Below are positions 1 to 64,000 of a stretch of 64,000 nt of DNA, piece by piece. The stretch's first letter is position 1. Every line of letters starts with the position of its first letter. Position numbers and translations under genes: made by a program. The notes below the pieces were generated by a model, which made no database searches, was not told the origin of the DNA, and saw only the letters and a program-made list of their open reading frames with translations. This stretch comes from Cryobacterium inferilacus (GTDB lineage Bacteria; Actinomycetota; Actinomycetes; Actinomycetales; Microbacteriaceae): the NCBI RefSeq assembly GCF_019599185.1, contig NZ_JAIEUL010000013.1, forward strand, positions 62,001 to 126,000, read 5' to 3'.

Positions 1-357
1 CTGGCGGCGGATCTCGCCGGCGATGGGGGCGACGGCCGTGAGGTAGGCGGGGGTGAGGCCGCCGCCGATGACGATGCCGTCGGCATCCGCAACGGCCAGC
101 AGGGTCGCCGTGCCGTCGAGTGGGAGCGCCGTGATGGCCGGTTCGAGTTCTCCGGCGGCCGCGAGCGCGGCGACGAGGGTGGCGGCGTGGGCGTCGCCGT
201 CGCCGTCGCGCACCACGATCACCGCGATGCGGGGTTCGGTGCGGCCGGCCGCGGTGGCGCGCAGGGCGGCCTCGGCGAGGAACTGGCCGTAGACCGCGGC
301 GTCGTTCGTGGTGTCGTTCTCGGGGGCCCAGCCGCCGCCGACGAGGTGGATGCTCAT
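1..357 (-). CDS. Type 1 glutamine amidotransferase-like / peptidase S51 family protein (partial)
   Basis: The N-terminal 119 residues are present; the rest lies beyond base 1. The protein opens with MSIHLVGGGWAPE, the beta-strand and glycine-rich turn typical of the peptidase E / cyanophycinase-like superfamily, and has a second strand-loop, GIVIGGGLTPAYL, at about residues 95-107 where family members carry the Gly-rich segment before the nucleophile. The catalytic serine region is outside the window, so peptidase activity cannot be judged. The start ATG overlaps the stop of the upstream phosphoribosyltransferase gene (ATGA), so the two are probably translationally coupled. Family assignment is by motif recognition only. 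Confidence 0.72.
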   Translation of the reverse strand, partial: MSIHLVGGGWAPENDTTNDAAVYGQFLAEAALRATAAGRTEPRIAVIVVRDGDGDAHAATLVAALAAAGELEPAITALPLDGTATLLAVADADGIVIGGGLTPAYLTAVAPIAGEIRRQ

Positions 358-890
358 GCGTCCACCACCGCGGTCAGCGGGGTGGCGGTGACCGGCGGCA
401 GAGCCGACCAGGGGAAGACGATCCAATCGTCGGTTTCGCGCCAGGTGAAGTCGGGCACGTGCACGGTGCGCGGCTTGGTGTACAGGGTGGCGGTGCGCAC
501 CTCACCGGCGGATTCCTTGAGGATGCCGACCACCAGGGCGAGGGTGTGACCGGAGTCGGAGACGTCGTCGACGAGCAGCACGCGCAGGCCGGCCAGGGCC
601 GGGGCGTCGAGCATCGGGCCGCTCAGCACGGGCTCCGGCAGGCGCTCGTCGATGCCGGAGTAGAACTCCACGTTGATGGAGCCGCAGTTCTTGGTGCCGA
701 GGGCGTAGGAGATCGCCCCGGCCAGGAGCAGCCCGCCACGGGCGATGGCGATGACGACATCGGGCTGGAACCCGCTGGCCAGCACGGTGGAGGCCAGCGA
801 CCTGGACGCGTCGGCGAATGCGGTCCACTCCAGCACCTCGCGGGGCGGATCGGTGGTGGCGGGGGTCTCGGAGGTCTGGTCCTGTTGCAT
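354..890 (-). CDS. Phosphoribosyltransferase (xanthine/guanine type PRTase fold)
   Basis: A 178-residue type I phosphoribosyltransferase. The PRPP-binding loop LLVDDVSDSGHT is clear at about residues 105-116. IAIARGGLLLAGAISYAL at about 48-65 matches the region after the first strand of purine PRTases. A short Pro/Thr-rich N-terminal tail (about 20 residues) precedes the fold. These proteins move phosphoribosyl groups between PRPP and a base, and purine salvage is the usual role; substrate is not readable here. It is the first gene of a minus-strand pair with the S51-like gene, with a 4-base overlap. The C-terminal WRETDDWIVFPW stretch resembles the tail seen in actinobacterial xanthine PRTase-like proteins. 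Confidence 0.85.
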   Translation of the reverse strand: MQQDQTSETPATTDPPREVLEWTAFADASRSLASTVLASGFQPDVVIAIARGGLLLAGAISYALGTKNCGSINVEFYSGIDERLPEPVLSGPMLDAPALAGLRVLLVDDVSDSGHTLALVVGILKESAGEVRTATLYTKPRTVHVPDFTWRETDDWIVFPWSALPPVTATPLTAVVDA

Positions 891-955
891 TTGTCAATGG
901 TAGGCCCGGGGTGGGCCCGTCGACCACGGGCAGGCGGATGCGGAAGACTGGCTGA

Positions 956-1222
956 ATGATCACACTGCACCAGGATGCCCAGGGTTTCATCCGCATGAAC
1001 CGGCACTTCCCCAGCAAGACCGCCATCCAGATCCTCTTCACCGACGGGTCGACCGGCCAGTACACCGGCGCCAGGCTGAACGAGCTCTACGACGAGGCCC
1101 TGGCCACCTTCCGCGCCGAGAACCGCCTGGACGCCAAGGGCTTCTCCCGCGCGCCGGCCAAGACCGTGCACCCCACCAACCGGGTGGAGTTCGTGCCGGT
1201 CTCGGCCGGGATGGCTCCCTAG
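956..1222 (+). CDS. Small conserved-looking protein of unknown function
   Basis: An 88-residue protein that I do not recognise. It has no membrane segment or signal peptide. The sequence reads as a small soluble alpha/beta protein: a charged N-terminus, a strand-like AIQILFTDG turn, then a helix LNELYDEALATFRAENRL. A GC-rich third codon position and its place between two divergent units support a real gene rather than a shadow. It ends 8 bases before the MOSC gene and is probably cotranscribed with it. Only a weak GGAAG purine run precedes the ATG, at longer than ideal spacing. Function unknown. Confidence 0.65.
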   Translation: MITLHQDAQGFIRMNRHFPSKTAIQILFTDGSTGQYTGARLNELYDEALATFRAENRLDAKGFSRAPAKTVHPTNRVEFVPVSAGMAP

Positions 1223-1230
1223 CCGGTGTG

Positions 1231-1776
1231 ATGAGCCACTTGCCCCACAGTGCAGAGGTGGAGATCGTGCTGCTGCTGGCGTCCCCCGTGCACCGCTACG
1301 AGGGCCGGCCGTCGGCCGGGCCGCTGCCGATGGTCGGCACCGAGACCCACCAGAGCATTCGGCTACGGGCGGGCCTGGGCATCGAGGGCGACCGGCACTT
1401 CGCCAGGCCCGCGCACGTGCACACGTCTGTCACGGTGATGAACGCGGCCGTGCTGGACCGGGTGGCCGACGAGCTCGGGCTGCCAGGCCCCCTGGATCCC
1501 GCCGCCACCCGGCGCAACATCCTGCTGCGCGGCACCGGGGGCGCCGTCGACGTTGATGCCCTGCGCGGCGCCACCTTCTCGCTGGACAGCGGCGACGGCC
1601 CCGTCGAATTCCTCGCCCACCGGCCGGCGAATCCGTGCGCCTGGATGGACGTGGTGCTCGCCCCCGGCGCCCACCTGGCCCTGCGCGGGCGCGGCGGCAT
1701 GCGCTGCGAACCGCTCAGCTCCGGGGTGCTGCGGCTCGGGCCGGCCCGGCTGCGCAGCAGCATCCCGATCGGCTAG
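1231..1776 (+). CDS. MOSC domain-containing protein
   Basis: About 181 residues, matching the single-domain MOSC (molybdenum cofactor sulfurase C-terminal) family. Visible family features are GIEGDRHFA (about residues 50-58), NILLRG near the middle and an invariant-type cysteine in the NPC motif (RPANPCAWMD) toward the C-terminus. MOSC proteins handle sulfur or metal-sulfur groups, often in detoxification or cofactor delivery; no partner is evident nearby. The start could be GTG at 1228 or ATG at 1231, and neither has a strong ribosome binding site. Its stop shares the four bases CTAG with the stop of the convergent epimerase gene. Confidence 0.85.
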   Translation: MSHLPHSAEVEIVLLLASPVHRYEGRPSAGPLPMVGTETHQSIRLRAGLGIEGDRHFARPAHVHTSVTVMNAAVLDRVADELGLPGPLDPAATRRNILLRGTGGAVDVDALRGATFSLDSGDGPVEFLAHRPANPCAWMDVVLAPGAHLALRGRGGMRCEPLSSGVLRLGPARLRSSIPIG

Positions 1777-2618
1777 GGGTGCCGCACGCCGACGCCGGCC
1801 AGCACCGCCCGGTAGCCCTCCCGGTAGCCCGGGTAGGTGAGAGTGAACCCGGTGGCGAGGATGCGCTCGTTGCTCAGCCGCTTGTCACCACCACGGCGAC
1901 TCCCGGTCTCGACGATCTCTGGCACGGGCAGGTCGAGCTCGCCGGCGACGAAAGCGAGCACCTCGGCCGCGGGCACCGGCGCGGAGTCCACCCCGATGTA
2001 GAGCGGGTCCGGAGTGGCCTGGCGGGTCAGCAGGTGCACGATCATGGCCGCGGCATCGTCGCGGTGGATGCGGTTGCTCAGCCGGCCGAGCTCGGCGACC
2101 GTGGCGCGGCCCTGGCGCACCTGGTCGATCAGCCGTTCCCGGCCGGGCCCGTAGATGCCGCCGAGCCGCAGCACCACGGCGGAGGGGATCCTGTCGTGCA
2201 GGAGCTGTTCGGCCTCGAGCAGGATTGAATCCGTTCCGGGGCCGGGGTTCGCCGGGGTGTCCTCGTCGACGGCGCTGCCGTCGTTCACGTCGTAGACGGC
2301 CGTGGACGACACCATCAGGAACCGTGTCGGGCGCGCGCCTGCGGTGTCCAGGGCGTCGAGCAGATTGGTCAGCCCGGTCACATAGGCGGCTCGGTAGACG
2401 GCAGGGTCGGGGTTGCCGGCAGCAATGGTCACGACCACCAGGTCGGTGTCGGCCGGCACCGGCGGGCGTTCGGTGGCGAGGTCCACCGACACTCCGGTCA
2501 GGGGCGCAGGCAGCATCTCGGCCCGGCGGCGCAGTCCCACCACGGTGCGGCCGAGCGCGGCCAGGCGCAGGCCCACCTCGGTGCCGAGGTCGCCGCATCC
2601 GGCAATCAGTACAGTCAT
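1773..2618 (-). CDS. NAD(P)-dependent epimerase/dehydratase (atypical SDR, YeeZ-like)
   Basis: A 281-residue extended/atypical short-chain dehydrogenase. The N-terminal MTVLIAGCGDLGTEVGLRL is a Rossmann dinucleotide-binding turn (GxGxxG type). VVTIAAG and FLMVSSTAVYD follow at the positions of the fourth and fifth strands, and LRLGGIYGPGR is the family's substrate-side motif. The start at 2618 is chosen because the glycine-rich motif begins at once after it; a longer frame exists upstream but overlaps prpC and lacks homology-like sequence. Substrate is unknown. It lies 29 bases downstream of prpC on the same strand, so it may be read through from the methylcitrate operon, although no functional link is obvious. 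Confidence 0.8.
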   Translation of the reverse strand: MTVLIAGCGDLGTEVGLRLAALGRTVVGLRRRAEMLPAPLTGVSVDLATERPPVPADTDLVVVTIAAGNPDPAVYRAAYVTGLTNLLDALDTAGARPTRFLMVSSTAVYDVNDGSAVDEDTPANPGPGTDSILLEAEQLLHDRIPSAVVLRLGGIYGPGRERLIDQVRQGRATVAELGRLSNRIHRDDAAAMIVHLLTRQATPDPLYIGVDSAPVPAAEVLAFVAGELDLPVPEIVETGSRRGGDKRLSNERILATGFTLTYPGYREGYRAVLAGVGVRHP

Positions 2619-2647
2619 GCCTTCAAGTATGGGGCGACCGTTCGGTG

Positions 2648-3820
2648 TCAGAGCACCTCGCCGGCTGCGGCGGGCGGAACGTGCCGCTCCGGCGTGCCGG
2701 TGTAGAACGACAGCGGCCGGATCAGCGCGTTCGCGGCCAGCTGCTCCATGATGTGCGCGGTCCATCCGGTCACCCGGGCGGCGACGAACAGCGGGGTGAA
2801 GGTGGCGGTGTCGAAACCCATCAGGTGGTACGCCGGTCCGGCCGGGTAGTCCAGGTTCGGCAGGATGCCGGTGCGCGCCGCCATGCCGGCGGCCAACGCC
2901 TCGTACAGCGCGAGCAGGTCTGGGCGGTCGAAGTGATCGATCAGGGTGAGCAGGGCCGCGTGCATGGTGGGCACCCTGGAGTCGCCGTGTTTGTACACCC
3001 GGTGGCCGAAGCCCATCACCTTGCGCTTGTGCGCAAGGGTGTCATCGAGCCAGCGATCGGCGCGCTCTGCCGCCCCGTCGCCCAGGCCGATCTCGGTGAA
3101 GATGTGCATCACGGCCTCGTTCGCGCCGCCGTGCAGCGGACCCTTGAGGGCTCCGACCGCGCCGGTCACCGCGGAGTAGAGGTCGGAGAGCGTGGAGGTG
3201 ATCACCCTGGCGGTGAAGGTGGACGCGTTGAAGGAGTGTTCGGCGTACATGATCATCGACACGTCGAAGGCCTCCACCACCTCGAGCTCCTTGACCTCGC
3301 CGAAGGTCATGTAGAGGAAGTTCGCCGAGTAGCCGAGGTCGTCACGCGGTTCGACGAGTTCGAGGCCGTGCCGGCGGCGCTGGTCGTAGGAGACGATCGC
3401 CGGCAGCTGCGCGAACAGGCGCAGCGACTTGGCCAGGTTGGCTTCGACCGACGAGTCCGGGGTGCTCAGGTCGTTCGCGCCGATCACGCTCACCGCCGTG
3501 CGGAGCACGTCCATCGGGTCGGCCGACGTGGGAATCTCGTCGATCACCCGGCGCACCGAGTGGTCCAGGCGCCTGAGGGACCGCTCGGTGCCCTCGAACT
3601 CGGCCAGCTGGGCCTCATCGGGCAGCTCGCCGTGCCAGAGCAGGTAGGCCACCTCCTCGAAGCTCCTCTGCGCGGCCAGTTCCTGTACCGGATAGCCGCG
3701 GTAGAGCAGCGAGTTCGAGTCCGGGTTGACCCTGGAGACGGCCGTGGTGTCGGCCACCACCCCGGCCAGGCCCTTGTGGATCTCGGGTCCGGTCGTCGTG
3801 GTCGTTGGCTGCTCGCTCAT
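2648..3820 (-). CDS. prpC: 2-methylcitrate synthase / citrate synthase
   Basis: A 390-residue citrate-synthase-family enzyme that condenses propionyl-CoA (and usually acetyl-CoA) with oxaloacetate, the entry step of the methylcitrate cycle. Catalytic residues are recognisable: His230 in GPLHGGANE, His273 in GFGHRVYKHGD and Asp324 in PNLDYPAGPA, with an additional conserved His in AEHSFNAS. Its short length and position behind prpD and prpB favour methylcitrate synthase over the housekeeping enzyme. The mRNA has AAAGGAG upstream; ATG at 3820 has better spacing (7 nt) than the adjacent ATG at 3823. It is the third structural gene of gntR-prpD-prpB-prpC, 73 bases after prpB. Confidence 0.93.
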   Translation of the reverse strand: MSEQPTTTTTGPEIHKGLAGVVADTTAVSRVNPDSNSLLYRGYPVQELAAQRSFEEVAYLLWHGELPDEAQLAEFEGTERSLRRLDHSVRRVIDEIPTSADPMDVLRTAVSVIGANDLSTPDSSVEANLAKSLRLFAQLPAIVSYDQRRRHGLELVEPRDDLGYSANFLYMTFGEVKELEVVEAFDVSMIMYAEHSFNASTFTARVITSTLSDLYSAVTGAVGALKGPLHGGANEAVMHIFTEIGLGDGAAERADRWLDDTLAHKRKVMGFGHRVYKHGDSRVPTMHAALLTLIDHFDRPDLLALYEALAAGMAARTGILPNLDYPAGPAYHLMGFDTATFTPLFVAARVTGWTAHIMEQLAANALIRPLSFYTGTPERHVPPAAAGEVL

Positions 3821-3893
3821 CATTTCGCTCCTTTGCGTCCTGTGCTTCTGGCCGTGCTGGTGGTGCTTCTGTTGGTGCCGTTTCGGTGCGGGG

Positions 3894-4802
3894 TCAGCCG
3901 TCGTGTCCGCTCAGAGTGAAGTTGAAGATCCCCGAATCGAACCGATTGTAGGCCTCGTAGTCGAGCAGCTGATAGAGCTCGGCACGGGTCTGCATCGCCG
4001 GCAGGGCGCCGGTCAGCGACCCCTCGGCGATGATGGTGTCCAGGCCATGCTCGGCCGCGCCCATGGCCAGGCGCAGCAGTGAGACCGGGAAGATGACGAT
4101 GTTGATGCCGACGCCCTCGAGCTGGTCGACCCTGAAGAGTTCGCTCTTGCCGAACTCGGTCATATTGGCCAGGATCGGCACGTCGACCGCTGCCCGGATC
4201 GCCTCGAATTCGGCCAGGGTGCCCATGGCCTCGGGGAAGATCGCGTCGGCGCCGGCATCCACCAGCGCCTTGGCACGGTCGATCGCGGCGGCCAGGCCGT
4301 CGACGGCGCGGATGTCGGTGCGCGCCATCACCAGCAGGTTCGCATCCCGGCGGGCGTCGACGGCGGCGCGGATGCGCTTGAGCGCGGTGTCGGTGTCGAC
4401 CACCTGTTTGCCGTCCAGGTGCCCGCAGCGCTTGGGGTTGACCTGGTCCTCGATGTGCAGGCCGGCCACGCCGGCGTCCTCCAGGGTCTGCACGGTGCGG
4501 GCCACGTTCATCGGTTCGCCGAAGCCGGTGTCGGCGTCCACGAGGGCGGGCAGATCGGTCATCCGGGAGATCTGCTGGCTGCGGCCGGCGACCTCGGTGA
4601 GGGTGGTCAGGCCGATGTCGGGCAGGCCGAGATCTGCGGCGAGCACGGCTCCGGAGATGTAGACGCCCTCGAAGCCCTTGGCCTGGATCAGCTTGGCGCT
4701 CAGCGGGTTGAACGCGCCGGGGAAGCGCAGCAGGCCGCCGCCGGCGAGGTCGGCGCGGAGCTTCTCGCGCTTGGCGGCGGGGGTGAGTGTGGAGTAGAGC
4801 AT
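3894..4802 (-). CDS. prpB: Methylisocitrate lyase
   Basis: A 302-residue enzyme of the isocitrate lyase/PEP mutase superfamily that splits 2-methylisocitrate into pyruvate and succinate. The signature KRCGH catalytic loop is at residues 124-128, preceded by the metal-site region LVDADTGFGEP (about 87-97) and HIEDQ (about 116-120). YISGAVLAADLG near residue 48 is the family N-terminal barrel motif. Length fits PrpB (about 295-305 residues). The ATG at 4802 overlaps the prpD stop (ATGA), which indicates translational coupling. Together with PrpD and PrpC it completes propionyl-CoA conversion to succinate and pyruvate. Confidence 0.95.
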   Translation of the reverse strand: MLYSTLTPAAKREKLRADLAGGGLLRFPGAFNPLSAKLIQAKGFEGVYISGAVLAADLGLPDIGLTTLTEVAGRSQQISRMTDLPALVDADTGFGEPMNVARTVQTLEDAGVAGLHIEDQVNPKRCGHLDGKQVVDTDTALKRIRAAVDARRDANLLVMARTDIRAVDGLAAAIDRAKALVDAGADAIFPEAMGTLAEFEAIRAAVDVPILANMTEFGKSELFRVDQLEGVGINIVIFPVSLLRLAMGAAEHGLDTIIAEGSLTGALPAMQTRAELYQLLDYEAYNRFDSGIFNFTLSGHDG

Positions 4803-6337
4803 CAGAAGATTCCGTTCGGGGTGGGGCGCGGGTCGACGATTCCGGGGCGGGCCACCAGGGTGAGCTCGCCCAGTTCGGTGCTGGAGAGCTCGAGCAGACG
4901 CTCGGCCAGGTGCAGGAAGCGGTCGATCTCACCCGGCTCGAGCACCGTGCCGGCCAGCAGCCGGAACTTGGCCACGTAGTCGGCGCGCACGAAGGGTCTG
5001 GCACCGAGCGGATGCGCATCCGCCACGGCGAGCTCGTCGACCAGGCGGGTGCCGTCGGTGAGGGTGATCTCCACCCGGCCGCCGAAGGCCTTCTCTGCGG
5101 GGTCGGTGGAGTGGTAGCGGCGGGTCCACTCGGGGTCCTCGCTCGTGCTCACCGTGGTCCACAGGGCCACGGTGTCGGCCCGGCCGGCCCGCTCGGGCCG
5201 GTAGGAGTCCACGTGGTGCCAGGCGCCGTCCTGCAGCGCCACGGTGAAGATGTACGGAATCGAGTGGTCCAGGGTCTCCCGGCTGGCGCGCGGGTCGTAC
5301 TTCTGCGGGTCGTTGGCGCCGGAGCCGATCACGTTGTGGGTGTGGTGCGAGGTGTGGATGACGATGCTCGCGATGGCACCCGGCCGTAGGATCTCGGGGT
5401 GTTCACGGTGCAGCTTCCTGGCCAGGTCGATCAGGGCCTGCGCCTGGTATTCGGCGGAGTGCTCCTTGGTGTAGCTGTCCAGAATCGCCCGTTTGGCTTC
5501 CCCGGCGGCGGGCAGGGCCACGTCGTAGCCGGCGTCAGGCCCGTCGAGCAGCCAGGCGATCACGCCGTCCTCGCCCTCGTAGATCGGGGTCGGGCTGGTC
5601 TGGCCGCGCATGGCACGGTCCACCGCTTCGACGGCCATCTTGCCGGCGAACGCTGGCGCGTGCGCCTTCCAGCTGGAGATCTCGCCCTTGCGGGACTGCC
5701 GGGTGGCCGTGGTGGTGTGCAGGGCCTGGCCGACGGCCTGGAAGATCGTGTCGGGGTCCAGGCCCAGCAGGGTGCCGATGCCAGCGGCGGCGGACGGGCC
5801 GAGGTGGGCGACGTGGTCGATCTTGTGCTTGTGCAGGCTGATCGATCTGGCCAGGTCGATCTGCACCTCGTAGCCGGTCGCGATTCCGCGCACCAGCTCG
5901 CGGCCGGTGAGTCCGCGGGCCTCGGCCAGGTGTTGGGCCACCGCCACGATCGGCGGGATGTTGTCGCCGGGGTGCGAGTACTCTGCGGCGAGGAAGGTGT
6001 CGTGGTAGTCGAGTTCGCGCACGGCCACACCGTTGGCCCAGGCCGCCCATTCCGGCGAGAGCCGGGTGTCGCCGGGCAGGCCGAACACGGTGCTGCCCGC
6101 ACCGCCCCTGGATCGGGGGTGCGCGAGGGCCTGTGCCCTGGCGGCGACGACGGGGTCGCGGGTGAGCGACGCGGCGGCGACGGCGGCGTTGTCGATCACC
6201 CGGTTGATGATCATCTCGGTGACGGTACCGTCGACCTCGACCGGGTCGGCCGCGCAGGCGGCGATGCGCCAGGCCAGCTGATCGGTGCGGGCGAGGTTCT
6301 CGCCGCTTCGGTGAACGCGCACGTGGGTGCTCTGCAC
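4802..6337 (-). CDS. prpD: 2-methylcitrate dehydratase (MmgE/PrpD family)
   Basis: A 511-residue MmgE/PrpD-family protein that dehydrates 2-methylcitrate to 2-methylaconitate in propionate catabolism. Typical segments include [12 protein letters not shown] near the N-terminus, the [17 protein letters not shown] motif (about residues 95-111) and [17 protein letters not shown] in the middle. The GTG at 6337 is chosen because GAAAGGA lies 7 bases upstream; a longer frame runs back into the regulator gene and is not credible. It begins 22 bases after the gntR stop and overlaps prpB by 3 bases, so the four genes form one operon. No aconitase (AcnD) or PrpF is present, consistent with the AcnA-dependent variant of the pathway. 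Confidence 0.93.
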
Positions 6338-6359
6338 GGGGTGGTCCTTTCGGTCGGGG

Positions 6360-7043
6360 TCAGGGAGTGGTCTGGGCCTGGTCGAGGGTGGCGAGCACAC
6401 TGGCCAGGCTGAGGTGCAGGTGCACGTGGGTGGCGTGCGCGGCGAGCGCCGCATCCCCGTCGACGATCGCGTCGAGAATCAAGAGGTGCTCGGCCGCCGC
6501 GGCGCGCAGGCGCACCGGGTTGCCGCGGGCCACCCGACGGATGCGGGCCAGGTGGGTGCGTGCGGCGCTGAGGGCTCCCACCAGGAACGGGTTGCCGACG
6601 GCGCCGTCGATGGCAGCGTCGAACCGGTCGATGAGGGCGTAGTACTCCTGGATGCCGCTCTCGCCGGCCTCGAGCAGCTGCGGCGCGGCCACGAAGCCCG
6701 CGCGCAGCATCCGGAACGCCGACCGGTCACCGCACCGGGCGGCGAGGGCCGCTGCCCGCTCCTCGAGAGCCTCGCGCAGTTCGTACAGGTCGGTGATCGA
6801 CTCCATCGACATCTCGGTGACCGAGAAGCCCCTGCCGCTCCTTCCGGCGACGAGGCCGTCGGCCACCAGCCGTGCCACGGCCGAGCGCAGCGGGGTGCGG
6901 GAGACGCCCAATCTGGCGGCCTGTTCCACCTCGAGCAGCACGGTACCGGGCGCCAGCACCCCGTCGACGATCTCGCCGCGAAGCACCCGGTAGGCCCGTT
7001 CACTGGCCCGCTCCGGTGCGGACCCCACGGTCTCTGTATACAC
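6360..7043 (-). CDS. GntR-family (FadR/FCD) transcriptional regulator of the methylcitrate operon
   Basis: A 227-residue regulator. The N-terminal winged helix-turn-helix (about residues 12-77) contains [19 protein letters not shown], characteristic of GntR proteins. The all-helical C-terminal region (about 85-220) fits the FCD effector domain, with Asp/His ligands suggested by [10 protein letters not shown] and [12 protein letters not shown]. It heads the prpDBC operon and is therefore the likely propionate-responsive repressor; the ligand is not known. The GTG start lies directly beside a TGTATACA palindrome and only 6 bases after a TAGGAT -10-like element, so the transcript is probably leaderless and self-repressed. 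Confidence 0.88.
7035..7042. promoter_or_regulatory. Putative GntR operator 1 (TGTATACA)
   Basis: A perfect 8-base palindrome TGTATACA adjoining the GTG start of the gntR gene. With its flank it reads TGTATACACAAGCG, and operator 2 on the other strand reads TGTATACACAGCG, so the two sites are near-identical and in opposite orientation. GntR/FCD proteins commonly bind TGTATACA-like palindromes; binding here is inferred. Confidence 0.6.
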
Positions 7044-7049
7044 AAGCGC

Positions 7050-7055
7050 ATCCTA
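7050..7055 (-). promoter_or_regulatory. Putative -10 element of the gntR-prpDBC operon
   Basis: On the minus strand TAGGAT ends 6 bases before the GTG start of the regulator gene. This spacing predicts transcription starting at or next to the start codon (leaderless) and puts operator 1 over the initiation site. No convincing -35 hexamer is visible. Confidence 0.4.
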
Positions 7056-7107
7056 TTCCCCTATTGCGCCGTTTGTGCCAAACTACCCGCACGCTTACCG
7101 CACGCTG

Positions 7108-7115
7108 TGTATACA
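7108..7115. promoter_or_regulatory. Putative GntR operator 2 overlapping the plus-strand -10
   Basis: A second perfect TGTATACA, 73 bases (about seven helical turns) from operator 1. It contains TATACA followed by T, a good actinobacterial -10 for the plus-strand DUF485/symporter operon, so a protein bound here would block that promoter. The face-of-helix spacing would also allow looping with operator 1. Inferred from sequence only. Confidence 0.55.
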
Positions 7116-7143
7116 TGAGGGCTTCGATGGAGAGGTTCACCCC

Positions 7144-7215
7144 ATGACCGACCGCACCGGATCCACGCGCACCACCCCACCCCGTCCCGACGCCGCCCAC
7201 CCGGCCCCCGACTAA
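7144..7215 (+). CDS. Possible 23-residue leader peptide
   Basis: A short frame beginning ATG ACC GAC and ending TAA, too small for usual gene calling. It has a GGAGAG ribosome-binding-like sequence about 9 bases upstream and lies about 25 bases downstream of the expected transcription start at operator 2. The peptide is rich in Thr, Pro and Asp with a Thr-Thr-Pro-Pro-Arg-Pro stretch and resembles no family I know. Its stop codon coincides with the first bases of palindromic repeat copy A, so termination of its translation would occur at the foot of that hairpin. It may be a leader peptide, a small protein or chance. Confidence 0.35.
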   Translation: MTDRTGSTRTTPPRPDAAHPAPD

Positions 7216-7278
7216 CTGTTCCCCGTGCGGACAACTGGTCCCGGCACACCGGGCGCAATTGTCCGCATCGGGCACAGT
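7214..7278. repeat. Long palindromic repeat, copy A (degenerate left arm)
   Basis: An imperfect inverted repeat of about 65 bases whose right arm holds CGGGCGCAATTGTCCG, identical to copies B and C, while its left arm has diverged (CGGACAACTGGTCCCGG). Outer ends read AACTGT and ACAGT. It lies in the leader of the DUF485/symporter operon, 50 bases before that start codon, and could form a strong RNA hairpin. Unlike copies B and C it is not between convergent genes. Confidence 0.75.
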
Positions 7279-7328
7279 CACGTTTCGTTTCCTCAGCAAT
7301 CCCATTTCACCGGAGCAAAGGAGCCCCA

Positions 7329-7676
7329 ATGAAGGAATCACTGAAAGACACCAGGCCGGAGGACTCGATCGACTATGTCGAATTCGAGACCACCGACCGC
7401 TTCGTCAACCTGCAACGCCGGCGGCGGAGGTTCGTGGTGCCGATGGCCGTGTTCTTCCTGGTCTGGTACTTCGCCTACGTGCTCGTGGCGGCCTACCTGC
7501 CCGATGTGATGGCGCGACCGGTGTTCGGCAGCATCAACCTGGGCCTGGTCCTGGGGCTCGGCCAGTTCGTCACCACCTTCGCGATCACCATCTGGTACGT
7601 CGCGTTCTCCAACCGCGTGCTCGACCCGCTGGGTGCCGAGCTGCGCGCCGAACTCGAGCAGAAGGCCGCCGCATGA
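7329..7676 (+). CDS. DUF485 membrane protein (symporter partner)
   Basis: A 115-residue protein with two membrane helices (about residues 38-58 and 72-95) between charged tails, matching the DUF485 family (YjcH-like). Members are encoded next to, and are thought to assist, cation/acetate symporters. The motif FVNLQRRRRRFVVP before the first helix and a YVAFSNRVLDPL segment after the second are typical. AAAGGAG precedes the ATG at good spacing. Its stop overlaps the symporter ATG by 3 bases (ATGA). It is probably controlled by the GntR protein through operator 2 and possibly by the hairpin of repeat copy A in its leader. Confidence 0.88.
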   Translation: MKESLKDTRPEDSIDYVEFETTDRFVNLQRRRRRFVVPMAVFFLVWYFAYVLVAAYLPDVMARPVFGSINLGLVLGLGQFVTTFAITIWYVAFSNRVLDPLGAELRAELEQKAAA

Positions 7677-9322
7677 TCGCCCTGAGCACGACCATGACCG
7701 GAGTCACCACGGTGTTCGCCGAGGCCACCACCGATCAGGCGGAGAACAACCCGATCCTGAACATCTCGATCTTCCTGGCCTTCGTGGCCGTCACCCTGGT
7801 GATCGTGATCCGGGCGGGCCGCAACAACCGCACCGCCGCCGACTACTACACCGGCGGCCGCTCCTTCACCGGGCCGCAGAACGGCTTCGCGATCGCGGGC
7901 GACTACCTGTCCGCGGCGTCGTTCCTCGGTATCGTCGGCGCCATCGCGGTCAACGGCTACGACGGTTTCCTCTACTCGATCGGCTTCCTGGTGGCGTGGC
8001 TCGTTGCCCTGCTGCTGGTGGCCGAGCTGATGCGCAACACCGGCAAGTTCACCATGGCGGATGTGCTGTCCTTCCGGCTGGCCCAACGTCCGGTGCGGGT
8101 CGCGGCGGCCACCACCACCCTGGCGGTGTGCTTCTTCTACCTGCTGGCCCAGATGGCCGGCGCCGGCGGGCTCGTCTCGCTGCTGCTGGGCATCAACGAC
8201 AAGCTCGGCCAGTCCATCGTGGTCACCGTCGTCGGCGGCCTGATGATCATGTACGTGCTCATCGGCGGCATGAAGGGCACCACCTGGGTGCAGATCGTCA
8301 AGGCGTTCCTGCTCATCATCGGTGCCGGCGCCATGACGGTGTGGGTCCTGGTGATCAACGGGTTCAACCTGTCCACCTTGCTGGACTCCGCGGTCGCGAA
8401 CGCCGCGGTCACCCCCGGGGAATCGATCCTGGCTCCCGGCCTGCAGTACGGCGGCAACCCGCTGGACTTCATCTCGCTGGCCATCGCGCTGGTGCTCGGC
8501 ACCGCGGGCCTGCCGCACGTGCTGATGCGCTTCTACACCGTGCCGACGGCCAGGGAGGCCCGTCGTTCCGTGGTCTGGGCGATCTTCCTGATCGGCGCGT
8601 TCTACCTGTTCACCCTGGTGCTCGGCTTCGGCGCCGCTGCCCTCGTCGGTGCGGACACCATCCTCGCCTCGCCCGGAGGCGTGAACTCGGCCGCTCCGCT
8701 GCTGTCGCTGGCCCTCGGCGGTCCGCTGCTGCTCGGCTTCATCTCGGCGATCGCCTTCGCCACCATCCTCGCCGTGGTGGCCGGTCTCACGATCACCGCG
8801 GCCACCTCGTTCGCGCACGACATCTACGCCAGCGTGATCAAGAAGGGCAAGGGTGACCCCGACGGCGAGGTCAAGATCGCCCGGCGCACCGTCGTGGTGA
8901 TCGGCATCCTCGCCATCGCCGGCGGCATCGGCGTGCAGGGGCAGAACATCGCGTTCCTGGTGGCCCTGGCCTTCGCCGTCGCGGCGAGCGCCAACCTGCC
9001 CACCATCCTGTACTCGCTGTTCTGGCGCGGCTTCACCACCCGCGGCGCCCTGTGGAGCATGTACGGCGGCCTGGGTTCGGCTGTCCTGCTGATCGTGTTC
9101 TCGCCGGTGTTCTCCGGCACGCCCACCTCCATGTTCGGCGAGGCCGTGGACTTCGCGATCTACCCGCTGAACAACCCGGGCATCGTCTCCATCCCGCTGG
9201 GCTTCTTCCTCGGCTGGCTCGGATCGGTCACGAGCACCAAGCGTGAGGACCCGAAGCTCGCCGCCGAGATGGCGGTGCGCTCCCTCACCGGGTTCGGCGC
9301 CGAGAAGGCGAGCAACCACTAG
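7673..9322 (+). CDS. actP: Cation/acetate-type sodium:solute symporter (ActP family)
   Basis: A 549-residue integral membrane protein with about 13 helices belonging to the sodium:solute symporter family. The motif YYTGGRSFTGPQNGFAIAGDYLSAASFLG (two overlapping family signatures around residues 58-86) and GLPHVLMRFYTVP are diagnostic of acetate permeases. The short hydrophilic N-terminus (AEATTDQAENNP) could follow a weak signal-like segment. The ATG at 7673 is inside the DUF485 stop, far downstream of a longer spurious frame. Its position divergent from prpDBC, with a shared putative operator, suggests it imports propionate or another short-chain acid in this organism; substrate is inference. 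Confidence 0.9.
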   Translation: MIALSTTMTGVTTVFAEATTDQAENNPILNISIFLAFVAVTLVIVIRAGRNNRTAADYYTGGRSFTGPQNGFAIAGDYLSAASFLGIVGAIAVNGYDGFLYSIGFLVAWLVALLLVAELMRNTGKFTMADVLSFRLAQRPVRVAAATTTLAVCFFYLLAQMAGAGGLVSLLLGINDKLGQSIVVTVVGGLMIMYVLIGGMKGTTWVQIVKAFLLIIGAGAMTVWVLVINGFNLSTLLDSAVANAAVTPGESILAPGLQYGGNPLDFISLAIALVLGTAGLPHVLMRFYTVPTAREARRSVVWAIFLIGAFYLFTLVLGFGAAALVGADTILASPGGVNSAAPLLSLALGGPLLLGFISAIAFATILAVVAGLTITAATSFAHDIYASVIKKGKGDPDGEVKIARRTVVVIGILAIAGGIGVQGQNIAFLVALAFAVAASANLPTILYSLFWRGFTTRGALWSMYGGLGSAVLLIVFSPVFSGTPTSMFGEAVDFAIYPLNNPGIVSIPLGFFLGWLGSVTSTKREDPKLAAEMAVRSLTGFGAEKASNH

Positions 9323-9340
9323 CCCCGTCTGGTTCCGCGC

Positions 9341-9412
9341 CACAACTGTGGCCGAAACGGACAATTGCGCCCGGTACGCCGGGCGCAATTGTCCGTTCGG
9401 GGAACAGTTGTG
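9341..9412. repeat. Long palindromic repeat, copy B (best-conserved)
   Basis: A 72-base near-perfect inverted repeat. The arms begin CACAACTGT and close on CGGACAATTGCGCCCGG, with only a 4-base loop region. It lies between the convergent symporter and short-chain dehydrogenase genes, 18 bases after one stop and 4 bases before the other. It could act as a bidirectional terminator, but there is no T-tract, and copies A and C share the sequence rather than only the shape. That points to a dispersed repeat family. Confidence 0.85.
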
Positions 9413-9416
9413 CGGG

Positions 9417-10223
9417 TTACCCGCGCGGCAGGAGCGGCCCGCGGGCGACCAGGTGCGGGGCAGCCTGCGCCACAGGCTTGACCACGATCAGGTCCACGTT
9501 CACGTGCGCCGGCAGTTCAACAGCGGCCACGACGGTCGCGGCCACGTCCTCGGCCACCATCGGGTGGGCCACGTTGGCGTACGCCGCTTGGGCCTTCTCC
9601 ACGTCACCGCCGAACCGCACCAGGCCGAATTCCTCGGTCTGCACCATGCCGGGGGCCACCTCGATCACCCGGATCGGCTCCCCATTCAGCTCGAGCCGCA
9701 GCACCTCGGTCATGGCGTGGGCGGCGAACTTGGCCGCGTTGTACCCTCCGCCGCCGATGTAGGCGGTGTGGCCGGCGATCGAGGTGATGTTCACGATGTC
9801 GGCGGATGCGGCGGCGCCGGCATCCGTGTCGGTATCGGTCGGTGCGGTGAGCGAGGCGCGCAGCAACGGCAGCAGGGCGCTGGTGACCCGCTTGACGGCG
9901 AGCACGTTGATCTCGAACATCCAGGCCCAGTCGTCGATGGAGCCGGTCTCCACCGAGTCCAGTCCCTTGGCGCCGCCGGCGTTGTTCACCAGCGCGTTCA
10001 CCGGGCCGGTCTCGGCGAGGTAGTCCCGCAGGGCGTCGACGTCGGCCTGCACGGTGAGGTCGGCGGTGAACACGGCGGCTCCGGTCTCCTCGGCCAGCGC
10101 GGCCAGCCGGTCGGTGCGGCGGGCCACACCCACCACATCCCAGCCGTGCCGGCGGAACAGGCGCACGGTGGCCGCTCCGATTCCGCTACTGGCCCCGGTC
10201 ACCACAACTCTTTTTTTGCCCAT
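9417..10223 (-). CDS. SDR-family NADP-dependent oxidoreductase
   Basis: A 268-residue classical short-chain dehydrogenase, YdfG-like. Cofactor motif TGASSGIGAA at residues 9-18, NNAGG at 80-84, and catalytic Ser148 with Tyr161-x3-Lys165 (YNAAK) are all intact; Arg35-Arg36 after the second strand suggests NADP(H). A low-complexity insert rich in Thr/Asp/Ala (about residues 123-141) separates helix and strand before the catalytic serine. Such enzymes often reduce serine-like or 3-hydroxy acids; the substrate here is unknown. Divergent from the acyltransferase gene, with only about 20-30 bases between the starts. Confidence 0.88.
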   Translation of the reverse strand: MGKKRVVVTGASSGIGAATVRLFRRHGWDVVGVARRTDRLAALAEETGAAVFTADLTVQADVDALRDYLAETGPVNALVNNAGGAKGLDSVETGSIDDWAWMFEINVLAVKRVTSALLPLLRASLTAPTDTDTDAGAAASADIVNITSIAGHTAYIGGGGYNAAKFAAHAMTEVLRLELNGEPIRVIEVAPGMVQTEEFGLVRFGGDVEKAQAAYANVAHPMVAEDVAATVVAAVELPAHVNVDLIVVKPVAQAAPHLVARGPLLPRG

Positions 10224-10243
10224 TGGCCTATTCTGCCCGGAGA

Positions 10244-11368
10244 ATGGACCCGATGAGTTCGCCGACCGAGACCCCCTCCCCCGCCGGGGCCCACAAACAC
10301 AAGCGTCGTGTTCCCCTCTGGGACAACGCCCGCTGGATCGCCATCACCCTGATGGTGATCGGTCACGCGATCCTGAAACTGATCGGCGAGTCAGACACCG
10401 CCTACGGCGTCTACCTGTTCATCTACGCCTTCCACGTGCCCGTCTTCGTGGCCGTCAGCGGGTACTTCGCCAAGTCCGGCCCGCCCGGCCCCCGGCAGAT
10501 GCACCGGCTGATCACCGACGTCGTCTTCCCGTACCTGATCTTCGAGACCATCTGGACGCTGGTCTCCTGGGCGCTCAGCGGCACCCTGCAACTGGACTAC
10601 TCCAGCCCGTCCTGGACGCTGTGGTTCCTGATCGCCCTGACCATCTGGCGGGTGGTGCTGCCCTACCTGGTGCTGATGCGCTATCCGTTGCTGATCAGCA
10701 TCGCGGTGTCGGTGGGCGCCGGCTACGTCGGCGACATCGACAGCACCTTCTCGCTCTCCCGCACCCTCGGGCTGCTGCCGTTCTTCGTCTTCGGCTGGAA
10801 GCTGCGGCAGTGGCCGCTCACCGCCAGGTGGACGCACCTGTCTCCCGCGGCCGTGTGGCGGTGGCGGGCGGGCGCGATCGCCCTGTTCGGCGCTCTGGCC
10901 GTGGCCATCACCCTCAACATCGTCGGCGTGCGGGACCTGCGGCTGCGCAGCTTCACCCTCTACGACGAGGCCTACTGGCAGTTCGGCTACGACCAGTTCT
11001 GGGCCGGGGTGATCCGGCTGGCCCTGATGATGGCTTCGTTCGCGTTCATCCTCGCCTTCCTCATGCTGATGCCGCGTCGCGCCACCTGGTTCACCCCGCT
11101 CGGCGCGGCCACCATGTACATCTACCTGCTGCACACCTTCCTGCTCTACCCGCTGCGCGAAACCGGGGTGCTCGACGGCCCCCAGCCGGCCTGGATGCTG
11201 CCTGCCGTCATCCTGCTGGCCATCGGTATCTCGGTGTTGCTGTCGTTGCCGCAGGTCAAGCGCATCTTCCGCCCGCTGGTGGAACCCCGGTTGCAGTGGT
11301 TGTTCCGGCAGGAGCCGTCCACGCACACCGGCACGATCGTTCTGCCGCACGGGCCCCGCAAACCGTAA
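10244..11368 (+). CDS. Acyltransferase-3 family membrane protein
   Basis: About 374 residues with roughly ten membrane helices. The opening VPLWDNARWIAITLMVIGHAIL (about residues 27-48) carries the family Asn-x-Arg and helix-borne His characteristic of acyltransferase-3 proteins, closest in look to fucose/sugar O-acetylases. FHVPVFVAVSGYF follows, also a family hallmark. These integral enzymes transfer acetyl or other acyl groups to cell-surface glycans or lipids. A TATTCT -10-like element at 10229-10234 would give an almost leaderless mRNA starting at ATG 10244; ATG 10253, with GGAG about 10 bases upstream, is an alternative start. Confidence 0.85.
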   Translation: MDPMSSPTETPSPAGAHKHKRRVPLWDNARWIAITLMVIGHAILKLIGESDTAYGVYLFIYAFHVPVFVAVSGYFAKSGPPGPRQMHRLITDVVFPYLIFETIWTLVSWALSGTLQLDYSSPSWTLWFLIALTIWRVVLPYLVLMRYPLLISIAVSVGAGYVGDIDSTFSLSRTLGLLPFFVFGWKLRQWPLTARWTHLSPAAVWRWRAGAIALFGALAVAITLNIVGVRDLRLRSFTLYDEAYWQFGYDQFWAGVIRLALMMASFAFILAFLMLMPRRATWFTPLGAATMYIYLLHTFLLYPLRETGVLDGPQPAWMLPAVILLAIGISVLLSLPQVKRIFRPLVEPRLQWLFRQEPSTHTGTIVLPHGPRKP

Positions 11369-11502
11369 ATGACGTCGTGTTGCACCGACCGTTGTCGGAT
11401 GCGGACGGTGCTGCCTATGGTTGCTGCAGAAGCGACGCGGCTGCCGAGCACCACCGCATTCATCCGGGGAGCCGCCCCGACCACGATCAGGGAGACCGAG
11501 CC

Positions 11503-12831
11503 ATGAGCGACACCGCCGACTGGAAGTTCGAAACCAAGCAGGTCCATTCAGGGGCCCGGCCTGACCCGGTGACCAACGCGCGGGCCACGCCGATCTACCA
11601 GACCACCTCCTACGTCTTCAACAACGCCGAACACGCCCAGAACCTGTTCGCGCTGGCCGAATTCGGCAATATCTACACCCGCATCCAGAACCCCACCCAG
11701 GCCGTGGTCGAGGAGCGCGTCGCTGCCCTCGAGGGCGGCACCGGCGCCCTGCTGGTGGCCAGCGGCCAGGCCGCGTCCACCTTCGCGGTGCTCAACATCG
11801 CGCAGGCCGGCGATCACATCGTGTCGTCCAGTTCCATCTACGGCGGCACCTACAACCTATTCAAGTACACCCTCGCCAAGCTGGGCATCGAGACCACCTT
11901 CGTCGAAGACCAGGATGACGCCGCCGAGTGGGCGCGCGCGGTACGGCCCAACACCAAGCTGTTCTTCGCCGAGACCATCGGCAACCCCAAGATCAACGTG
12001 CTCGACATCGCCCTCGTCGCCGAGGTCGCGCACAGCAACGGGGTGCCGTTGATCGTGGACAACACCATCGCCACGCCTTACCTGCTGCGCCCGTTCGAAC
12101 ACGGCGCGGACATCGTCGTGCACTCGGCCACCAAGTTCCTCGGCGGTCACGGCACCATCATCGGCGGTGTCGTCGTCGACGGCGGCCTGTTCAAGTGGTC
12201 GGACAACGTGGAGAAGTTCCCCGGGCTGACCGAGCCGGACCCGTCCTACCACGGCGCGAGCTACACTGCCGCGGTCGGTGACGGCCTCGCCTTCATCATC
12301 AAGGCCAGGGTGCAGCTGCTGCGCGACCTCGGCTCCGCCATCGCCCCGGCGAGCGCCTGGCAGCTCATCCAGGGCATCGAGACGCTGAGCCTGCGCATCG
12401 AGAGGCACGTCGCCAACGCGCAGACCGTCGCCGAGTTCCTGGAGAACCACCCCGACATCGCCTCGGTGAACTACGCCGGCCTGCCCTCCAGCCCCTGGTA
12501 CGCGGCGGCGAACAAGTACCTGCCGCTCGGCGTCGGCGCGGTGCTCTCCTTCGAGCTCAAGGGCGGGGTGGATGCCGGCCGCGCGCTGGTCGACAACCTC
12601 AACCTGTTCAGCCACCTCGCCAACATCGGCGATGTCCGTTCGCTGGTCATCCACCCGGCCTCCACCACGCACGCCCAGCTCTCCCCCGAGCAGCAGCTCA
12701 CCGCCGGAGTCACGCCTGGCCTGGTGCGCCTCTCGCTCGGTATCGAGAATGTGGCCGACCTGATCATCGACCTCGAGGCTGGACTGGCCGCTGCGCGCGC
12801 CGTGGTGATCGCGTCCCGCGCGAACGCCTGA
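11503..12831 (+). CDS. metY: O-acetylhomoserine aminocarboxypropyltransferase (O-acetylhomoserine sulfhydrylase)
   Basis: A 442-residue PLP-dependent Cys/Met-metabolism enzyme that makes homocysteine from O-acetylhomoserine and sulfide. The Schiff-base lysine is Lys211 in SATKFLGGHG; Asp187 in IVDNTIATPY binds the pyridine nitrogen. FETKQVHSGARPD at the N-terminus and the YTRIQNPT phosphate-binding region are typical of MetY. Length and the FKWSDN/PSYHG middle insertion favour MetY over MetB/MetC. GGGAGA precedes the ATG. A weak promoter (TTGTCG, 18 bp, TATGGT at 11392-11421) lies upstream. It sits 57 bases before metX; the two enzymes act in sequence. Confidence 0.94.
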   Translation: MSDTADWKFETKQVHSGARPDPVTNARATPIYQTTSYVFNNAEHAQNLFALAEFGNIYTRIQNPTQAVVEERVAALEGGTGALLVASGQAASTFAVLNIAQAGDHIVSSSSIYGGTYNLFKYTLAKLGIETTFVEDQDDAAEWARAVRPNTKLFFAETIGNPKINVLDIALVAEVAHSNGVPLIVDNTIATPYLLRPFEHGADIVVHSATKFLGGHGTIIGGVVVDGGLFKWSDNVEKFPGLTEPDPSYHGASYTAAVGDGLAFIIKARVQLLRDLGSAIAPASAWQLIQGIETLSLRIERHVANAQTVAEFLENHPDIASVNYAGLPSSPWYAAANKYLPLGVGAVLSFELKGGVDAGRALVDNLNLFSHLANIGDVRSLVIHPASTTHAQLSPEQQLTAGVTPGLVRLSLGIENVADLIIDLEAGLAAARAVVIASRANA

Positions 12832-12888
12832 ACCCGTATGACGTAACAATCCCCGGCTCGGTGGGATAACTGGCCACAATGGAGCCGT

Positions 12889-14103
12889 ATGGAATGGCAA
12901 TTCTCCGCGGACACCGTCCCGTCCACCTTCGTCACCGACGCGCAGGCGCGATCGCTGCTGGGCAAACCCCCGGTGACGGGCGGATGGCGCGACGGCGACC
13001 CGGTGGGCGACCGCCGGTTCGTCGACGTGGGAGCGCTGGATCTCGAGGCCGGCGGGCACCTCGGTGCCGTGCGGATCGCCTACGAGACCTGGGGCGACCT
13101 CTCCCCCGCCGGCGACAACGCCGTGCTCGTTCTGCACGCCCTCACCGGGGACAGCCACCTGGTCGGTGCGGCGGGGCCGGGGCACGCCACCTCTGGCTGG
13201 TGGAGCGGCATCGTCGGTCCCGGCCTGGCCATCGACACCGACCGGTGGTTCGTGGTGGCGCCGAACATGCTCGGCGGCTGCCAGGGCAGCACCGGTCCCG
13301 CCTCCCTCGCCCCCGACGGGTCGGAGTGGGGACCCCGGTTCCCGTATCTCACCATCCGCGACCAGGTCGCCGCGCAGGTCGCGTTCAGTGACCGGCTCGG
13401 CATCCGGCGGTGGGCGGCGGTCGTCGGCGGGTCGATGGGCGGGATGCACGCGCTCGAGTGGGGCATCGGCACCCCCGACCGAGTCGACCGCCTGGCGGTG
13501 CTGGCCGCACCACCGGTGACCACGGCCGACCAGGTGGCCCTGAACTCGGTGCAGATCGAGGCCATTCGCACCGACCCGCTGTTTTGTGGCGGCGACTACT
13601 ACGACGCCGAGGCCGGGTCCGGCCCGAACCGCGGGTTGGCGTTGGCCAGGCGGATGGCGCTGCTGAACTACCGCAGCCCCTCCGAGCTCAATCTGCGGTT
13701 CCAGCGCAGCTGGCAGAGCGACATCAGCCCGCTGGGCGGCAACGGCCGGTTCGCGGTCGAGTCCTACCTGGACTTCCACGGCAACAAGTTCACCCGCCGG
13801 TTCGACGCGAACAGCTACGTCACCCTGGTCGAATCGATGAATTCGCACGACATCGGACGGGATCGGGGTGGAGTCGCCGCCGCCCTGGCACTGATTCGGG
13901 CGCGTACCCTGGTGGTCGGCATCGACAGTGACCGGTTGTTCCCGGTGGAGGGTCAGCGCGTCATCGCCGCCGGGTTGACGGACGGGCTGGGATACGGACC
14001 GGGGCCAGGCCTGCCCGTGGTGCTGGAGTCCGGCTACGGGCACGACGGCTTTCTGATCGAGAGCGACGCCGTCGGCGCCCAGCTGCGCAGGCTGCTCGAC
14101 TGA
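12889..14103 (+). CDS. metX: Homoserine O-acetyltransferase
   Basis: A 404-residue alpha/beta-hydrolase-fold transferase that acetylates homoserine with acetyl-CoA, supplying the MetY substrate. The nucleophile is Ser182 in VVGGSMGGMHALEW. The acid and base of the triad are probably Asp348 (GIDSDRLFP) and His385 (ESGYGHDGF). PNMLGGCQGSTGP (about residues 125-137) is the family oxyanion and substrate loop. A GGAG lies a few bases before the ATG. The metY-metX order and small gap indicate an operon. I see no S-adenosylmethionine riboswitch before either gene. Confidence 0.95.
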   Translation: MEWQFSADTVPSTFVTDAQARSLLGKPPVTGGWRDGDPVGDRRFVDVGALDLEAGGHLGAVRIAYETWGDLSPAGDNAVLVLHALTGDSHLVGAAGPGHATSGWWSGIVGPGLAIDTDRWFVVAPNMLGGCQGSTGPASLAPDGSEWGPRFPYLTIRDQVAAQVAFSDRLGIRRWAAVVGGSMGGMHALEWGIGTPDRVDRLAVLAAPPVTTADQVALNSVQIEAIRTDPLFCGGDYYDAEAGSGPNRGLALARRMALLNYRSPSELNLRFQRSWQSDISPLGGNGRFAVESYLDFHGNKFTRRFDANSYVTLVESMNSHDIGRDRGGVAAALALIRARTLVVGIDSDRLFPVEGQRVIAAGLTDGLGYGPGPGLPVVLESGYGHDGFLIESDAVGAQLRRLLD

Positions 14104-14200
14104 GCAGACCCTGAGCCGACCGTGAGCCGCGCGGGTTGACAGGGGGGCCGGACGGGAGAAGTCTGACTGCGTTCGGCCCGTGCGGAAAGGACCCGTCCTC

Positions 14201-15622
14201 ATGAAACCCGGCCCCCTGATCATGCTCCTGCTCGGCACGCTCCTGACCCTGATCGGAGTCGGGCTGATCACCGCCGGCACCGTCGCGGCCGTCGCCAACA
14301 GCGCTCAGGGCAGCGACGGCTACTTCTCCACCCGCACGCTCAACTTCAGCACCGACAGCTACGCTCTCACCAGCCCCACCCTCGGCCCGGTCACCAGCGC
14401 AGACACGCCCGCACCGCTCAATCTGGACATCGCCCGCATCCGGCTGGAGGCGACCGGCTCGGGTACCGACGCCGTGTTCATCGGGATTGCCCCGCGGTCC
14501 GACGTCGACTCCTATCTGGCCGGAGTCAACCACACCGAGGTGCGCGGCATCCAGACCGACCCGCTGCGGGTGCGGTACGCAGACATCACCGGGCAGGACC
14601 GTCCCGAGCCGCCCGCTGACCAGGACTTCTGGGTGGAGTCGGCAAGCGGCACCGGCAGCCAGGAGGTGATCTGGCAGGTGCAACCGGGAACCTGGGCCGT
14701 CGTGGTGATGAACGCGGATGCCGGCCGAAGCGTCGACGTCGACCTGCAGGCCGGGGTGCGCAGCGGTCTCCTGGCTCCGGCGGCGACGGCACTGCTGATC
14801 GCCGGCGTCCTCACCCTGCTTCTGGGCCTGGCCCTGGTGATCCTCGGTGTCATCGGGCTCGGCCGCAGCGGACCGTCGCCGTCGAGCCGCTCGGGGCCCG
14901 GAGCCCCTGCGGTGCCCGTCGATCCCGACCGGCCGGGCGCGGAGCACCCGGCCAGGCTGAACGGCCGCCTCGACCCCGACCTGTCCCGCGCCCTCTGGCT
15001 GGTCAAGTGGCTCCTCGTGATCCCGCACCTCATCGTGCTGTTCTTCCTCTGGGTCGGGTTCCTGGTGAGCACCGTCATCGCCGGCTTCGCCATCCTCTTC
15101 ACCGGCCGGTACCCCCGGGCGATCTTCAACTACAACGTCGGGGTGCTGCGCTGGAACTGGCGGGTGGGCTTCTATTCGTACTCCGCGCTCGGCACCGACA
15201 GGTACCCGCCGTTCACCCTGGCCGCCACCGACTATCCGGCCGACCTCGAGGTGGACTACCCCGAGCGGCTGTCCCACGGCTTGGTTCTGGCGAAGTGGTG
15301 GCTGCTGGTTATCCCGCACCTCGTCATCGTGGCGATCTTCACCGGCGGCACCTGGGCCTGGACCTGGGACGAGTACGCCTGGGTCCGCGGCACGGCGGCC
15401 GGCATTTCGCTGCTGACCGCGCTCGTCATAATCGCCGCCGTCATCCTGTTGTTCAGCGGTCGCTACCGCCGGGGCCTGTTCGACCTGATCCTGGGCCTCA
15501 ACCGCTGGGTGTACCGGGTGATCGTGTACACCGCCCTGATGCGCGACGAGTACCCGCCGTTCCGGCTCGACCAGGGTGAGTACGATCCCGGCACCGTCAA
15601 CACGTCCCATGACAGTCGATAG
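14201..15622 (+). CDS. DUF4389 membrane protein
   Basis: A 473-residue membrane protein. After an N-terminal helix (about residues 5-27) comes an extracytoplasmic domain of about 170 residues, a second helix pair (about 190-225), a Pro/Ser/Gly-rich linker, and two copies of the DUF4389 unit. The copies are marked by [14 protein letters not shown] and [15 protein letters not shown], each followed by FTGRYPR / FSGRYRR and a YPPF motif. Function of DUF4389 is unknown. ATG 14201 is preferred over an upstream in-frame GTG because AAAGGA lies inside that longer stretch. A TTGACA at 14136-14141 may be the -35 of its promoter. Confidence 0.83.
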
Positions 15623-16271
15623 GCTGCTGCCCTTCCCGGTGCCGCGGCACCCCGACGACAGGTTCCTGCGTTACTGGCTGTTCTGGGTCACCCTGGGCGA
15701 GAGCGTGGGTTTCCTGGCGCCGGCGCTGACCCAGCTGGTCTTCGGCGCGTCCTCGATCCGGGCGCCTCTGCTGATCATGGCCGGTGCGCTGGAGGGCGCC
15801 GTGCTCGGCTGGACCCAGGCCACCGTTCTGCGGAGCCGCCTGCCGGCGGTGAACAGGTCCAGGTGGGTGGGTGCCACCGCACTCGCGGCGGCCGTGGCCT
15901 GGTTCATCGGCCTGCTCCCGGCCGAGTGGGCGGATGTCTGGCTGCGCTGGCCGGTGCCAGGGCAGGTGGTCGGCGGCCTGGTGACCGTCGCTGTGCTGAT
16001 CACCGTCATCGGCGTCGCCCAGTACACCGAACTTCGCCGGCACAGCCGGACGGCACCGTGGTGGATCGTCGGCAGTGCGATGGCCTGGTGCGTCGGCCTG
16101 GCCGTGTTCTTCGCCGTCGCCACCCCGTTGTGGCAGCCCGGCCAGCCTGCCCTGCTCGTGCTGGTGATCGGCGTGCTCGCCGGCATCCTGATGGCCGTCA
16201 CCATGGCGCTGGTCAGCGGGCTCGTCCTGATCCGCGTTATCCCCACAAAAAGTCCTCGTCATCCCGGCTAA
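15609..16271 (+). CDS. Integral membrane protein of unknown function
   Basis: About 220 residues with six or seven hydrophobic helices and short loops. I do not recognise the family. Repeating small-residue helix motifs (for example [15 protein letters not shown]) and an internal pattern of two helices plus an Arg-rich turn suggest a duplicated three-helix unit. An in-frame GTG at 15576 would extend the N-terminus by 11 residues and deepen the overlap with the DUF4389 gene; neither start has a good ribosome binding site, so translation may be coupled. It sits between a membrane gene and a sensor kinase, with no clear functional tie. Confidence 0.65.
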
Positions 16272-16328
16272 AAAATCCGCACGGGCCGATAAGGTGCAGG
16301 TAGAGCACTCACAAGGAGCCACAGTCGC

Positions 16329-17498
16329 ATGCCACGCATCGCCAAAGAGCGAGACCGCGTTCTTCGCCGGACCGCCCGGGTGACCGGTGTGGCCGGCTCG
16401 GTCACCGCGCTCGCCTACCTGGCGGTTCCCGGCGGCGTCAGGGTGCCCGTCATTCTCGCGGTGGTCCCCCTGAGCCTGATCATCCTGGCCTGCCAATACC
16501 TGCTCGGTCGCAGCGGCGCCATGCGGTGGGTGGTGCCGATCGTGCTGTCCGGCAACACCGTCATCCTCCTGGTCGGTCTCCTGTCGACGGAAGCGGTCGG
16601 CCTCAACCTCGTCGAGGAGGCCCTGATCGGCTGCGTGGCGGCCGCCGTGGTCGGCTGCGTCGCGCCGGTGCTGGTGGTCGGGTCGCGCCGGCAGGTCATC
16701 CTGTTCGCCTCGTTCGGCCTCACCGTGGCCTGCGTGTCACTGGTGACGATCTCGGCGGGCGGGTCGGTGCTGCCGCTTGCCCTCGCTGTGAGCGGCTGGG
16801 CGGCGGTGTCACTGGGCGGCTGGTGGATCGCGCAGAGCGTGCCCAGGGTGCTGCAGCGCATCGCCGCGATCGGTCGGGCCCACCGGGCAGAACGGCATGC
16901 CAGCGAGCTGGAGGCCCAGCGCCGGCAAGGCGCCAGGCTGCTGCACGACACCGTCCTGGCCACCCTCACCCTGCTCGCGCATTCCGGGGTCGGTGTCACC
17001 CCCGCCGCGCTCCGGCAGCAGTCCGGCGACGACGCCCACCTGCTTCGGCAACTGCGCCTGGGCGCTCTGCCCACTCCCAGCCGCTCCGGGGTGTACACCC
17101 TGGAATCGGTGACCGCGTCCACGCTCGGCAGCACCCTGGAATCGGTCAAGCAGCGTTTCGGCCGGATGGGCCTCGAGGTCGACTGGCACGGCAGCGGTCA
17201 GCTGCTCCTGCCCGGCGACGTCCTCGATTCCTTCCTCCTCGCGCTCGGCGAATGCCTGGAGAACGTCCGCAGGCACTCCGGCGTCAACCGTGCCGACGTC
17301 ACCATCTCCGATGACGACACCACGGTGCGGGCGATGGTGACAGATGCCGGCAGAGGGTTCGATCTCACGGCCGTCAGCACCGAACGGCTGGGCTTCGCCG
17401 AGTCCGTGGTGGCCAGGCTCCGAGATGTCGGCGGCAGCGCCCGCCTGTTCTCCTCCCCCGGCGCCGGAACGACCGTGGTTCTCGAGGTGCCCAAGTGA
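16329..17498 (+). CDS. Sensor histidine kinase (NarL/HPK7-type)
   Basis: A 389-residue kinase. About five or six membrane helices (residues about 20-170) form a compact sensor with little extracytoplasmic sequence. A helix with RLLHDTVLATLTLLA (about 199-213) carries the likely phosphorylated histidine. The C-terminal GHKL ATPase has the N box LGECLENVRRHS, a G1-like VTDAGRGFDL and GAGTTVVLEV as the final strand. AAGGAG precedes the ATG. The stop overlaps the next gene's GTG (GTGA), so the kinase and the membrane protein after it are probably made in matched amounts. The cognate response regulator is two genes downstream. Confidence 0.87.
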   Translation: MPRIAKERDRVLRRTARVTGVAGSVTALAYLAVPGGVRVPVILAVVPLSLIILACQYLLGRSGAMRWVVPIVLSGNTVILLVGLLSTEAVGLNLVEEALIGCVAAAVVGCVAPVLVVGSRRQVILFASFGLTVACVSLVTISAGGSVLPLALAVSGWAAVSLGGWWIAQSVPRVLQRIAAIGRAHRAERHASELEAQRRQGARLLHDTVLATLTLLAHSGVGVTPAALRQQSGDDAHLLRQLRLGALPTPSRSGVYTLESVTASTLGSTLESVKQRFGRMGLEVDWHGSGQLLLPGDVLDSFLLALGECLENVRRHSGVNRADVTISDDDTTVRAMVTDAGRGFDLTAVSTERLGFAESVVARLRDVGGSARLFSSPGAGTTVVLEVPK

Positions 17499-18787
17499 CG
17501 CCGGGCTCCCCCGCGGCCGAGACCGTCACGGCCGGTGGCGTCCCCGATCCCGCCGCGCGCGCGTATCGGCAGCTGCTTGATGACCAACGAAACGAACGCC
17601 GGCGCACCTTCCGCCGCCCCCAGCGCACCGTCGACACCGCCCGCGCCAACCGCACCGGACTGGGCGGACGCCACCTGGGCGTCGGTATCTCGCTGAGCGG
17701 CAGCTTCGTCGCCCTGTTCCTGCTCTGGCAGTTCGCCTCGCAGTGGGACCTCTACGCGGATCCCATGCCCGCACTGGCCGCCTGGGTGGTCCTCCTCGTT
17801 GCCGGTGCCGCCACCCTGGTTTACACCAACCGGGTGTCCAATCGGCTGCCCACCTGGCTCTTCCTCACCGTCCTGGCCGTCGGCGAAATCGTGGTCGGTC
17901 TCGACCTGGCCGGCTATGGCAGCGGCGCCACCGTGGGCGCGTACCCGACGGCGGCCGCGGCGGTCGGCGCGTTGTTCGCCACCCTGGTCACCGTGCGCCG
18001 CGGCCGGGACATCGTGGCCGCGACGCTGGTGCTCGGCGCGGTGGTCGCGGCCGGGTCGCTCACCGTCGACCGCGGCGACGCCTTCGCCCTGGCCCCGGCG
18101 ATCCTCACAATCGGCCTGACCGTTTTCCCCCCAGTGCTGGGGGTGGCCGTTGCGCGCAACTTCCGACGGATGGTGCAACGCGAGCTCGACCTCGTGCTGG
18201 TGCAGAGCACCGTCACCCAGTCCTCCACCGCGGTTGGAATGCTCGCCTCCGAGGAGCTCGCTCGCATCGACCTCGATGCCGAAACACTGCTCGATGACGT
18301 TGCCACAGGCCGTACCGCCCTGCCGTTGAGCACGGCGAAGTCTGCGGCGGCGGCGGCGCTGGCCACCCAGCTGCGCCTGCACCTGATCGAGGGCCGCCGG
18401 GAGACCTGGTTGCACCACGCGCTGACCGAGTCGGAGTTTCTCGGCCCGGCCGTGAACCTGGACGACCCCGCCGGGCTGGCCGGCCAGCTCTCCCCGGTGC
18501 AGCGCGACGCCCTTCTTCTGGCAATATGGCTTCTGATCAGCGACACGGATGGGGCGGAGCCGACGGTTTCGCTCGTATTCGGGCCGTTGGGCCGCACCAG
18601 CGGCCATGCCGTCGGCGAGATGCTGCGGTTTCCGATCCAGATCGTCATCGAGGGTGTTCCTCGGCGGCGGGTGGACCCGGAGACGTGGCAGGCTATCCGT
18701 GCGGTCGGCCCACACATCGATTCGGTCAGAGGTGGGCAACTCCACGTGGACATCGAATGCAGTATTGACAATCCCGCGGATGCGTAA
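17495..18787 (+). CDS. Membrane protein with degenerate kinase-like C-terminus
   Basis: A 430-residue protein. After a charged N-terminus there are about six membrane helices (residues about 60-215), then about 215 cytoplasmic residues. That region is laid out like a histidine kinase (a helix pair, then a compact C-terminal domain): LSPVQRDALLLAIWLLISD lies where a DesK/NarL-type kinase has its N box, but the asparagine and both glycine boxes are missing, and no H box is present. It is coupled to the kinase gene upstream and lies 57 bases before the response regulator. I infer a catalytically dead partner, such as an accessory sensor; a direct function is unproven. Confidence 0.7.
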   Translation: MTPGSPAAETVTAGGVPDPAARAYRQLLDDQRNERRRTFRRPQRTVDTARANRTGLGGRHLGVGISLSGSFVALFLLWQFASQWDLYADPMPALAAWVVLLVAGAATLVYTNRVSNRLPTWLFLTVLAVGEIVVGLDLAGYGSGATVGAYPTAAAAVGALFATLVTVRRGRDIVAATLVLGAVVAAGSLTVDRGDAFALAPAILTIGLTVFPPVLGVAVARNFRRMVQRELDLVLVQSTVTQSSTAVGMLASEELARIDLDAETLLDDVATGRTALPLSTAKSAAAAALATQLRLHLIEGRRETWLHHALTESEFLGPAVNLDDPAGLAGQLSPVQRDALLLAIWLLISDTDGAEPTVSLVFGPLGRTSGHAVGEMLRFPIQIVIEGVPRRRVDPETWQAIRAVGPHIDSVRGGQLHVDIECSIDNPADA

Positions 18788-18844
18788 TCGCGCCAGCCGG
18801 TGCGAGAACGAGTCGACGGGGAAACACCGCAACAGGAGGCAGCA

Positions 18845-19516
18845 GTGACGAACGCAGCAGTGACGCTCATCGGCAATCCTATCCGGTTGGCACTGGTCGA
18901 CGACCATCGGATGCTCCTGGGGGCGCTGACCGAGTGGATCAGGGGCGCCGCGGACGACATCAACATGGTCGCCGCCGTGACCACCTGGCCCGAGCTCCTC
19001 ACCCACCCGGAATTTCCCGTCGACGTGGTGCTCCTGGACCTGGACCTCAAGGACAACATCCCGGTGTCGCTGAAGATCTCCACCCTCAAGACGGCCGGCG
19101 TGAAGACCGTGCTGATGAGCACGTACTCCGAACCGGCCCTCGTGCGTGAGGCCCTCGCCGCCGGCGCGCTCGGTTACCTCGTCAAGACCGAGGAAGCCGG
19201 CACCATCGTCGACGCCATCCATGCCGCCAACGTGGGCGAGTCGTACATCTCGGCCGAACTCGACCTGGCCCTGCACAGCGGCTCCGCCGGCACCTCACCG
19301 CGGCTGAGCTCCCAGGAACGCCGGGTGATGGCGCTCTATGGCGCGGGAGAGCCGGTCAAGGCCGTCGCCCACCAGCTCGGCATCTCCGAGGAGACCGCGA
19401 AGTCCTACCTCAAGCGGATCCGCGAGAAGTACCGCCTGGCCGGATTCGACGTGGGCACCAAGGTGGCTCTGCGCAAGCGCGCCATCCAGGACGGCATCCT
19501 GCTGCAGTCCGACTGA
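18845..19516 (+). CDS. LuxR/NarL-type response regulator
   Basis: A 223-residue regulator. The receiver domain (about residues 13-135) has the acidic pair Asp19-Asp20, phosphoacceptor Asp65 in VVLLDLDL and a Lys in YLVKTEEAG. The C-terminal LuxR-type HTH (about 150-215) includes LSSQERRVMALYGAGEPVKAVA and ISEETAKSYLKRIREKY, the usual DNA-recognition helix with a slightly atypical extension after it. GTG 18845 is chosen because AGGAGG lies 6 bases upstream; a longer frame begins before the ribosome binding site. It is the output of the kinase trio; targets are unknown. Confidence 0.9.
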   Translation: MTNAAVTLIGNPIRLALVDDHRMLLGALTEWIRGAADDINMVAAVTTWPELLTHPEFPVDVVLLDLDLKDNIPVSLKISTLKTAGVKTVLMSTYSEPALVREALAAGALGYLVKTEEAGTIVDAIHAANVGESYISAELDLALHSGSAGTSPRLSSQERRVMALYGAGEPVKAVAHQLGISEETAKSYLKRIREKYRLAGFDVGTKVALRKRAIQDGILLQSD

Positions 19517-19536
19517 CCAGACTGACCCCGGCCAGC

Positions 19537-20814
19537 TCAGCCCTGGCTGACCACGTCGATCAGCTGGGTGCCGTACGGCACGTCCACACCACGCCGGCGC
19601 CGGTTACGGTCGATGGCGAAGGTGACGGCGGCCAGCACGACGCCCAGCACGCTCAGGCCCAGTCCCACCCAGACCGGGGCGACGTAGCCCAGGCCGGCGG
19701 CCACGACCACACCGCCGAGGTAGGCGCCCAACGCGTTGCCGAGATTGAGCGCCGAGTGGTTGAGGGCCGCGGCGATCGACTGGCTGTCGTGGGCCACATC
19801 CATCAGCCTGGTCTGGATGGTCGGCGACAGCGCTGCCGCCGCCCCGCCGACCAGGAACACCCCGATCAGCAGCCCCGGCAGGGTCTGGGCCGAGAACGCG
19901 AGCAGCAGCAGCGCCGCGATCATCACCGCGAAGAAGGCGTACATGGTGCGCCGCACGCTGCGGTCGGCCAGGGCTCCGCCGACGAGGTTGCCCACCGTCA
20001 TGCCCAGGCCCACCACCACGAGCACGAGCGGCACCGCCATGGCCGGCAGCCCGGTGATCTCGATCACGAGCGGTGCCACATAGGTGTACACCGCGAACAG
20101 GCCGCCGAAGCCCACGGCCCCGATCGAGAGCGCCAGCCAGACCTGCAACCGGCCGAACGCCCTCAGCTCGCTGCGCATGGTTGCACCGGGGTTGCCGGAC
20201 TGGAACGGCACCGCCACGATCACCGCGATGAAGGTCGTGGCGAACAGCGCGGCCACCGCCACATAGGCCACCCGCCAGCCGGCGACCTGGCCGAGCCAGG
20301 TGATCGACGGCACCCCGATGACGTTCGCGATGGTGAGGCCGGACAGCACGATGGCGACGCCTCGGGCTCGTTTGCCCGGGCCCATCAGTTCGGCAGCGAC
20401 GAGCGATGCGATGCCGAAGTAGGCGCCGTGCGGCAGGGCGGCAACGAACCGGGCGACCAACACCAGGCCGAAGCTCGGCAGCAGCGCTGAGGCGAGGGTG
20501 GCGACGGTGAACGCCGCGAGCAGGGCCAACAGCAGCTGCTTCCGCGGCCAGCGGGCCGCCGCGGCCGCGATGGTCGGTGCCCCGACGACCACGCCGAGGG
20601 CGTACGCCGAGATCAGCCAGCCGGCCTGCGCGTTCGCGGTGTCGGGCGACGACGCGTACAGGCCGGGCAGCAGGTCGGCGGCGAGGTTGGGCAGCAGCCC
20701 CATCGCCACGAACTCCGTGGCCCCGATCGCGAAGCCGCCGAGGGCGAGGGCGAGCAGGGCGAAACGGATGCGGGCCGGCGACAGCTGCGCCGCCCCAGAG
20801 GTCAGTGAGGGCAT
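19537..20814 (-). CDS. MFS transporter, DHA1 family (AraJ/YdhP-like)
   Basis: A 425-residue transporter with twelve predicted helices. GGFAIGATEFVAMGLLPNLA in helix 1 and the helix 4 region RFVAALPHGAYFGIASL are signatures of the DHA1 efflux group that includes AraJ and chloramphenicol-type exporters. The motif A region is weakly kept in GALADRSVRRT between helices 8 and 9 (loop 8-9). A short basic tail (RNRRRRG) ends the protein. Substrate cannot be read from sequence; drug or sugar efflux is the usual annotation. It converges on the response regulator gene with 20 bases between stops. Confidence 0.88.
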   Translation of the reverse strand: MPSLTSGAAQLSPARIRFALLALALGGFAIGATEFVAMGLLPNLAADLLPGLYASSPDTANAQAGWLISAYALGVVVGAPTIAAAAARWPRKQLLLALLAAFTVATLASALLPSFGLVLVARFVAALPHGAYFGIASLVAAELMGPGKRARGVAIVLSGLTIANVIGVPSITWLGQVAGWRVAYVAVAALFATTFIAVIVAVPFQSGNPGATMRSELRAFGRLQVWLALSIGAVGFGGLFAVYTYVAPLVIEITGLPAMAVPLVLVVVGLGMTVGNLVGGALADRSVRRTMYAFFAVMIAALLLLAFSAQTLPGLLIGVFLVGGAAAALSPTIQTRLMDVAHDSQSIAAALNHSALNLGNALGAYLGGVVVAAGLGYVAPVWVGLGLSVLGVVLAAVTFAIDRNRRRRGVDVPYGTQLIDVVSQG

Positions 20815-20854
20815 CGCCCCAGACTACGGGGCTGCCGACCGCGAACCGGTTGGG

Positions 20855-21178
20855 CTAGTCCCCCGAGGGTTCCTCCGAACCCTCCAGCGCCCGCTCCAGT
20901 CGGTCCACCTTGGCGTCCAGCTCACCCTCGAAGCCGGGCCGGATGTCGGCCTTGAGCACGAGCGAGATCCGAGAGCCGAACGGCGCCACGGCCTCCGTTG
21001 CCCGTTTCACGACGTCGAAGACGTCGTCCCACGAGCCTTCGAGCTCGGTGAACATGCTGGTTGTGCGGTTAGGCAGGCCGGACTCACGGACGATTTTCAC
21101 GGCCGCGGCGACGGCATCGTGCACTGAGCCGTCTGCGCGCCCGGTTCCGCTCGGGGCCACTGAGAATGCGACGAGCAT
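20855..21178 (-). CDS. MTH1187-family thiamine-binding protein
   Basis: A 107-residue protein of the DUF77/MTH1187 family: a small ferredoxin-like fold that binds thiamine or related pyrimidines. MLVAFSVAPSG and the C-terminal half TSMFTELEGSWDDVFDVVKRATEAV fit the family pattern; the basic/acidic tail is longer than usual. GAAGGAG lies 5 bases before the ATG. It is 2 bases downstream of the GT87 glycosyltransferase stop, so it is probably translated with it, though no functional link is apparent. No thiamine transporter or riboswitch is visible nearby. Confidence 0.85.
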   Translation of the reverse strand: MLVAFSVAPSGTGRADGSVHDAVAAAVKIVRESGLPNRTTSMFTELEGSWDDVFDVVKRATEAVAPFGSRISLVLKADIRPGFEGELDAKVDRLERALEGSEEPSGD

Positions 21179-21180
21179 GG

Positions 21181-22458
21181 TTACTCCTTCAGGATCAGCC
21201 GGTGCCCGTTGACACCGGGGTGGGTGGGGGTCTGGCCGGCGGACGGGCTGCCGAGCCGGACGATCCGCACGATCATCCAGACCAACAACACCAGCTCCAG
21301 CAGGTTGCGCAGGGTCAGCACGAACACCATGACGGGCGTCGTGGCGAGCAGCCCGTCGTAGAAGTACGGGTAGACCAGGTGGGTGAGCGCGGCCATGAGC
21401 AGGGTGATGGCGGCAGGGGCGCGCCACGCCCTCGGCGCGGTGATCAGGCCGACCAGGATCGGGGCGGCCAGCCAGGTCATGAACTGGGGCGAACCCACCT
21501 TGTTGACCACGATCAGGGTCAGCACCAGGGCGAAGAACAACGGCGGGAACAGGGCCTGCACCTCGGCACCCGCCCGATGGGCCCGCCAGCCCAGCAGCAG
21601 CACGACGCCGACGGTGATTCCGAGCAGCGGGGTCATCACCGCGATGACCGCATCCGTGCCCGCTCCTGTGACCTGGTAGGTGAGGATCTCCTGGTCGTAG
21701 TAGACCAGGGTGCCCGGCAGCCCCATGGCGGACTGCCAGAGCCACCAGGATGCCACGGGCGCCTCGATCTGCAGCCCCCGGTTGGTCTGCTCGGTGACGA
21801 AGCTCAGGATTCTCAGCCCGCTGCCGAAGAGCTGCGCGAATCCGATGATCGCGACCGAGGTGCCGGCGAACGCGGCGATGACCTGCCAGCGCCGGGTGGA
21901 GGCCACCGCCAGGGCGGCGATGGCCGCCACCGGCCACACCTTCACCCAGGTGGCCAGGGTGAGCAGCACGGCACCGGCGACCGGCCGGGTGCGCAGCCAC
22001 AGCAGCCCCATGATCGCCAACGGCGCGGTGACCGAGTCGATCCGGGCGAGCCCGACCGGGCCGAGCAGCAGCAGGAAGACCAACCACCACCAGGCGGCGG
22101 CAGCGGCGGCCGGTCCTGGTCGCCGGCCGAGCAGCATGGCGAAGGCGGCGCCGTTGATCACCGTCACCAGCCCCAGCCAGGTCAGGGCGTACACCGGGGA
22201 GCCGAAGGCCAGCGCGGCCAGGATCGGGGCGAGCGCGAGGATCGGGTAGACGAAGTCGGTGTCGACCGCGAGCCGACTGGTGCCCGAAACGGTGCCCTCC
22301 GCCCAGCCGAGGTAGACCCGTTCCACATCGCCGAGGGGCCACCCCACGCCGCTGAGGTTCAGGGCGATGAGCGCGGCGTGCACAACGATGAATCCCGCCC
22401 ACAGGGCGATGGGCCGGCGGAACGGGGAGCGGGAATCAGGCACGGTCCACTGTGGCAC
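21181..22458 (-). CDS. GT87-type membrane glycosyltransferase (DUF2029-like)
   Basis: A 425-residue protein with about ten membrane helices, of the polyprenyl-phosphate-sugar-dependent GT-C fold type common in actinobacteria (mannosyltransferase-like DUF2029). The large first loop after helix 1 carries GDVERVYLGWAEG with the acidic residue expected near the active site, and TLATWVKVWPVAAI is a conserved GT87 segment. Such enzymes add mannose or other sugars to lipoglycans or arabinan-like polymers; target unknown. The GTG at 22458 or an in-frame GTG at 22443 may be the start. It lies between nnrD and the thiamine-binding gene in one minus-strand unit. Confidence 0.8.
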   Translation of the reverse strand: MPQWTVPDSRSPFRRPIALWAGFIVVHAALIALNLSGVGWPLGDVERVYLGWAEGTVSGTSRLAVDTDFVYPILALAPILAALAFGSPVYALTWLGLVTVINGAAFAMLLGRRPGPAAAAAAWWWLVFLLLLGPVGLARIDSVTAPLAIMGLLWLRTRPVAGAVLLTLATWVKVWPVAAIAALAVASTRRWQVIAAFAGTSVAIIGFAQLFGSGLRILSFVTEQTNRGLQIEAPVASWWLWQSAMGLPGTLVYYDQEILTYQVTGAGTDAVIAVMTPLLGITVGVVLLLGWRAHRAGAEVQALFPPLFFALVLTLIVVNKVGSPQFMTWLAAPILVGLITAPRAWRAPAAITLLMAALTHLVYPYFYDGLLATTPVMVFVLTLRNLLELVLLVWMIVRIVRLGSPSAGQTPTHPGVNGHRLILKE

Positions 22459-22461
22459 AGG

Positions 22462-23304
22462 CTAGGCCAGTAGAGCCGCGATCGTGGCCGGCACCGCCTG
22501 GGCGATGTCCAGCGCCACGATCGGCCCCCCACCGGAGGCCCGGCTGGCGGCGGCAGAGTGCACGAAGCACGCGGTGGCGGCGAGCGCCGCGAGCGCGTCG
22601 GCATCCGCCTCGAGGGTCGCGGAGTGGGTGGCCAGCAGGGCGCCGAGGATGCCGGCGAGCACATCGCCGGAGCCGGCCGTCGCCAGCCAGGCGGGCGCAC
22701 CGGACACCGTCAGCCGGATCCCGGACGGCGAGGCGACGTGGGTCGTGCTGCCCTTCAGCAGCACGGTGACGCCGAGCCGACCGGCGGCACGCACGGCCCA
22801 CTCCCCCGGGCTCTGGGCGATCTGCGCCACCTCGACGGTCTCACCGCTCCGGTTGAGCAGTCCGGCCAGTTCCCGATAGTGCGGGGTGATCACCCTGGCG
22901 CCTGTACCGTCGCCGACGAGGTCGAGCGCACCGGCGTCGAGCACGGTCGGCACCCCCTGCCGGAGCGCCTTCTGCAACTGCCTGGTCGTGTCGGCGCTCC
23001 GCGCACCGGCGTCCAGGCCGGAGCCGAGCAGCCAGGCCTGCACCCGTCCGTCCGCGGTCACCACCTCCGGGCGGCGTTGCAGCACCAGGGTGGAGACCCG
23101 CCTGGCGCCGAGGAACCGCACCATGCCCACGCCGGTGCGGCTCGCGGCCTCCACCCCGAGCACCGCGGCGCCTGGGTACTCGGTCGAGCCGGTGCGCATG
23201 CCGAGCACGCCCCTGCTGTACTTGTCGTCGGTGGACTGCGGCACCGCGATCCAGTCCCGCGCCTGCGCCGCTTCCCATTCCAGCCAACGTCGTGGTTTCG
23301 CCAT
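22462..23304 (-). CDS. nnrD: ADP-dependent NAD(P)H-hydrate dehydratase
   Basis: A 280-residue ribokinase-fold enzyme that repairs hydrated NAD(P)H (NADHX) using ADP. The signature TAGSGDVLAGILGAL (about residues 213-227) contains the catalytic Asp, and KYSRGVLGMRTGSTEYPGAAVLGV near the N-terminus is the NnrD substrate region. Only the dehydratase half is present; the epimerase domain (NnrE) found in bifunctional YjeF proteins is absent. The ATG at 23304 lies 6 bases after TATCGT on the minus strand, which suggests a leaderless transcript. That element overlaps the -10 of the divergent oxidoreductase gene 22 bases away. Confidence 0.88.
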   Translation of the reverse strand: MAKPRRWLEWEAAQARDWIAVPQSTDDKYSRGVLGMRTGSTEYPGAAVLGVEAASRTGVGMVRFLGARRVSTLVLQRRPEVVTADGRVQAWLLGSGLDAGARSADTTRQLQKALRQGVPTVLDAGALDLVGDGTGARVITPHYRELAGLLNRSGETVEVAQIAQSPGEWAVRAAGRLGVTVLLKGSTTHVASPSGIRLTVSGAPAWLATAGSGDVLAGILGALLATHSATLEADADALAALAATACFVHSAAASRASGGGPIVALDIAQAVPATIAALLA

Positions 23305-23326
23305 GCCCTCACGATAGGTTGTTTCG

Positions 23327-24478
23327 GTGTCCGATATCAGCAGCGCCTCCGCCCAGGCCTCCTCCCCCACCGCCGTCGTCGATTCCGTCGCGACCCCCTC
23401 GCTCTTCGACCCGATCAGCCTGCGCGGGGTCGTCATCCGCAACCGGCTGTGGGCCGCGCCGATGTGCCAGTACTCGGTGACCGAGCACGACGGCGTGCCC
23501 ACCGAGTGGCACCTCGTGCACCTGGGCTCGATGGCCGCCGGCGGCGCCGGCCTGATCGTCGTGGAGGCCACCGCGGTGAGCCCGGAGGGGCGCATCACCC
23601 CCGCAGACACCGGCATCTGGACCGATACGCAGGCGGCAGCGTGGGCGCGCATCGTGCGCTATCTGCACCGCCAGGGCGCCACCGCCGGCATCCAGCTCGC
23701 CCACGCCGGCCGCAAGGGCTCCACCTGGCCGGCCTGGGGCACCCCGGAGCGGGGTACCGTTCCCGCCGAGCAGGGCGGCTGGCCCACCCTGGGCCCGTCC
23801 GTCCTCGCCTTCCCCGGCTATGCCGAACCGCTCGCGCTGGATGCGGCAGGCATCGACACCGTTGTGACCGACTTCGTCGCGGCCGCCCGGCGTGCCGTCG
23901 ACGCCGGCTTCGACGTGCTCGAGCTGCACGCCGCGCACGGCTACCTGCTGCACCAGTTCCTGTCCCCGCTGAGCAACCGGCGCACCGACGAGTACGGCGG
24001 GTCGCTGCAGAACCGGGCCAGGCTGCTGCTGCGCATCGTCGCCGCCGTGCGGGCGGAGGTCGGGGAGGCCGTTCCGCTGTTGGTACGGTTCTCCGCCACC
24101 GACTACGCCGCAGACGGCTGGAGCGTCGACGAGACCGCCGAGGTCGCCGCCTGGGCCGCAGCGGCCGGGGCTGACTTCTTCGATGTCTCCTCCGGCGGCA
24201 ATGTCACCGGCGTACAGATCCCGCTTTCGCCCGGCTACCAGGTGCCGCTGGCCCGGTTCGTGAAAGACAACGCCCGGGTACCGGTCAACGCGGTCGGCCT
24301 CATCACCACCGCGGCGCATGCCAACGACATCGTCACCTCCGGTGCCGCGGATGCCGTCATGCTGGGCCGGGAATTCCTGCGCGATCCGCATTTCCCCCTG
24401 CGCGCCGCGCACGAACTGGGGGTGCAGCTCGACTACTGGCCCGGCCAGTACCTGCGGGCGGCCTGGCCAGAGGTCTGA
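23327..24478 (+). CDS. NADH:flavin oxidoreductase, Old Yellow Enzyme family (YqjM-like)
   Basis: A 383-residue FMN-dependent ene-reductase of the thermophilic-like OYE class. After a Ser/Ala-rich tail (about 25 residues) it shows LFDPISLRGVVIRNRLWAAPMCQYS, with the class-typical cysteine near the flavin, then GIQLAHAGRKGS (active-site His and Gln region), HAAHGYLLHQFLSPLSNRRTDEYGGS and the phosphate-binding LGREFLRDP at the C-terminus. Members reduce activated C=C bonds, including stress-derived enals and quinones. GTG 23327 follows TAGGTT by 6 bases, so the mRNA is probably leaderless; there is no ribosome binding site. Confidence 0.92.
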   Translation: MSDISSASAQASSPTAVVDSVATPSLFDPISLRGVVIRNRLWAAPMCQYSVTEHDGVPTEWHLVHLGSMAAGGAGLIVVEATAVSPEGRITPADTGIWTDTQAAAWARIVRYLHRQGATAGIQLAHAGRKGSTWPAWGTPERGTVPAEQGGWPTLGPSVLAFPGYAEPLALDAAGIDTVVTDFVAAARRAVDAGFDVLELHAAHGYLLHQFLSPLSNRRTDEYGGSLQNRARLLLRIVAAVRAEVGEAVPLLVRFSATDYAADGWSVDETAEVAAWAAAAGADFFDVSSGGNVTGVQIPLSPGYQVPLARFVKDNARVPVNAVGLITTAAHANDIVTSGAADAVMLGREFLRDPHFPLRAAHELGVQLDYWPGQYLRAAWPEV

Positions 24479-24484
24479 GCCGGG

Positions 24485-24862
24485 CTAGAGTTCCTGGGCG
24501 ACACAGAGGATGTTGCCCTCTGAATCCCTGAACCAGGCCGCGAGTTCCCCGCCGTTCTTGGCGATACCGTTCTCGGTCTTCAACCCGGGCAGGTCGTACT
24601 CCTCGAACTCCACTCCGGCCGCGCGCAACCTGTCGACTTCGGCCTGAACGTCACCGGTCATCCAGACCAGGGCGGTGTTCTTGGCCGTCCCCGCGTTCTC
24701 GGTTTCGTACATCAGCACCTCTGCACCCCCCGCGGTTCGGTAGCGCAACTCACCCGTGCGTTCCGAGGCCGGTTCCATCCCGAGCTTGTCCTTGTAGAAC
24801 GACCTCGCTCGATGCAGGTCCTTGGCCGGGAGAACCGCGGCGGCCTCCAATTCACTCAACAT
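24485..24862 (-). CDS. VOC-family protein (glyoxalase/bleomycin-resistance fold)
   Basis: A 125-residue protein with the beta-alpha-beta-beta-beta units of the vicinal oxygen chelate superfamily. VLPAKDLHRARSFYKDKLGMEP opens the first module and WFRDSEGNILCVAQEL closes the second, both typical. Metal ligands are not obvious, so it may be a binding protein rather than an enzyme. GAGGTG lies 4-5 bases before the ATG at 24862; an upstream in-frame start exists but has no support. It converges on the OYE gene with 6 bases between stops and is divergent from the HAD gene. Confidence 0.87.
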   Translation of the reverse strand: MLSELEAAAVLPAKDLHRARSFYKDKLGMEPASERTGELRYRTAGGAEVLMYETENAGTAKNTALVWMTGDVQAEVDRLRAAGVEFEEYDLPGLKTENGIAKNGGELAAWFRDSEGNILCVAQEL

Positions 24863-24954
24863 GAGACACCTCACTTTCCTGCTTTGCCGCACAGGGTACG
24901 CCCGGCGGTGTCGCCCAGCGAGGGGGCGGTGGCCCTGGCAGTTACCCTGAAGGG

Positions 24955-25800
24955 ATGATTTCCGCTCCGCTCGCACCCGCCGACATCCGACTGATCGCCT
25001 CCGACATGGACGGCACCCTCCTCGATGGTGACGGCCGGGTGCCGGCGAATTTCTGGCCGCTGCTCGAGCGCATCCTGGCCGCCGGCATCCTGTTCTCGCC
25101 GGCGAGCGGGCGGCAGTACCAGACCCTGCAGGCCGTGTTCGGCGACAGGGCCGGACTGGTCTACATCGCCGAGAACGGCACGAACATCGTTCAGGACGGC
25201 CGCACGATCGCCCTGGAACCCGTCGTCCCTGCGATCATCGCCCCCGTCGTCGAGTGGGTGCGGGCCACAGCGGCCGCCGGTGCCGACCTCGGCATCGTCG
25301 TGTGCGGAGCCGGGAGCGCCTACATCGAACGTGCCGACGAGGCATTCGTCGCGCAGGTGCGCCCGTACTACGCGGCGCTCGAGCTCGTCGACGACGTCAT
25401 CGCGGCCGCCGCGGCAGACGACGTGCTCAAGCTCGCCATCTTCGACGCCGGCCGGGCGGAGACCCGCACAGGACCGGCCGTCATCGCGCTCGGGCTTCCC
25501 GCAGACGTGGTCGTCTCCGGCCAGAACTGGGTCGACATCATGCGCCCTGGCGCCAACAAGGGGAAGGCGCTGTTGCACCTGCAGAAGCACCTCGGCATCA
25601 GCAGGGAACAGACCATGGCGTTCGGCGACTACCTCAACGACACCGAGCTTCTCGACGCGGCCGGGCACTCATACGCCATGGCGAACGCCCACCCGAGCAT
25701 CCGTGCCAGGGCCAGGTACCAGGCGCCCTCGAACCTGGACGAGGGCGTCATCACCAGCATCCTCGCCGCCCTGCCCGACCTCGCGCCGGCGGTGGCCTAG
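24955..25800 (+). CDS. Cof-type HAD-IIB family hydrolase
   Basis: A 281-residue phosphatase-like protein. HAD motif I is IASDMDGTLLDGDG (about residues 14-27, nucleophile Asp17 and Asp19), motif II is SPASGRQY, motif III a Lys in NKGKALLHL and motif IV AFGDYLNDTELLDAAG. The cap domain between motifs II and III is of the C2B type that defines Cof proteins. Likely substrates are sugar phosphates or flavin/pyridoxal phosphates; not assignable here. TACCCT at 24943-24948 ends 6 bases before the ATG, again consistent with a leaderless start. Its stop shares CTAG with the convergent CorC gene. Confidence 0.93.
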   Translation: MISAPLAPADIRLIASDMDGTLLDGDGRVPANFWPLLERILAAGILFSPASGRQYQTLQAVFGDRAGLVYIAENGTNIVQDGRTIALEPVVPAIIAPVVEWVRATAAAGADLGIVVCGAGSAYIERADEAFVAQVRPYYAALELVDDVIAAAAADDVLKLAIFDAGRAETRTGPAVIALGLPADVVVSGQNWVDIMRPGANKGKALLHLQKHLGISREQTMAFGDYLNDTELLDAAGHSYAMANAHPSIRARARYQAPSNLDEGVITSILAALPDLAPAVA

Positions 25801-26855
25801 AGGCGCCGGGTGGCGTCCTGCACTTCGCCGACGAGTTCCTCGATGATGTCCTCGAGGAAGAGCACCCCGGTGGCCTCGCCGGTGGCGGTGAAGGTGCGGG
25901 CCAGGTGGGCGCCGGAGCGCCGCATCGTGGCCAGGGCGTCCTCAAGGTCGGTGTCCTCGAAGATCGACACCAGCTGCCGGATCAGCTTGGCCGGGATCGG
26001 GTCGGTGTAGCCGTTCCGGCCGGTGACGACCGGGTCGACGTTGAGGCCGAGCACGTCCTTGAGGTGGATGTAACCGGCCGGTTCGCCCCCGCCGCTGTCG
26101 AGCACATACCGGGAGAACCCGTGCCGGGTGACGGCCTTCTCCACGTCGGCGGGCGTCGCCGCCTCCGGCAGGCTGACCAGCTGGTCCAGTGGCACGGCGA
26201 TGTCCCTGGCCTTCTTGGTGGTGAACTCGAACGCCGCGGTGAGGGCCCCTGAGTCGTCGCTGAGCACCCCTTCCCTGGTGGACTGCGACACGATGGTCGC
26301 CACTTCGTCGAGGGTGTACGTGCTCGTCGCCTCGTCCTTGGGCGATACGCCGAACAGGCGCAGCACCCCGTTCGCGGTGGAGTTCAATGCCACGATGACG
26401 GGCTTGACGAGCCGGCCAAAGAACACCAGCGGCGGTGCCAGGATCAGCACGGCCTGGTCGGGAATGGAGAAGGACAGGTTCTTGGGCACCATCTCGCCGA
26501 AGACCACATGCAGGTACGACACGATCAGCAGCGCGATGATGAACGCGATGGTGCCGATGGCTTCCTCAGGCAGCCCGGTGAGCGCCAGCGGAATCTCGAG
26601 CAGGTGGTGGATGGCCGGTTCGGACACGTTCAGGATCAGCAGCGAACACACCGTGATGCCCAACTGGGAGGTCGCCAGCATCAGCGTGGCGTGCTCCATC
26701 GCCCACAGGGCGGTCTTGGCGCTGCGCTTACCGGCATCGGCAAGGGGTTCGATCTGGGAGCGGCGTGCGGAGATCACGGCGAACTCGGCGGCGACGAAGA
26801 AGGCGTTGCCGAGCAGGAGCACGAACAGCCAGGCGAGGCCGGCCCAGTCGTTCAT
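25797..26855 (-). CDS. CorC/CNNM-type membrane protein with CBS domains (hemolysin family)
   Basis: A 352-residue protein with an N-terminal DUF21 membrane domain (three or four helices, residues about 1-150; signature EFAVISARRSQIE and FGEMVPKNLSFS). A CBS pair follows at about 205-330, ending in VLFLEDIIEELVGEVQDATRR. The family exports or senses Mg2+ or Co2+; the hemolysin label is historical. Unlike its neighbour it lacks the C-terminal CorC_HlyC domain. Its ATG overlaps the stop of the upstream paralogue by 4 bases, so the pair is translated together and may form heterodimers. Confidence 0.9.
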   Translation of the reverse strand: MNDWAGLAWLFVLLLGNAFFVAAEFAVISARRSQIEPLADAGKRSAKTALWAMEHATLMLATSQLGITVCSLLILNVSEPAIHHLLEIPLALTGLPEEAIGTIAFIIALLIVSYLHVVFGEMVPKNLSFSIPDQAVLILAPPLVFFGRLVKPVIVALNSTANGVLRLFGVSPKDEATSTYTLDEVATIVSQSTREGVLSDDSGALTAAFEFTTKKARDIAVPLDQLVSLPEAATPADVEKAVTRHGFSRYVLDSGGGEPAGYIHLKDVLGLNVDPVVTGRNGYTDPIPAKLIRQLVSIFEDTDLEDALATMRRSGAHLARTFTATGEATGVLFLEDIIEELVGEVQDATRRL

Positions 26856-28249
26856 CGGTCGCTCACCCCCGTGGCGTGCCCGGTGGAGTCAGGTGAGGTG
26901 GTCACTGCTGCTTTCTGCACGGTGCGCACGGCACCTGTCGTGGGTGGGCCGGGCTCGACCGGGTCAGGGGTGTAGCGCAGCCGATCGATCCGGCGGCCGT
27001 CCAACCTCTCCACCCGCAGGGTGCCGGTGGGGATGCGCACGGTGTCGCCGACGACGGGCAGCCGGCCGAGTTCGCTCATGACGAATCCGGCGACGGTCTC
27101 GTAGGGGCCGTCTTCCGGCACAATCAGCCCGGCCCGTTCGTGCAGCTCGTCCGGTCGCAGCATGCCGGGGAAGGTCAGGGACCCCGGCGAGCGGACGATA
27201 CCGGCCCTGGTGCGGTCGTGCTCGTCGGCGACCTCGCCGACGAGCTCCTCCACCAGGTCTTCGAGGGTGACGACGCCGGCGGTTCCGCCGTATTCGTCGA
27301 CCACGACGGCCATCTGGAAGCCGCGGCCGCGCAGCTCGCCGAGCAGCCCGTCGAGTTTCATGGTTTCCGGCACCCGCAGCGCCTCGGATTGCAAGGCAGA
27401 CACCGGCACATCCGCTCGTCTCGTGCGGGGAACGGCCACGGCCTGCTTCACGTGCACGATGCCCACGACGTCGTCGGCGCTCTCGTCGATGACGGGGAAC
27501 CGGGAGTAGCCGGTCTGCCGGGTGAGGTCGATGACGGCCTGGGCGCTGGCGGTGCGCTGGATGCTCGCGACCCTGGGACGCGGTGTCATCACGTCGGAGG
27601 CGGTGTGCCCGGAGAACAGCAGGGTGCGGTGCAGCAGGGTGGCTGTGTCGGCCTCGAGCAGGCCGGCGCTGGCCGACCGGCGCACGAGAGACGACAGCTC
27701 CTCGGCGGTGCGGGCGCCGGAGATCTCCTCCTTGGGCTCGATGCCGACCATGCGCAACAGGCCGTTCGCGCTCTCGTTCAGCACCGTCACTGCGGGCTTG
27801 AACACCGTGGTGAACGCGGTCTGGAACGGGATGACGATCTTGGCGGTCGGGATCGGCAGCGCCAGGGCGAAGTTCTTGGGCACGAGCTCGCCGACGATCA
27901 TCGACACCAGGGTGGCGAGCACGATCGCGACGGCCGACCCCACCACCGGTACGACCGGTTCGGGGATACCGACCAGGGCGAGCGGCCCCGCGAGCAGCGA
28001 GCTGATCGCCGGCTCCAACGCATACCCGGTGAGCAGTGTGGTCAGGGTGATGCCCAGCTGGGCGCTGGAGAGGTGCGTCGAGGTGATCTTCAACGCGGCG
28101 ATGGTCATCGCCAGGCGGGTCTCGCCGCGGTCACGGCGGGCCTCGAGGTCGGACCGGTCGAGGTTGACCAGCGCGAATTCGCTGGCCACGAACAGGCCGG
28201 TGCCCAGGGTCAGAAGCAACCCGACACCGAGCATGATCCACTCATACAC
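26852..28249 (-). CDS. CorC/CNNM-type membrane protein with CBS and CorC_HlyC domains
   Basis: A 465-residue paralogue of the next gene. DUF21 membrane domain at about residues 1-190 (SEFALVNLDRSDLEARRDRGE; MIVGELVPKNFALALP), two CBS motifs at about 215-345 (VMTPRPRVASI; VVDEYGGTAGVVTLEDLVEELVGEV) and a CorC_HlyC domain at about 365-440 (GMLRPDELHERAGL ... RLPVVGDTV). It ends in a Thr/Ser/Pro-rich tail. Role by family: divalent cation efflux or homeostasis. GTG start; the 115 bases between it and guaB1 hold no recognisable gene and probably its promoter. Confidence 0.92.
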   Translation of the reverse strand: MYEWIMLGVGLLLTLGTGLFVASEFALVNLDRSDLEARRDRGETRLAMTIAALKITSTHLSSAQLGITLTTLLTGYALEPAISSLLAGPLALVGIPEPVVPVVGSAVAIVLATLVSMIVGELVPKNFALALPIPTAKIVIPFQTAFTTVFKPAVTVLNESANGLLRMVGIEPKEEISGARTAEELSSLVRRSASAGLLEADTATLLHRTLLFSGHTASDVMTPRPRVASIQRTASAQAVIDLTRQTGYSRFPVIDESADDVVGIVHVKQAVAVPRTRRADVPVSALQSEALRVPETMKLDGLLGELRGRGFQMAVVVDEYGGTAGVVTLEDLVEELVGEVADEHDRTRAGIVRSPGSLTFPGMLRPDELHERAGLIVPEDGPYETVAGFVMSELGRLPVVGDTVRIPTGTLRVERLDGRRIDRLRYTPDPVEPGPPTTGAVRTVQKAAVTTSPDSTGHATGVSDR

Positions 28250-28364
28250 TGGCGGCCCCGACGAGGGTCACGAGCGAGGAGGTATGGTCGTGCGAAATCG
28301 CGGCAGGGGGGTCGTCCATTAGAGGGTCAACTCTACCTGGGCTGCCTGGTCGCTGTCGTGTGAG

Positions 28365-29804
28365 TCACCAGGAGACGACAAGGGCCTTGCCCTCCTCGTA
28401 ACCTGCCGCCGACTGGATGCCGACCTTCGCCCGATCGTGGAATTCGGCCACGCTGGCCGCCCCCGCGTAGGTGAACGAGCTGCGCACGCCTGAGGTGATC
28501 ATGTCGAGCAGGTCCTCGAGCGAGGGCCGCAGCGGGTCGAGGTAGATCTTCGAACTGGAGATCCCCTCGGCGAACAGCGTCTTGCGGGCCAGTTCGTAGG
28601 CGTCCAGCCTGTCGAAGCGTTGCTGGACGGCCTTGGTCGACGCCATCCCCCAGCTCTCCTTGTACAGCGCACCTGAGGCGTCGGTGTCCAGCTCGCCCGG
28701 AGCCTCGATGGTGCCGGCGAACCAGGAACCGATCATCACTGAGGCGGCCCCGGCGGCGAGCGCGAGGGCCACATCGCGTGGGTAGCGCACCCCGCCGTCC
28801 GCCCAGACGTGCGCACCGAGCTTGCCTGCCGCCTCGGCGGTCTCGAGCACGGCGGAGAACTGCGGGCGGCCCACGGCGGTCATCATGCGGGTGGTGCACA
28901 TCGCGCCGGGGCCCACCCCGACCTTGATGATGTCCGCGCCGGCGCCGACGAGGTGCTCCACGGCATCCGAGGTGACGACGTTGCCGGCGACGATGGGGAT
29001 GCCCAGCTTGAGCGCCGAGACCGTCTTGAGGGCCCGGATCATGCCGTCCTGGTGGCCGTGGGCGGTGTCGAGCACGAGCACGTCCACCCCGGCGGCGGCG
29101 AGCGCGCGGGCCTTCGCGGCGACGTCACCGTTGATGCCGACGGCGGCGGCCACGAGCAGTCGCCCTGCGCTGTCGACGGCCGGCTGGTACAGCGTCGAGC
29201 GCAGGGCGCTCTTGCGGCTGAGGGTGCCGATCAGCTTGCCGCGCAGCAGCACGGGCGCGAAGTCGAGCTCGGCGGCGGTCATCACGTCGAATGCCCCACG
29301 GGCGCTGTCGATGTCCTCGGCGTCGAGGGAGGTCAACGGTCCGTGCAGCAGGTCGCCGAGACGGGCATCCGGCAGGGCAGAGGCGAGTCTGGCCGCGTCG
29401 ATGCAGCCCACGTAGGTGTCATCACTGTCGTGGATGACCAGACCCTGCCCCTCCACCGGCGGCACCTGGCGCAGCGCGTCGGCGACGGTGGCGTCCGGTG
29501 CGAACACGAACGGGGTGTCGTAGCGCACGGGTTGGGCCTTCACCCAGCGGATGGCGGCGTCCAGGTCCTGCAGGTGCATGTCCTGGGGCAACACGCCGAG
29601 GCCGCCGCGCCGGGCGAGGGAGGCCGCCAGGCGCGGGCCGGTGACCGAGTTCATGTTCGCCGAGACGATCGGAATCGTCGCTGCGGTGCCGTCACCCGGA
29701 GCGAGTGACACGTCCAAACGGCTGTTGATCTCCGACTGGCTGGGCACCAGGAAGACGTCGGAATAGGTCAAATCGTGGCTGGGTACTGCTCCATAGAACT
29801 GCAT
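28365..29804 (-). CDS. guaB1: GuaB1-family IMP dehydrogenase-related protein (probable GMP reductase)
   Basis: A 479-residue IMPDH/GMPR-fold enzyme. DLTYSDVFLVPSQSE opens the barrel, a CBS pair occupies about residues 93-205, and the catalytic cysteine is Cys303 in GVGPGAMCTTRMMT. ADGGVRYPRDVALALAAGA follows as the phosphate-binding loop. In mycobacteria this subfamily acts as GMP reductase, returning GMP to IMP, rather than as IMPDH; I extend that by family. ATG 29804 is chosen because other members begin at this point; TAGCGT ends 7 bases upstream, so the message is likely leaderless. Divergent from kgd. Confidence 0.9.
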   Translation of the reverse strand: MQFYGAVPSHDLTYSDVFLVPSQSEINSRLDVSLAPGDGTAATIPIVSANMNSVTGPRLAASLARRGGLGVLPQDMHLQDLDAAIRWVKAQPVRYDTPFVFAPDATVADALRQVPPVEGQGLVIHDSDDTYVGCIDAARLASALPDARLGDLLHGPLTSLDAEDIDSARGAFDVMTAAELDFAPVLLRGKLIGTLSRKSALRSTLYQPAVDSAGRLLVAAAVGINGDVAAKARALAAAGVDVLVLDTAHGHQDGMIRALKTVSALKLGIPIVAGNVVTSDAVEHLVGAGADIIKVGVGPGAMCTTRMMTAVGRPQFSAVLETAEAAGKLGAHVWADGGVRYPRDVALALAAGAASVMIGSWFAGTIEAPGELDTDASGALYKESWGMASTKAVQQRFDRLDAYELARKTLFAEGISSSKIYLDPLRPSLEDLLDMITSGVRSSFTYAGAASVAEFHDRAKVGIQSAAGYEEGKALVVSW

Positions 29805-29938
29805 GTTTTTAACGCTAGTCCCCACGAGCCGTACCGGCGCAGCACCGTAAGGGGATTAGTCTTGATATCAACACACTGACCCGGCGGTTGTGATCGCCAT
29901 GGACAATCAGAATCAACGAAGAGAGTGGGCGATCAGCT

Positions 29939-32900
29939 GTGTCGAACCAGTTGACCGGCGGTGGGTCCGAAGAAACGGCCTCTGCTGAATTCGGAGCCAA
30001 TGAATGGCTCGTAGACGAATTTTACGAACGTTACCTCATCGACAAGAACTCGGTGGACCAGTCCTGGTGGCCGATCCTGGACAGCTACCACCAGACCGCG
30101 ACCGCGGGCAACCCGCCCGCTGACGCCGAGCCGGCTTCGGAGGGCGCGTCCGCCGTCGCTGCTCCGGCCGCTGCCGAGGTGCCCCCGTTGGCCGAGGAGC
30201 CCGCCACGCCGACGGCGCCGGCGGCGACCCCCACCGCGGACGCGCACCCGGTCACCGCGCCGATCCCGGTGATCGGCGGCCCGCGCACCGCGCGCACCAC
30301 CTCGATCGCGCCCAAGCCGGAACCGGTGCCGGCCGACGCTCCCATCACCAGCCCACAGCCCGTGGTCTCCGATGTGGCCGCGCCCACGCCGCCGCAGGAT
30401 GTCGCGACGCCGCTGCGCGGAATGGCCAAGAGCCTGGCGGCCAACATGGCGACCAGCCTGACCGTGCCGACGGCCACCAGCGTGCGCACCATCCCCGCCA
30501 AGCTGCTCATCGACAACCGCATCGTGATCAACAACCACATGAAGCGGGCCCGCGGCGGCAAGGTGTCGTTCACCCACCTCATCGGTTGGGCGCTGATCCG
30601 GGCGCTCAAGATGTTCCCCAGCCAGAACGTCTACTACGACGAGCAGGGCGGCAAGCCCTCCGTCATCGCCCCGGCGCACGTGGGCCTGGGCATCGCGATC
30701 GACCTGCCCAAGCCGGACGGCACCCGGTCGCTGATGGTCCCGGCCATCAAGCGCGCGGACACCATGTCGTTCGGCGAGTACCTCAGCTCCTACGAGGACC
30801 TCGTCGGCCGCGCCCGCAAGGGCAAGCTCACCGCCGATGACTTCTCCGGCGCGACGGTGTCGCTCACCAACCCCGGCGGCATCGGCACCGTGCACTCCGT
30901 ACCGCGGCTGATGAAGGGCCAGGGCTGCATCATCGGCGCCGGCGCCCTCGACTACCCGGCCGAGTTCATGGGCGCGAGCGTCAAGACGCTCACCAGCCTC
31001 GCCATCTCCAAGACCATCACCCTCACCAGCACCTACGACCACCGGGTCATCCAAGGTGCAGGCTCCGGCGAGTTCCTCAAGATCGTGCACGAGCTGCTCA
31101 TCGGCCAGCACAACTTCTACGAGGACATCTTCGCCGCGATGCGGATCCCGTACGACCCGATCCACTGGGCGCCGGACATCAGCGTCGACCTGGCCAGCGC
31201 CGTCGACAAGACCGCCCGCGTGCAGGAACTGATCAACGCCTACCGGGTACGCGGTCACCTGATGGCCGACATCGACCCGCTCGAGTACAAGCAGCGCACC
31301 CACCCCGACCTGGACATCGCCAGCCACGGGCTGACCTTCTGGGACCTGGACCGGGAGTTCATCACGGGCGGCTTCGGTACCAAGCGCACCATGCTGCTGC
31401 GCGACATCCTCGGCGTGCTGCGGGACTCGTACTGCCGCACCACTGGCATCGAGTACATGCACATCCAGGACCCGGCCCAGCGCAAGTGGGTGCAGGAGAA
31501 GATGGAGAAGACCTACGTCAAGCCCACCCACGACGAGCAGATGCGCATCCTCGGCAAGCTCAACGAGGCCGAGGCGTTCGAGACGTTCCTGCAGACCAAG
31601 TACGTCGGCCAGAAGCGCTTCAGCCTCGAGGGCGGCGAGTCCACCATCGCCCTGCTCGATGCGATCCTGCAGGGTTCTGCGGATGCCGGCCTCGACGAGG
31701 TCGCCATCGGCATGGCCCATCGTGGTCGCCTGAACGTGCTCACCAACATCGCCGGCAAGACCTACGGCCAGATCTTCCGCGAGTTCGAGGGCACCCAGGA
31801 CCCGCGCAGCGTGCAGGGCTCAGGCGACGTGAAGTACCACCTCGGCACCGAGGGCACCTTCCGCGGCGAGAACGGCGAGGAGGTGGCCGTGTACCTGGCC
31901 GCCAACCCGTCCCACCTCGAGGCCGTCGACGGTGTGCTCGAGGGCATCGTGCGGGCCAAGCAGGACCGCAAGCCCATCGGCACCTTCTCCACCCTGCCCG
32001 TGCTGGTGCACGGCGACGCGGCCATGGCCGGCCAGGGCGTGGTGCTCGAGACGCTTCAGATGTCGCAGCTGCGCGGCTACCGCACCGGCGGCACCATCCA
32101 CATCGTCGTCAACAACCAGGTCGGCTTCACGACGCCTCCGGGTGAGGGCCGCACCTCGGTGTATTCCACCGACGTCGCCAAGACCATCCAGGCGCCGATC
32201 TTCCACGTGAACGGGGACGACCCGGAGGCCGTGGTGCGCGTCGCCGAGCTGGCGTTCGCCTACCGGCAGGAATTCAAGCGCGACGTCGTCATCGACCTGG
32301 TCTGCTACCGCAGGCGCGGCCACAACGAGGGTGACGACCCCTCGATGACCCAGCCGCTGATGTACAACCTGATCGAGGCCAAGCGGAGTGTGCGCAAGCT
32401 CTACACCGAAGCCCTGGTCGGACGCGGTGACATCACCCAGGCCGAGTTCGAGGCCGCCCACGCCGACTTCCAGGATCGCCTGGAACGGGCGTTCCTGGAG
32501 ACCCACGCGGCCCAGACCTCGTCCATCCCGATCATCACCGATGAGGTCGCAACGGCTCAGCGGGGCCTCGCCGGCTCCGGCGCGCCGGACGACACCGTCG
32601 GCGAACCCCTCACCACCGGTGTGCCGGAGAGCGTCGTGCACCTCATCGGTGACACGTTCAACAACAAGCCCGCCGGTTTCACCGTGCACAACAAGCTGCA
32701 GCAGCTGCTGCAGAAGCGTCTGGACATGAGCCGCAACGGCAACATCGACTGGAGCTTCGGCGAGCTGCTGGCCCTCGGGTCTGTTCTGCTCGAGGGCACC
32801 CCGGTGCGGTTCGCCGGCCAGGATGCCCGCCGCGGAACCTTCGTGCAGCGCCACGCCGTGCTGCACGACAGGGTCAACGGCCAGGAGTGGCTGCCGCTGG

Positions 32901-33763
32901 CGAACCTGAGCGAGAACCAGGCCAGGTTCTGGATCTACGACACCCTGCTCAGCGAATACGCGGCCATGGGCTTCGAGTACGGCTACTCGGTCGAGCGGGC
33001 CGACGCCCTCGTGCTCTGGGAGGCTCAGTTCGGCGACTTCGCCAACGGCGCCCAGACCATCATCGACGAGTTCATTTCCTCTGCGGAGCAGAAGTGGGGC
33101 CAGCGTTCGAGTGTCGTGCTGCTGCTGCCGCACGGCTACGAGGGCCAGGGCCCTGACCACTCCTCCGCCCGGATCGAGCGGTACCTGCAGATGTGCGCCG
33201 AGAACAACATGACCGTCGCACGCCCGTCCACGCCGGCGTCGTACTTCCACCTGCTGCGCCGTCAGGCGTACATGCGGCCGCGGCGTCCGCTCATCGTCTT
33301 CACCCCGAAGTCGATGCTGCGCCTGCGCGGGGCGACCAGCCCCGTCGCCGACTTCACCGGCGGCCGGTTCGAACCGGTGATCGACGATGCTCGCATCCAG
33401 GACAAGTCCGCCGTCAAGCGGGTGCTGTTCATGGCGGGCAAGCTCTACTACGACCTGCTGGCCGACCTCGAGAAGAACCCGAACCCCGAGATCGCGCTCG
33501 TTCGTCTGGAGCAGTTCTACCCGCTGCCCGGCGCCGAACTCAAGCAGGTCGCCGAGCAGTACCCGAACGCCGAGCTGGCCTGGGTGCAGGACGAGCCGGA
33601 GAACCAGGGCGCCTGGCCGTTCTTCTACCTGCAGACCAACAAGCTGGGCACCCGCCCGATCCGGTTGTTCTCCCGCGCCGCTTCCGCGTCGCCTGCGGCC
33701 GGTTCGGCCAAGCGGCACGCTGCGGAGCAGGCCGAGCTGATCAAGAACGCGCTCACCCTCTAG
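29939..33763 (+). CDS. kgd: Multifunctional 2-oxoglutarate dehydrogenase E1/E2 (Kgd/OdhA)
   Basis: A 1274-residue actinobacterial fusion. It starts with the E1 N-terminal motif EFGANEWLVDEFYERYL (about 17-33), then an Ala/Pro-rich linker (about 55-145), an E2-type acyltransferase domain without lipoyl domain (about 150-375; TYDHRVIQGAGSGEF gives the catalytic His near 367), and the thiamine-diphosphate E1 part (about 400-1274; GMAHRGRLNVL, HGDAAMAGQG, RRGHNEGDDPS). It provides the 2-oxoglutarate decarboxylase/dehydrogenase step of the TCA cycle in complex with AceF and Lpd. In relatives the FHA protein GarA/OdhI inhibits it; no such gene is here. GTG start with only a weak purine run upstream. 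A hairpin terminator follows. Confidence 0.97.
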   Translation: MSNQLTGGGSEETASAEFGANEWLVDEFYERYLIDKNSVDQSWWPILDSYHQTATAGNPPADAEPASEGASAVAAPAAAEVPPLAEEPATPTAPAATPTADAHPVTAPIPVIGGPRTARTTSIAPKPEPVPADAPITSPQPVVSDVAAPTPPQDVATPLRGMAKSLAANMATSLTVPTATSVRTIPAKLLIDNRIVINNHMKRARGGKVSFTHLIGWALIRALKMFPSQNVYYDEQGGKPSVIAPAHVGLGIAIDLPKPDGTRSLMVPAIKRADTMSFGEYLSSYEDLVGRARKGKLTADDFSGATVSLTNPGGIGTVHSVPRLMKGQGCIIGAGALDYPAEFMGASVKTLTSLAISKTITLTSTYDHRVIQGAGSGEFLKIVHELLIGQHNFYEDIFAAMRIPYDPIHWAPDISVDLASAVDKTARVQELINAYRVRGHLMADIDPLEYKQRTHPDLDIASHGLTFWDLDREFITGGFGTKRTMLLRDILGVLRDSYCRTTGIEYMHIQDPAQRKWVQEKMEKTYVKPTHDEQMRILGKLNEAEAFETFLQTKYVGQKRFSLEGGESTIALLDAILQGSADAGLDEVAIGMAHRGRLNVLTNIAGKTYGQIFREFEGTQDPRSVQGSGDVKYHLGTEGTFRGENGEEVAVYLAANPSHLEAVDGVLEGIVRAKQDRKPIGTFSTLPVLVHGDAAMAGQGVVLETLQMSQLRGYRTGGTIHIVVNNQVGFTTPPGEGRTSVYSTDVAKTIQAPIFHVNGDDPEAVVRVAELAFAYRQEFKRDVVIDLVCYRRRGHNEGDDPSMTQPLMYNLIEAKRSVRKLYTEALVGRGDITQAEFEAAHADFQDRLERAFLETHAAQTSSIPIITDEVATAQRGLAGSGAPDDTVGEPLTTGVPESVVHLIGDTFNNKPAGFTVHNKLQQLLQKRLDMSRNGNIDWSFGELLALGSVLLEGTPVRFAGQDARRGTFVQRHAVLHDRVNGQEWLPLANLSENQARFWIYDTLLSEYAAMGFEYGYSVERADALVLWEAQFGDFANGAQTIIDEFISSAEQKWGQRSSVVLLLPHGYEGQGPDHSSARIERYLQMCAENNMTVARPSTPASYFHLLRRQAYMRPRRPLIVFTPKSMLRLRGATSPVADFTGGRFEPVIDDARIQDKSAVKRVLFMAGKLYYDLLADLEKNPNPEIALVRLEQFYPLPGAELKQVAEQYPNAELAWVQDEPENQGAWPFFYLQTNKLGTRPIRLFSRAASASPAAGSAKRHAAEQAELIKNALTL

Positions 33764-33784
33764 GCAGAACGCGAACGAAGGCAC

Positions 33785-33822
33785 GAAGAAGGGCCGCACC
33801 CCACGGGGTGCGGCCCTTCTTC
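33785..33822. terminator. Bidirectional hairpin terminator between kgd and the MMPL gene
   Basis: A near-perfect hairpin with stem GAAGAAGGGCCGCACC and its complement around a short C/ACGG loop region. The arms end in CTTCTT on either strand, giving a T-rich exit in both directions. It lies between two convergent genes, 21 bases after the kgd stop and 11 bases from the end of the MMPL gene. Confidence 0.85.
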
Positions 33823-33833
33823 GCTGAGCGGGG

Positions 33834-36053
33834 TTAGCGCGGGGAGGCGGTGCTCTTGGCCAGCTTGCTCGGCCACCAGATCTTCGGGCCGATGTCGTAG
33901 GCCAGGGCCGGTACGAGCAGCGACCGCACAATGAACGTGTCCAGCAGCACACCGAACGCCACGATGAACGCCAGCTGGGCCAGGAACAGGATCGGCAGCA
34001 CCCCGAGCGCGGCGAACGTCGCGGCGAGCACGAGCCCCGCAGAGGTGATCACCCCACCGGTGGCCACCAGGCCGCGCAGGATGCCGGTGCGGGTGCCGAA
34101 CCGGATCGATTCCTCCCGCACCCGGGTCATCAGGAAGATGTTGTAGTCGATGCCGAGGGCCACCAGGAAGACGAACCCGTAGAGCGGGACCACAGGGTCG
34201 GCGCCGGGGAACCCGAGGAGGCCGTCGAACACCCACGACGCCACGCCCAGGGCGGCGGCGAAGGAGAGCACGACGGTGGCGATGAGCAGCACCGGCGCCA
34301 GGACCGAGCGCAGCAGGAGCATCAGGATCACCAGGATGACGCCGAGGATGATCGGGATGATCAGGTTGCGGTCGTGGATGGCGGTGTCGGTGGTGTCCAC
34401 GGCGATGGCCGTGGTGCCGCCGACCAGCACGGTGCCGGCCACGTCCTCCAGGTCCACCCTGAGCTCACGAACGGTGGCCTCTGCGGGGGCGGAGTCGCCC
34501 ACGTCGGTCAGGGTCGCCTGCAGCATCACAGCGTTGTCGATCACCGTCGGCTCGCCCACCGGGGTTCCTGGCGGGCCGAACGCCTGCACGCCCCCGGCCG
34601 TGACCGGCAGGGTGCCGCTGACGGAGTCGTCGGAGATCACGGTGACGGAGTCCACCCCGTCGTTGGCGAGCAGCACATCGGTCATCGCCTGCAGCTCCGA
34701 CTCGGGGCCGATGATGACGGCGGGGGTGCCTGAGCCGCCGGGGAAGTGCTCCCCGACCACGGCCTGACCGTCCCTGGCCTCCGAGCTGCCGAGCACGAAC
34801 TCGCTCTGGGAGACGCCATCCGCCTTGAACTGGAACGCGCCGATGGCGGCGACGGCCAGCAGCAGGGTGCTGGCGATCCAGATCAGCCGCGCGCGCCGAC
34901 TGATCAGCCTGGCCAGCCACGGCCATGCCCCCTTCGCGTTCTCTCCGTCGAGGCCGGGGTGCGCGGAGCCGAGCTTGGGGCGCACGGGCCAGAACGCGGC
35001 CCGGCCGGCCCACAGCAGCAGGGCGGGCAGTAGTGTCAGCGCGGCCAGGAGGGCGAAGCCGATGCCGATCGCCGCGACCGGGCCCAACGCCTTGTTGGAG
35101 TTGAGGTCACTGAACAACAGGCAGAGCAGGCCGACGATCACGGTGCCGCCCGCGGCCAGAATCGGCTCGAACGAACCGCGCAGGGCGACCAGCGTCGCAT
35201 CCCATTTCTTGTCGTTGTCGCGCAGCGCTTCGCGGAACCTGGCGACGTAGAGCAGCGAGTAGTCTGTTGCCGCCCCGATCACCAGGATGAACAGGATGCC
35301 CTGCGTCTGCCCGGTCAGGATCAGCACGTCGGCGCTGGCCAGTGCCACGACAACGAGCACAGAGGCGCAGAGCGCTGCGAGGCTGGTGAACAGCACGATC
35401 ACCGGCAACAGCGGTGACCTGTAGACGATCACCAGGATCACGAGTACCGCCGCGAGGGCGGTGAGCAGCAGGATGCCGTCGATCCCGGCGAACGCGCCGG
35501 TGAGGTCCGCGATCAGACCGGCCGGTCCGGTGACGTAGGTGTCGACGCCCGCGATCGGGTTCTCGGCCAGGTAGCCACGGATCGACTCGACGGTGTCCGC
35601 GGGGGTGACCGCGGTGTCCAGGGTGAGGATGGCTTCCGCCGCTTCCCCGTCCTCGGAGAAGATCGCCGGCGACACGCTGTCGGTGACGACGCCGTCCAGC
35701 TGCGCGAGCTCGGCGATCTGGTCGGTGATCGCGGCTTGGTCGGCGTCGGTGAGGCCGCCGGACCGCTCGTAGATCAGCACACCGGGCAGCACGTCATCGC
35801 CGCGGAACTCGGCCTGCAACACCTGCACCTTGGTGGCGTCGGCGCTGGCGGGCAACTGCTGCACCTGATCATTCGTGGAGACGTCGCTGATCCGGCCGAA
35901 GGAGGCACCGCCGGCACCGAACATCACGAACCAGACCAGGATCAGAACCGTCGGGATCAGGATGCGTAGCCAGAGCGGGACCCGGCGGGAGGAGCCGGGC
36001 GCCGGCGCCTGGCGCCGCCGCTCTGCGGGGGGTTTGGTGGCAGGTGTCTTCAT
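33834..36053 (-). CDS. MMPL/RND-family transporter
   Basis: About 739 residues with two blocks, each of one helix, a large extracytoplasmic loop (about residues 60-190 and 400-540) and five further helices, as in MmpL/HpnN exporters. GAATDYSLLYVARFREAL (helix 4-5 region, first half) and ALGIDYNIFLMTRVREE (second half) carry the Asp-Tyr pairs that form the proton relay. The N-terminus is basic and Pro-rich. Family members export lipids or hydrophobic drugs; no lipid-synthesis gene is adjacent, so the cargo is unknown. ATG 36053 is preferred over the GTG at 36056. Convergent with kgd. Confidence 0.9.
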   Translation of the reverse strand: MKTPATKPPAERRRQAPAPGSSRRVPLWLRILIPTVLILVWFVMFGAGGASFGRISDVSTNDQVQQLPASADATKVQVLQAEFRGDDVLPGVLIYERSGGLTDADQAAITDQIAELAQLDGVVTDSVSPAIFSEDGEAAEAILTLDTAVTPADTVESIRGYLAENPIAGVDTYVTGPAGLIADLTGAFAGIDGILLLTALAAVLVILVIVYRSPLLPVIVLFTSLAALCASVLVVVALASADVLILTGQTQGILFILVIGAATDYSLLYVARFREALRDNDKKWDATLVALRGSFEPILAAGGTVIVGLLCLLFSDLNSNKALGPVAAIGIGFALLAALTLLPALLLWAGRAAFWPVRPKLGSAHPGLDGENAKGAWPWLARLISRRARLIWIASTLLLAVAAIGAFQFKADGVSQSEFVLGSSEARDGQAVVGEHFPGGSGTPAVIIGPESELQAMTDVLLANDGVDSVTVISDDSVSGTLPVTAGGVQAFGPPGTPVGEPTVIDNAVMLQATLTDVGDSAPAEATVRELRVDLEDVAGTVLVGGTTAIAVDTTDTAIHDRNLIIPIILGVILVILMLLLRSVLAPVLLIATVVLSFAAALGVASWVFDGLLGFPGADPVVPLYGFVFLVALGIDYNIFLMTRVREESIRFGTRTGILRGLVATGGVITSAGLVLAATFAALGVLPILFLAQLAFIVAFGVLLDTFIVRSLLVPALAYDIGPKIWWPSKLAKSTASPR

Positions 36054-36131
36054 CACAGTCTCGAGGGTATGCCGACGCCGTCAGCACCCGCGTCGTCCGA
36101 AAGTTGGAAGCCGGCGCCGCAGACAGACAAA

Positions 36132-36168
36132 AGGCGGCACCCGGACTCGAAAGTCCGGTGTGCCGCCT
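36132..36168 (-). terminator. Rho-independent terminator after the GlsB-like gene
   Basis: On the minus strand AGGCGGCACACCGGACT pairs with AGTCCGGGTGCCGCCT across a 4-base loop, with a one-base bulge, and is followed by TTTTG. It lies about 25 bases past the stop of the small stress membrane gene and upstream of the MMPL gene, so it separates those two units. Confidence 0.85.
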
Positions 36169-36192
36169 GTATTCCCGGGGGAACTGGGGGAA

Positions 36193-36456
36193 TTACGCCT
36201 TGCGACGGCCGACGAGCAGGCCGTAGATGAGGAGAACGATGATGGATCCACCGATGGCGAGGAGCCAGGTCTGGATGGAGAAGAAGTCCTCGAGGGGAGC
36301 GTTGAAGAGCACGCTGCCGAGGAAGCCACCGAGCAGGGCGCCGACGACGCCGAGCAGCAGGGTGATGAGCCATCCGCCGCCCTGGTTGCCCGGGAGGATC
36401 AGCTTGGCGATAGCACCGGCGAGGAGGCCGAGAAGAAGGAATCCGAAGAAGCCCAT
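36193..36456 (-). CDS. GlsB/YeaQ/YmgE-family stress response membrane protein
   Basis: An 87-residue very hydrophobic protein with three helices and Gly-rich faces. GFLLLGLLAGAIAKLILPG and GGFLGSVLF match the transglycosylase-associated (GlsB) family. In firmicutes GlsB anchors the Asp23/Gls24 protein to the membrane; here an Asp23-family gene is immediately upstream on the same strand, which supports the same pairing. Start at 36456 fits the family N-terminus (MGFFGF); an in-frame ATG at 36468 is possible. A short hairpin (GGCTC-GTAA-GAGCC on the minus strand) lies between the two genes and could reduce read-through. Confidence 0.87.
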   Translation of the reverse strand: MGFFGFLLLGLLAGAIAKLILPGNQGGGWLITLLLGVVGALLGGFLGSVLFNAPLEDFFSIQTWLLAIGGSIIVLLIYGLLVGRRKA

Positions 36457-36561
36457 GGGGTGTCTCATTTCTGTTGGTGGTGTGGGTACTGCTGGTCTTT
36501 CGGACGTGCTGTACGGTCCGACCTGGCTCTTACGAGCCGGTTTGATTACGCGACCGGGGAC

Positions 36562-37017
36562 TCAGGCGACGCCATTGTCGCCTGACTCCTCGGCCACGTA
36601 AATGTCTGTGATGGTCACGTTGACGGCGCTCACGCTCATGCCCACCAGGCCTTCGATGGCGCGGACCACGGAGGCGCGCACCTGGCCGGCCAGCTCGGTG
36701 AGCGGCACGGGATAGTCGGCGACGAGGCTCATCTCCACGGCGACACCGTCGTCACCGATGTCGATCGAGACGCCGGGGTTCATGTCGGCGGTGCTGATGG
36801 TGTCGACGATCGCCTTGAGCGCCCGTACCGGAGTGCTGCCCAGGGCGTGCACTCCGGGGATCTCCTGCACGGCCAGTCCGGCTACCTTGACGATCACACT
36901 GTCCTTGATGGTCGTCACCCCCTCACCGAGACTGTGCTCGGCGGCGTCGGTCACGTCGCCGGCGTTCGCCGGCAGGGCTGTCGACGAGCTCGGCTCAGTG
37001 GGGAAGATGTTGACCAT
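36562..37017 (-). CDS. Asp23/Gls24-family envelope stress protein
   Basis: A 151-residue protein. The Asp23 domain covers about residues 35-140: IKDSVIVKVAGLAVQEIPGVHALG is the characteristic opening, then GVAVEMSLVADYPVPLTELAGQVRASVVRAIEGLVGMSVSAVNVTITDI. A short Ser/Ala tail precedes it. Family members form membrane-tethered filaments and respond to alkaline or envelope stress. AAGGAG lies 8-9 bases before the ATG. It is cotranscribed, probably, with the GlsB-like gene and divergent from a second short Asp23-like gene. Confidence 0.92.
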   Translation of the reverse strand: MVNIFPTEPSSSTALPANAGDVTDAAEHSLGEGVTTIKDSVIVKVAGLAVQEIPGVHALGSTPVRALKAIVDTISTADMNPGVSIDIGDDGVAVEMSLVADYPVPLTELAGQVRASVVRAIEGLVGMSVSAVNVTITDIYVAEESGDNGVA

Positions 37018-37261
37018 CTGGGGTTCTCCTTGGATCGGTCCCGGGCGCCAAGCGCCCGACAGCGGTGAATCGTGTCGATGTGGGGAGGTGTTGGTGACGA
37101 TTTCTCAGGGCCGATTCTCAGGCCGCTTCAGCGGGCAGGATTGGCATCGTCACAGTTATGACGGTGCCACCTGCGCATTCGTCACGGAATTCGCAGGAAA
37201 GTTTTCCAGGGGCCAGGTTCTACACTGAACTGATCCACACGATTCGTCTCTGGAGGCGACC

Positions 37262-37600
37262 ATGAGCAGCACCACGACCCATACCGAGAAGTTGGCTGCC
37301 GCCGTCGAACAGGTGCCTGGCGTCGACGAGTTGTACCCGGCGAACGCCGTGCTCAGCACGGTTGTGCACCAGGTGGTGGCGGCGATCACGCAGAAGCCGG
37401 CCACGCCGGAGTTCGTGGGGCTGACCGAGACGCACGACGGCATCACGGCGTCCGTCTCGATCGGGATTTCAGACGCGGAGGCGGCTTCGGAGGTGTGCCG
37501 ACAGGTGTACGACGCCATCGACCACTATTTCGCCGCGTCGGCCGAACCCGACGAGCCCGCCGTGACCAGGATCGAGGTCACGGTCGCCCGGATCGGTTAG
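37262..37600 (+). CDS. Short Asp23-like protein
   Basis: A 112-residue soluble protein that I place tentatively with the Asp23 family. AAAVEQVPGVDELYPANA mirrors the Asp23 opening (VPGV and following turn), and the end, QVYDAIDHYF ... VTRIEVTVARI, mirrors the final helix-strand. The central part is shorter and the usual PVPLTEVA segment is missing. GGAGG precedes the ATG. It is divergent from the full Asp23 gene and its stop shares TTAG with the convergent rsrA stop. It might be a second, non-filament subunit; that is inference. Confidence 0.65.
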   Translation: MSSTTTHTEKLAAAVEQVPGVDELYPANAVLSTVVHQVVAAITQKPATPEFVGLTETHDGITASVSIGISDAEAASEVCRQVYDAIDHYFAASAEPDEPAVTRIEVTVARIG

Positions 37601-37839
37601 TGCGCTGACTGGATCGCGCGCAGCCGCAGCAGAACCTGGTCGCGCAGGTCCTCGGGGGCGGTCTCCTTGCAGGCACGCTGCATCACCTCGGTGAGGGTAC
37701 GGCCGACGTTGTGCTCACTGCGGCAGTCCGGGCAGTGCTCGAGGTGCTCACGGATGTCGATAGCGTCCTCCTTGCGGAGTTCGTTGTGCAAATACTCTTC
37801 GAGTTCGGCCTTGGCCTTCTCGCAACCGCAATCGGTCAT
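37597..37839 (-). CDS. rsrA: Mycothiol-system anti-sigma-R factor
   Basis: An 80-residue ZAS-type anti-sigma factor. The zinc motif is His32-x3-Cys36-x2-Cys39 (HLEHCPDC), with further cysteines at residues 4 and 6. Oxidation of such thiols releases SigR so that it can direct thiol-stress genes. Family homologues (RsrA/RshA) have the same size. The ATG overlaps the sigR stop (4 bases), the usual arrangement that balances sigma and anti-sigma. Confidence 0.94.
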
Positions 37840-38522
37840 TTTCCTGTGCTCCCGGATGTCTTGATACGTGTGGTGGCCTGACCGGTGCCGAGTCCGCGCT
37901 CCTCGGCGTAACCGGCCAACAGGTCGCGCAGCAAGCGGCGCCCGCGGTGCAGCCGGCTCATCACCGTGCCGATGGGTGTCTTCATGATTTCGGCGATCTC
38001 CTGGTAGGAGAAGCCCTCGACGTCGGCGAAGTACACGGCCAACCGGAAGTCCTCCGGGATCGACTGGAGGGCGTCCTTGACGGCACTGTCCGGCAGGTGA
38101 TCGATGGCTTCGGCCTCAGCGGAGCGGCTCGACGTCGCCGTCGTGGATTCCGCACCGCCCAGCTGCCAGTCCTCGAGATCGTCGATGGTGCCCTGGTATG
38201 GCTCGCGCTGCTTCTTGCGATAGGTGTTGATGAAGGTGTTCGTCAGGATTCGGTAGAGCCACGCCTTGAGGTTGGTGCCCTGCTCGAACTGCTTGAATGA
38301 CGCGAACGCCTTGACGAAGGTCTCCTGAACCAGGTCCTGTGCGTCAGAGGGGTTTCGCGTCATCCGCATCGCCGCTGCGTACAGCTGGTCGATGAACGGC
38401 ATTGCCTGTGCTTCGAACAGGTCCCGCATGTCAGTCGTATCTGTTGTCATCACGGGCAATTCTAAGCCTTCGACCGTGAAAGGTCCCGCGAGCATTGGCT
38501 CCATAAGCGTGGATGTTGCCAC
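37836..38522 (-). CDS. sigR: ECF sigma factor SigR/SigH type
   Basis: A 228-residue ECF sigma factor. Region 2 (about residues 40-110) contains [17 protein letters not shown] and [20 protein letters not shown]. Region 4 (about 145-200) contains [30 protein letters not shown] and [21 protein letters not shown]. It directs the oxidative/thiol stress regulon with RsrA as brake. GTG 38522 has AGGAGG 6 bases upstream, so the 24-residue extension before the second in-frame start (MTTDTTD at 38450) is probably translated; the internal ATG has no good ribosome binding site. Divergent from aroA. Confidence 0.94.
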
Positions 38523-38564
38523 TCGTGACCTCCTGTTGCCTCACTCTGGATCGGCATTCCCGAC

Positions 38565-38570
38565 TATTCT
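38565..38570 (+). promoter_or_regulatory. Putative -10 element of aroA (leaderless)
   Basis: TATTCT ends 8 bases before the aroA ATG, with no ribosome binding site between, so transcription probably starts at or near the start codon. GACTATTCT is also found upstream of mtrA on the other strand (58765-58770). No strong -35 is visible. Confidence 0.4.
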
Positions 38571-38578
38571 GATAACCG

Positions 38579-39940
38579 ATGTTGATCTCGAGATATTCCA
38601 AGCCGGAGTTCGATCCATACGGCGACAGCTCGCCGGAGGAGACCGATGCCCTCTGGCCGGCACCCGTGGCGCCTGGCGCGTTGGCCGCGACCCTGTCGCT
38701 GCCCGGCTCCAAATCGCTGACCAACCGCGAACTCGTGCTCTCCGCCCTGGCCGACTCACCCTCACTGCTGCGCTCCCCCCTGCACTCGCGGGACAGCGAC
38801 CTGATGGTGGCAGCGCTCCGGCAGCTCGGCACCACCATCGACACCGTCGACGGCGCCGGCGAGTACGGCCCCGACCTGCGCATCACCCCCGGCGAACTGT
38901 TCGGTTCCACCACCATCGACTGCGGCCTGGCCGGCACGGTGATGCGGTTCCTGCCGCCCGTCGCCGCCCTGGCGCTCGGCCCGACCACCTTCGACGGCGA
39001 CGCCGGCGCCAGACGACGGCCCATGAAGACCACCATCAGCTCGCTGCGCGCCCTCGGCGCCGACATCAACGACGACGGACGCGGCGGCCTGCCGTTCACG
39101 GTGCACGGCACCGGCAGCCTGGACGGCGGTGACGTCACCATCGACGCGTCCTCCTCCAGCCAGTTCGTCTCCGGCCTGCTCCTGGCCGCGCCGCGCCTCA
39201 CCAACGGTCTGCGGCTGCGCCACTCCGGCGAGCGCCTGCCGAGCCTGCCGCACATCGAGATGACCATCCACACCCTCGCAGAGCGCGGCGTCACGGTGAC
39301 CAGCGACGAGGTCGGTGTGTGGAACGTCGCACCTGGTCCGATCCACGGCGCCGAGGTGGACATCGAACCCGACCTCTCCAACGCCGCCCCCTTCCTCGCC
39401 GCCGCCCTCGTCGCCGGTGGCAGCGTGACGATCACGGGCTGGCCGGCCACCACCACGCAGGTCGGAGCGCACCTGGCCGAGCTGCTGCCGCTGTTCGGCG
39501 CCACGGTCACGGTCGACGGCGACAGGCTCACCGTCACCGGCACCGGCCGCATCACGGGCGTGGACCTCGACCTGTCCACCGGCGGCGAACTGGCTCCCAC
39601 CCTGGTCGGGCTCGCGGCCCTGGCCGACTCGCCCAGCACGATCACCGGGATCGGCCACATCCGTCATCACGAAACGGACCGGCTCGCCGCGCTCGCGACG
39701 GAGATCAACAACCTCGGCGGGCACGTCACCGAGCTGCCCGACGGCCTGGCCATCGAGCCGCGCCCGCTACACGGTGGCACCTGGCACAGCTACGACGACC
39801 ACCGGATGGCCACCACCGGAGCGCTGCTCGGACTGGTCGTAGCCGGCGTGGAGGTCGAGGACATCGGCACGACCGCCAAGACCCTCCCCCAGTTCGCCGA
39901 GCTGTGGCACGGCCTGGTCAACGGAGCGGGCACAGCGTGA
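38579..39940 (+). CDS. aroA: 3-phosphoshikimate 1-carboxyvinyltransferase (EPSP synthase)
   Basis: A 453-residue shikimate-pathway enzyme joining PEP to shikimate 3-phosphate. LPGSKSLTNRELVLSALA (Lys45 in the active site), the glycine-rich LAGTVMRFLPP, GDAGARRRPM and the C-terminal SYDDHRMATTGALLGL are all family signatures. The N-terminal 30 residues are longer than in E. coli, as in other actinobacteria. The GD-x-R-RPM region looks like class I (glyphosate-sensitive); this is inference. The rsgA GTG overlaps its stop (GTGA), so the two genes are coupled. Confidence 0.96.
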   Translation: MLISRYSKPEFDPYGDSSPEETDALWPAPVAPGALAATLSLPGSKSLTNRELVLSALADSPSLLRSPLHSRDSDLMVAALRQLGTTIDTVDGAGEYGPDLRITPGELFGSTTIDCGLAGTVMRFLPPVAALALGPTTFDGDAGARRRPMKTTISSLRALGADINDDGRGGLPFTVHGTGSLDGGDVTIDASSSSQFVSGLLLAAPRLTNGLRLRHSGERLPSLPHIEMTIHTLAERGVTVTSDEVGVWNVAPGPIHGAEVDIEPDLSNAAPFLAAALVAGGSVTITGWPATTTQVGAHLAELLPLFGATVTVDGDRLTVTGTGRITGVDLDLSTGGELAPTLVGLAALADSPSTITGIGHIRHHETDRLAALATEINNLGGHVTELPDGLAIEPRPLHGGTWHSYDDHRMATTGALLGLVVAGVEVEDIGTTAKTLPQFAELWHGLVNGAGTA

Positions 39941-41001
39941 CGTGGTGGGCGAGCGCCGATGACGATGAACCGGAGTTCGACGAATCCAGCGTGCGCATCC
40001 GGCCCGGTCGGAAGGGCACCAAACCACGCACCAAGACCCGGCCTGAGCACGGCGACGCGCTGACCGGCCGCATCCTCTCGGTCGACCGCGGCCGGTACAC
40101 CGTGATGCTGGACGAGAACGAGCCGGGCGAGCGCCGGGTCACGGCCGCGCGGGCCAGCGAACTGCGCAAGCACGCCGTCGTCACCGGCGACCGCGTCGAC
40201 ATCGTCGGCGACACCACCGGGGCGGAGGGCAGCCTGTCCCGCATCGTGCGCATCGTGCCCAGGGAGACGCTGCTGCGCCGCAGTGCCGACGACACGGATG
40301 CCGTGGAGCGCGTGATCGTCGCCAACGCCGACCAGATGCTCATCGTGGTGGCCGCGGCCAACCCTGAGCCGCGCATCCGCCTCGTCGACCGGTACCTCGT
40401 CGCCGCATACGACGCCGGGGTCTCCCCCATCCTCTGCCTCACCAAGACCGACCTCGCCGACCCGGCCGAGTTCCTGCACAACTTCGCCGGGCTCGACCTG
40501 CCCGTGTTCCAGAGCCGGGACGATGCCATGCCGCTCGAGGCCATCTCGGCGGCGCTGGTCGGCCACGACACGGTCTTCGTCGGCCACTCCGGCGTGGGCA
40601 AGTCCACCCTGGTCAACGCCCTCGTGCCAGACGCCCGCCGCGCCGTCGGCGTGGTGAACACCGTCACCGGTCGCGGGCGGCACACCTCGTCATCGACGAT
40701 CTCGTTGCGGCTGGAGACCGACGCCGGCCGCGGCTGGGTCATCGACACCCCCGGGGTGCGCTCCTTCGGCCTGGGCCACATCAACACCGACAACATCCTG
40801 CGCGCCTTCACCGACCTGGCCACCATCGCCGAGAAGTGCCCGCGCGGCTGCACCCACCTGCCCAGCGCGCCCGACTGCGCCATCAACGAAGCCGTGGCGG
40901 CCGGAACCCTCGGCGACACCGGGAAGGCCCGCCTGGACTCCCTGCAGCGCCTCCTGGGCACCTTCGCGGCCGCCCCCGCGCACCGCCAAGGTGAGAGCTG
41001 A
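39937..41001 (+). CDS. rsgA: Ribosome small-subunit-dependent GTPase A
   Basis: A 354-residue circularly permuted GTPase that checks 30S maturation. An OB-fold (about residues 45-110) follows a basic N-terminus. G motifs occur in permuted order: TKTD (G4), then GHSGVGKSTLVNAL (G1), a TGRGRHTSS switch and DTPGVRSF (G3). The zinc-binding end is EKCPRGCTHLPSAPDC with Cys, Cys, His and Cys ligands. GTG start inside the aroA stop. The aroA-rsgA pairing is common in actinobacteria. Confidence 0.95.
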   Translation: MTWWASADDDEPEFDESSVRIRPGRKGTKPRTKTRPEHGDALTGRILSVDRGRYTVMLDENEPGERRVTAARASELRKHAVVTGDRVDIVGDTTGAEGSLSRIVRIVPRETLLRRSADDTDAVERVIVANADQMLIVVAAANPEPRIRLVDRYLVAAYDAGVSPILCLTKTDLADPAEFLHNFAGLDLPVFQSRDDAMPLEAISAALVGHDTVFVGHSGVGKSTLVNALVPDARRAVGVVNTVTGRGRHTSSSTISLRLETDAGRGWVIDTPGVRSFGLGHINTDNILRAFTDLATIAEKCPRGCTHLPSAPDCAINEAVAAGTLGDTGKARLDSLQRLLGTFAAAPAHRQGES

Positions 41002-41017
41002 GCGGTAGCGTGGTGGA

Positions 41018-41491
41018 ATGACTGATTCCACGCGACTCGCTGCCGGCGACACGGCCCCCGACTTCACCCTGACCGACCAGGCGGGCGGCACCGTCAGCCT
41101 GTCCTCCTACCGGGGCCAGAAGGTCGTGCTGTACTTCTACCCGGCCGCGATGACGCCGGGCTGCACCACTCAGGCGTGCGACTTCCGCGACAGCCTGGGC
41201 TCACTCGGTGCCGCCGGCTACCAGGTGCTCGGCGTGTCCAAGGACACCCAGGACAAGCTCGCGCAGTTCGCCCAGAACGAACTCCTCACCTTTCCGCTGC
41301 TCAGCGACGAGGACCTCACCGTGCACCGCGCCTACGGCGCCTGGGGCGAGAAGAACCTGTACGGCAAGATCGTCACCGGCGTGCTGCGGTCGACCTTCGT
41401 CATCGACGATGCCGGCGTCCTCACCCTGGCGCTCTACAACGTCAAGGCGACAGGGCACGTGGCGAGCCTGCGTAAGAAGCTCGGCCTCTAG
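41018..41491 (+). CDS. bcp: Thioredoxin-dependent peroxiredoxin (Bcp type)
   Basis: A 157-residue peroxiredoxin. [20 protein letters not shown] gives the peroxidatic Cys49 within P-x3-T-x2-C and a resolving Cys54 five residues on, the atypical two-cysteine Bcp pattern. [12 protein letters not shown] opens the fold and [12 protein letters not shown] is the late strand pair. It reduces hydroperoxides with thioredoxin. It lies 16 bases after rsgA, so probably in the same transcript, and its stop shares CTAG with the convergent membrane gene. Confidence 0.95.
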
Positions 41492-41928
41492 CCCGGCTCG
41501 CGGGGGCTGGTCGCTGCCATCACGCTGCGCGTGAACAGCAGCACCAGCACCAGGGCCGACGGCACCAGAAGGGCCCAGCCGAGGTCTGGCCTGGCGTAGA
41601 GACCCTGGAAGCAGCCGATGGCGATGAACACCTGCACCAGCTGCCAGGTCACGGCCGCCGCGCGAATCCACGATCTCCTGCGGAGGGTGGCCACCGCTAT
41701 GGCCGATACCCAGACCGCCGCGATGAGAACGATCACGAGGATGGCCAGGGCGCTCGCGTACGACGACGGCTGCTCGGTGAGCAGCTCCAGGATCAGCCAC
41801 CCCACCACGGCCCAGAGCAGCGCGGCCTCGGCGGCCAGGAGCACCACGAGGGCGATGAGAGCCCGTGAGCGCGGCCCGCGGCCGGGCCTGTTCTGGCCGT
41901 CCTGGCCGGGGTGGAACGGTTGGCTCAC
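41488..41928 (-). CDS. Small membrane protein of unknown function
   Basis: A 146-residue protein with four membrane helices (about residues 23-46, 56-80, 90-108 and 114-135) and a Pro/Gly/Asn-rich cytoplasmic N-terminus. A pair of Arg-rich turns (LRRRSW) sits between helices 2 and 3. Comparable four-helix proteins are widespread in actinobacteria without a known role. GTG start. It is separated from whiB1 by about 185 bases that hold the whiB1 promoter. Confidence 0.72.
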
Positions 41929-41955
41929 AGCGATATCCCATACAAAACTATTGAT

Positions 41956-41984
41956 TTGACACCCCTATTATGCAACGATATTTG
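41956..41984 (+). promoter_or_regulatory. SigA-type promoter of whiB1
   Basis: TTGACA at 41956-41961, a 17-base spacer and TATTTG at 41979-41984: the clearest consensus-like promoter in the window, in an AT-rich patch. It leaves a leader of about 120 bases before whiB1, in which I see no strong riboswitch-like fold. Confidence 0.7.
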
Positions 41985-42113
41985 AAGCCCGGTTCACGCT
42001 CACAGGGTGGTGAGCGGATCTCCATGTGCAGATCCGAACTTTCCTGAAACCTGGGCTTCCCGCATCTTCGGCCGATCGGCCAGGCATCCCCCCGCAATAA
42101 AGGAGCACCCCCT

Positions 42114-42362
42114 ATGGATTGGCGCGATAAAGCTGCCTGCCTCACCGCTGACCCGGAACTCTTCTTCCCGGTTGGTAACACTGGTCCCGCAGTCGACCAG
42201 ATCGAAAAGGCCAAGTCCGTGTGCGCCCGTTGCAATGTCACCGAGGTGTGCCTCCAGTACGCACTCGAGACCGGCCAGGATTCCGGAGTGTGGGGCGGAC
42301 TGAGCGAAGACGAGCGCCGCGCCCTCAAGCGTCGCGCTGCCCGCGCACGCCGCGCCTCCTAG
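42114..42362 (+). CDS. whiB1: WhiB1-type iron-sulfur transcription regulator
   Basis: An 82-residue WhiB-like protein. The 4Fe-4S ligands are Cys9, Cys37, Cys40 and Cys46 (C-x27-C-x2-C-x5-C). G-V-W-G-G at residues 58-62 is the turn contacting the primary sigma factor, and the Arg/Lys-rich tail (RRALKRRAARARRAS) binds DNA. The start MDWRDKAAC and the DPELFFPVGNTGPA stretch match mycobacterial WhiB1, an essential nitric-oxide-responsive regulator, closely. AAAGGAG is 8 bases upstream. A strong promoter precedes it and a hairpin terminator follows, so it is a single-gene unit. Confidence 0.95.
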   Translation: MDWRDKAACLTADPELFFPVGNTGPAVDQIEKAKSVCARCNVTEVCLQYALETGQDSGVWGGLSEDERRALKRRAARARRAS

Positions 42363-42380
42363 AGACCATCCTCTCTACCC

Positions 42381-42416
42381 GAAACGGGCGAGCAGCACAC
42401 GCTGCTCGCCCGTTTC
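42381..42416 (+). terminator. Rho-independent terminator after whiB1
   Basis: A perfect 16-base-pair stem (GAAACGGGCGAGCAGC with its complement) around an ACAC loop, followed by TTCT, 18 bases after the whiB1 stop. The arms also end in GAAAC/GTTTC, so it may serve the convergent sensor kinase gene as well. Confidence 0.9.
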
Positions 42417-42452
42417 TTCTGCCCGGATGCTCTATGGCCTGAGGCCGACCGA

Positions 42453-43946
42453 TCAGTCGAATTCCATGAATCGCAGCGGGATCTCGATGGTGACCTCCGT
42501 GCCGCTGTCCATCATGGTGTGCCAGTCGATCGTTCCGCTCAGTTCGCCCTGGATGAGCGTGCGCACGATCTGGGTGCCCAGGCCGGAGCCGACCTTGCCC
42601 TCCGGCATCCCCGAACCGTTGTCCCGCACCCGCACGGTGAGGGTCTCCTCGTTGCGTTCGGCCTCGATGGCCACCTCGCCCTCCCGACCCGCCAGGCCGT
42701 GCTCGACGGCGTTCGTGACGAGCTCGGTGAGTGCCAGCGCGAGCGGGGTGGCGTAGGCGCTGGGCAGGATCCCGAAGCTGCCGGATGAGGTCGGGTGCGC
42801 CGTGGTGTTGTGCGCGGAAGCCACCTCGGCGATCAACAGGAGCACCCGGTCGAACACGGCGTCGAAGTCCACGTTCTGGCTGAGGCCGGAGGACAGTGTG
42901 TCGTGCACCACGGCGATGGCCGCCACCCGGCGCATGGCCTGGTTGAGGGCCTCACGGGCGGTATCGGAGTGGGTGCGCCTGGCCTGGATCCGCAGCAGCG
43001 ACGCCACGGTCTGCAGGTTGTTCTTCACCCGGTGGTGGATCTCCCTGATGGTGGCATCCTTGGTGATCAGCTCACGTTCCTGGTGCCGCAGTTCGGTGAC
43101 GTCCCGCGAGAGCACGATGGCCCCGATACGTTCGCCACGGTTGCGGATGGGGATGGCACGCAGCGACACCGTCACCCCACGGGCCTCGATGTCGGTGCGC
43201 CACGGCGCGCGGCCGGTCACGACCAGGGGCAGGGACTCATCGACGACGGCCTTGCCGCTGAGCAGGGTCGTGGTGACCTCCGCGAGCGACTCGCCCTCGA
43301 GTTCGTCGGCGAATCCCATCCGGTTGAACGCGGAGAGAGCGTTGGGGCTGGCGAAGGTGGTGACACCGTCGAGGTCCAACCGGATCAGTCCATCTGACGC
43401 GCGGGGCGCGCCACGGCGCGGCCCGGTCGGGGCTCCCAGGTCGGGGAAGTCGCCGGAGGCGATCATCGCGAACAGGTCGTTCGCGCAGTCGTTGAAAGTC
43501 AGTTCCTGCCGGCCGGGAGTGCGGGTTTCGCTGAGGTTGGTGTGCCGGGTGAGGACCGCGATCGGCTCCGGCGCGATCTCGGCGCCGCTGGCGCTGATCC
43601 GGCGGCGCACCGGGATGGCTCGCACCCTGGTGGGCGTTTCCTCGTACCAGTCCGGCGCGGTGGTGTCGATGATCTTGGCGGTGTCGAAGGCCTCTGTCAC
43701 CTGCTTGCGCCACTCGGCCTTGATCTCCTGGCCCACGAAGTCCCGGTAGAACAGGGTGGCGGCGCTGGACGGCCTGGCGTGGGCGACGGCGACGAAGCTG
43801 CCGCCGACGGTGGGCACCCAGACGACGATGTCGGCGAAGGCGAGGTCAGCCAACAGCTGACCGTCGGCGACGAGCATATGCAGCCAGTCCACGTCTTCGG
43901 CGTTGTTGCGGCCCTGGGCACGTACGAGATCACTGAGCGTCGACAC
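42453..43946 (-). CDS. pdtaS: PdtaS-type sensor histidine kinase
   Basis: A 497-residue soluble kinase: GAF-like domain (about 1-160), PAS-like domain (about 185-295, LRAIPIRNRGERIGAIVLSRDVTEL at its end), then a HisKA_2 helix with IREIHHRVKNNLQTVASLLRIQ (phosphorylated His) and a GHKL ATPase (LALTELVTNAVEHGL; VRDNGSGMPEG; GSGLGTQIV). This matches actinobacterial PdtaS, whose partner PdtaR is an ANTAR-domain antiterminator encoded elsewhere. No membrane helix is seen. GTG start. Downstream of it lies the whiB1 terminator; upstream a small membrane-anchored protein diverges. Confidence 0.92.
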   Translation of the reverse strand: MSTLSDLVRAQGRNNAEDVDWLHMLVADGQLLADLAFADIVVWVPTVGGSFVAVAHARPSSAATLFYRDFVGQEIKAEWRKQVTEAFDTAKIIDTTAPDWYEETPTRVRAIPVRRRISASGAEIAPEPIAVLTRHTNLSETRTPGRQELTFNDCANDLFAMIASGDFPDLGAPTGPRRGAPRASDGLIRLDLDGVTTFASPNALSAFNRMGFADELEGESLAEVTTTLLSGKAVVDESLPLVVTGRAPWRTDIEARGVTVSLRAIPIRNRGERIGAIVLSRDVTELRHQERELITKDATIREIHHRVKNNLQTVASLLRIQARRTHSDTAREALNQAMRRVAAIAVVHDTLSSGLSQNVDFDAVFDRVLLLIAEVASAHNTTAHPTSSGSFGILPSAYATPLALALTELVTNAVEHGLAGREGEVAIEAERNEETLTVRVRDNGSGMPEGKVGSGLGTQIVRTLIQGELSGTIDWHTMMDSGTEVTIEIPLRFMEFD

Positions 43947-44000
43947 GAGACCAGCCTAGTGTCGCTGGCGCGACGGCGGCGGATGCGCCATGCTCACGGT

Positions 44001-44480
44001 ATGAGCCCCACCGACACCGGCCCGGCCGCGCGCCGGGACCCCACCCTCCTGGTGGTCCTCGGAGCCCTCGTTGTTCTCATTGTGGTGGCCCTCATCGTGG
44101 TCTTCACCCGGGGCCAACCCGCTCCCCCAGACCCCGGCACGCCGGCCGGAGTCGTGCAGCGGTACTCCACGGCGGTCCTGGCCGGGGACGAGGAGCTGGC
44201 GGCCACGTACCTCAGCCCGGGTGCCCTGGCCGACTGTGACGGGAACTCGTCGTTCCTCAGCGAGGACCTCAGGGTCACCCTGCGGGGCACCACCGAACGG
44301 GACACGACCGCTGACGTGCGGGTCACGCTGGTCACGTCGTCAGGGGGCGGCCTGTTCGGGCCGAGCGAGTACCAGTCCGATGACTCCTTCGACCTGGTCA
44401 GGGTCGACGGCGACTGGCTCATCGACCAGGCTCCGTGGCAGCTGACCGTCTGCCCTGGCGACGCTGGGGACCGGCCGTGA
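44001..44480 (+). CDS. Membrane-anchored protein of unknown function
   Basis: A 159-residue protein: short cytoplasmic N-terminus, one helix (about residues 16-36), then a secreted domain of about 120 residues. GVVQRYSTAVLAGDEELAATYL and the ending FDLVRVDGDWLIDQAPW resemble the cystatin-like/NTF2-like folds seen in LpqB- and DUF4878-type extracytoplasmic domains; I infer that relation from pattern only. Two cysteines (one in ALADCDGN, one near the end) could pair. Its stop overlaps the GTG of the next gene (GTGA). Confidence 0.7.
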   Translation: MSPTDTGPAARRDPTLLVVLGALVVLIVVALIVVFTRGQPAPPDPGTPAGVVQRYSTAVLAGDEELAATYLSPGALADCDGNSSFLSEDLRVTLRGTTERDTTADVRVTLVTSSGGGLFGPSEYQSDDSFDLVRVDGDWLIDQAPWQLTVCPGDAGDRP

Positions 44481-46153
44481 GCGTGACCCCAACGCGACCG
44501 CCGGCATCCGCCCGCCCCTCCGCCGCCCCGGTTGTGCGCCGGCTCGTCGTGTACACGATCCTGTTCGTGCTCGTCGTGCTGGTCGCCAATGGCGCCGCCG
44601 ACCTCCTGAACCGGCTTTTCGAGCTGGCCGCCGGCACCGAGGTCGTCGCCTCTGGAACCGCTGGTCTGGCCATTTCGCTCACCTTCACCCTGATCGGTGG
44701 CCCGTTGGCCGTAGTGTTGGGCGTCTTCGCCTGGCGCCGTCTGGCCGACCCGCCTGAGCGGGATTCGCTGGCCTGGGCGCTGTATCTGGTGGGCATCGTC
44801 ACGGTTGCGCTGGTGGTGGCCGGCACCGCCCTGCTCACCGCCGCGGCCGACGCCGTGACCGGGGACGAGGTCACCCGGGCGATGGCGACCGGCGTGGTCT
44901 GGGCGCTGGTCTGGGCTGCACACCGGTTCGTGCTGCGGCGGAGCGACCGACGCCCCGGCCGGCTGCCCGGCACGGCCGCAGTGCTCGGCGGGGTCTTCGG
45001 TCTCGTGCTCGGCACCGGTGGGGCCGTGCGGGCGCTGACGATCCTCGGTGACACCGCCATCCTCGGTGCAGCGGACGCCATGGTCGGTGACCCGTGGTGG
45101 GTGGGCGCCCTCCAGGCGCTGGTCTGGGCGGTCGGCGGGTGTGTGCTGTGGTGGTGGCACTGGCGACACGAGGGCGGGTACCGTGCGGACACGCCTCTCG
45201 CCGCCGTTGCGCTGGTCGGTGTGGGCATCCTCGGCGGCTGCCTGCTGACCCTGGTCGGCACGGGCACGACCCTGTTCGTGCTGCTGAGACTGCTCGTTGA
45301 CCGCACCGACCCGGTGCCGGAGCTCCTGACGCCCCTCGCCCCCGCGATCTCGGCAGCGGTCGTCGGCGGCCTGGTCTGGGTCTTCCACCGCGGTGTCCTG
45401 CGCGGCCGCGCGGCCGCGGTGCAGGGCGCGGGAACCCTGGCCACCAGCGGTATCGCTCTCGTCGCGACGGCGACAGGGATCGGCGTCGTCGTGAACGCGC
45501 TCCTGGCCACCCTCACGACCCCATTGGCCGGGGCGGATCCCCGCACGCTGCTGCTCGGCGGGATCAGCTCGGTTGTGGTCGGTGCACCGCTCTGGTGGTT
45601 CGCCTGGCGGCCGTTGACCGCGCGCGATCCCCAGCGACGGCGCGCGACCGGTCGCACCGTCTACCTGGTCGTGGTCTTCGGCATCAGCGCCGTCGTCGCC
45701 CTGGTCACCCTGCTCGTCATCGGGTTCCGCCTCTTCGACACCCTGCTCAGCGGTGATGCCGGCCTGCTCGATCGCATCCGGGCCCCTCTCGGCCTGCTCG
45801 TGGCGACCGGGTTGGTGGCGGGGTATCACTTCGGGGTCTGGCGGGCCGACCGAGTGGCCGTGGCCGGATCGGAACCTGCCACCGCGGGGTCAGCCGCCGT
45901 GACGGACACAGCGGCGGGTCCCGCGATCGACCGGGTGGTCCTGGTCATGGGCCCGGGCGGGGATCCCGTCGTGGCGCACCTCAGAGCGCTCACCGGAGCT
46001 CACGTCGACTACTGGCGGCGCACCGACGCGGCAGCCGCGCTACCCTCCCCCGCTCAGGTAGTCGACGCGCTTCAGGGCGTCTCCGGCGAGCGCGTCGTGC
46101 TCGTCGTCGGTGGCGACGGCTCCGTGACCGCCATCCCGGTCGCTGACAGCTGA
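44477..46153 (+). CDS. DUF5671-type multi-helix membrane protein with soluble C-terminal tail
   Basis: A 558-residue protein with about twelve helices arranged as repeats of a three-helix unit: each has a pattern of G-G-P/A before a helix, A-W-R-R or W-x-F-H-R after it, and an aromatic-His or Arg turn (for example GVFAWRRL, VWVFHRGVL, WWFAWRPL). That is the layout of DUF5671 proteins. After the last helix a soluble stretch of about 100 residues ends in VVLVMGPGGDPVVAHLRAL and VVLVVGGDGSVTAIPV, which reads like a small alpha/beta domain. Function unknown. Confidence 0.72.
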   Translation: MSVTPTRPPASARPSAAPVVRRLVVYTILFVLVVLVANGAADLLNRLFELAAGTEVVASGTAGLAISLTFTLIGGPLAVVLGVFAWRRLADPPERDSLAWALYLVGIVTVALVVAGTALLTAAADAVTGDEVTRAMATGVVWALVWAAHRFVLRRSDRRPGRLPGTAAVLGGVFGLVLGTGGAVRALTILGDTAILGAADAMVGDPWWVGALQALVWAVGGCVLWWWHWRHEGGYRADTPLAAVALVGVGILGGCLLTLVGTGTTLFVLLRLLVDRTDPVPELLTPLAPAISAAVVGGLVWVFHRGVLRGRAAAVQGAGTLATSGIALVATATGIGVVVNALLATLTTPLAGADPRTLLLGGISSVVVGAPLWWFAWRPLTARDPQRRRATGRTVYLVVVFGISAVVALVTLLVIGFRLFDTLLSGDAGLLDRIRAPLGLLVATGLVAGYHFGVWRADRVAVAGSEPATAGSAAVTDTAAGPAIDRVVLVMGPGGDPVVAHLRALTGAHVDYWRRTDAAAALPSPAQVVDALQGVSGERVVLVVGGDGSVTAIPVADS

Positions 46154-46176
46154 GTCCTGGCGACCTCGTCCGCCGC

Positions 46177-47667
46177 TCAGGTCGCCGAGGCCGGCCTCCG
46201 CCAGCCGGCCGGCCGGGACCACGGGCGCCGGTGGGCCGCCTGCTCGCCCTCGGGGAGGGGCAGCAGGTCGTTCCGCACCAGATCGAGAATGCCGAGCCTG
46301 GCCGGCGAGCGTGGCGCCGCGTCCCTCAGGGTGCGACCGGTCAACACCGCGGTGTCCAGTGCCGACTGGTCATGCGGAACCAGCGCCGCCGCCTCGATGC
46401 CGCCGAACCGGCGCAGCGAGCTCGCCACCTGGGTTCCCGCCCCGAGGCCCACGGCGCTGGAACGCACCCGGTTCATCACCACGTGCACCCGGTTGGTGGT
46501 GATCACCTCGGTGAGGTCGGCCCAGGCCCGCAGGAACCGGGCCATGCCGACGGGGTCCGCCAGCCCACAGGCGACGACCCGGTCCGCGGATCCGAGGGCG
46601 GCCAGGGTAGCGGCGTTCCGGCGGGGTGCGAACAGGTCGCTGGAGATCTCTTCGTCGCTCTCGAGGCTGAACCCGGTGTCGAGTACGACGTAGTCCACCC
46701 ACCGGCGCAGCGACGAGATCGCACCGCCCACCCGCTCGGCCGACAGCTCCGGCCAGCGCGACGGCTGCCCGATCCCGGTGAGCACCCAGAACGCTCCCCT
46801 GGGCGAGGTGTAGCGATGGGCGATCCGTTCGAATTCGGTGCGGGTCAACCCGTCGGCCCCTGCCAACCGGCACGCGGCGGCGAAGCCGGGCGCCTCGTCG
46901 AGCAGGCCGAGGCTGGGGGCGATGGAGCCGCTGTAGGTGTCGACGTCCGCGAGCACCACGGTATGCCCGGCCGCGGCGATCTCCGCCGCGATGTTGATCG
47001 CCAGTGTGGTGCGGCCCGGCGCTCCGGCCGGCCCCCACACGGCGATCACCGTACCGGTTCCGGTCAGGCCGGCCGCCAACGCGTCAGTCATGCCGGCGTC
47101 GTCCGCGGCCGCTCCCTCCAGGGGTGCGGCAGCGCGGCGCCTGGACCACCGGTTATGCTCTGGTTGGGCCCGTGGCTCCGGTACCGGCTCTGGTTCAGCC
47201 TCCGGCCGCACCCGCCCGGCCCGGTTGCCCCTCCTGGTCCGGGGTCGCTCCTCTGCCGGCCGCCGCGCCCCGGCGCCGTCGGGAGCCGCCGCAGGCGGGT
47301 CTGGGGTGTCGTCGATGCGCAACGGCACGCCTGGGCCCATGGTCAGGACGGCCTCGATGGTCGGCCAGTCGGCGTCGGCGGAGACGACCTCATGCAGGCC
47401 CAACTCGGCCACGTACCGGCGTTCCTGGTCGGTGGCGGCGAGGGCGACGACACGGATGCCCATCGAGTCGCTGGCCGCGAGGAGCTCCGCGGTCAGGGTG
47501 CCTCCGGTCGCACCCACGATGAGCGCCTCAGGGGCATGCCTGTCGATGGCCGCGAGCAGTTCCCGCACGTTCGCCGGCCTGGCCACGATGACGTGGCCGT
47601 GTTCGACGATGTCGGCGAGCAGCCGGTCCTCGGTGTCCCGGTCAAGCGCGAGTGCGAGCAACGTCAC
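46177..47667 (-). CDS. CpaE-like / MinD-superfamily ATPase
   Basis: A 496-residue protein. An N-terminal receiver-like domain (about 1-115; LIVGATGGTLTAELLAA) lacks phosphoacceptor residues, as in CpaE. A Pro/Glu/Arg-rich linker (about 120-185) follows, then a ParA/MinD ATPase (about 205-440) with a variant P-loop GPAGAPGRTTLAIN, VVLADVDTYSG and VDYVVLDTGF. CpaE proteins localise Tad/Flp pilus machinery, but no CpaF, TadB/C or pilin gene is nearby. GTG 47667 is chosen because GGAGG lies 6 bases upstream. It is 2 bases downstream of the SAF-domain gene. Confidence 0.8.
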   Translation of the reverse strand: MTLLALALDRDTEDRLLADIVEHGHVIVARPANVRELLAAIDRHAPEALIVGATGGTLTAELLAASDSMGIRVVALAATDQERRYVAELGLHEVVSADADWPTIEAVLTMGPGVPLRIDDTPDPPAAAPDGAGARRPAEERPRTRRGNRAGRVRPEAEPEPVPEPRAQPEHNRWSRRRAAAPLEGAAADDAGMTDALAAGLTGTGTVIAVWGPAGAPGRTTLAINIAAEIAAAGHTVVLADVDTYSGSIAPSLGLLDEAPGFAAACRLAGADGLTRTEFERIAHRYTSPRGAFWVLTGIGQPSRWPELSAERVGGAISSLRRWVDYVVLDTGFSLESDEEISSDLFAPRRNAATLAALGSADRVVACGLADPVGMARFLRAWADLTEVITTNRVHVVMNRVRSSAVGLGAGTQVASSLRRFGGIEAAALVPHDQSALDTAVLTGRTLRDAAPRSPARLGILDLVRNDLLPLPEGEQAAHRRPWSRPAGWRRPASAT

Positions 47668-47669
47668 CG

Positions 47670-48332
47670 TCAACCTCCGATCGGACTGTTCACGGCGATC
47701 AGCGAGAGGGCCTCCTCGTTCGCCACGGCCTCCAGGACGACGGCGACCTTGTCCTTGGGTACGAGGACCTCCACCGGTTTCGCGCCGTCGGACTGGATGA
47801 GGCCGGCGGGCTCCAGGATGCGGACGATCGCGGCCTGGCCGACCAGAACCGACGGCGGCCCGAACCCGCCGGCCTCGGTGGGGGCGGCGGACCAGACGTC
47901 CACGATCGATCCGGCCGTCAGCCCCTCTGACAACCGCCCGCGCAGGTCGAGCACGATGCTCGTCACCGATTCGCCGGCCTGGTTTCCGACGGCGGACGCG
48001 GGGATGAGCTCCCCGGCTGTGACAGTGCGGGTGACGATGAGTCCCTCGACCGGTAACCGTTCAGGAGTCAGGTAGAGCTTGTCCGCCACCCCCAGACTCA
48101 CCCGGGTTTCCACCAGGTCTGCCGCGCGCAGGCTGTCGCCGACCGCCAGGGGCGCTCTGGCCGCGTAGACCGCGATGGTCCGGTCGCTTCCGGCGACCAC
48201 CAGGCTGACCCCGATGATGGATGCAACCACGAGCACGAGGCCGAGCGCGAACCGGGGATCAACCCAGAACCGAGGCCGCCGCGGCGTGGTCGACGTCGCC
48301 CGACCGGAACCGGACCCTGGTCCTCGTCTCAT
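47670..48332 (-). CDS. SAF-domain membrane protein (CpaB/RcpC-like)
   Basis: A 220-residue protein: basic Gly/Arg-rich N-terminus, one membrane helix (about 30-50), a SAF domain (about 60-120; YAARAPLAVGDSLRAADLVETRV ... GELIPASAV) and a beta-rich end (SIVDVWSA, VEVLVPKDKVAVVLEAVANEEALSLIAV). This is the layout of CpaB/RcpC pilus-assembly proteins and of SAF proteins in actinobacteria. It is coupled to the CpaE-like gene behind it. The rest of a Tad system is not in view, so the pair may have its own role in the envelope. Confidence 0.82.
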   Translation of the reverse strand: MRRGPGSGSGRATSTTPRRPRFWVDPRFALGLVLVVASIIGVSLVVAGSDRTIAVYAARAPLAVGDSLRAADLVETRVSLGVADKLYLTPERLPVEGLIVTRTVTAGELIPASAVGNQAGESVTSIVLDLRGRLSEGLTAGSIVDVWSAAPTEAGGFGPPSVLVGQAAIVRILEPAGLIQSDGAKPVEVLVPKDKVAVVLEAVANEEALSLIAVNSPIGG

Positions 48333-48408
48333 GCGCCCACCCCGTCCCGTCCGGCCTCTGTCGTGTGCCTGGGTTCCATCGTTGCTGGCCGGCGCCGGTC
48401 GCGCTGAA

Positions 48409-48419
48409 GTTATCCACAG
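48409..48419 (+). promoter_or_regulatory. DnaA-box-like site 1 (GTTATCCACAG)
   Basis: Contains TTATCCACA, the consensus DnaA box, in the gap between the divergent SAF and HTH genes. The same 11 bases occur at 49421-49431. Function is not shown; single boxes also occur away from origins. Confidence 0.35.
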
Positions 48420-48469
48420 CTCGGGTCTGTACCGCGCGGATCGGCGTCGCCCGACGGATAATCGTGACC

Positions 48470-48781
48470 ATGAGCGATCCCGTCTCCTCGGCCTCCGTCG
48501 GCCGGTTCCTGACCCTCGCCGACACGGCCCAGGTCCTGAATGTTCCGGTGTCCACCGCACTCGAGCTGGTGCGCACCGGTGAGCTTCCCGCCATTCGGGT
48601 CGGGCCCGCCGGCGCCTGGCGGGTGGAGCGGGTCGTGTTGGAGTCGTACATCGAGGCGAAGTACGAGGAGGCTCGCCGCCTGTCGCTCTGGGAGCAGTCC
48701 GACTTCGCGAACATCCCTGAGCTGTCCGAGGGCCGGATCCTCCGCCCGGACACCTCGGCTGACCCCGACCGGCCAGAGTAG
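48470..48781 (+). CDS. Helix-turn-helix protein (excisionase/HTH_17 family)
   Basis: A 103-residue protein with a MerR-like winged helix (about residues 11-65): FLTLADTAQVLNVPVSTALELVRTGELPAIRVG, then WRVERVVLESYIEAKYEEAR as wing and helix. The C-terminal third is acidic and probably disordered. Small actinobacterial HTH_17 proteins range from phage excisionases to BldC-like developmental regulators; no integrase is nearby, so the latter is more likely. GATAAT at 48457-48462 ends 7 bases before the ATG, which suggests a leaderless message. Confidence 0.83.
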   Translation: MSDPVSSASVGRFLTLADTAQVLNVPVSTALELVRTGELPAIRVGPAGAWRVERVVLESYIEAKYEEARRLSLWEQSDFANIPELSEGRILRPDTSADPDRPE

Positions 48782-48789
48782 GACCCGGC

Positions 48790-49383
48790 TCAGTCCAGCC
48801 TGACCAGGTGAATCTGCGACAGCGGGACGATGCGGTATTGCTGCACCTCGGCCGCGCGCCGTGCGGTACCGCGGGCGTGGACCGCCAGGTCGAGATGTTC
48901 CCGTCCGACCCTGTCGATGGTTCCGGTGACGGTGCCGAGGGCGGTCTGGATGTCGAGGATCTTGCGGCGCCGGCACAGGTCGCGCAACACGAACGGCAGC
49001 CCGATCCGGTCCACGAGCCTGGCTGTCGCCTCGGCCTCCGGCTCCAACGACACCGGCACCTGCGCGGGGTGCAGGATCACCGCGGCGATGGCGGTGAACG
49101 GGAGCAGGCACTGCGGATCGCCCCTGCCGGCGTCGAGGAGGTCTGCCGCCAGCCAGTCCCGGCCGAAGGTCGTCGGGCGCACCAGCAGGCTCTCGCCGCC
49201 CACGAGCAGGATCCTGGTGCCCTGTTGTCGGCCGGGGCCCCGGCTGATGGCCGTGAGCCGCTGTCGTAGCGACAACCGGCCGAGCCGCAGCCGTTCTTCT
49301 TCGGCGCGCAGGTCGAGGTCCTCGGCGTTCAGCTCATTCTCGAGCTGACCTTCGAGGTCATCGAACAGGTTGTCCCAGCGCAC
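48790..49383 (-). CDS. Conserved-looking actinobacterial protein of unknown function
   Basis: A 197-residue soluble protein. The first 35 residues are an acidic/Arg-rich helix (NLFDDLEGQLENELNAEDLDLRAEEERLRLG), likely coiled coil. The rest alternates short strands and helices, with ILLVGGESLLVRPTTFGRDWLAADLLD and AIAAVILHP in the middle. The last 60 residues (ILDIQTALGTVTGTIDRVGREHLDLAVHA ... YRIVPLSQIHLVRLD) look like an SH3-like barrel. I do not recognise it. GTG start. It converges on the HTH gene. Confidence 0.7.
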   Translation of the reverse strand: MRWDNLFDDLEGQLENELNAEDLDLRAEEERLRLGRLSLRQRLTAISRGPGRQQGTRILLVGGESLLVRPTTFGRDWLAADLLDAGRGDPQCLLPFTAIAAVILHPAQVPVSLEPEAEATARLVDRIGLPFVLRDLCRRRKILDIQTALGTVTGTIDRVGREHLDLAVHARGTARRAAEVQQYRIVPLSQIHLVRLD

Positions 49384-49420
49384 ACCCCGACGGTAGTCGG
49401 CGCCCCGCTGGAACGCTGAC

Positions 49421-49431
49421 GTTATCCACAG
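49421..49431 (+). promoter_or_regulatory. DnaA-box-like site 2 (GTTATCCACAG)
   Basis: Identical over 11 bases and in the same orientation as site 1, 1012 bases away, between the divergent unknown and Rv3235-family genes. Its position relative to the minus-strand start (about 38 bases upstream) differs from site 1 (about 77). Confidence 0.35.
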
Positions 49432-49544
49432 GTGCGGGCCAAGCCTAGACAGCCGGGAACCTCGGTGCTTGAGTGACGGCCAGAATCACCTGCGCCCCTC
49501 GAACCCCGCCATCGTCGTCGCACCACGGATCCCCCGGGAGACCC

Positions 49545-50051
49545 ATGAGCGATCCACTTGCCGAGCCGAACACGCGTCGCACGCCGCAGGCCAACGCGCC
49601 GAACGCGACCGAGCCCGCACCCGGGACTGTGCCCGCCCATCCAGACCTGGGCCCGCCGGAGGGCTTCAGCGCCGATGACTTCTTCGGTCACCAGCCGAGT
49701 TCGCGCAGCTCCCTCCCCGACCCCGAACCGCTCCTGATCAACCTCACCCGCTGCGTCATCGAAGTCCTGGCCGGTGCCAGGGAACTGGACCAGCTGGCCA
49801 GGTGGGTCAGCGACGACGTCTACCGCCACCTGCTCAAACGCGTGGTCCTGTCGGCCAGGGCGCGAGCGGTGAAGGGCCAGCGGGCGCAGCGACCAGCCAT
49901 CACGATCGGCAGGGTCACGATCAACGAGCCGCGGGACGGCATCATCGAGGCCGTCGTCATCGTGCACAGCAAGGTGCGGGTGCGCGCCGTCGCGGTGCGG
50001 CTCGAGGGCCTGGACAACCGGTGGCGGGCCAGCGCGATCAACGTGCTGTGA
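49545..50051 (+). CDS. Rv3235-family protein
   Basis: A 168-residue protein. A Pro/Ala/Asn-rich tail (about 1-60) leads into a compact domain: LLINLTRCVIEVLAGARELDQLARWVSDDVYRHLLKR, then AITIGRVTINEPRDGIIEAVVIVHSKVRVRAVAVRLEGLDNRWRASAINVL. This matches the Rv3235 family that is regularly encoded next to secA in actinobacteria; its function is unknown. GGGAG lies 4 bases before the ATG. It converges on secA across palindromic repeat copy C. Confidence 0.88.
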   Translation: MSDPLAEPNTRRTPQANAPNATEPAPGTVPAHPDLGPPEGFSADDFFGHQPSSRSSLPDPEPLLINLTRCVIEVLAGARELDQLARWVSDDVYRHLLKRVVLSARARAVKGQRAQRPAITIGRVTINEPRDGIIEAVVIVHSKVRVRAVAVRLEGLDNRWRASAINVL

Positions 50052-50057
50052 CCCCGC

Positions 50058-50127
50058 GCAACTGTTGCCCATGCGGACAATTGCGCCCGGCGTACCGGGC
50101 GCAATTGTCCGTTTCGGCAACTGTTGG
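50058..50127. repeat. Long palindromic repeat, copy C
   Basis: An inverted repeat of about 70 bases with core CGGACAATTGCGCCCGG-cgta-CCGGGCGCAATTGTCCG, a perfect 17-base arm match, and outer ends CAACTGTTG / CAACTGTTG that pair imperfectly. It lies between the convergent Rv3235-family and secA genes, 6 bases from each. The core is identical to copy B, more than 40 kb away. Confidence 0.85.
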
Positions 50128-50133
50128 CCGGGG

Positions 50134-52947
<2,814 letters not shown>

Positions 52948-53027
52948 GAATGCACTCCATAGTCGTCACGGCGTGCAGAACACGCCTGTCGTCCGGTCGG
53001 ACGCACGTAGCGCCGACCTAGCCGGCA

Positions 53028-53036
53028 ACTATAGCA
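53028..53036 (-). promoter_or_regulatory. Extended -10 promoter of secA
   Basis: On the minus strand TGC-TATAGT forms an extended -10 in the gap after hpf, leaving a leader of about 75 bases before the secA GTG. No clear -35 hexamer is visible, as expected for the extended type. Confidence 0.5.
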
Positions 53037-53047
53037 ATGCTAGTTGG

Positions 53048-53758
53048 TCAGGAGCTGGACTCGCTGGACGCCGTGGCCAGCACCCTGGCCTCGTCCGAAT
53101 TGGGGTCGAGTTCGATGACGCCGTAGTCCCAGCCCTTGCGGCGGTACACCACGCTGGGCCGACGGGTCTCGGCATCCTGGAACAGGTAGAAATCGTGTCC
53201 GACCAGCTCCATGAAGTACAGGGCGTCGTCCACGGTCATGGGTGCGGCCGCGAAGACCTTGCGACGGATGACGACGGGGCTGTAGACCTCGTCCGGCTCG
53301 TCCGCCTCGTCGGTCGCGGTGTCGTCAGCGACAACCGGGATGGCGCCGGTGCGCACCCGCTCAAGGGTGTCGGCGTCGGCGGGAACGATGTCGATGACGG
53401 CGAACCCGGAGGCAGACGCTTCCTGCAGTGAGGTCGGACGGTGTGCGCCGCCACGGTGCACCTTGCGGCGGTCCTTGGCCCGGCGAACCCGCTCGAGCAA
53501 CCGGCCGAGCGCGATGTCGAAGGCAGCGTACTTGTCGCCTCCCTCTGCCTCGGCCCGCACGATGGGCCCCTTGCCGATGAGGGTGAGTTCGACGCGGTCG
53601 TTACCGGCGGCGCCGCTCTTCTCGGTGTGACGACTGACCTTGATTTCCAGGGCGAGGGCCTTCTCGGCGAGGCCGGCGATCTTCTCGGCCTTCTCCGTCG
53701 CATAATCCCGGAAGCGATCAGTGATCCCCAGGTTTCGTCCAACGATGTTAGTTTCCAT
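53048..53758 (-). CDS. hpf: Long-form ribosome hibernation promoting factor
   Basis: A 236-residue long HPF. The N-terminal RaiA-like domain (about 1-105) begins METNIVGRNLGITDRFRDYATEKAEKI and contains ERVRRAKDRRKVHRG, which contacts 16S rRNA. An acidic linker (about 120-165) precedes the C-terminal dimerisation domain (about 170-225; PMTVDDALYFMELVGHDFYLFQDAET, VVYRRKGWDYGVIEL) that links two 30S subunits into 100S dimers. GGAGG lies 5 bases before the ATG. Gene order comF-hpf-secA is the standard actinobacterial one. Confidence 0.96.
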   Translation of the reverse strand: METNIVGRNLGITDRFRDYATEKAEKIAGLAEKALALEIKVSRHTEKSGAAGNDRVELTLIGKGPIVRAEAEGGDKYAAFDIALGRLLERVRRAKDRRKVHRGGAHRPTSLQEASASGFAVIDIVPADADTLERVRTGAIPVVADDTATDEADEPDEVYSPVVIRRKVFAAAPMTVDDALYFMELVGHDFYLFQDAETRRPSVVYRRKGWDYGVIELDPNSDEARVLATASSESSS

Positions 53759-53857
53759 GACGACCTCCAGATCTGGCGAACCGCCCCTGATCCGGGCGAT
53801 TGGTACGCGCCTTTGGCATAACCGTAGTCGTGCCGGCTGGATAAGTCACAGATTTTG

Positions 53858-54583
53858 TCAATCTGTTTCCGATGAACCTCTGGTGTCGGGATGGTGCCGC
53901 GGGGTTTCGGCCACGGTCGCCGCCGCGAGAACATCCGCTCCGGCCTCCTGGAGCGCACGCCTGGCCTCGATCAGCGTCGCTCCGGTCGTGACGATGTCGT
54001 CCACGATGAGGATTGTGTGACCGCAGAGAGCTCGGCTGGCCACGAGAGTCCCGGTGCGGTTGTCGAGGCGTTCCTGCCGGCCCAGGCCCACCTGGTCGGC
54101 GACCACGACACGGTTCAGGGGCCGCAGCAGCCGCACCGAGCGCAGGCCCGCCCTGCGCAGGAGCAGGTCGACGGGGTGGAATCCCCTGGCCCGCCAGGCA
54201 CCGCGCGAGGAGGGCACCGTGACCAGCTCGATGCCGGACCGGCCGGGGCCGGCAGCGGCGAGGGCCGCCGCCACGGCCGCGCCGAGGGCGGCGCCGAGCA
54301 CCGTCGCCGCGTCGGTGCGCCCGCCGTCCTTGTAGGCGACGAGCACTCGGCCGACCACCTCGGTGTATTCCAGTGCGGACCAGACGGTGAGTGTGTCCCT
54401 GGCCGCCGGTCTCGGGGCGGGGCGGAGCGCTGCCGTGCAGGCTGCGCAGAGCGCCCGGTCTGGTGCGCCGCAGCCGCTGCATTCCGTGGGCAGCAGTACG
54501 GCCCAGCCGTCCAGCAGAGCGGCGCGCGCCCTGCCGAACCGGCGCTGCTCCCCGCCGTGCTCCCTCATCCGGCCAGTGTTCAC
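53858..54583 (-). CDS. comF: ComF-family phosphoribosyltransferase-like protein
   Basis: About 241 residues. A zinc-finger-like CSGCGAPDRALCAACTAA (about residues 35-52) is followed by a type I PRTase fold with TVPSSRGAWRARGFHPVDLL, RLDNRTGTL and the PRPP loop ILIVDDIVTTGATLIEA (about 190-206). ComF helps DNA uptake in competent bacteria; in actinobacteria its role is open. Start uncertain: GTG 54583 or ATG 54568, both without a good ribosome binding site. It lies between lpqB and hpf in the usual order. Confidence 0.88.
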   Translation of the reverse strand: MNTGRMREHGGEQRRFGRARAALLDGWAVLLPTECSGCGAPDRALCAACTAALRPAPRPAARDTLTVWSALEYTEVVGRVLVAYKDGGRTDAATVLGAALGAAVAAALAAAGPGRSGIELVTVPSSRGAWRARGFHPVDLLLRRAGLRSVRLLRPLNRVVVADQVGLGRQERLDNRTGTLVASRALCGHTILIVDDIVTTGATLIEARRALQEAGADVLAAATVAETPRHHPDTRGSSETD

Positions 54584-54661
54584 CGCCGGCGGATGCGTCG
54601 ACGACCCGGCGGCCGTTTCGTGCCGGGCCGGTCGTCGCGGCGACTGTGGAGGAGGGGCGGG

Positions 54662-56344
54662 TCAGCCGCCGATGCCCTGCTGGGTCGCGACCAGGACGAC
54701 CTCGCCGATGCGCTCCTGCCAGCCGACGCCGCGCTGCACCAGCAGCGACCCGTCATCGGCGAGGGCCCTCAGGTCGCGGAGCAGGTTGCTGCCGGTGATG
54801 CTCGTGATCCCGGTCGCCGACTCGAGCTGGGTGCTCGTGCCGCCGATCTCCTGGGCCACGATGCGATCCTCGCCATCGGGCTGCACGCTCAGGTACGCCA
54901 CCGTGCTCTGGTCGATCCAGGTCGCGTCCAGCGGGGTGCCGGGGCCGGCGGCGAGCTGTACGGCTTCGCCGAGGCTGGTCGGAACGCCGTTCTCCCGCAC
55001 CACGGCTGCGACGACCAGCCGGGTGCCTCCGGCCGCGCTCACCAGGGCGATCACCCGGGTGCCGTCCCTGGACACCTGCAGCGCGGCGATGTTCGCCGCG
55101 TCCGGCCACGGTGCGGGCAGTGCCGTGGCGGCGCCCTGGGCGCTGTACACGAAGAGTTCGTTGGGCCGGTCGGCCGGCACCGACCAGACAAAGCCGGACC
55201 CGTCGATGGACGGTTCGATCAGGTTCTGGCGCGGGTCGAGCAGACGCGCGTCATCCCCGACCCTGACCCCGTAGACCCCGGTCGGGGTCAGTACCGCCGC
55301 CGCTGTCTGCGAGGGCGACAGCGCGACGGCGCTCGGAGTGAGGGCCACGATGGTCTCCGACAGCCCGGGGAGCGAGGTGACGGTCTTGCCGGTGGCGGCC
55401 AGATAGCCGAACTCGCCGTCACGCAGGATCAGGGCACGCGCATCCACCCGCGGGTTGACCTCGGGTTCGTTGGTGCCGAGATCGTCGATGTCCTGAGAGT
55501 TCTGGTTGATCGTGATGGAGACGCTGAGACCGCTGGGCAGGCTGTGTTCCAGCTGACTGCGCATCCGCTGCAGGGTGATGGTGTCGGCGTTCAGGGCCTC
55601 GCCGTTCAGGTCCACCTTGGCGTCTCTGGCGACCACGGTGACGGCGTCGGCGGTGAGTGCGGTGCCCTCGGGGAACGCGCTGGTCACCGCGCCGGCGAGC
55701 CATGCACTAGGCCCGTTCAGCACACCGTTGACGATCTTGGTCGGGGTGGAGGCGCCGCGGGGGAACCAGCGCACGTCGGGTACCAGGTAGCGGAAATCGG
55801 CGTCGAAGAAGTACAGGGACTGGGCGCTGAAGACGTCCTCGAAGGTGCTCTGGTCGAGCACGGTTCCGTTGGGCGCCGCGCTGATGCGCCACTGATCGTC
55901 GATCAGGCTGAACGAGTACCGCAGCGGCAGGGTCGAGGACGATTCCTCCTCGTGGTACTCGCCGTTCGAATTGACCTCGGCGACCGGCCGCACCTCGAAG
56001 CTCATGGTGGTGTCGTCGATGGGCACGATGGTGCGCTCCGAGCCGTCGTACACGGTCACCCCGGCATCCGACTTCCAGACGTCGCTGAACTCGGGGGTGA
56101 GGAATTCCCTGGCGATCTCGTAGTTGTTGTCCGGGCTGGTGGCCGCATCGATGAAGCCGGTGAGGATCTCCTCCATCGTCGCGTCCTGGCGCGGGCCGAA
56201 CGGCAGGAAGATCGGTGCAGGGTTCTCCCCGGTCACGGCGTCCGCTCCTGCCTGCACTTCTCCGCCTCGCGGGATACTGGAACAGCCGCCGAGCAGTACG
56301 GCCAGCCCGGCGATGACGGCGACGAGTCTGGATCGGCTACGCAT
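54662..56344 (-). CDS. lpqB: Lipoprotein LpqB (MtrAB accessory protein)
   Basis: A 560-residue lipoprotein: basic N-terminus, hydrophobic helix and lipobox LLGGC with the lipidated Cys21. A GerMN-like domain lies at about 45-290 (ATMEEILTGFIDAATSPDNNY; ALTADAVTVVARDAKVDLNGEAL) and a beta-propeller-like C-terminus at about 310-560 (VALSPSQTAAAVLTPTGVYGV; VSRDGTRVIALVS). LpqB binds the outer domain of MtrB and tunes MtrA signalling. Its ATG overlaps the mtrB end by 8 bases. Confidence 0.95.
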   Translation of the reverse strand: MRSRSRLVAVIAGLAVLLGGCSSIPRGGEVQAGADAVTGENPAPIFLPFGPRQDATMEEILTGFIDAATSPDNNYEIAREFLTPEFSDVWKSDAGVTVYDGSERTIVPIDDTTMSFEVRPVAEVNSNGEYHEEESSSTLPLRYSFSLIDDQWRISAAPNGTVLDQSTFEDVFSAQSLYFFDADFRYLVPDVRWFPRGASTPTKIVNGVLNGPSAWLAGAVTSAFPEGTALTADAVTVVARDAKVDLNGEALNADTITLQRMRSQLEHSLPSGLSVSITINQNSQDIDDLGTNEPEVNPRVDARALILRDGEFGYLAATGKTVTSLPGLSETIVALTPSAVALSPSQTAAAVLTPTGVYGVRVGDDARLLDPRQNLIEPSIDGSGFVWSVPADRPNELFVYSAQGAATALPAPWPDAANIAALQVSRDGTRVIALVSAAGGTRLVVAAVVRENGVPTSLGEAVQLAAGPGTPLDATWIDQSTVAYLSVQPDGEDRIVAQEIGGTSTQLESATGITSITGSNLLRDLRALADDGSLLVQRGVGWQERIGEVVLVATQQGIGG

Positions 56345-58016
56345 GGTGGTCTCCCTTCGAGTCTGTGCGCGTCGACACGAAGCCGCTGGCCTCCGCGTCC
56401 TCCGGCGGCAACGGGTTCGGTGAGGTCGTCAGTGTCCCCCTGGCCTGCCGGGGCAGGGTCAACCTGAAGCAGGACCCCGCGCCGGGGGCCGACCAGACCT
56501 GCAACCAGCCCCGGTGTGCCGCGGCGTCTTCGAGGGAGATCGCCAGACCGAGCCCGGTGCCGCCGATGGTGCGTTTCCGGGACGGGTCTGCGCGCCAGAA
56601 CCTGTCGAAGACATGGGCGATCTCCGCCTGGCTCATTCCCATGCCGTAGTCGCGCACCGAGAGCGCCACGGCGGTCTCGTTGCTGTCGACGGACACGATG
56701 ATGGGCTTGCCCTCACCGTGTTCGATGGCGTTGCCGATCAGGTTGTTCACGATCCGGCGCACCCGGCGTGGGTCGACGTCGGCGTTCAGGTGTCCGCCTG
56801 GCGCGACGAGCATGATCGGCGTTCCCTTGGACTCGCTGAGCGATCGCATGCCGTCGATGACGTCCTCGGCCAGGTGCACCAGGTTGGTGGGTTCGGCCTC
56901 CAACTGCACCGACCCCGCGTCGTACCGGCTGATCTCGAGCAGGTCGGCGAGCAGCAGCTCGAACCGTTCCACCTGGGTGTGCAGCAGCTCCGCGGTGCGC
57001 TCGGTGGCAGGGGGGAACGTCGACCGCTGGTCGTAGAGCAGATCCCCGGCCAGGCGGATGGTGGTGAGCGGGGTGCGCAGCTCGTGCGAGACATCGGACA
57101 CAAACCGCTGTTGCACCTCGGAGAGGTCGGCGAGTTCCTTGATCTGGCTCTGCAGGCTGTCGGCCATGCCGTTGAAGGACCGGGCGAGGGTGGCGATGAC
57201 GTCTTCGCCCTTCTCCGGGATGCGCACGCCGAGATCACCCGAGGCGAGCTTCTGGCTGGTCTCTGCCGCCACCCGGATCGGCGTGACCACGAACCGCACC
57301 ACAATCCAGGTGACCGCGCCGATCAGCACGATCAACGCCAGACCAGCACCGCCCAGGGTGCGCTGCACGAACAGGAGGGTGGACTCGGCGTCGGCCAGGC
57401 TGTAGCCGATGTAGAGCTCGTACCGCCCGGCCACTGGCACGGTGATCTGGGAACCCACCACGATTCCGGGGGCCAGGGACCCGTCGTCGACGGGGAGGGC
57501 CACAGACTGCCAGTGCTGGCCGTCTGGGTCGTCCTGCACGGATGCGCGGAGCTCGGGCGAGATCACCGAGGTGGAGGTGCCGAAGGTGGAGGAGTCCTGC
57601 GGCGCCACCGTGGACGCCTCCTGCCCCGGCACCCGGAAGAGGGCGACCAGCCTGCTGGACGACGCCGCGGAGATCGACGTGCGCGCGGCCTCGAGGAGGG
57701 TCTGCACCTGCACCCTGTCGACGGCGTCAGACGAATCGAGCATCCCCTGCGCGGCGGTGGTTGCACGATTGGAGTCGACGAGGACCTGGCTGAGCCTGGA
57801 CTGGAAGAGGTCGTTTCCCACGCTGACGGACATGTACACGCCGACCAGGCCGATGGCAGCGCCAGAAGCGGCCACAGTGATCACCACGGTGCGCCACTGC
57901 AACGACGCTCGCCAGCTGCGGCGCATCCGCCCGCTCAGATACCGCCACGACGTCCACGTCCGCCAATTCAGGCTGTTCACGGTGAATCGCCTGCCTTCGT
58001 CGAACCGCGCTGACAC
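56337..58016 (-). CDS. mtrB: Sensor histidine kinase MtrB
   Basis: A 559-residue membrane kinase. TM1 about residues 43-65, an extracytoplasmic sensor to about 221, TM2 about 222-243, HAMP about 244-296, then FVSDVSHELRTPLTTI with phosphorylated His311 and an ATPase with NNLIGNAIEHG (N box), VRDYGMGMS and GGTGLGLAIS. MtrAB controls cell-wall hydrolases, division and, in relatives, replication genes. It starts 6 bases after mtrA; GTG 58016 lacks a ribosome binding site, and a second GTG at VNSLNW, 12 codons on, is an alternative. Confidence 0.96.
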   Translation of the reverse strand: MSARFDEGRRFTVNSLNWRTWTSWRYLSGRMRRSWRASLQWRTVVITVAASGAAIGLVGVYMSVSVGNDLFQSRLSQVLVDSNRATTAAQGMLDSSDAVDRVQVQTLLEAARTSISAASSSRLVALFRVPGQEASTVAPQDSSTFGTSTSVISPELRASVQDDPDGQHWQSVALPVDDGSLAPGIVVGSQITVPVAGRYELYIGYSLADAESTLLFVQRTLGGAGLALIVLIGAVTWIVVRFVVTPIRVAAETSQKLASGDLGVRIPEKGEDVIATLARSFNGMADSLQSQIKELADLSEVQQRFVSDVSHELRTPLTTIRLAGDLLYDQRSTFPPATERTAELLHTQVERFELLLADLLEISRYDAGSVQLEAEPTNLVHLAEDVIDGMRSLSESKGTPIMLVAPGGHLNADVDPRRVRRIVNNLIGNAIEHGEGKPIIVSVDSNETAVALSVRDYGMGMSQAEIAHVFDRFWRADPSRKRTIGGTGLGLAISLEDAAAHRGWLQVWSAPGAGSCFRLTLPRQARGTLTTSPNPLPPEDAEASGFVSTRTDSKGDHHA

Positions 58017-58022
58017 CGGCGT

Positions 58023-58703
58023 CTAGCCGGCCGAGCCGGCCCGGTAGCCGACGCCGCGCACGGTCATGACGATGCGCGGGTTGTCCGGGTCGTCTTCGAC
58101 CTTGGCCCGCAACCGCTGCACGTGCACATTGACCAGCCGGGTGTCGGCCTTGTAGTGGTAGCCCCACACCTGCTCGAGCAGCATCTCGCGGGTGAAGACC
58201 TGTTGCGGCTTGGAGGCCAGCGCCAGCAGGAGATCGAACTCCAACGGGGTGAGGTTGATGCTCTGCTCGCCCCGCTTGACCTCGTGACCTGCGGCATCGA
58301 CGACGAGGTCGCCGATCTGGAGGTTGGCCGGAGATTCCACCGGGACCGGTCGTAGCCTGGTGCGGATCCGGGCGACGAGTTCCTTGGGGTTGAACGGTTT
58401 GACCATGTAGTCGTCCGCGCCGGATTCCAGGCCCTTGACCACATCCGTCGTGTCTGACTTCGCCGTCAGCATGATGATGGGGGTGCCGGACTCGACGCGG
58501 ATCAGGCTGCACACCTCGATACCGTCCAGGCCGGGCAACATCAGGTCGAGCAGGACCAGGTCGGGCGCGACGGTGTGGAAGGCGTCCAGGGCGAGTGAAC
58601 CGTCGGCACAGAAGTGCGTCTCGAAGCCTTCGCCCTGCAGGACGATGCCGATCATCTCAGCCAGTGCTGGGTCGTCGTCGACAACCAAAATGCGTGAGTT
58701 CAT
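58023..58703 (-). CDS. mtrA: Response regulator MtrA
   Basis: A 226-residue OmpR/PhoB-type regulator. Receiver domain about 4-115 with Asp9-Asp10-Asp11, phosphoacceptor Asp53 in VLLDLMLPG and Lys82 in MLTAKSD. The C-terminal winged helix (about 130-222) has LTPLEFDLLLALASKPQQVFTREMLLEQVWGY and VNVHVQRLRAKVEDDPDNPRIVMTVRGVGY. It is the output of MtrB. ATG 58703 follows GGA at short spacing. A TATTCT -10-like element on the minus strand at 58765-58770 may start the operon. Confidence 0.97.
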   Translation of the reverse strand: MNSRILVVDDDPALAEMIGIVLQGEGFETHFCADGSLALDAFHTVAPDLVLLDLMLPGLDGIEVCSLIRVESGTPIIMLTAKSDTTDVVKGLESGADDYMVKPFNPKELVARIRTRLRPVPVESPANLQIGDLVVDAAGHEVKRGEQSINLTPLEFDLLLALASKPQQVFTREMLLEQVWGYHYKADTRLVNVHVQRLRAKVEDDPDNPRIVMTVRGVGYRAGSAG

Positions 58704-58764
58704 TCGTCCGTTTTCCGCCCGATCATCGGGCAATATCCCGGCAGGGCGGGCAATCTCTGGCACC

Positions 58765-58770
58765 AGAATA
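58765..58770 (-). promoter_or_regulatory. Putative -10 element of the mtrA operon
   Basis: Minus-strand TATTCT in the 132-base gap between mtrA and the divergent membrane-protein gene, about 60 bases before the mtrA ATG. The preceding CGAC matches the aroA -10 context. No clear -35. Confidence 0.3.
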
Positions 58771-58835
58771 GTCGACACGACCCTGAGAGTGCTGACAGGG
58801 CACCGTCGAAGGTCAAGGTATGCCAGCATGGAGGC

Positions 58836-60044
58836 GTGACGGACCCAAACTGGCACCCCCCGGCGAACGACCCCGACCGGCCCCGCTACGGCGAGAACCT
58901 CCCCGGAGCCCAGCCGGGGACCCCACCCGTCGGGCCAGGGTATGGGTACACCCCCGCACCCCCGCCGGGCTGGACCCCGCCGCCCAAACCCGGCCTCATT
59001 CCGCTGCGACCGCTCGGTTTCGGCTCCCTCCTCGGCGCGCCGTTCCAGGTACTGCGCCGCAACCCGAAGGCGACCTTCGGCAGCGCCCTGCTGGTGCAGG
59101 GGGTGACGGTGCTGGTGACGTTGCTCATCGTCGGCGTGGTGACCTTCTTCGCCCTCGGCCGCATCGATGCCGCCCCGGTGGAGGACCAGGAAGCCGTTGA
59201 GGCGGGGGCCATCGTCGCCATCGTGTTGTCCGCGCTGGTCCCGATTGCCCTGTCCATCGTCGCCTCCGCCCTGCTGCAGGGAGTCATCGTGCTCGAGGTC
59301 TCCCGGGCGACGCTCGGTGAGAAGCTCCGTCTGGGCGCCCTGTGGCGTCAGGTGGGCCGACGGGTCTGGCCGTTGGTCGGCTGGACGCTGCTGCTGTCCG
59401 CTGCGCTGCTGGTGGGCATCCTGCTCGTGGCCGGCGTGGTCTTCGCCTGCGTTCTCCTCGGTGGCGCCTGGATCGGTCTGGCCGTGTTTCTCGGCGTCAT
59501 CGGTGTTCTCGCCCTCATCGCCGCCGGCGCCTGGGTGGGCACCAAGACCGCCGTGGTGCCCAGCCTGATCGTGCTGGAACGCTCGCGCATCTGGGCCGCC
59601 GTGCGGCGCTCGTGGTCCCTGACCGGCGGCTTCTTCTGGCGCACCCTCGGAGTCCTTCTGCTGATTGCCCTCATCGTCGGGGTCGTCTCGCAGGTGGTCA
59701 CGACGCCGCTCACGCTGCTCTTCGGCGCGGCGACGGCGCTCATCGACCCGAATGCCAGCTTCGAGGCCTACATCCCCGCCGGCGTGCTGTACCTGCTGAC
59801 GATCCTGATCAGCCTGGTCATCAGCGCCGTGACCGCCGTCGTGCAGTCCGCCGCCGTCGCCCTGATCTACATCGATCTGCGGATGCGCAAGGAGGGTCTC
59901 GACCTCGACCTGCAGCGGTTCGTCGAGGCCGCCCCCGGCAGCGGGGCCGCCGACCCGTACCTGGTCGCAGCGACCGCGACCGGCGGCACCAAGCCCGGTG
60001 CGGATGACGGCCCTCGCCCCGATCCGGGCGCGCCCTGGGCATGA
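58836..60044 (+). CDS. Membrane protein with GPDP-type membrane domain (proline-rich N-terminus)
   Basis: A 402-residue protein. The first 55 residues are Pro/Gly-rich (many P-P-x-Y/W-T turns) and cytoplasmic. About six to eight helices follow (residues about 75-350), with FGSLLGAPFQVLRRNPKATFGSALLV and PSLIVLERSRIWAAVRRSWSLTGGFFWR, typical of the glycerophosphodiester-phosphodiesterase membrane-domain family (often annotated DUF7544 or GPDP_memb). The role is unknown. GTG 58836 is followed at the end by an ATGA overlap with the DUF4129 gene, so it heads that operon. Confidence 0.83.
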   Translation: MTDPNWHPPANDPDRPRYGENLPGAQPGTPPVGPGYGYTPAPPPGWTPPPKPGLIPLRPLGFGSLLGAPFQVLRRNPKATFGSALLVQGVTVLVTLLIVGVVTFFALGRIDAAPVEDQEAVEAGAIVAIVLSALVPIALSIVASALLQGVIVLEVSRATLGEKLRLGALWRQVGRRVWPLVGWTLLLSAALLVGILLVAGVVFACVLLGGAWIGLAVFLGVIGVLALIAAGAWVGTKTAVVPSLIVLERSRIWAAVRRSWSLTGGFFWRTLGVLLLIALIVGVVSQVVTTPLTLLFGAATALIDPNASFEAYIPAGVLYLLTILISLVISAVTAVVQSAAVALIYIDLRMRKEGLDLDLQRFVEAAPGSGAADPYLVAATATGGTKPGADDGPRPDPGAPWA

Positions 60045-60724
60045 TCACGGCGTGGGGGCTCGGCGTGGCACGGCTGGCGATTCCGGTGGATCCCGACGCG
60101 CCGGAGGCGAAGCAGTGGCTGAGGGATGAACTGGCCAAGGCTCCCTACCAGGCTGCCCAACCGACCTGGTTCGACAGGTTGTCCCAGGCGATCTTCGACT
60201 GGTTCTCGTCCCTGTCCTTCACCGGGGACGGCGGCAACGCCTGGCTGGCCCTGGCCGGCACACTGATCGGGGTGGCGGTGCTGGTGGCCGCCGTGCTCAT
60301 CTTCGGACTCCCCCGCCGTGCCCGCCGGCGCCGGGCAGAGACCCTCGGCCTCTTCGCCGACGATGACCGCCGCACTGCCGCAGAGATCCGCCGAGCCGCC
60401 GCGTCGGCGGCAATCGCAGGCGACTGGACCCTCGCGTGCGAGGAGGCCTTCCGGGCCACGGCCCAGGGCCTCGCCGAGCGCACCATCGTGCGCCCGACCC
60501 CCGGCACGACGGCGCACGCCGTCGCCGAGCTCGCCTCGCGAGCGTTCCCGGCCGAGCAGGCCAGGCTCAGGGCCGGTGCCGTGGTCTTCGAGAGCGTGCG
60601 CTACCTGGGCGGCACGGGCACCGAATCGGGCTACCGTGCACTGCTCGACCTCGACACCGCGCTGCAGGCCACCCGCCCGCAGCTGCCCGCAGCGGGGCAG
60701 CCCGAGCCGGTGGGAGCCCCGTGA
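60041..60724 (+). CDS. DUF4129 membrane protein
   Basis: A 227-residue protein with one central helix (about 67-88). Before it is WLRDELAKAPYQAAQPTWFDRLSQAIFDWFSSL; after it a basic turn and the DUF4129 domain (about 110-200): AAEIRRAAASAAIAGDWTLACEEAFRATAQGLAERTIV ... PGTTAHAVAELASRAFP. In other bacteria the same domain is fused to transglutaminase proteins of MoxR/DUF58 operons. Its position between the GPDP-like and DUF4350 genes, each with 4-base overlaps, shows one tightly coupled unit. Confidence 0.9.
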   Translation: MITAWGLGVARLAIPVDPDAPEAKQWLRDELAKAPYQAAQPTWFDRLSQAIFDWFSSLSFTGDGGNAWLALAGTLIGVAVLVAAVLIFGLPRRARRRRAETLGLFADDDRRTAAEIRRAAASAAIAGDWTLACEEAFRATAQGLAERTIVRPTPGTTAHAVAELASRAFPAEQARLRAGAVVFESVRYLGGTGTESGYRALLDLDTALQATRPQLPAAGQPEPVGAP

Positions 60725-61971
60725 CCACCACCGCCGTCGCCATCCCGCCCCGCTCGCTGACCCCGACGATCCGCACCGTGCTGCGCCGGTACGCCTTCTG
60801 GGCGGTTGCGGCGGGTGGCGCGCTTCTTGTCGCCGTCATCTCCTTCCTCGCCACCAACGCCGCCGGTTCGGCAGGCCCGCCGCTCGCGGCCGATAACCCC
60901 GCCCAGGCCGGCAGCATGGCCGTGGTCGAGGTTCTCCGTGGTCAGGGAGTCACCGTGCTGCCGGTGGACACACTGGTGGAGGCGGGTGAGGCGAGCAGCG
61001 CGCATCCGAACGCCACCGTGTTCTTCGCCGACCCCGAGGGCTATCTGACGACCGATCAGCTCACCGACGTCGGCACGCTTGTTGATCGCATCGTGGTGGC
61101 CGACCCGGACTTCGCCGCACTGCAGGCGCTGGCGCCGGAGGTGGGCTTCGGTGGGGTGTCCACCGCGGACACCCTCACCGCCCAGTGTGCGGTGCCGGCG
61201 GCCGAACGGGCCGGGGAGATCTCGCCGGGCGGCAAGACTCTCGGGGTGGCCGCCGACGCCGCCGGCTACACGGGCTGTTTCCCCTCGGACGGCGACGTGT
61301 ACTCGGTGATCGAACGCACCCTGGATGACCGCACCCTCACCCTGGTCGCCGACCGGGCCGTGTTCGCCAACGACGAGATCGCCACCTGGGGCAACGCCGC
61401 GCTGGCCCTGAATCTGCTCGGCGCCGACGAGACGCTCATCTGGTACCTGCCGACGCTGGCTGACGTGCCCGTGACGGGTCCGCCATCGCTGGGCGCCCTC
61501 ACCCCTGGCTGGGTCACCCCTGTTCTTGTGCTCCTGGTCTTCACCGCGATCGCCGCCATGGTGTGGCGCGGCCGGCGCTTCGGGCCCCTCGTCGCCGAGA
61601 ACCTGCCCGTCGTCGTGCGCGCCAGCGAGACCATGGAGGGCCGAGCCCGGCTCTACGCCAGGGGAAACGCCAGGCTGCGCGCGATCGACGCCATCAGGAT
61701 CGGTGCCGTCACCCGCATGGCCCTGGCCGCCGGGCTCCCACGCAGCATGGAACTGGACCAGGTGATCCGCTCCGTCGCCGCCCTGAGCGGGTGGCCGCGA
61801 GACCGTGTCCATGCCGTCCTCGTCGGCGAGGTGCCGCAGAGCGATGCGGCCCTGATGGAGCTCTCCGCGGCCATCGAGAACCTCGAGGTCGAGACCATCG
61901 CGGCCACCCGCCCGAATGGTATCGCCCCCTCCCCCTCAGCTCCCCCGCCAAACGGAAGAATGGACCCATGA
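60721..61971 (+). CDS. DUF4350 membrane protein
   Basis: A 416-residue protein with a helix at about 24-45, an extracytoplasmic domain of about 220 residues (MAVVEVLRGQGVTVLPVDTLVEA; TVFFADPEGYLTTDQL; GCFPSDGDVYSV) with a Rossmann-like pattern typical of DUF4350, a second helix at about 263-280 and a cytoplasmic tail (RGRRFGPLVAENLPVVVRASETMEGRARLYARG). Two cysteines in the outer domain may pair. Function unknown. Starts at GTG inside the DUF4129 stop, ends with ATGA into moxR. Confidence 0.9.
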   Translation: MTTTAVAIPPRSLTPTIRTVLRRYAFWAVAAGGALLVAVISFLATNAAGSAGPPLAADNPAQAGSMAVVEVLRGQGVTVLPVDTLVEAGEASSAHPNATVFFADPEGYLTTDQLTDVGTLVDRIVVADPDFAALQALAPEVGFGGVSTADTLTAQCAVPAAERAGEISPGGKTLGVAADAAGYTGCFPSDGDVYSVIERTLDDRTLTLVADRAVFANDEIATWGNAALALNLLGADETLIWYLPTLADVPVTGPPSLGALTPGWVTPVLVLLVFTAIAAMVWRGRRFGPLVAENLPVVVRASETMEGRARLYARGNARLRAIDAIRIGAVTRMALAAGLPRSMELDQVIRSVAALSGWPRDRVHAVLVGEVPQSDAALMELSAAIENLEVETIAATRPNGIAPSPSAPPPNGRMDP

Positions 61972-62969
61972 CCAGTCACGCCACGACGTCCGCCGAGACA
62001 CCACAGACCGACACCACCGTCGACGGCTTGCGCCGGTCACTCGCGCAGGTGCGCACAGAGGTGGGCAAGGCCGTCGTCGGTCAGGACGGCGCCGTGACCG
62101 GTCTGATCATCGCGCTGCTCGCCCGCGGCCACGTGCTGCTGGAGGGGGTGCCAGGCGTGGCCAAGACCCTTCTGGTGCGCTCACTCAGTCACGCGCTCAG
62201 CCTCGACACCAAACGGGTGCAGTTCACCCCTGACCTGATGCCGGGCGACGTGACCGGATCGCTGATCTACGACGCCAAGGCCGGCGAGTTCGAGTTCCGC
62301 AACGGTCCGGTGTTCACCAATATCCTGCTCGCCGATGAGATCAACCGCACCCCGCCCAAGACGCAGTCGGCACTGCTGGAGGCGATGGAGGAGCGCCAGG
62401 TCAGCGTCGACGGGCTCTCCCTGCCGCTGCCGGAACCCTTCATCGTGGCCGCGACCATGAACCCGATCGAGTACGAGGGCACGTACACGCTGCCGGAGGC
62501 CCAACTGGACCGATTCCTGCTCAAACTCGTCCTCGACATTCCGGAACGGGACGTGGAACTCGAGGTGCTGCGCCGCCATGCCACCGGGTTCAGCCCGCGC
62601 GACCTCACCGCTGCCGGCGTCACTCCCGTTCTCGGCGCGGCCGATCTGGCGGCCGCCCAGGCGTCCGTCGCGACTGTCGGGGCGAGTGCTGACGTGCTGG
62701 CGTACATCGTCGACCTGGCCAGGGCCACCAGACAGAGCCCCTCGGCGAAACTGGGCGTGAGCCCGCGCGGGACCACGGCGCTGCTGGCCAGCGCGAAGGC
62801 GTGGGCCTGGCTGAGCGGGTACGCCTCCATCACCCCCGACCACGTGCAGGCCATGGTGCTGCCGGTGTGGCGGCACCGCATCCAACTGCGCCCGGAGGCG
62901 GAGCTGGAAGGCATCACCGTCGACGCGATCCTGCACGGTGTGCTGGCGCAGGTCCAGGTTCCGATCTAA
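61968..62969 (+). CDS. MoxR-family AAA ATPase
   Basis: A 333-residue AAA+ ATPase. Walker A EGVPGVAKTLLVRSL (about 60-74), Walker B NILLADEINRTPPKTQSALLEAMEERQV, sensor 1 FIVAATMNPIEYEGTYTLPEAQLDRFLLKL and sensor 2 region GVSPRGTTALLASAKAWAWL are intact. MoxR ATPases act as chaperones with DUF58/VWA partners; here the DUF58 gene follows after 3 bases. ATGA overlap with the DUF4350 gene. Confidence 0.95.
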   Translation: MTSHATTSAETPQTDTTVDGLRRSLAQVRTEVGKAVVGQDGAVTGLIIALLARGHVLLEGVPGVAKTLLVRSLSHALSLDTKRVQFTPDLMPGDVTGSLIYDAKAGEFEFRNGPVFTNILLADEINRTPPKTQSALLEAMEERQVSVDGLSLPLPEPFIVAATMNPIEYEGTYTLPEAQLDRFLLKLVLDIPERDVELEVLRRHATGFSPRDLTAAGVTPVLGAADLAAAQASVATVGASADVLAYIVDLARATRQSPSAKLGVSPRGTTALLASAKAWAWLSGYASITPDHVQAMVLPVWRHRIQLRPEAELEGITVDAILHGVLAQVQVPI

Positions 62970-62972
62970 CCG

Positions 62973-64000
62973 ATGGCGCTGACCGGTAGGTTCGTCCTTC
63001 TCCTCGCTCTCGGCGTGGTGCCCCTGGTGCTGCTCGACGGCACCGCGGTCACCGCGCCGGTCGTGCTGGCCGGCTGGGTCCTGTTCGCCCTGCTCCTCGG
63101 CGGCATCGACCTGGCCCTGGCCGCTTCCCCCCGGGCCCTCACCGTCGACAGGGTGCTGCCCACCCGGGTTCGGCTGGGCGAGACCGTGACCAGCGAGCTC
63201 TACCTCGGCAACACTGGCGAACGACGCCTGCGCGGCGTGGTCAGGGACGGCTGGCAACCCTCCGCAGGGGCCGGCAACAACCGAACGGCCGTGACCCTGC
63301 CCGCCGGCGAACGACGCCTCATCGAGCTCACCCTCCGCCCCACCCGGCGGGGCGAGCGCACGGCCGCCCACGTCACCGTTCGATCGATGGGCCCCCTCGG
63401 CCTGTGGGCCAGGCAGGCGACCCTGCAGGCTCCCGCGCGCATCCGCGTGCTGCCGCCGTTCCACTCCCGGAAGCACCTGCCGTCCCGCATCAGCCGGCTC
63501 AAGGAGCTCGACGGCCGCACCAGCGTGCTGGTGCGCGGCCAGGGCACCGAGTTCGACTCGCTGCGTGAGTACGTGCGCGGCGACGACGTGCGGTCGATCG
63601 ACTGGCGGGCCACGGCGCGCCGCAACGACGTGGTGGTGCGCACCTGGCGCCCGGAACGCGACCGCCGAATCGTGATCGTGATCGACACCGGTCGAACCTC
63701 CGCCGCTCGGGTGGCCGACGAGCCACGCCTCGACACCGCGTTCGAGGCGGCGCTACTCCTGGCCGCGCTCGCATCCAGGGCCGGCGACAGGGTCGACGTG
63801 CTGGCCTGGGACCGTCGCGTGCGGGCCAGGGTGCAGGGAGCGGCCGGTGCGGAACTGCTCAGTCGGATGGTCGACGGCATGGCCTTGATCGAGCCCGAAC
63901 TGATCGAGATGGACTGGACGGGGCTGCCCGGGCAGATCCGCGGCATCACCGGACAGCATGCTCTGGTGGTTCTGCTCACGCCGATGGATGCGCCGGGAGC
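62973..64000 (+). CDS. DUF58 protein (partial at window end)
   Basis: The first 342 codons are present and the frame stays open to the last base. Two N-terminal helices (about 4-22 and 28-48) are followed by an extracellular/cytoplasmic beta domain and the DUF58 signature GTEFDSLREYVRGDDVRSIDW (about 191-211), then IVIVIDTGRTSAARV, a vWA-like metal-site strand. DUF58 proteins work with MoxR ATPases, probably in assembly or maturation of envelope factors. It starts 3 bases after the moxR stop. The gene continues beyond 64000. Confidence 0.92.
   Translation, partial: MALTGRFVLLLALGVVPLVLLDGTAVTAPVVLAGWVLFALLLGGIDLALAASPRALTVDRVLPTRVRLGETVTSELYLGNTGERRLRGVVRDGWQPSAGAGNNRTAVTLPAGERRLIELTLRPTRRGERTAAHVTVRSMGPLGLWARQATLQAPARIRVLPPFHSRKHLPSRISRLKELDGRTSVLVRGQGTEFDSLREYVRGDDVRSIDWRATARRNDVVVRTWRPERDRRIVIVIDTGRTSAARVADEPRLDTAFEAALLLAALASRAGDRVDVLAWDRRVRARVQGAAGAELLSRMVDGMALIEPELIEMDWTGLPGQIRGITGQHALVVLLTPMDAPG

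Follow-up and report, generated by a model that had tools for sequence, protein, structure and literature searches.

The recurrence of one long palindrome at three places in a 64,000-nucleotide stretch of bacterial DNA (the window) raises the question of what kind of element it is and what it does beside the genes that it accompanies. The analysis reported here places it in a family of dispersed palindromes of fixed length that favour the 3' ends of genes and convergent gaps, sit there without regard to orientation, avoid pairing at two places and share sites across species. All three palindromes of the original prediction are real, and covariance-model bounds move their coordinates by at most 3 bases, to 7212..7281 for copy A (cmsearch 79.4 bits on the minus strand and 67.7 on the plus strand), 9342..9411 for copy B (87.5 bits) and 50058..50127 for copy C (84.8 bits), each 70 bp long and with no strand assigned. 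The core of copy B (9358..9395) consists of CGGACAATTGCGCCCGG, the 4-nt centre TACG and the reverse complement of the first arm. Copy C (core at 50074..50111) has both arms as in B around the centre CGTA, which is B's centre inverted, and no common flanks of B and C are evident by eye. As also predicted, one arm of copy A (core at 7228..7265) has diverged: its plus-strand arm carries 3 mismatches, the minus-strand arm is exact and the centre reads CACA. When 3 mismatches are allowed, the 17-base core has six matches in the window, all inside these copies, whereas 100 shuffled windows give 0.65 on average and never more than 3. The window has no Rfam match at the gathering threshold.

Two of the copies lie between convergent genes, as had been proposed. 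Copy B is flanked by a sodium:solute symporter gene (7673..9322, plus strand; Pfam PF00474), which ends 19 bp before it, and by a short-chain dehydrogenase gene (9417..10223, minus strand; Pfam PF00106), which ends 5 bp beyond it, while copy C is flanked by a DUF6459 gene (49473..50051, plus strand; Pfam PF20060) and by secA (50134..52947, minus strand; Pfam SecA domains), each ending 6 bp from the palindrome. The placement of copy A in an ordinary leader, on the other hand, has to be revised. It is followed, after 47 bp, by a DUF485 gene (7329..7676, plus strand; Pfam PF04341), and it also overlaps the TAA of a 23-codon ORF (7144..7215, plus strand) that appears to be the remnant of an acetyl-CoA-synthetase-like gene. 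In Cryobacterium arcticum (locus L108), an intact gene of this kind (ACAS_N and AMP-binding domains) precedes the DUF485 gene; its upstream region and first codons align with the window, and after a few codons the tail of the short ORF resembles, by eye, the end of the L108 gene (PAPD versus HLPD before the stop). The acetyl-CoA-synthetase-like gene upstream of the DUF485-symporter pair thus shows an apparent internal deletion at 7144-7215. Since the remnant ORF stops at the TAA within copy A, this copy most likely belonged to the 3' end of a gene that has since been deleted. Counterparts of the symporter next to copy B in four named Cryobacterium records share 89-93% protein identity with it, and the host hence belongs to or near the genus Cryobacterium.

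The expectation of a dispersed REP-like family is strongly supported by the host genome (4,017,491 bases in 75 contigs) and by its relatives, some of which hold more copies, in extragenic positions at the 3' ends of genes. The exact 32-base double core occurs 14 times in the host genome (backwards control, 0), and a covariance model built from 22 copies chosen by their exact left core returns, at E up to 0.01, at least 133 strand-wise matches at at least 67 distinct places, 6 of them split at contig edges and 61 unsplit. Length is nearly invariant (70 nt in 59 of the 61 unsplit copies, 71 nt in one and 69 nt in one), and when the fetched loci are scanned more strictly, without gaps, 66 copies remain, 60 unsplit and 6 split. 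These numbers and the unrelated-looking flanks of the copies rule out two trivial accounts of the repeat, namely a genome holding only three copies and a segmental duplication. All 44 exact core arms of the host genome lie within the 67 palindromes, none being solitary, and the idea that half-sites might serve as uptake-like sequences was dropped on this count.

At E up to 1e-4 the family is found in 22 of 60 genomes, the host included: it occurs in 21 of the 36 other genus genomes, 16 with at least 13 strand-wise hits and 5 with 1 or 2, and in none of 23 genomes from other families. The best copies of nine relatives are clear family members, including those of G012 and G006, where copy number is moderate. 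The complete genome of one relative, G023, holds at least 150 strand-wise matches, that is, at least 75 places, and 87 copies are found when the fetched stretches surrounding these matches are scanned less strictly. Some G023 copies form local clusters (C1:519789-523511 and 2971345-2987279), in places 120-250 bp apart. Weak model hits in 8 further genomes, among 396 of the order, were not counted as evidence for the family beyond the genus; the best loci, read in 5 of the 8, are other long palindromes without the CGGACA-NN-TG-NNN-CCGG order. Other families of the order also have very long palindromes (L258-L262), a part of which adjoin gene ends and a part of which contain inner TGCGCCCG-like arms; their kinship with the 70-bp family is doubtful. 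Our literature search found no earlier report of a 70-bp Cryobacterium palindrome family, and a Cryobacterium genome paper mentions palindromic repeats, in the sections available, only for CRISPR (PMC7381226).

The position of the copies relative to genes, as called by a codon-usage caller trained on the window, is far from random. In the host genome, 32 copies lie between codirectional genes, 20 between convergent and 8 between divergent genes, with 6 at contig edges; the corresponding G023 figures are 42, 34 and 9, with one copy inside a gene, so that copies within called genes number 0 of 66 and 1 of 86, respectively. Against a background in which 54% of intergenic bases are codirectional, 16% convergent and 30% divergent (window plus 400 kb each of the relatives G031 and G004), convergent gaps are enriched in both genomes (20/60 and 34/85; p = 7.7e-4 and 1.1e-7) and divergent gaps depleted (8/60 and 9/85; p = 2.3e-3 and 2.0e-5). 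Copies between codirectional genes are closer to the upstream stop than to the next start in 31 of 32 cases in the host and 38 of 42 in G023 (p = 1.5e-8 and 5.7e-8), and the distance to the stop has a median of 19.5 nt, with 51 of 72 values at or below 30 nt. Orientation, as read from the centre, is indifferent to codirectional genes (15 sense, 15 antisense and 2 unassigned). A classical intrinsic terminator is not supported at these positions: the hairpin is strong and the T-tract absent, with a mean of 1.54 T per 12 nt after the hairpins against a background of 1.84 and a single TTTT run in 72, and a simple terminator scan flagged neither copy A nor copy B. When convergent gaps with and without the element were compared for other hairpins, the 6 element-free gaps did not surpass their shuffles (-21.1 against -22.1), and what remains of the 20 element-bearing gaps is short.

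Each arm of the palindrome reads (C)AACTGTT, N, CC, NNNN, CGGACA, NN, TG, NNN, CCGG from its outer end to a 4-nt centre, which is of the form T..G, or C..A on the other strand, in 55 of the 60 unsplit copies; the arm consensus and the centre-type and orientation counts do not include the 6 split copies. The original prediction had noted conservation beyond what a terminator needs, and the CC, CGGACA, TG and CCGG blocks indeed change very little, both inside the genome and from one species to another. With columns numbered 1-70, so that column i faces column 71-i, pairing was assessed on 152 copies from the host and G023, split copies included, and the resulting z values are descriptive, since neither the copies of one genome nor those of related genomes are independent of one another. 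On this scale the outer centre columns are complementary in only 9 copies where 75.6 are expected (z -10.8), and the inner centre columns in 61 where 87.3 are expected (z -5.1). Columns 13, 14 and 15 also pair less than expected (z -4.2, -2.6 and -2.5), as do columns 10 and 27 more weakly (z -1.9 and -2.2), and columns 9, 23 and 24 pair more than expected (z +2.9, +2.8 and +3.4). For columns 2, 16, 28 and 29 the values range from -0.2 to +1.3; several variable columns show no covariation. Exact cores co-occur on both arms above the independence expectation (both arms in 14 copies, one arm in 6 and 10, neither in 36; Fisher p = 3e-4). Among the first 22 copies, chosen by their exact left core, none of 500 shuffles pairs less well than the real arms do; RNA covariation as the sole constraint is not supported.

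Either strand can fold into a stem of up to 32 pairs with an unpaired 4-nt tip and an unpaired internal loop of 3-4 nt, the mean minimum free energies of the 60 copies being -47.3 and -48.0 kcal/mol on the two strands. Outside the element the flanks pair only weakly: the first three pairs are complementary in 26, 28 and 22 of 60 copies, and the number then declines to 16. The picture is that of a hairpin with kept stems and two places kept unpaired, for which the loss of unstable perfect long palindromes may be an alternative cause.

Many sites are common to several species. An element occupies what appears to be the site of copy A in G031 and is reduced to an apparent remnant in G004. At the site of copy B it is also present in C. 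arcticum, G031, G004 and G023, and absent from Cryobacterium sp. MP_M3, C. luteum and C. sinapicolor, where the spacers form strong hairpins (best 50-nt folds of -41.6, -37.9 and -37.8 kcal/mol, computed without a shuffle control). Among 29 relatives' loci for the DUF6459/secA site of copy C, 7 hold the element (G023, G079, G002, G011, G024, G004 and G031) and 22 do not, including those of the close relatives G070, G007, G060 and G073, in which both genes are found. Among more distant congeners, the secA site shows ordinary hairpins by eye at L200, L202, L209 and L214, and neither the element nor an evident hairpin at L207, L212 and L217. Genome-wide, at least 26 of the 66 host sites hold the element in G023 as well, a genome 87% identical to the host over the DUF6459-secA query, and one has matching flanks and no element; the other 39 found no flank match within the fetched G023 stretches, which says nothing on absence.

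The ortholog set retained 25 of 27 rows, after removal of a second copy at one site and of one indel pair. These pairs differ on average at 11.6 of 70 positions, against 15.8 in mismatched pairs, and none of 5000 permutations gave so low a value. Differences between orthologs amount to 0% in CCGG, 2% in CC and CGGACA and 4% in TG, against 47% in the NN spacer, 29.5% in the four internal-loop columns and 40% in the centre; the scan threshold favours conserved cores, and the low core change is hence partly by construction, the outer CC lying outside the scanned core. Mismatched pairs differ equally in CC, CGGACA, TG and CCGG, and by 47.5% in NN, which identifies the blocks as family-wide constants and NN as saturated. 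The excess similarity of orthologs over random pairs comes mainly from the outer block, from column 10, from the internal loop and from NNN. Of the 20 ortholog pairs with a defined centre, 8 have it inverted, and the whole element is closer in reverse in only 2 of 25. Template switching between arms, in the portions of the study available, inverts spacers and homogenises arms (PMC8604942), and template switching inside the palindrome is on these grounds a likely mechanism for the inversion of the tip at orthologous sites. At shorter range, G031 and G004 (306 kb aligned, 95.6% identity) show 7 copies in the G031 stretch, 5 of them with a G004 counterpart at the same site; besides the apparent remnant at site A, another G031 copy is missing from G004, where its surroundings are replaced, and one of the 6 G004 copies has no flank match in the G031 stretch. 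At one common site the core differs at many bases between 400-nt flanks that are 97-99% identical, and G004 carries there 78 extra nt just before an element whose core is the commonest exact core but for one base. Conversion by another copy, or template switching, would explain this divergent core.

We have moderate confidence in the explanation that best accommodates these observations, a REP-like, RAYT-less 70-bp family residing at gene 3' ends in much of the genus Cryobacterium and acting as bidirectional transcript-end hairpins. In its favour speak, among other things, the strong ordinary hairpins found where the element is absent, at site B in three congeners and at the secA site in some distant ones. 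Judged from its position, structure and conservation, the palindrome probably shapes mRNA ends. Transcribed copies would fold at mRNA 3' ends from either side, where the hairpins may stop or pause the polymerase, or block 3' exonucleases, and the conservation of the blocks suggests a putative protein that reads both sequence and unpaired bases. The copies would evolve in place, with template switching inverting the tip and evening out the arms and with deletion removing copies, and an IS3-like element inserts at the internal loop. Against transcript-end hairpins stand the absent T-tract, the element-free secA sites in which no hairpin is evident, and the copies in divergent gaps, one of which, A, follows a gene remnant. 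The variable columns without covariation and the shuffle test on the first 22 copies weigh on the same side. Furthermore, the blocks are no better preserved between orthologs than among unrelated copies, so that they could be kept by homogenisation or by a recent common origin, and the match threshold favours them.

The strongest competing explanation, which we consider unlikely without discounting it, is a selfish, non-autonomous REPIN- or MITE-like element moved by a putative transposase that reads the conserved bases and unpaired loops, the 3'-end bias reflecting only selection against insertions into promoters and genes. Copy number differs greatly among congeners, from none detected to the values seen in G023, where neighbouring copies are clustered; length and sequence blocks are fixed, and an unpaired tip and internal loop are expected of a recognised single-stranded hairpin. 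The search for a RAYT-type transposase called for by the original prediction, however, argues against this explanation. The Y1_Tnp domain (PF01797) is found neither in the host genome at E up to 0.1 nor in any of 57 genus genomes, host included, at E up to 0.001, while the control genomes were positive (8 and 5 of 14), and mobilisation by a RAYT was rejected on this basis. Repeats of 2-8 bp flanking 60 copies are no commoner than in shuffled flanks, so that target-site duplication is not in evidence. Against MITE-like mobility speak also the many sites common to the host and G023, and the two polymorphic, alignable sites between G031 and G004, which look like deletions or replacements and not like clean insertions. 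The only transposon compared with the palindrome, the IS3-like element described below, has unrelated ends.

A double-stranded binding site, in the form of a 70-bp dyad for a nucleoid- or chromosome-organising protein or a regulator, appears improbable. The repetition of the same blocks at fixed spacing on both arms, with unconserved spacers of constant length, would suit such a site, as would the random orientation relative to codirectional genes and the near independence of the arms at several variable columns; it is not evident, however, why a duplex site should shun complementarity at its centre and in columns 13-15, and the strong preference for positions just after stop codons and the confinement of all exact core arms to palindromes also speak against it. 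That these are ordinary intrinsic terminators sharing sequence by chance, with no family behind them, is very improbable, for although position and hairpin strength fit and some relatives have ordinary hairpins at the same sites, the exact double core common to 14 copies and the identity between unlinked copies contradict it, shuffled and backwards controls are far lower, the outer ends are conserved and there is no T-tract.

The palindromes also serve as landing sites for an insertion sequence. The tails seen at contig edges, which might have been taken for two IS types, are the ends of a single IS of about 1.5 kb (L354 ~1497-3005, equal to G031 C1:3024023-3025528; also at L398, L397 and the host contig edges). 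Its large protein matches the rve integrase core and scores 144.4 bits against the NCBIfam IS3 family transposase model, under the cut-off of 160, its small protein has no match, and the element is accordingly named IS3-like only. Every one of the 12 IS ends classified in the host genome (6 per kind) borders on a palindrome piece at one point, six being outer-arm pieces ending at column 15 and six core pieces ending at column 58; one of the seven B-end matches (C28, 77% identity) falls outside the classified set. The IS splits a palindrome in both of its copies in the complete genome of G031 and in one of two in G007, with 3-bp duplications (TTC, AAT and GAA) that correspond to columns 13-15 and hence coincide with columns that avoid pairing. 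Both orientations of the IS relative to the palindrome core occur. The second G007 copy lies outside the palindrome; both G007 copies (C1:2896040-2900950 and 3723412-3728322) span about 4.9 kb from end to end, which suggests some 3.4 kb of additional DNA in each.

Elsewhere in the genus this IS adjoins different repeats. One is a second, unrelated family with TTCGACGGAG...CTCCGTCGAA ends, mostly 73 bp long among the copies listed, whose interior is variable and not a simple palindrome (L383-L388) and which occurs in 23 of 57 genus genomes, in up to 127 copies. Eight genomes with at least 70 strand-wise hits of the 70-bp family (up to 84 among the hits listed) contain no copy of this second family, three genomes with 104-127 copies of the latter have 20-47 strand-wise hits of the former, and several genomes carry both. 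A third kind of repeat, around GCGCGGGAGTTGCGCC, lies beside the same IS in G078 and G069 (L331, L333, L346, L348, L352, L362, L375 and L376). These patterns allow a broader conjecture, which we offer as speculative and unlikely as it stands: RAYT-independent, REP-like hairpin systems would replace one another between Cryobacterium clades, the 70-bp family and the ~73-bp family with TTCGACGGAG ends being high-copy in different species, each would be kept at gene ends by a putative protein reading a hairpin whose unpaired bases are obligatory, and a single IS3-like element would use both as safe landing sites.

RAYT transposases account for GTAG REPs and REPINs; the present family is actinobacterial and has the gene-end habit of REPs in a genus where no RAYT was found. 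Its sites common to species are numerous enough to separate selection from spread, and its two pairing-avoiding places, one of which is the IS landing point, provide a direct handle on the reader of the hairpin. As described in the available portions of a survey, REPs or palindromic units form GTAG- and CGTC-tagged superfamilies of 20-40 bp, the CGTC REPs also occurring without a dedicated transposase, and tagged REPs reside predominantly in Proteobacteria; no word beginning with 'actinobacteri' appears in the main text as available (PMC3733652). Like the REPs of that account, the present palindromes are high-copy, dispersed, extragenic and hairpin-forming, and lie mostly in unidirectional or convergent gaps, downstream of coding regions (PMC3733652). 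Unlike them, they are 70 bp long and show no excess of GTAG or CGTC at their ends (near 2 and 9 of 120 ends, respectively, on either strand, against backgrounds of 3.2 and 14.0), and no RAYT was found in the genus. With REPINs, in the parts of their description available, they share an inverted pair of conserved blocks in one hairpin, high copy number and extragenic location, and they differ from these elements, which are RAYT-associated in the cases described (PMC3116915), in the 4-nt centre, in a length that is nearly always 70 bp and in that no RAYT was found here. The target-site duplication of IS-derived MITEs was likewise not found.

Further parallels concern the way in which the palindromes are invaded and change. 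ISPsy8, of the IS3 family, breaks REPs at one point with a 3-base repeat, according to the excerpted report (PMC1525189), and as with the REP-targeting ISPsy8, IS1397 and ISKpn1, an IS3-like element here breaks a palindrome at a constant point and, like ISPsy8, leaves a 3-bp direct repeat. The IS and the host are different, however, the duplicated 3 bp coincide with the internal-loop columns in which pairing is avoided, and the same IS also occurs outside the palindrome, in one of its two G007 copies, and in other repeats elsewhere. Inverted repeats shaped by template switching offer a likeness of another kind, in spacer inversion and arm homogenisation (PMC8604942) and in the maintenance of hairpins (PMC8794818), again as far as the available text of both studies goes; in contrast to those cases, the tip is inverted at orthologous bacterial sites and most whole elements keep their orientation. 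Set apart from canonical REPs by length and tag and by a genus in which no RAYT was found, the family is hence filed as a REP-like variant, which shares with REPs both the habit of residing at gene ends and the role of landing site for an insertion sequence.
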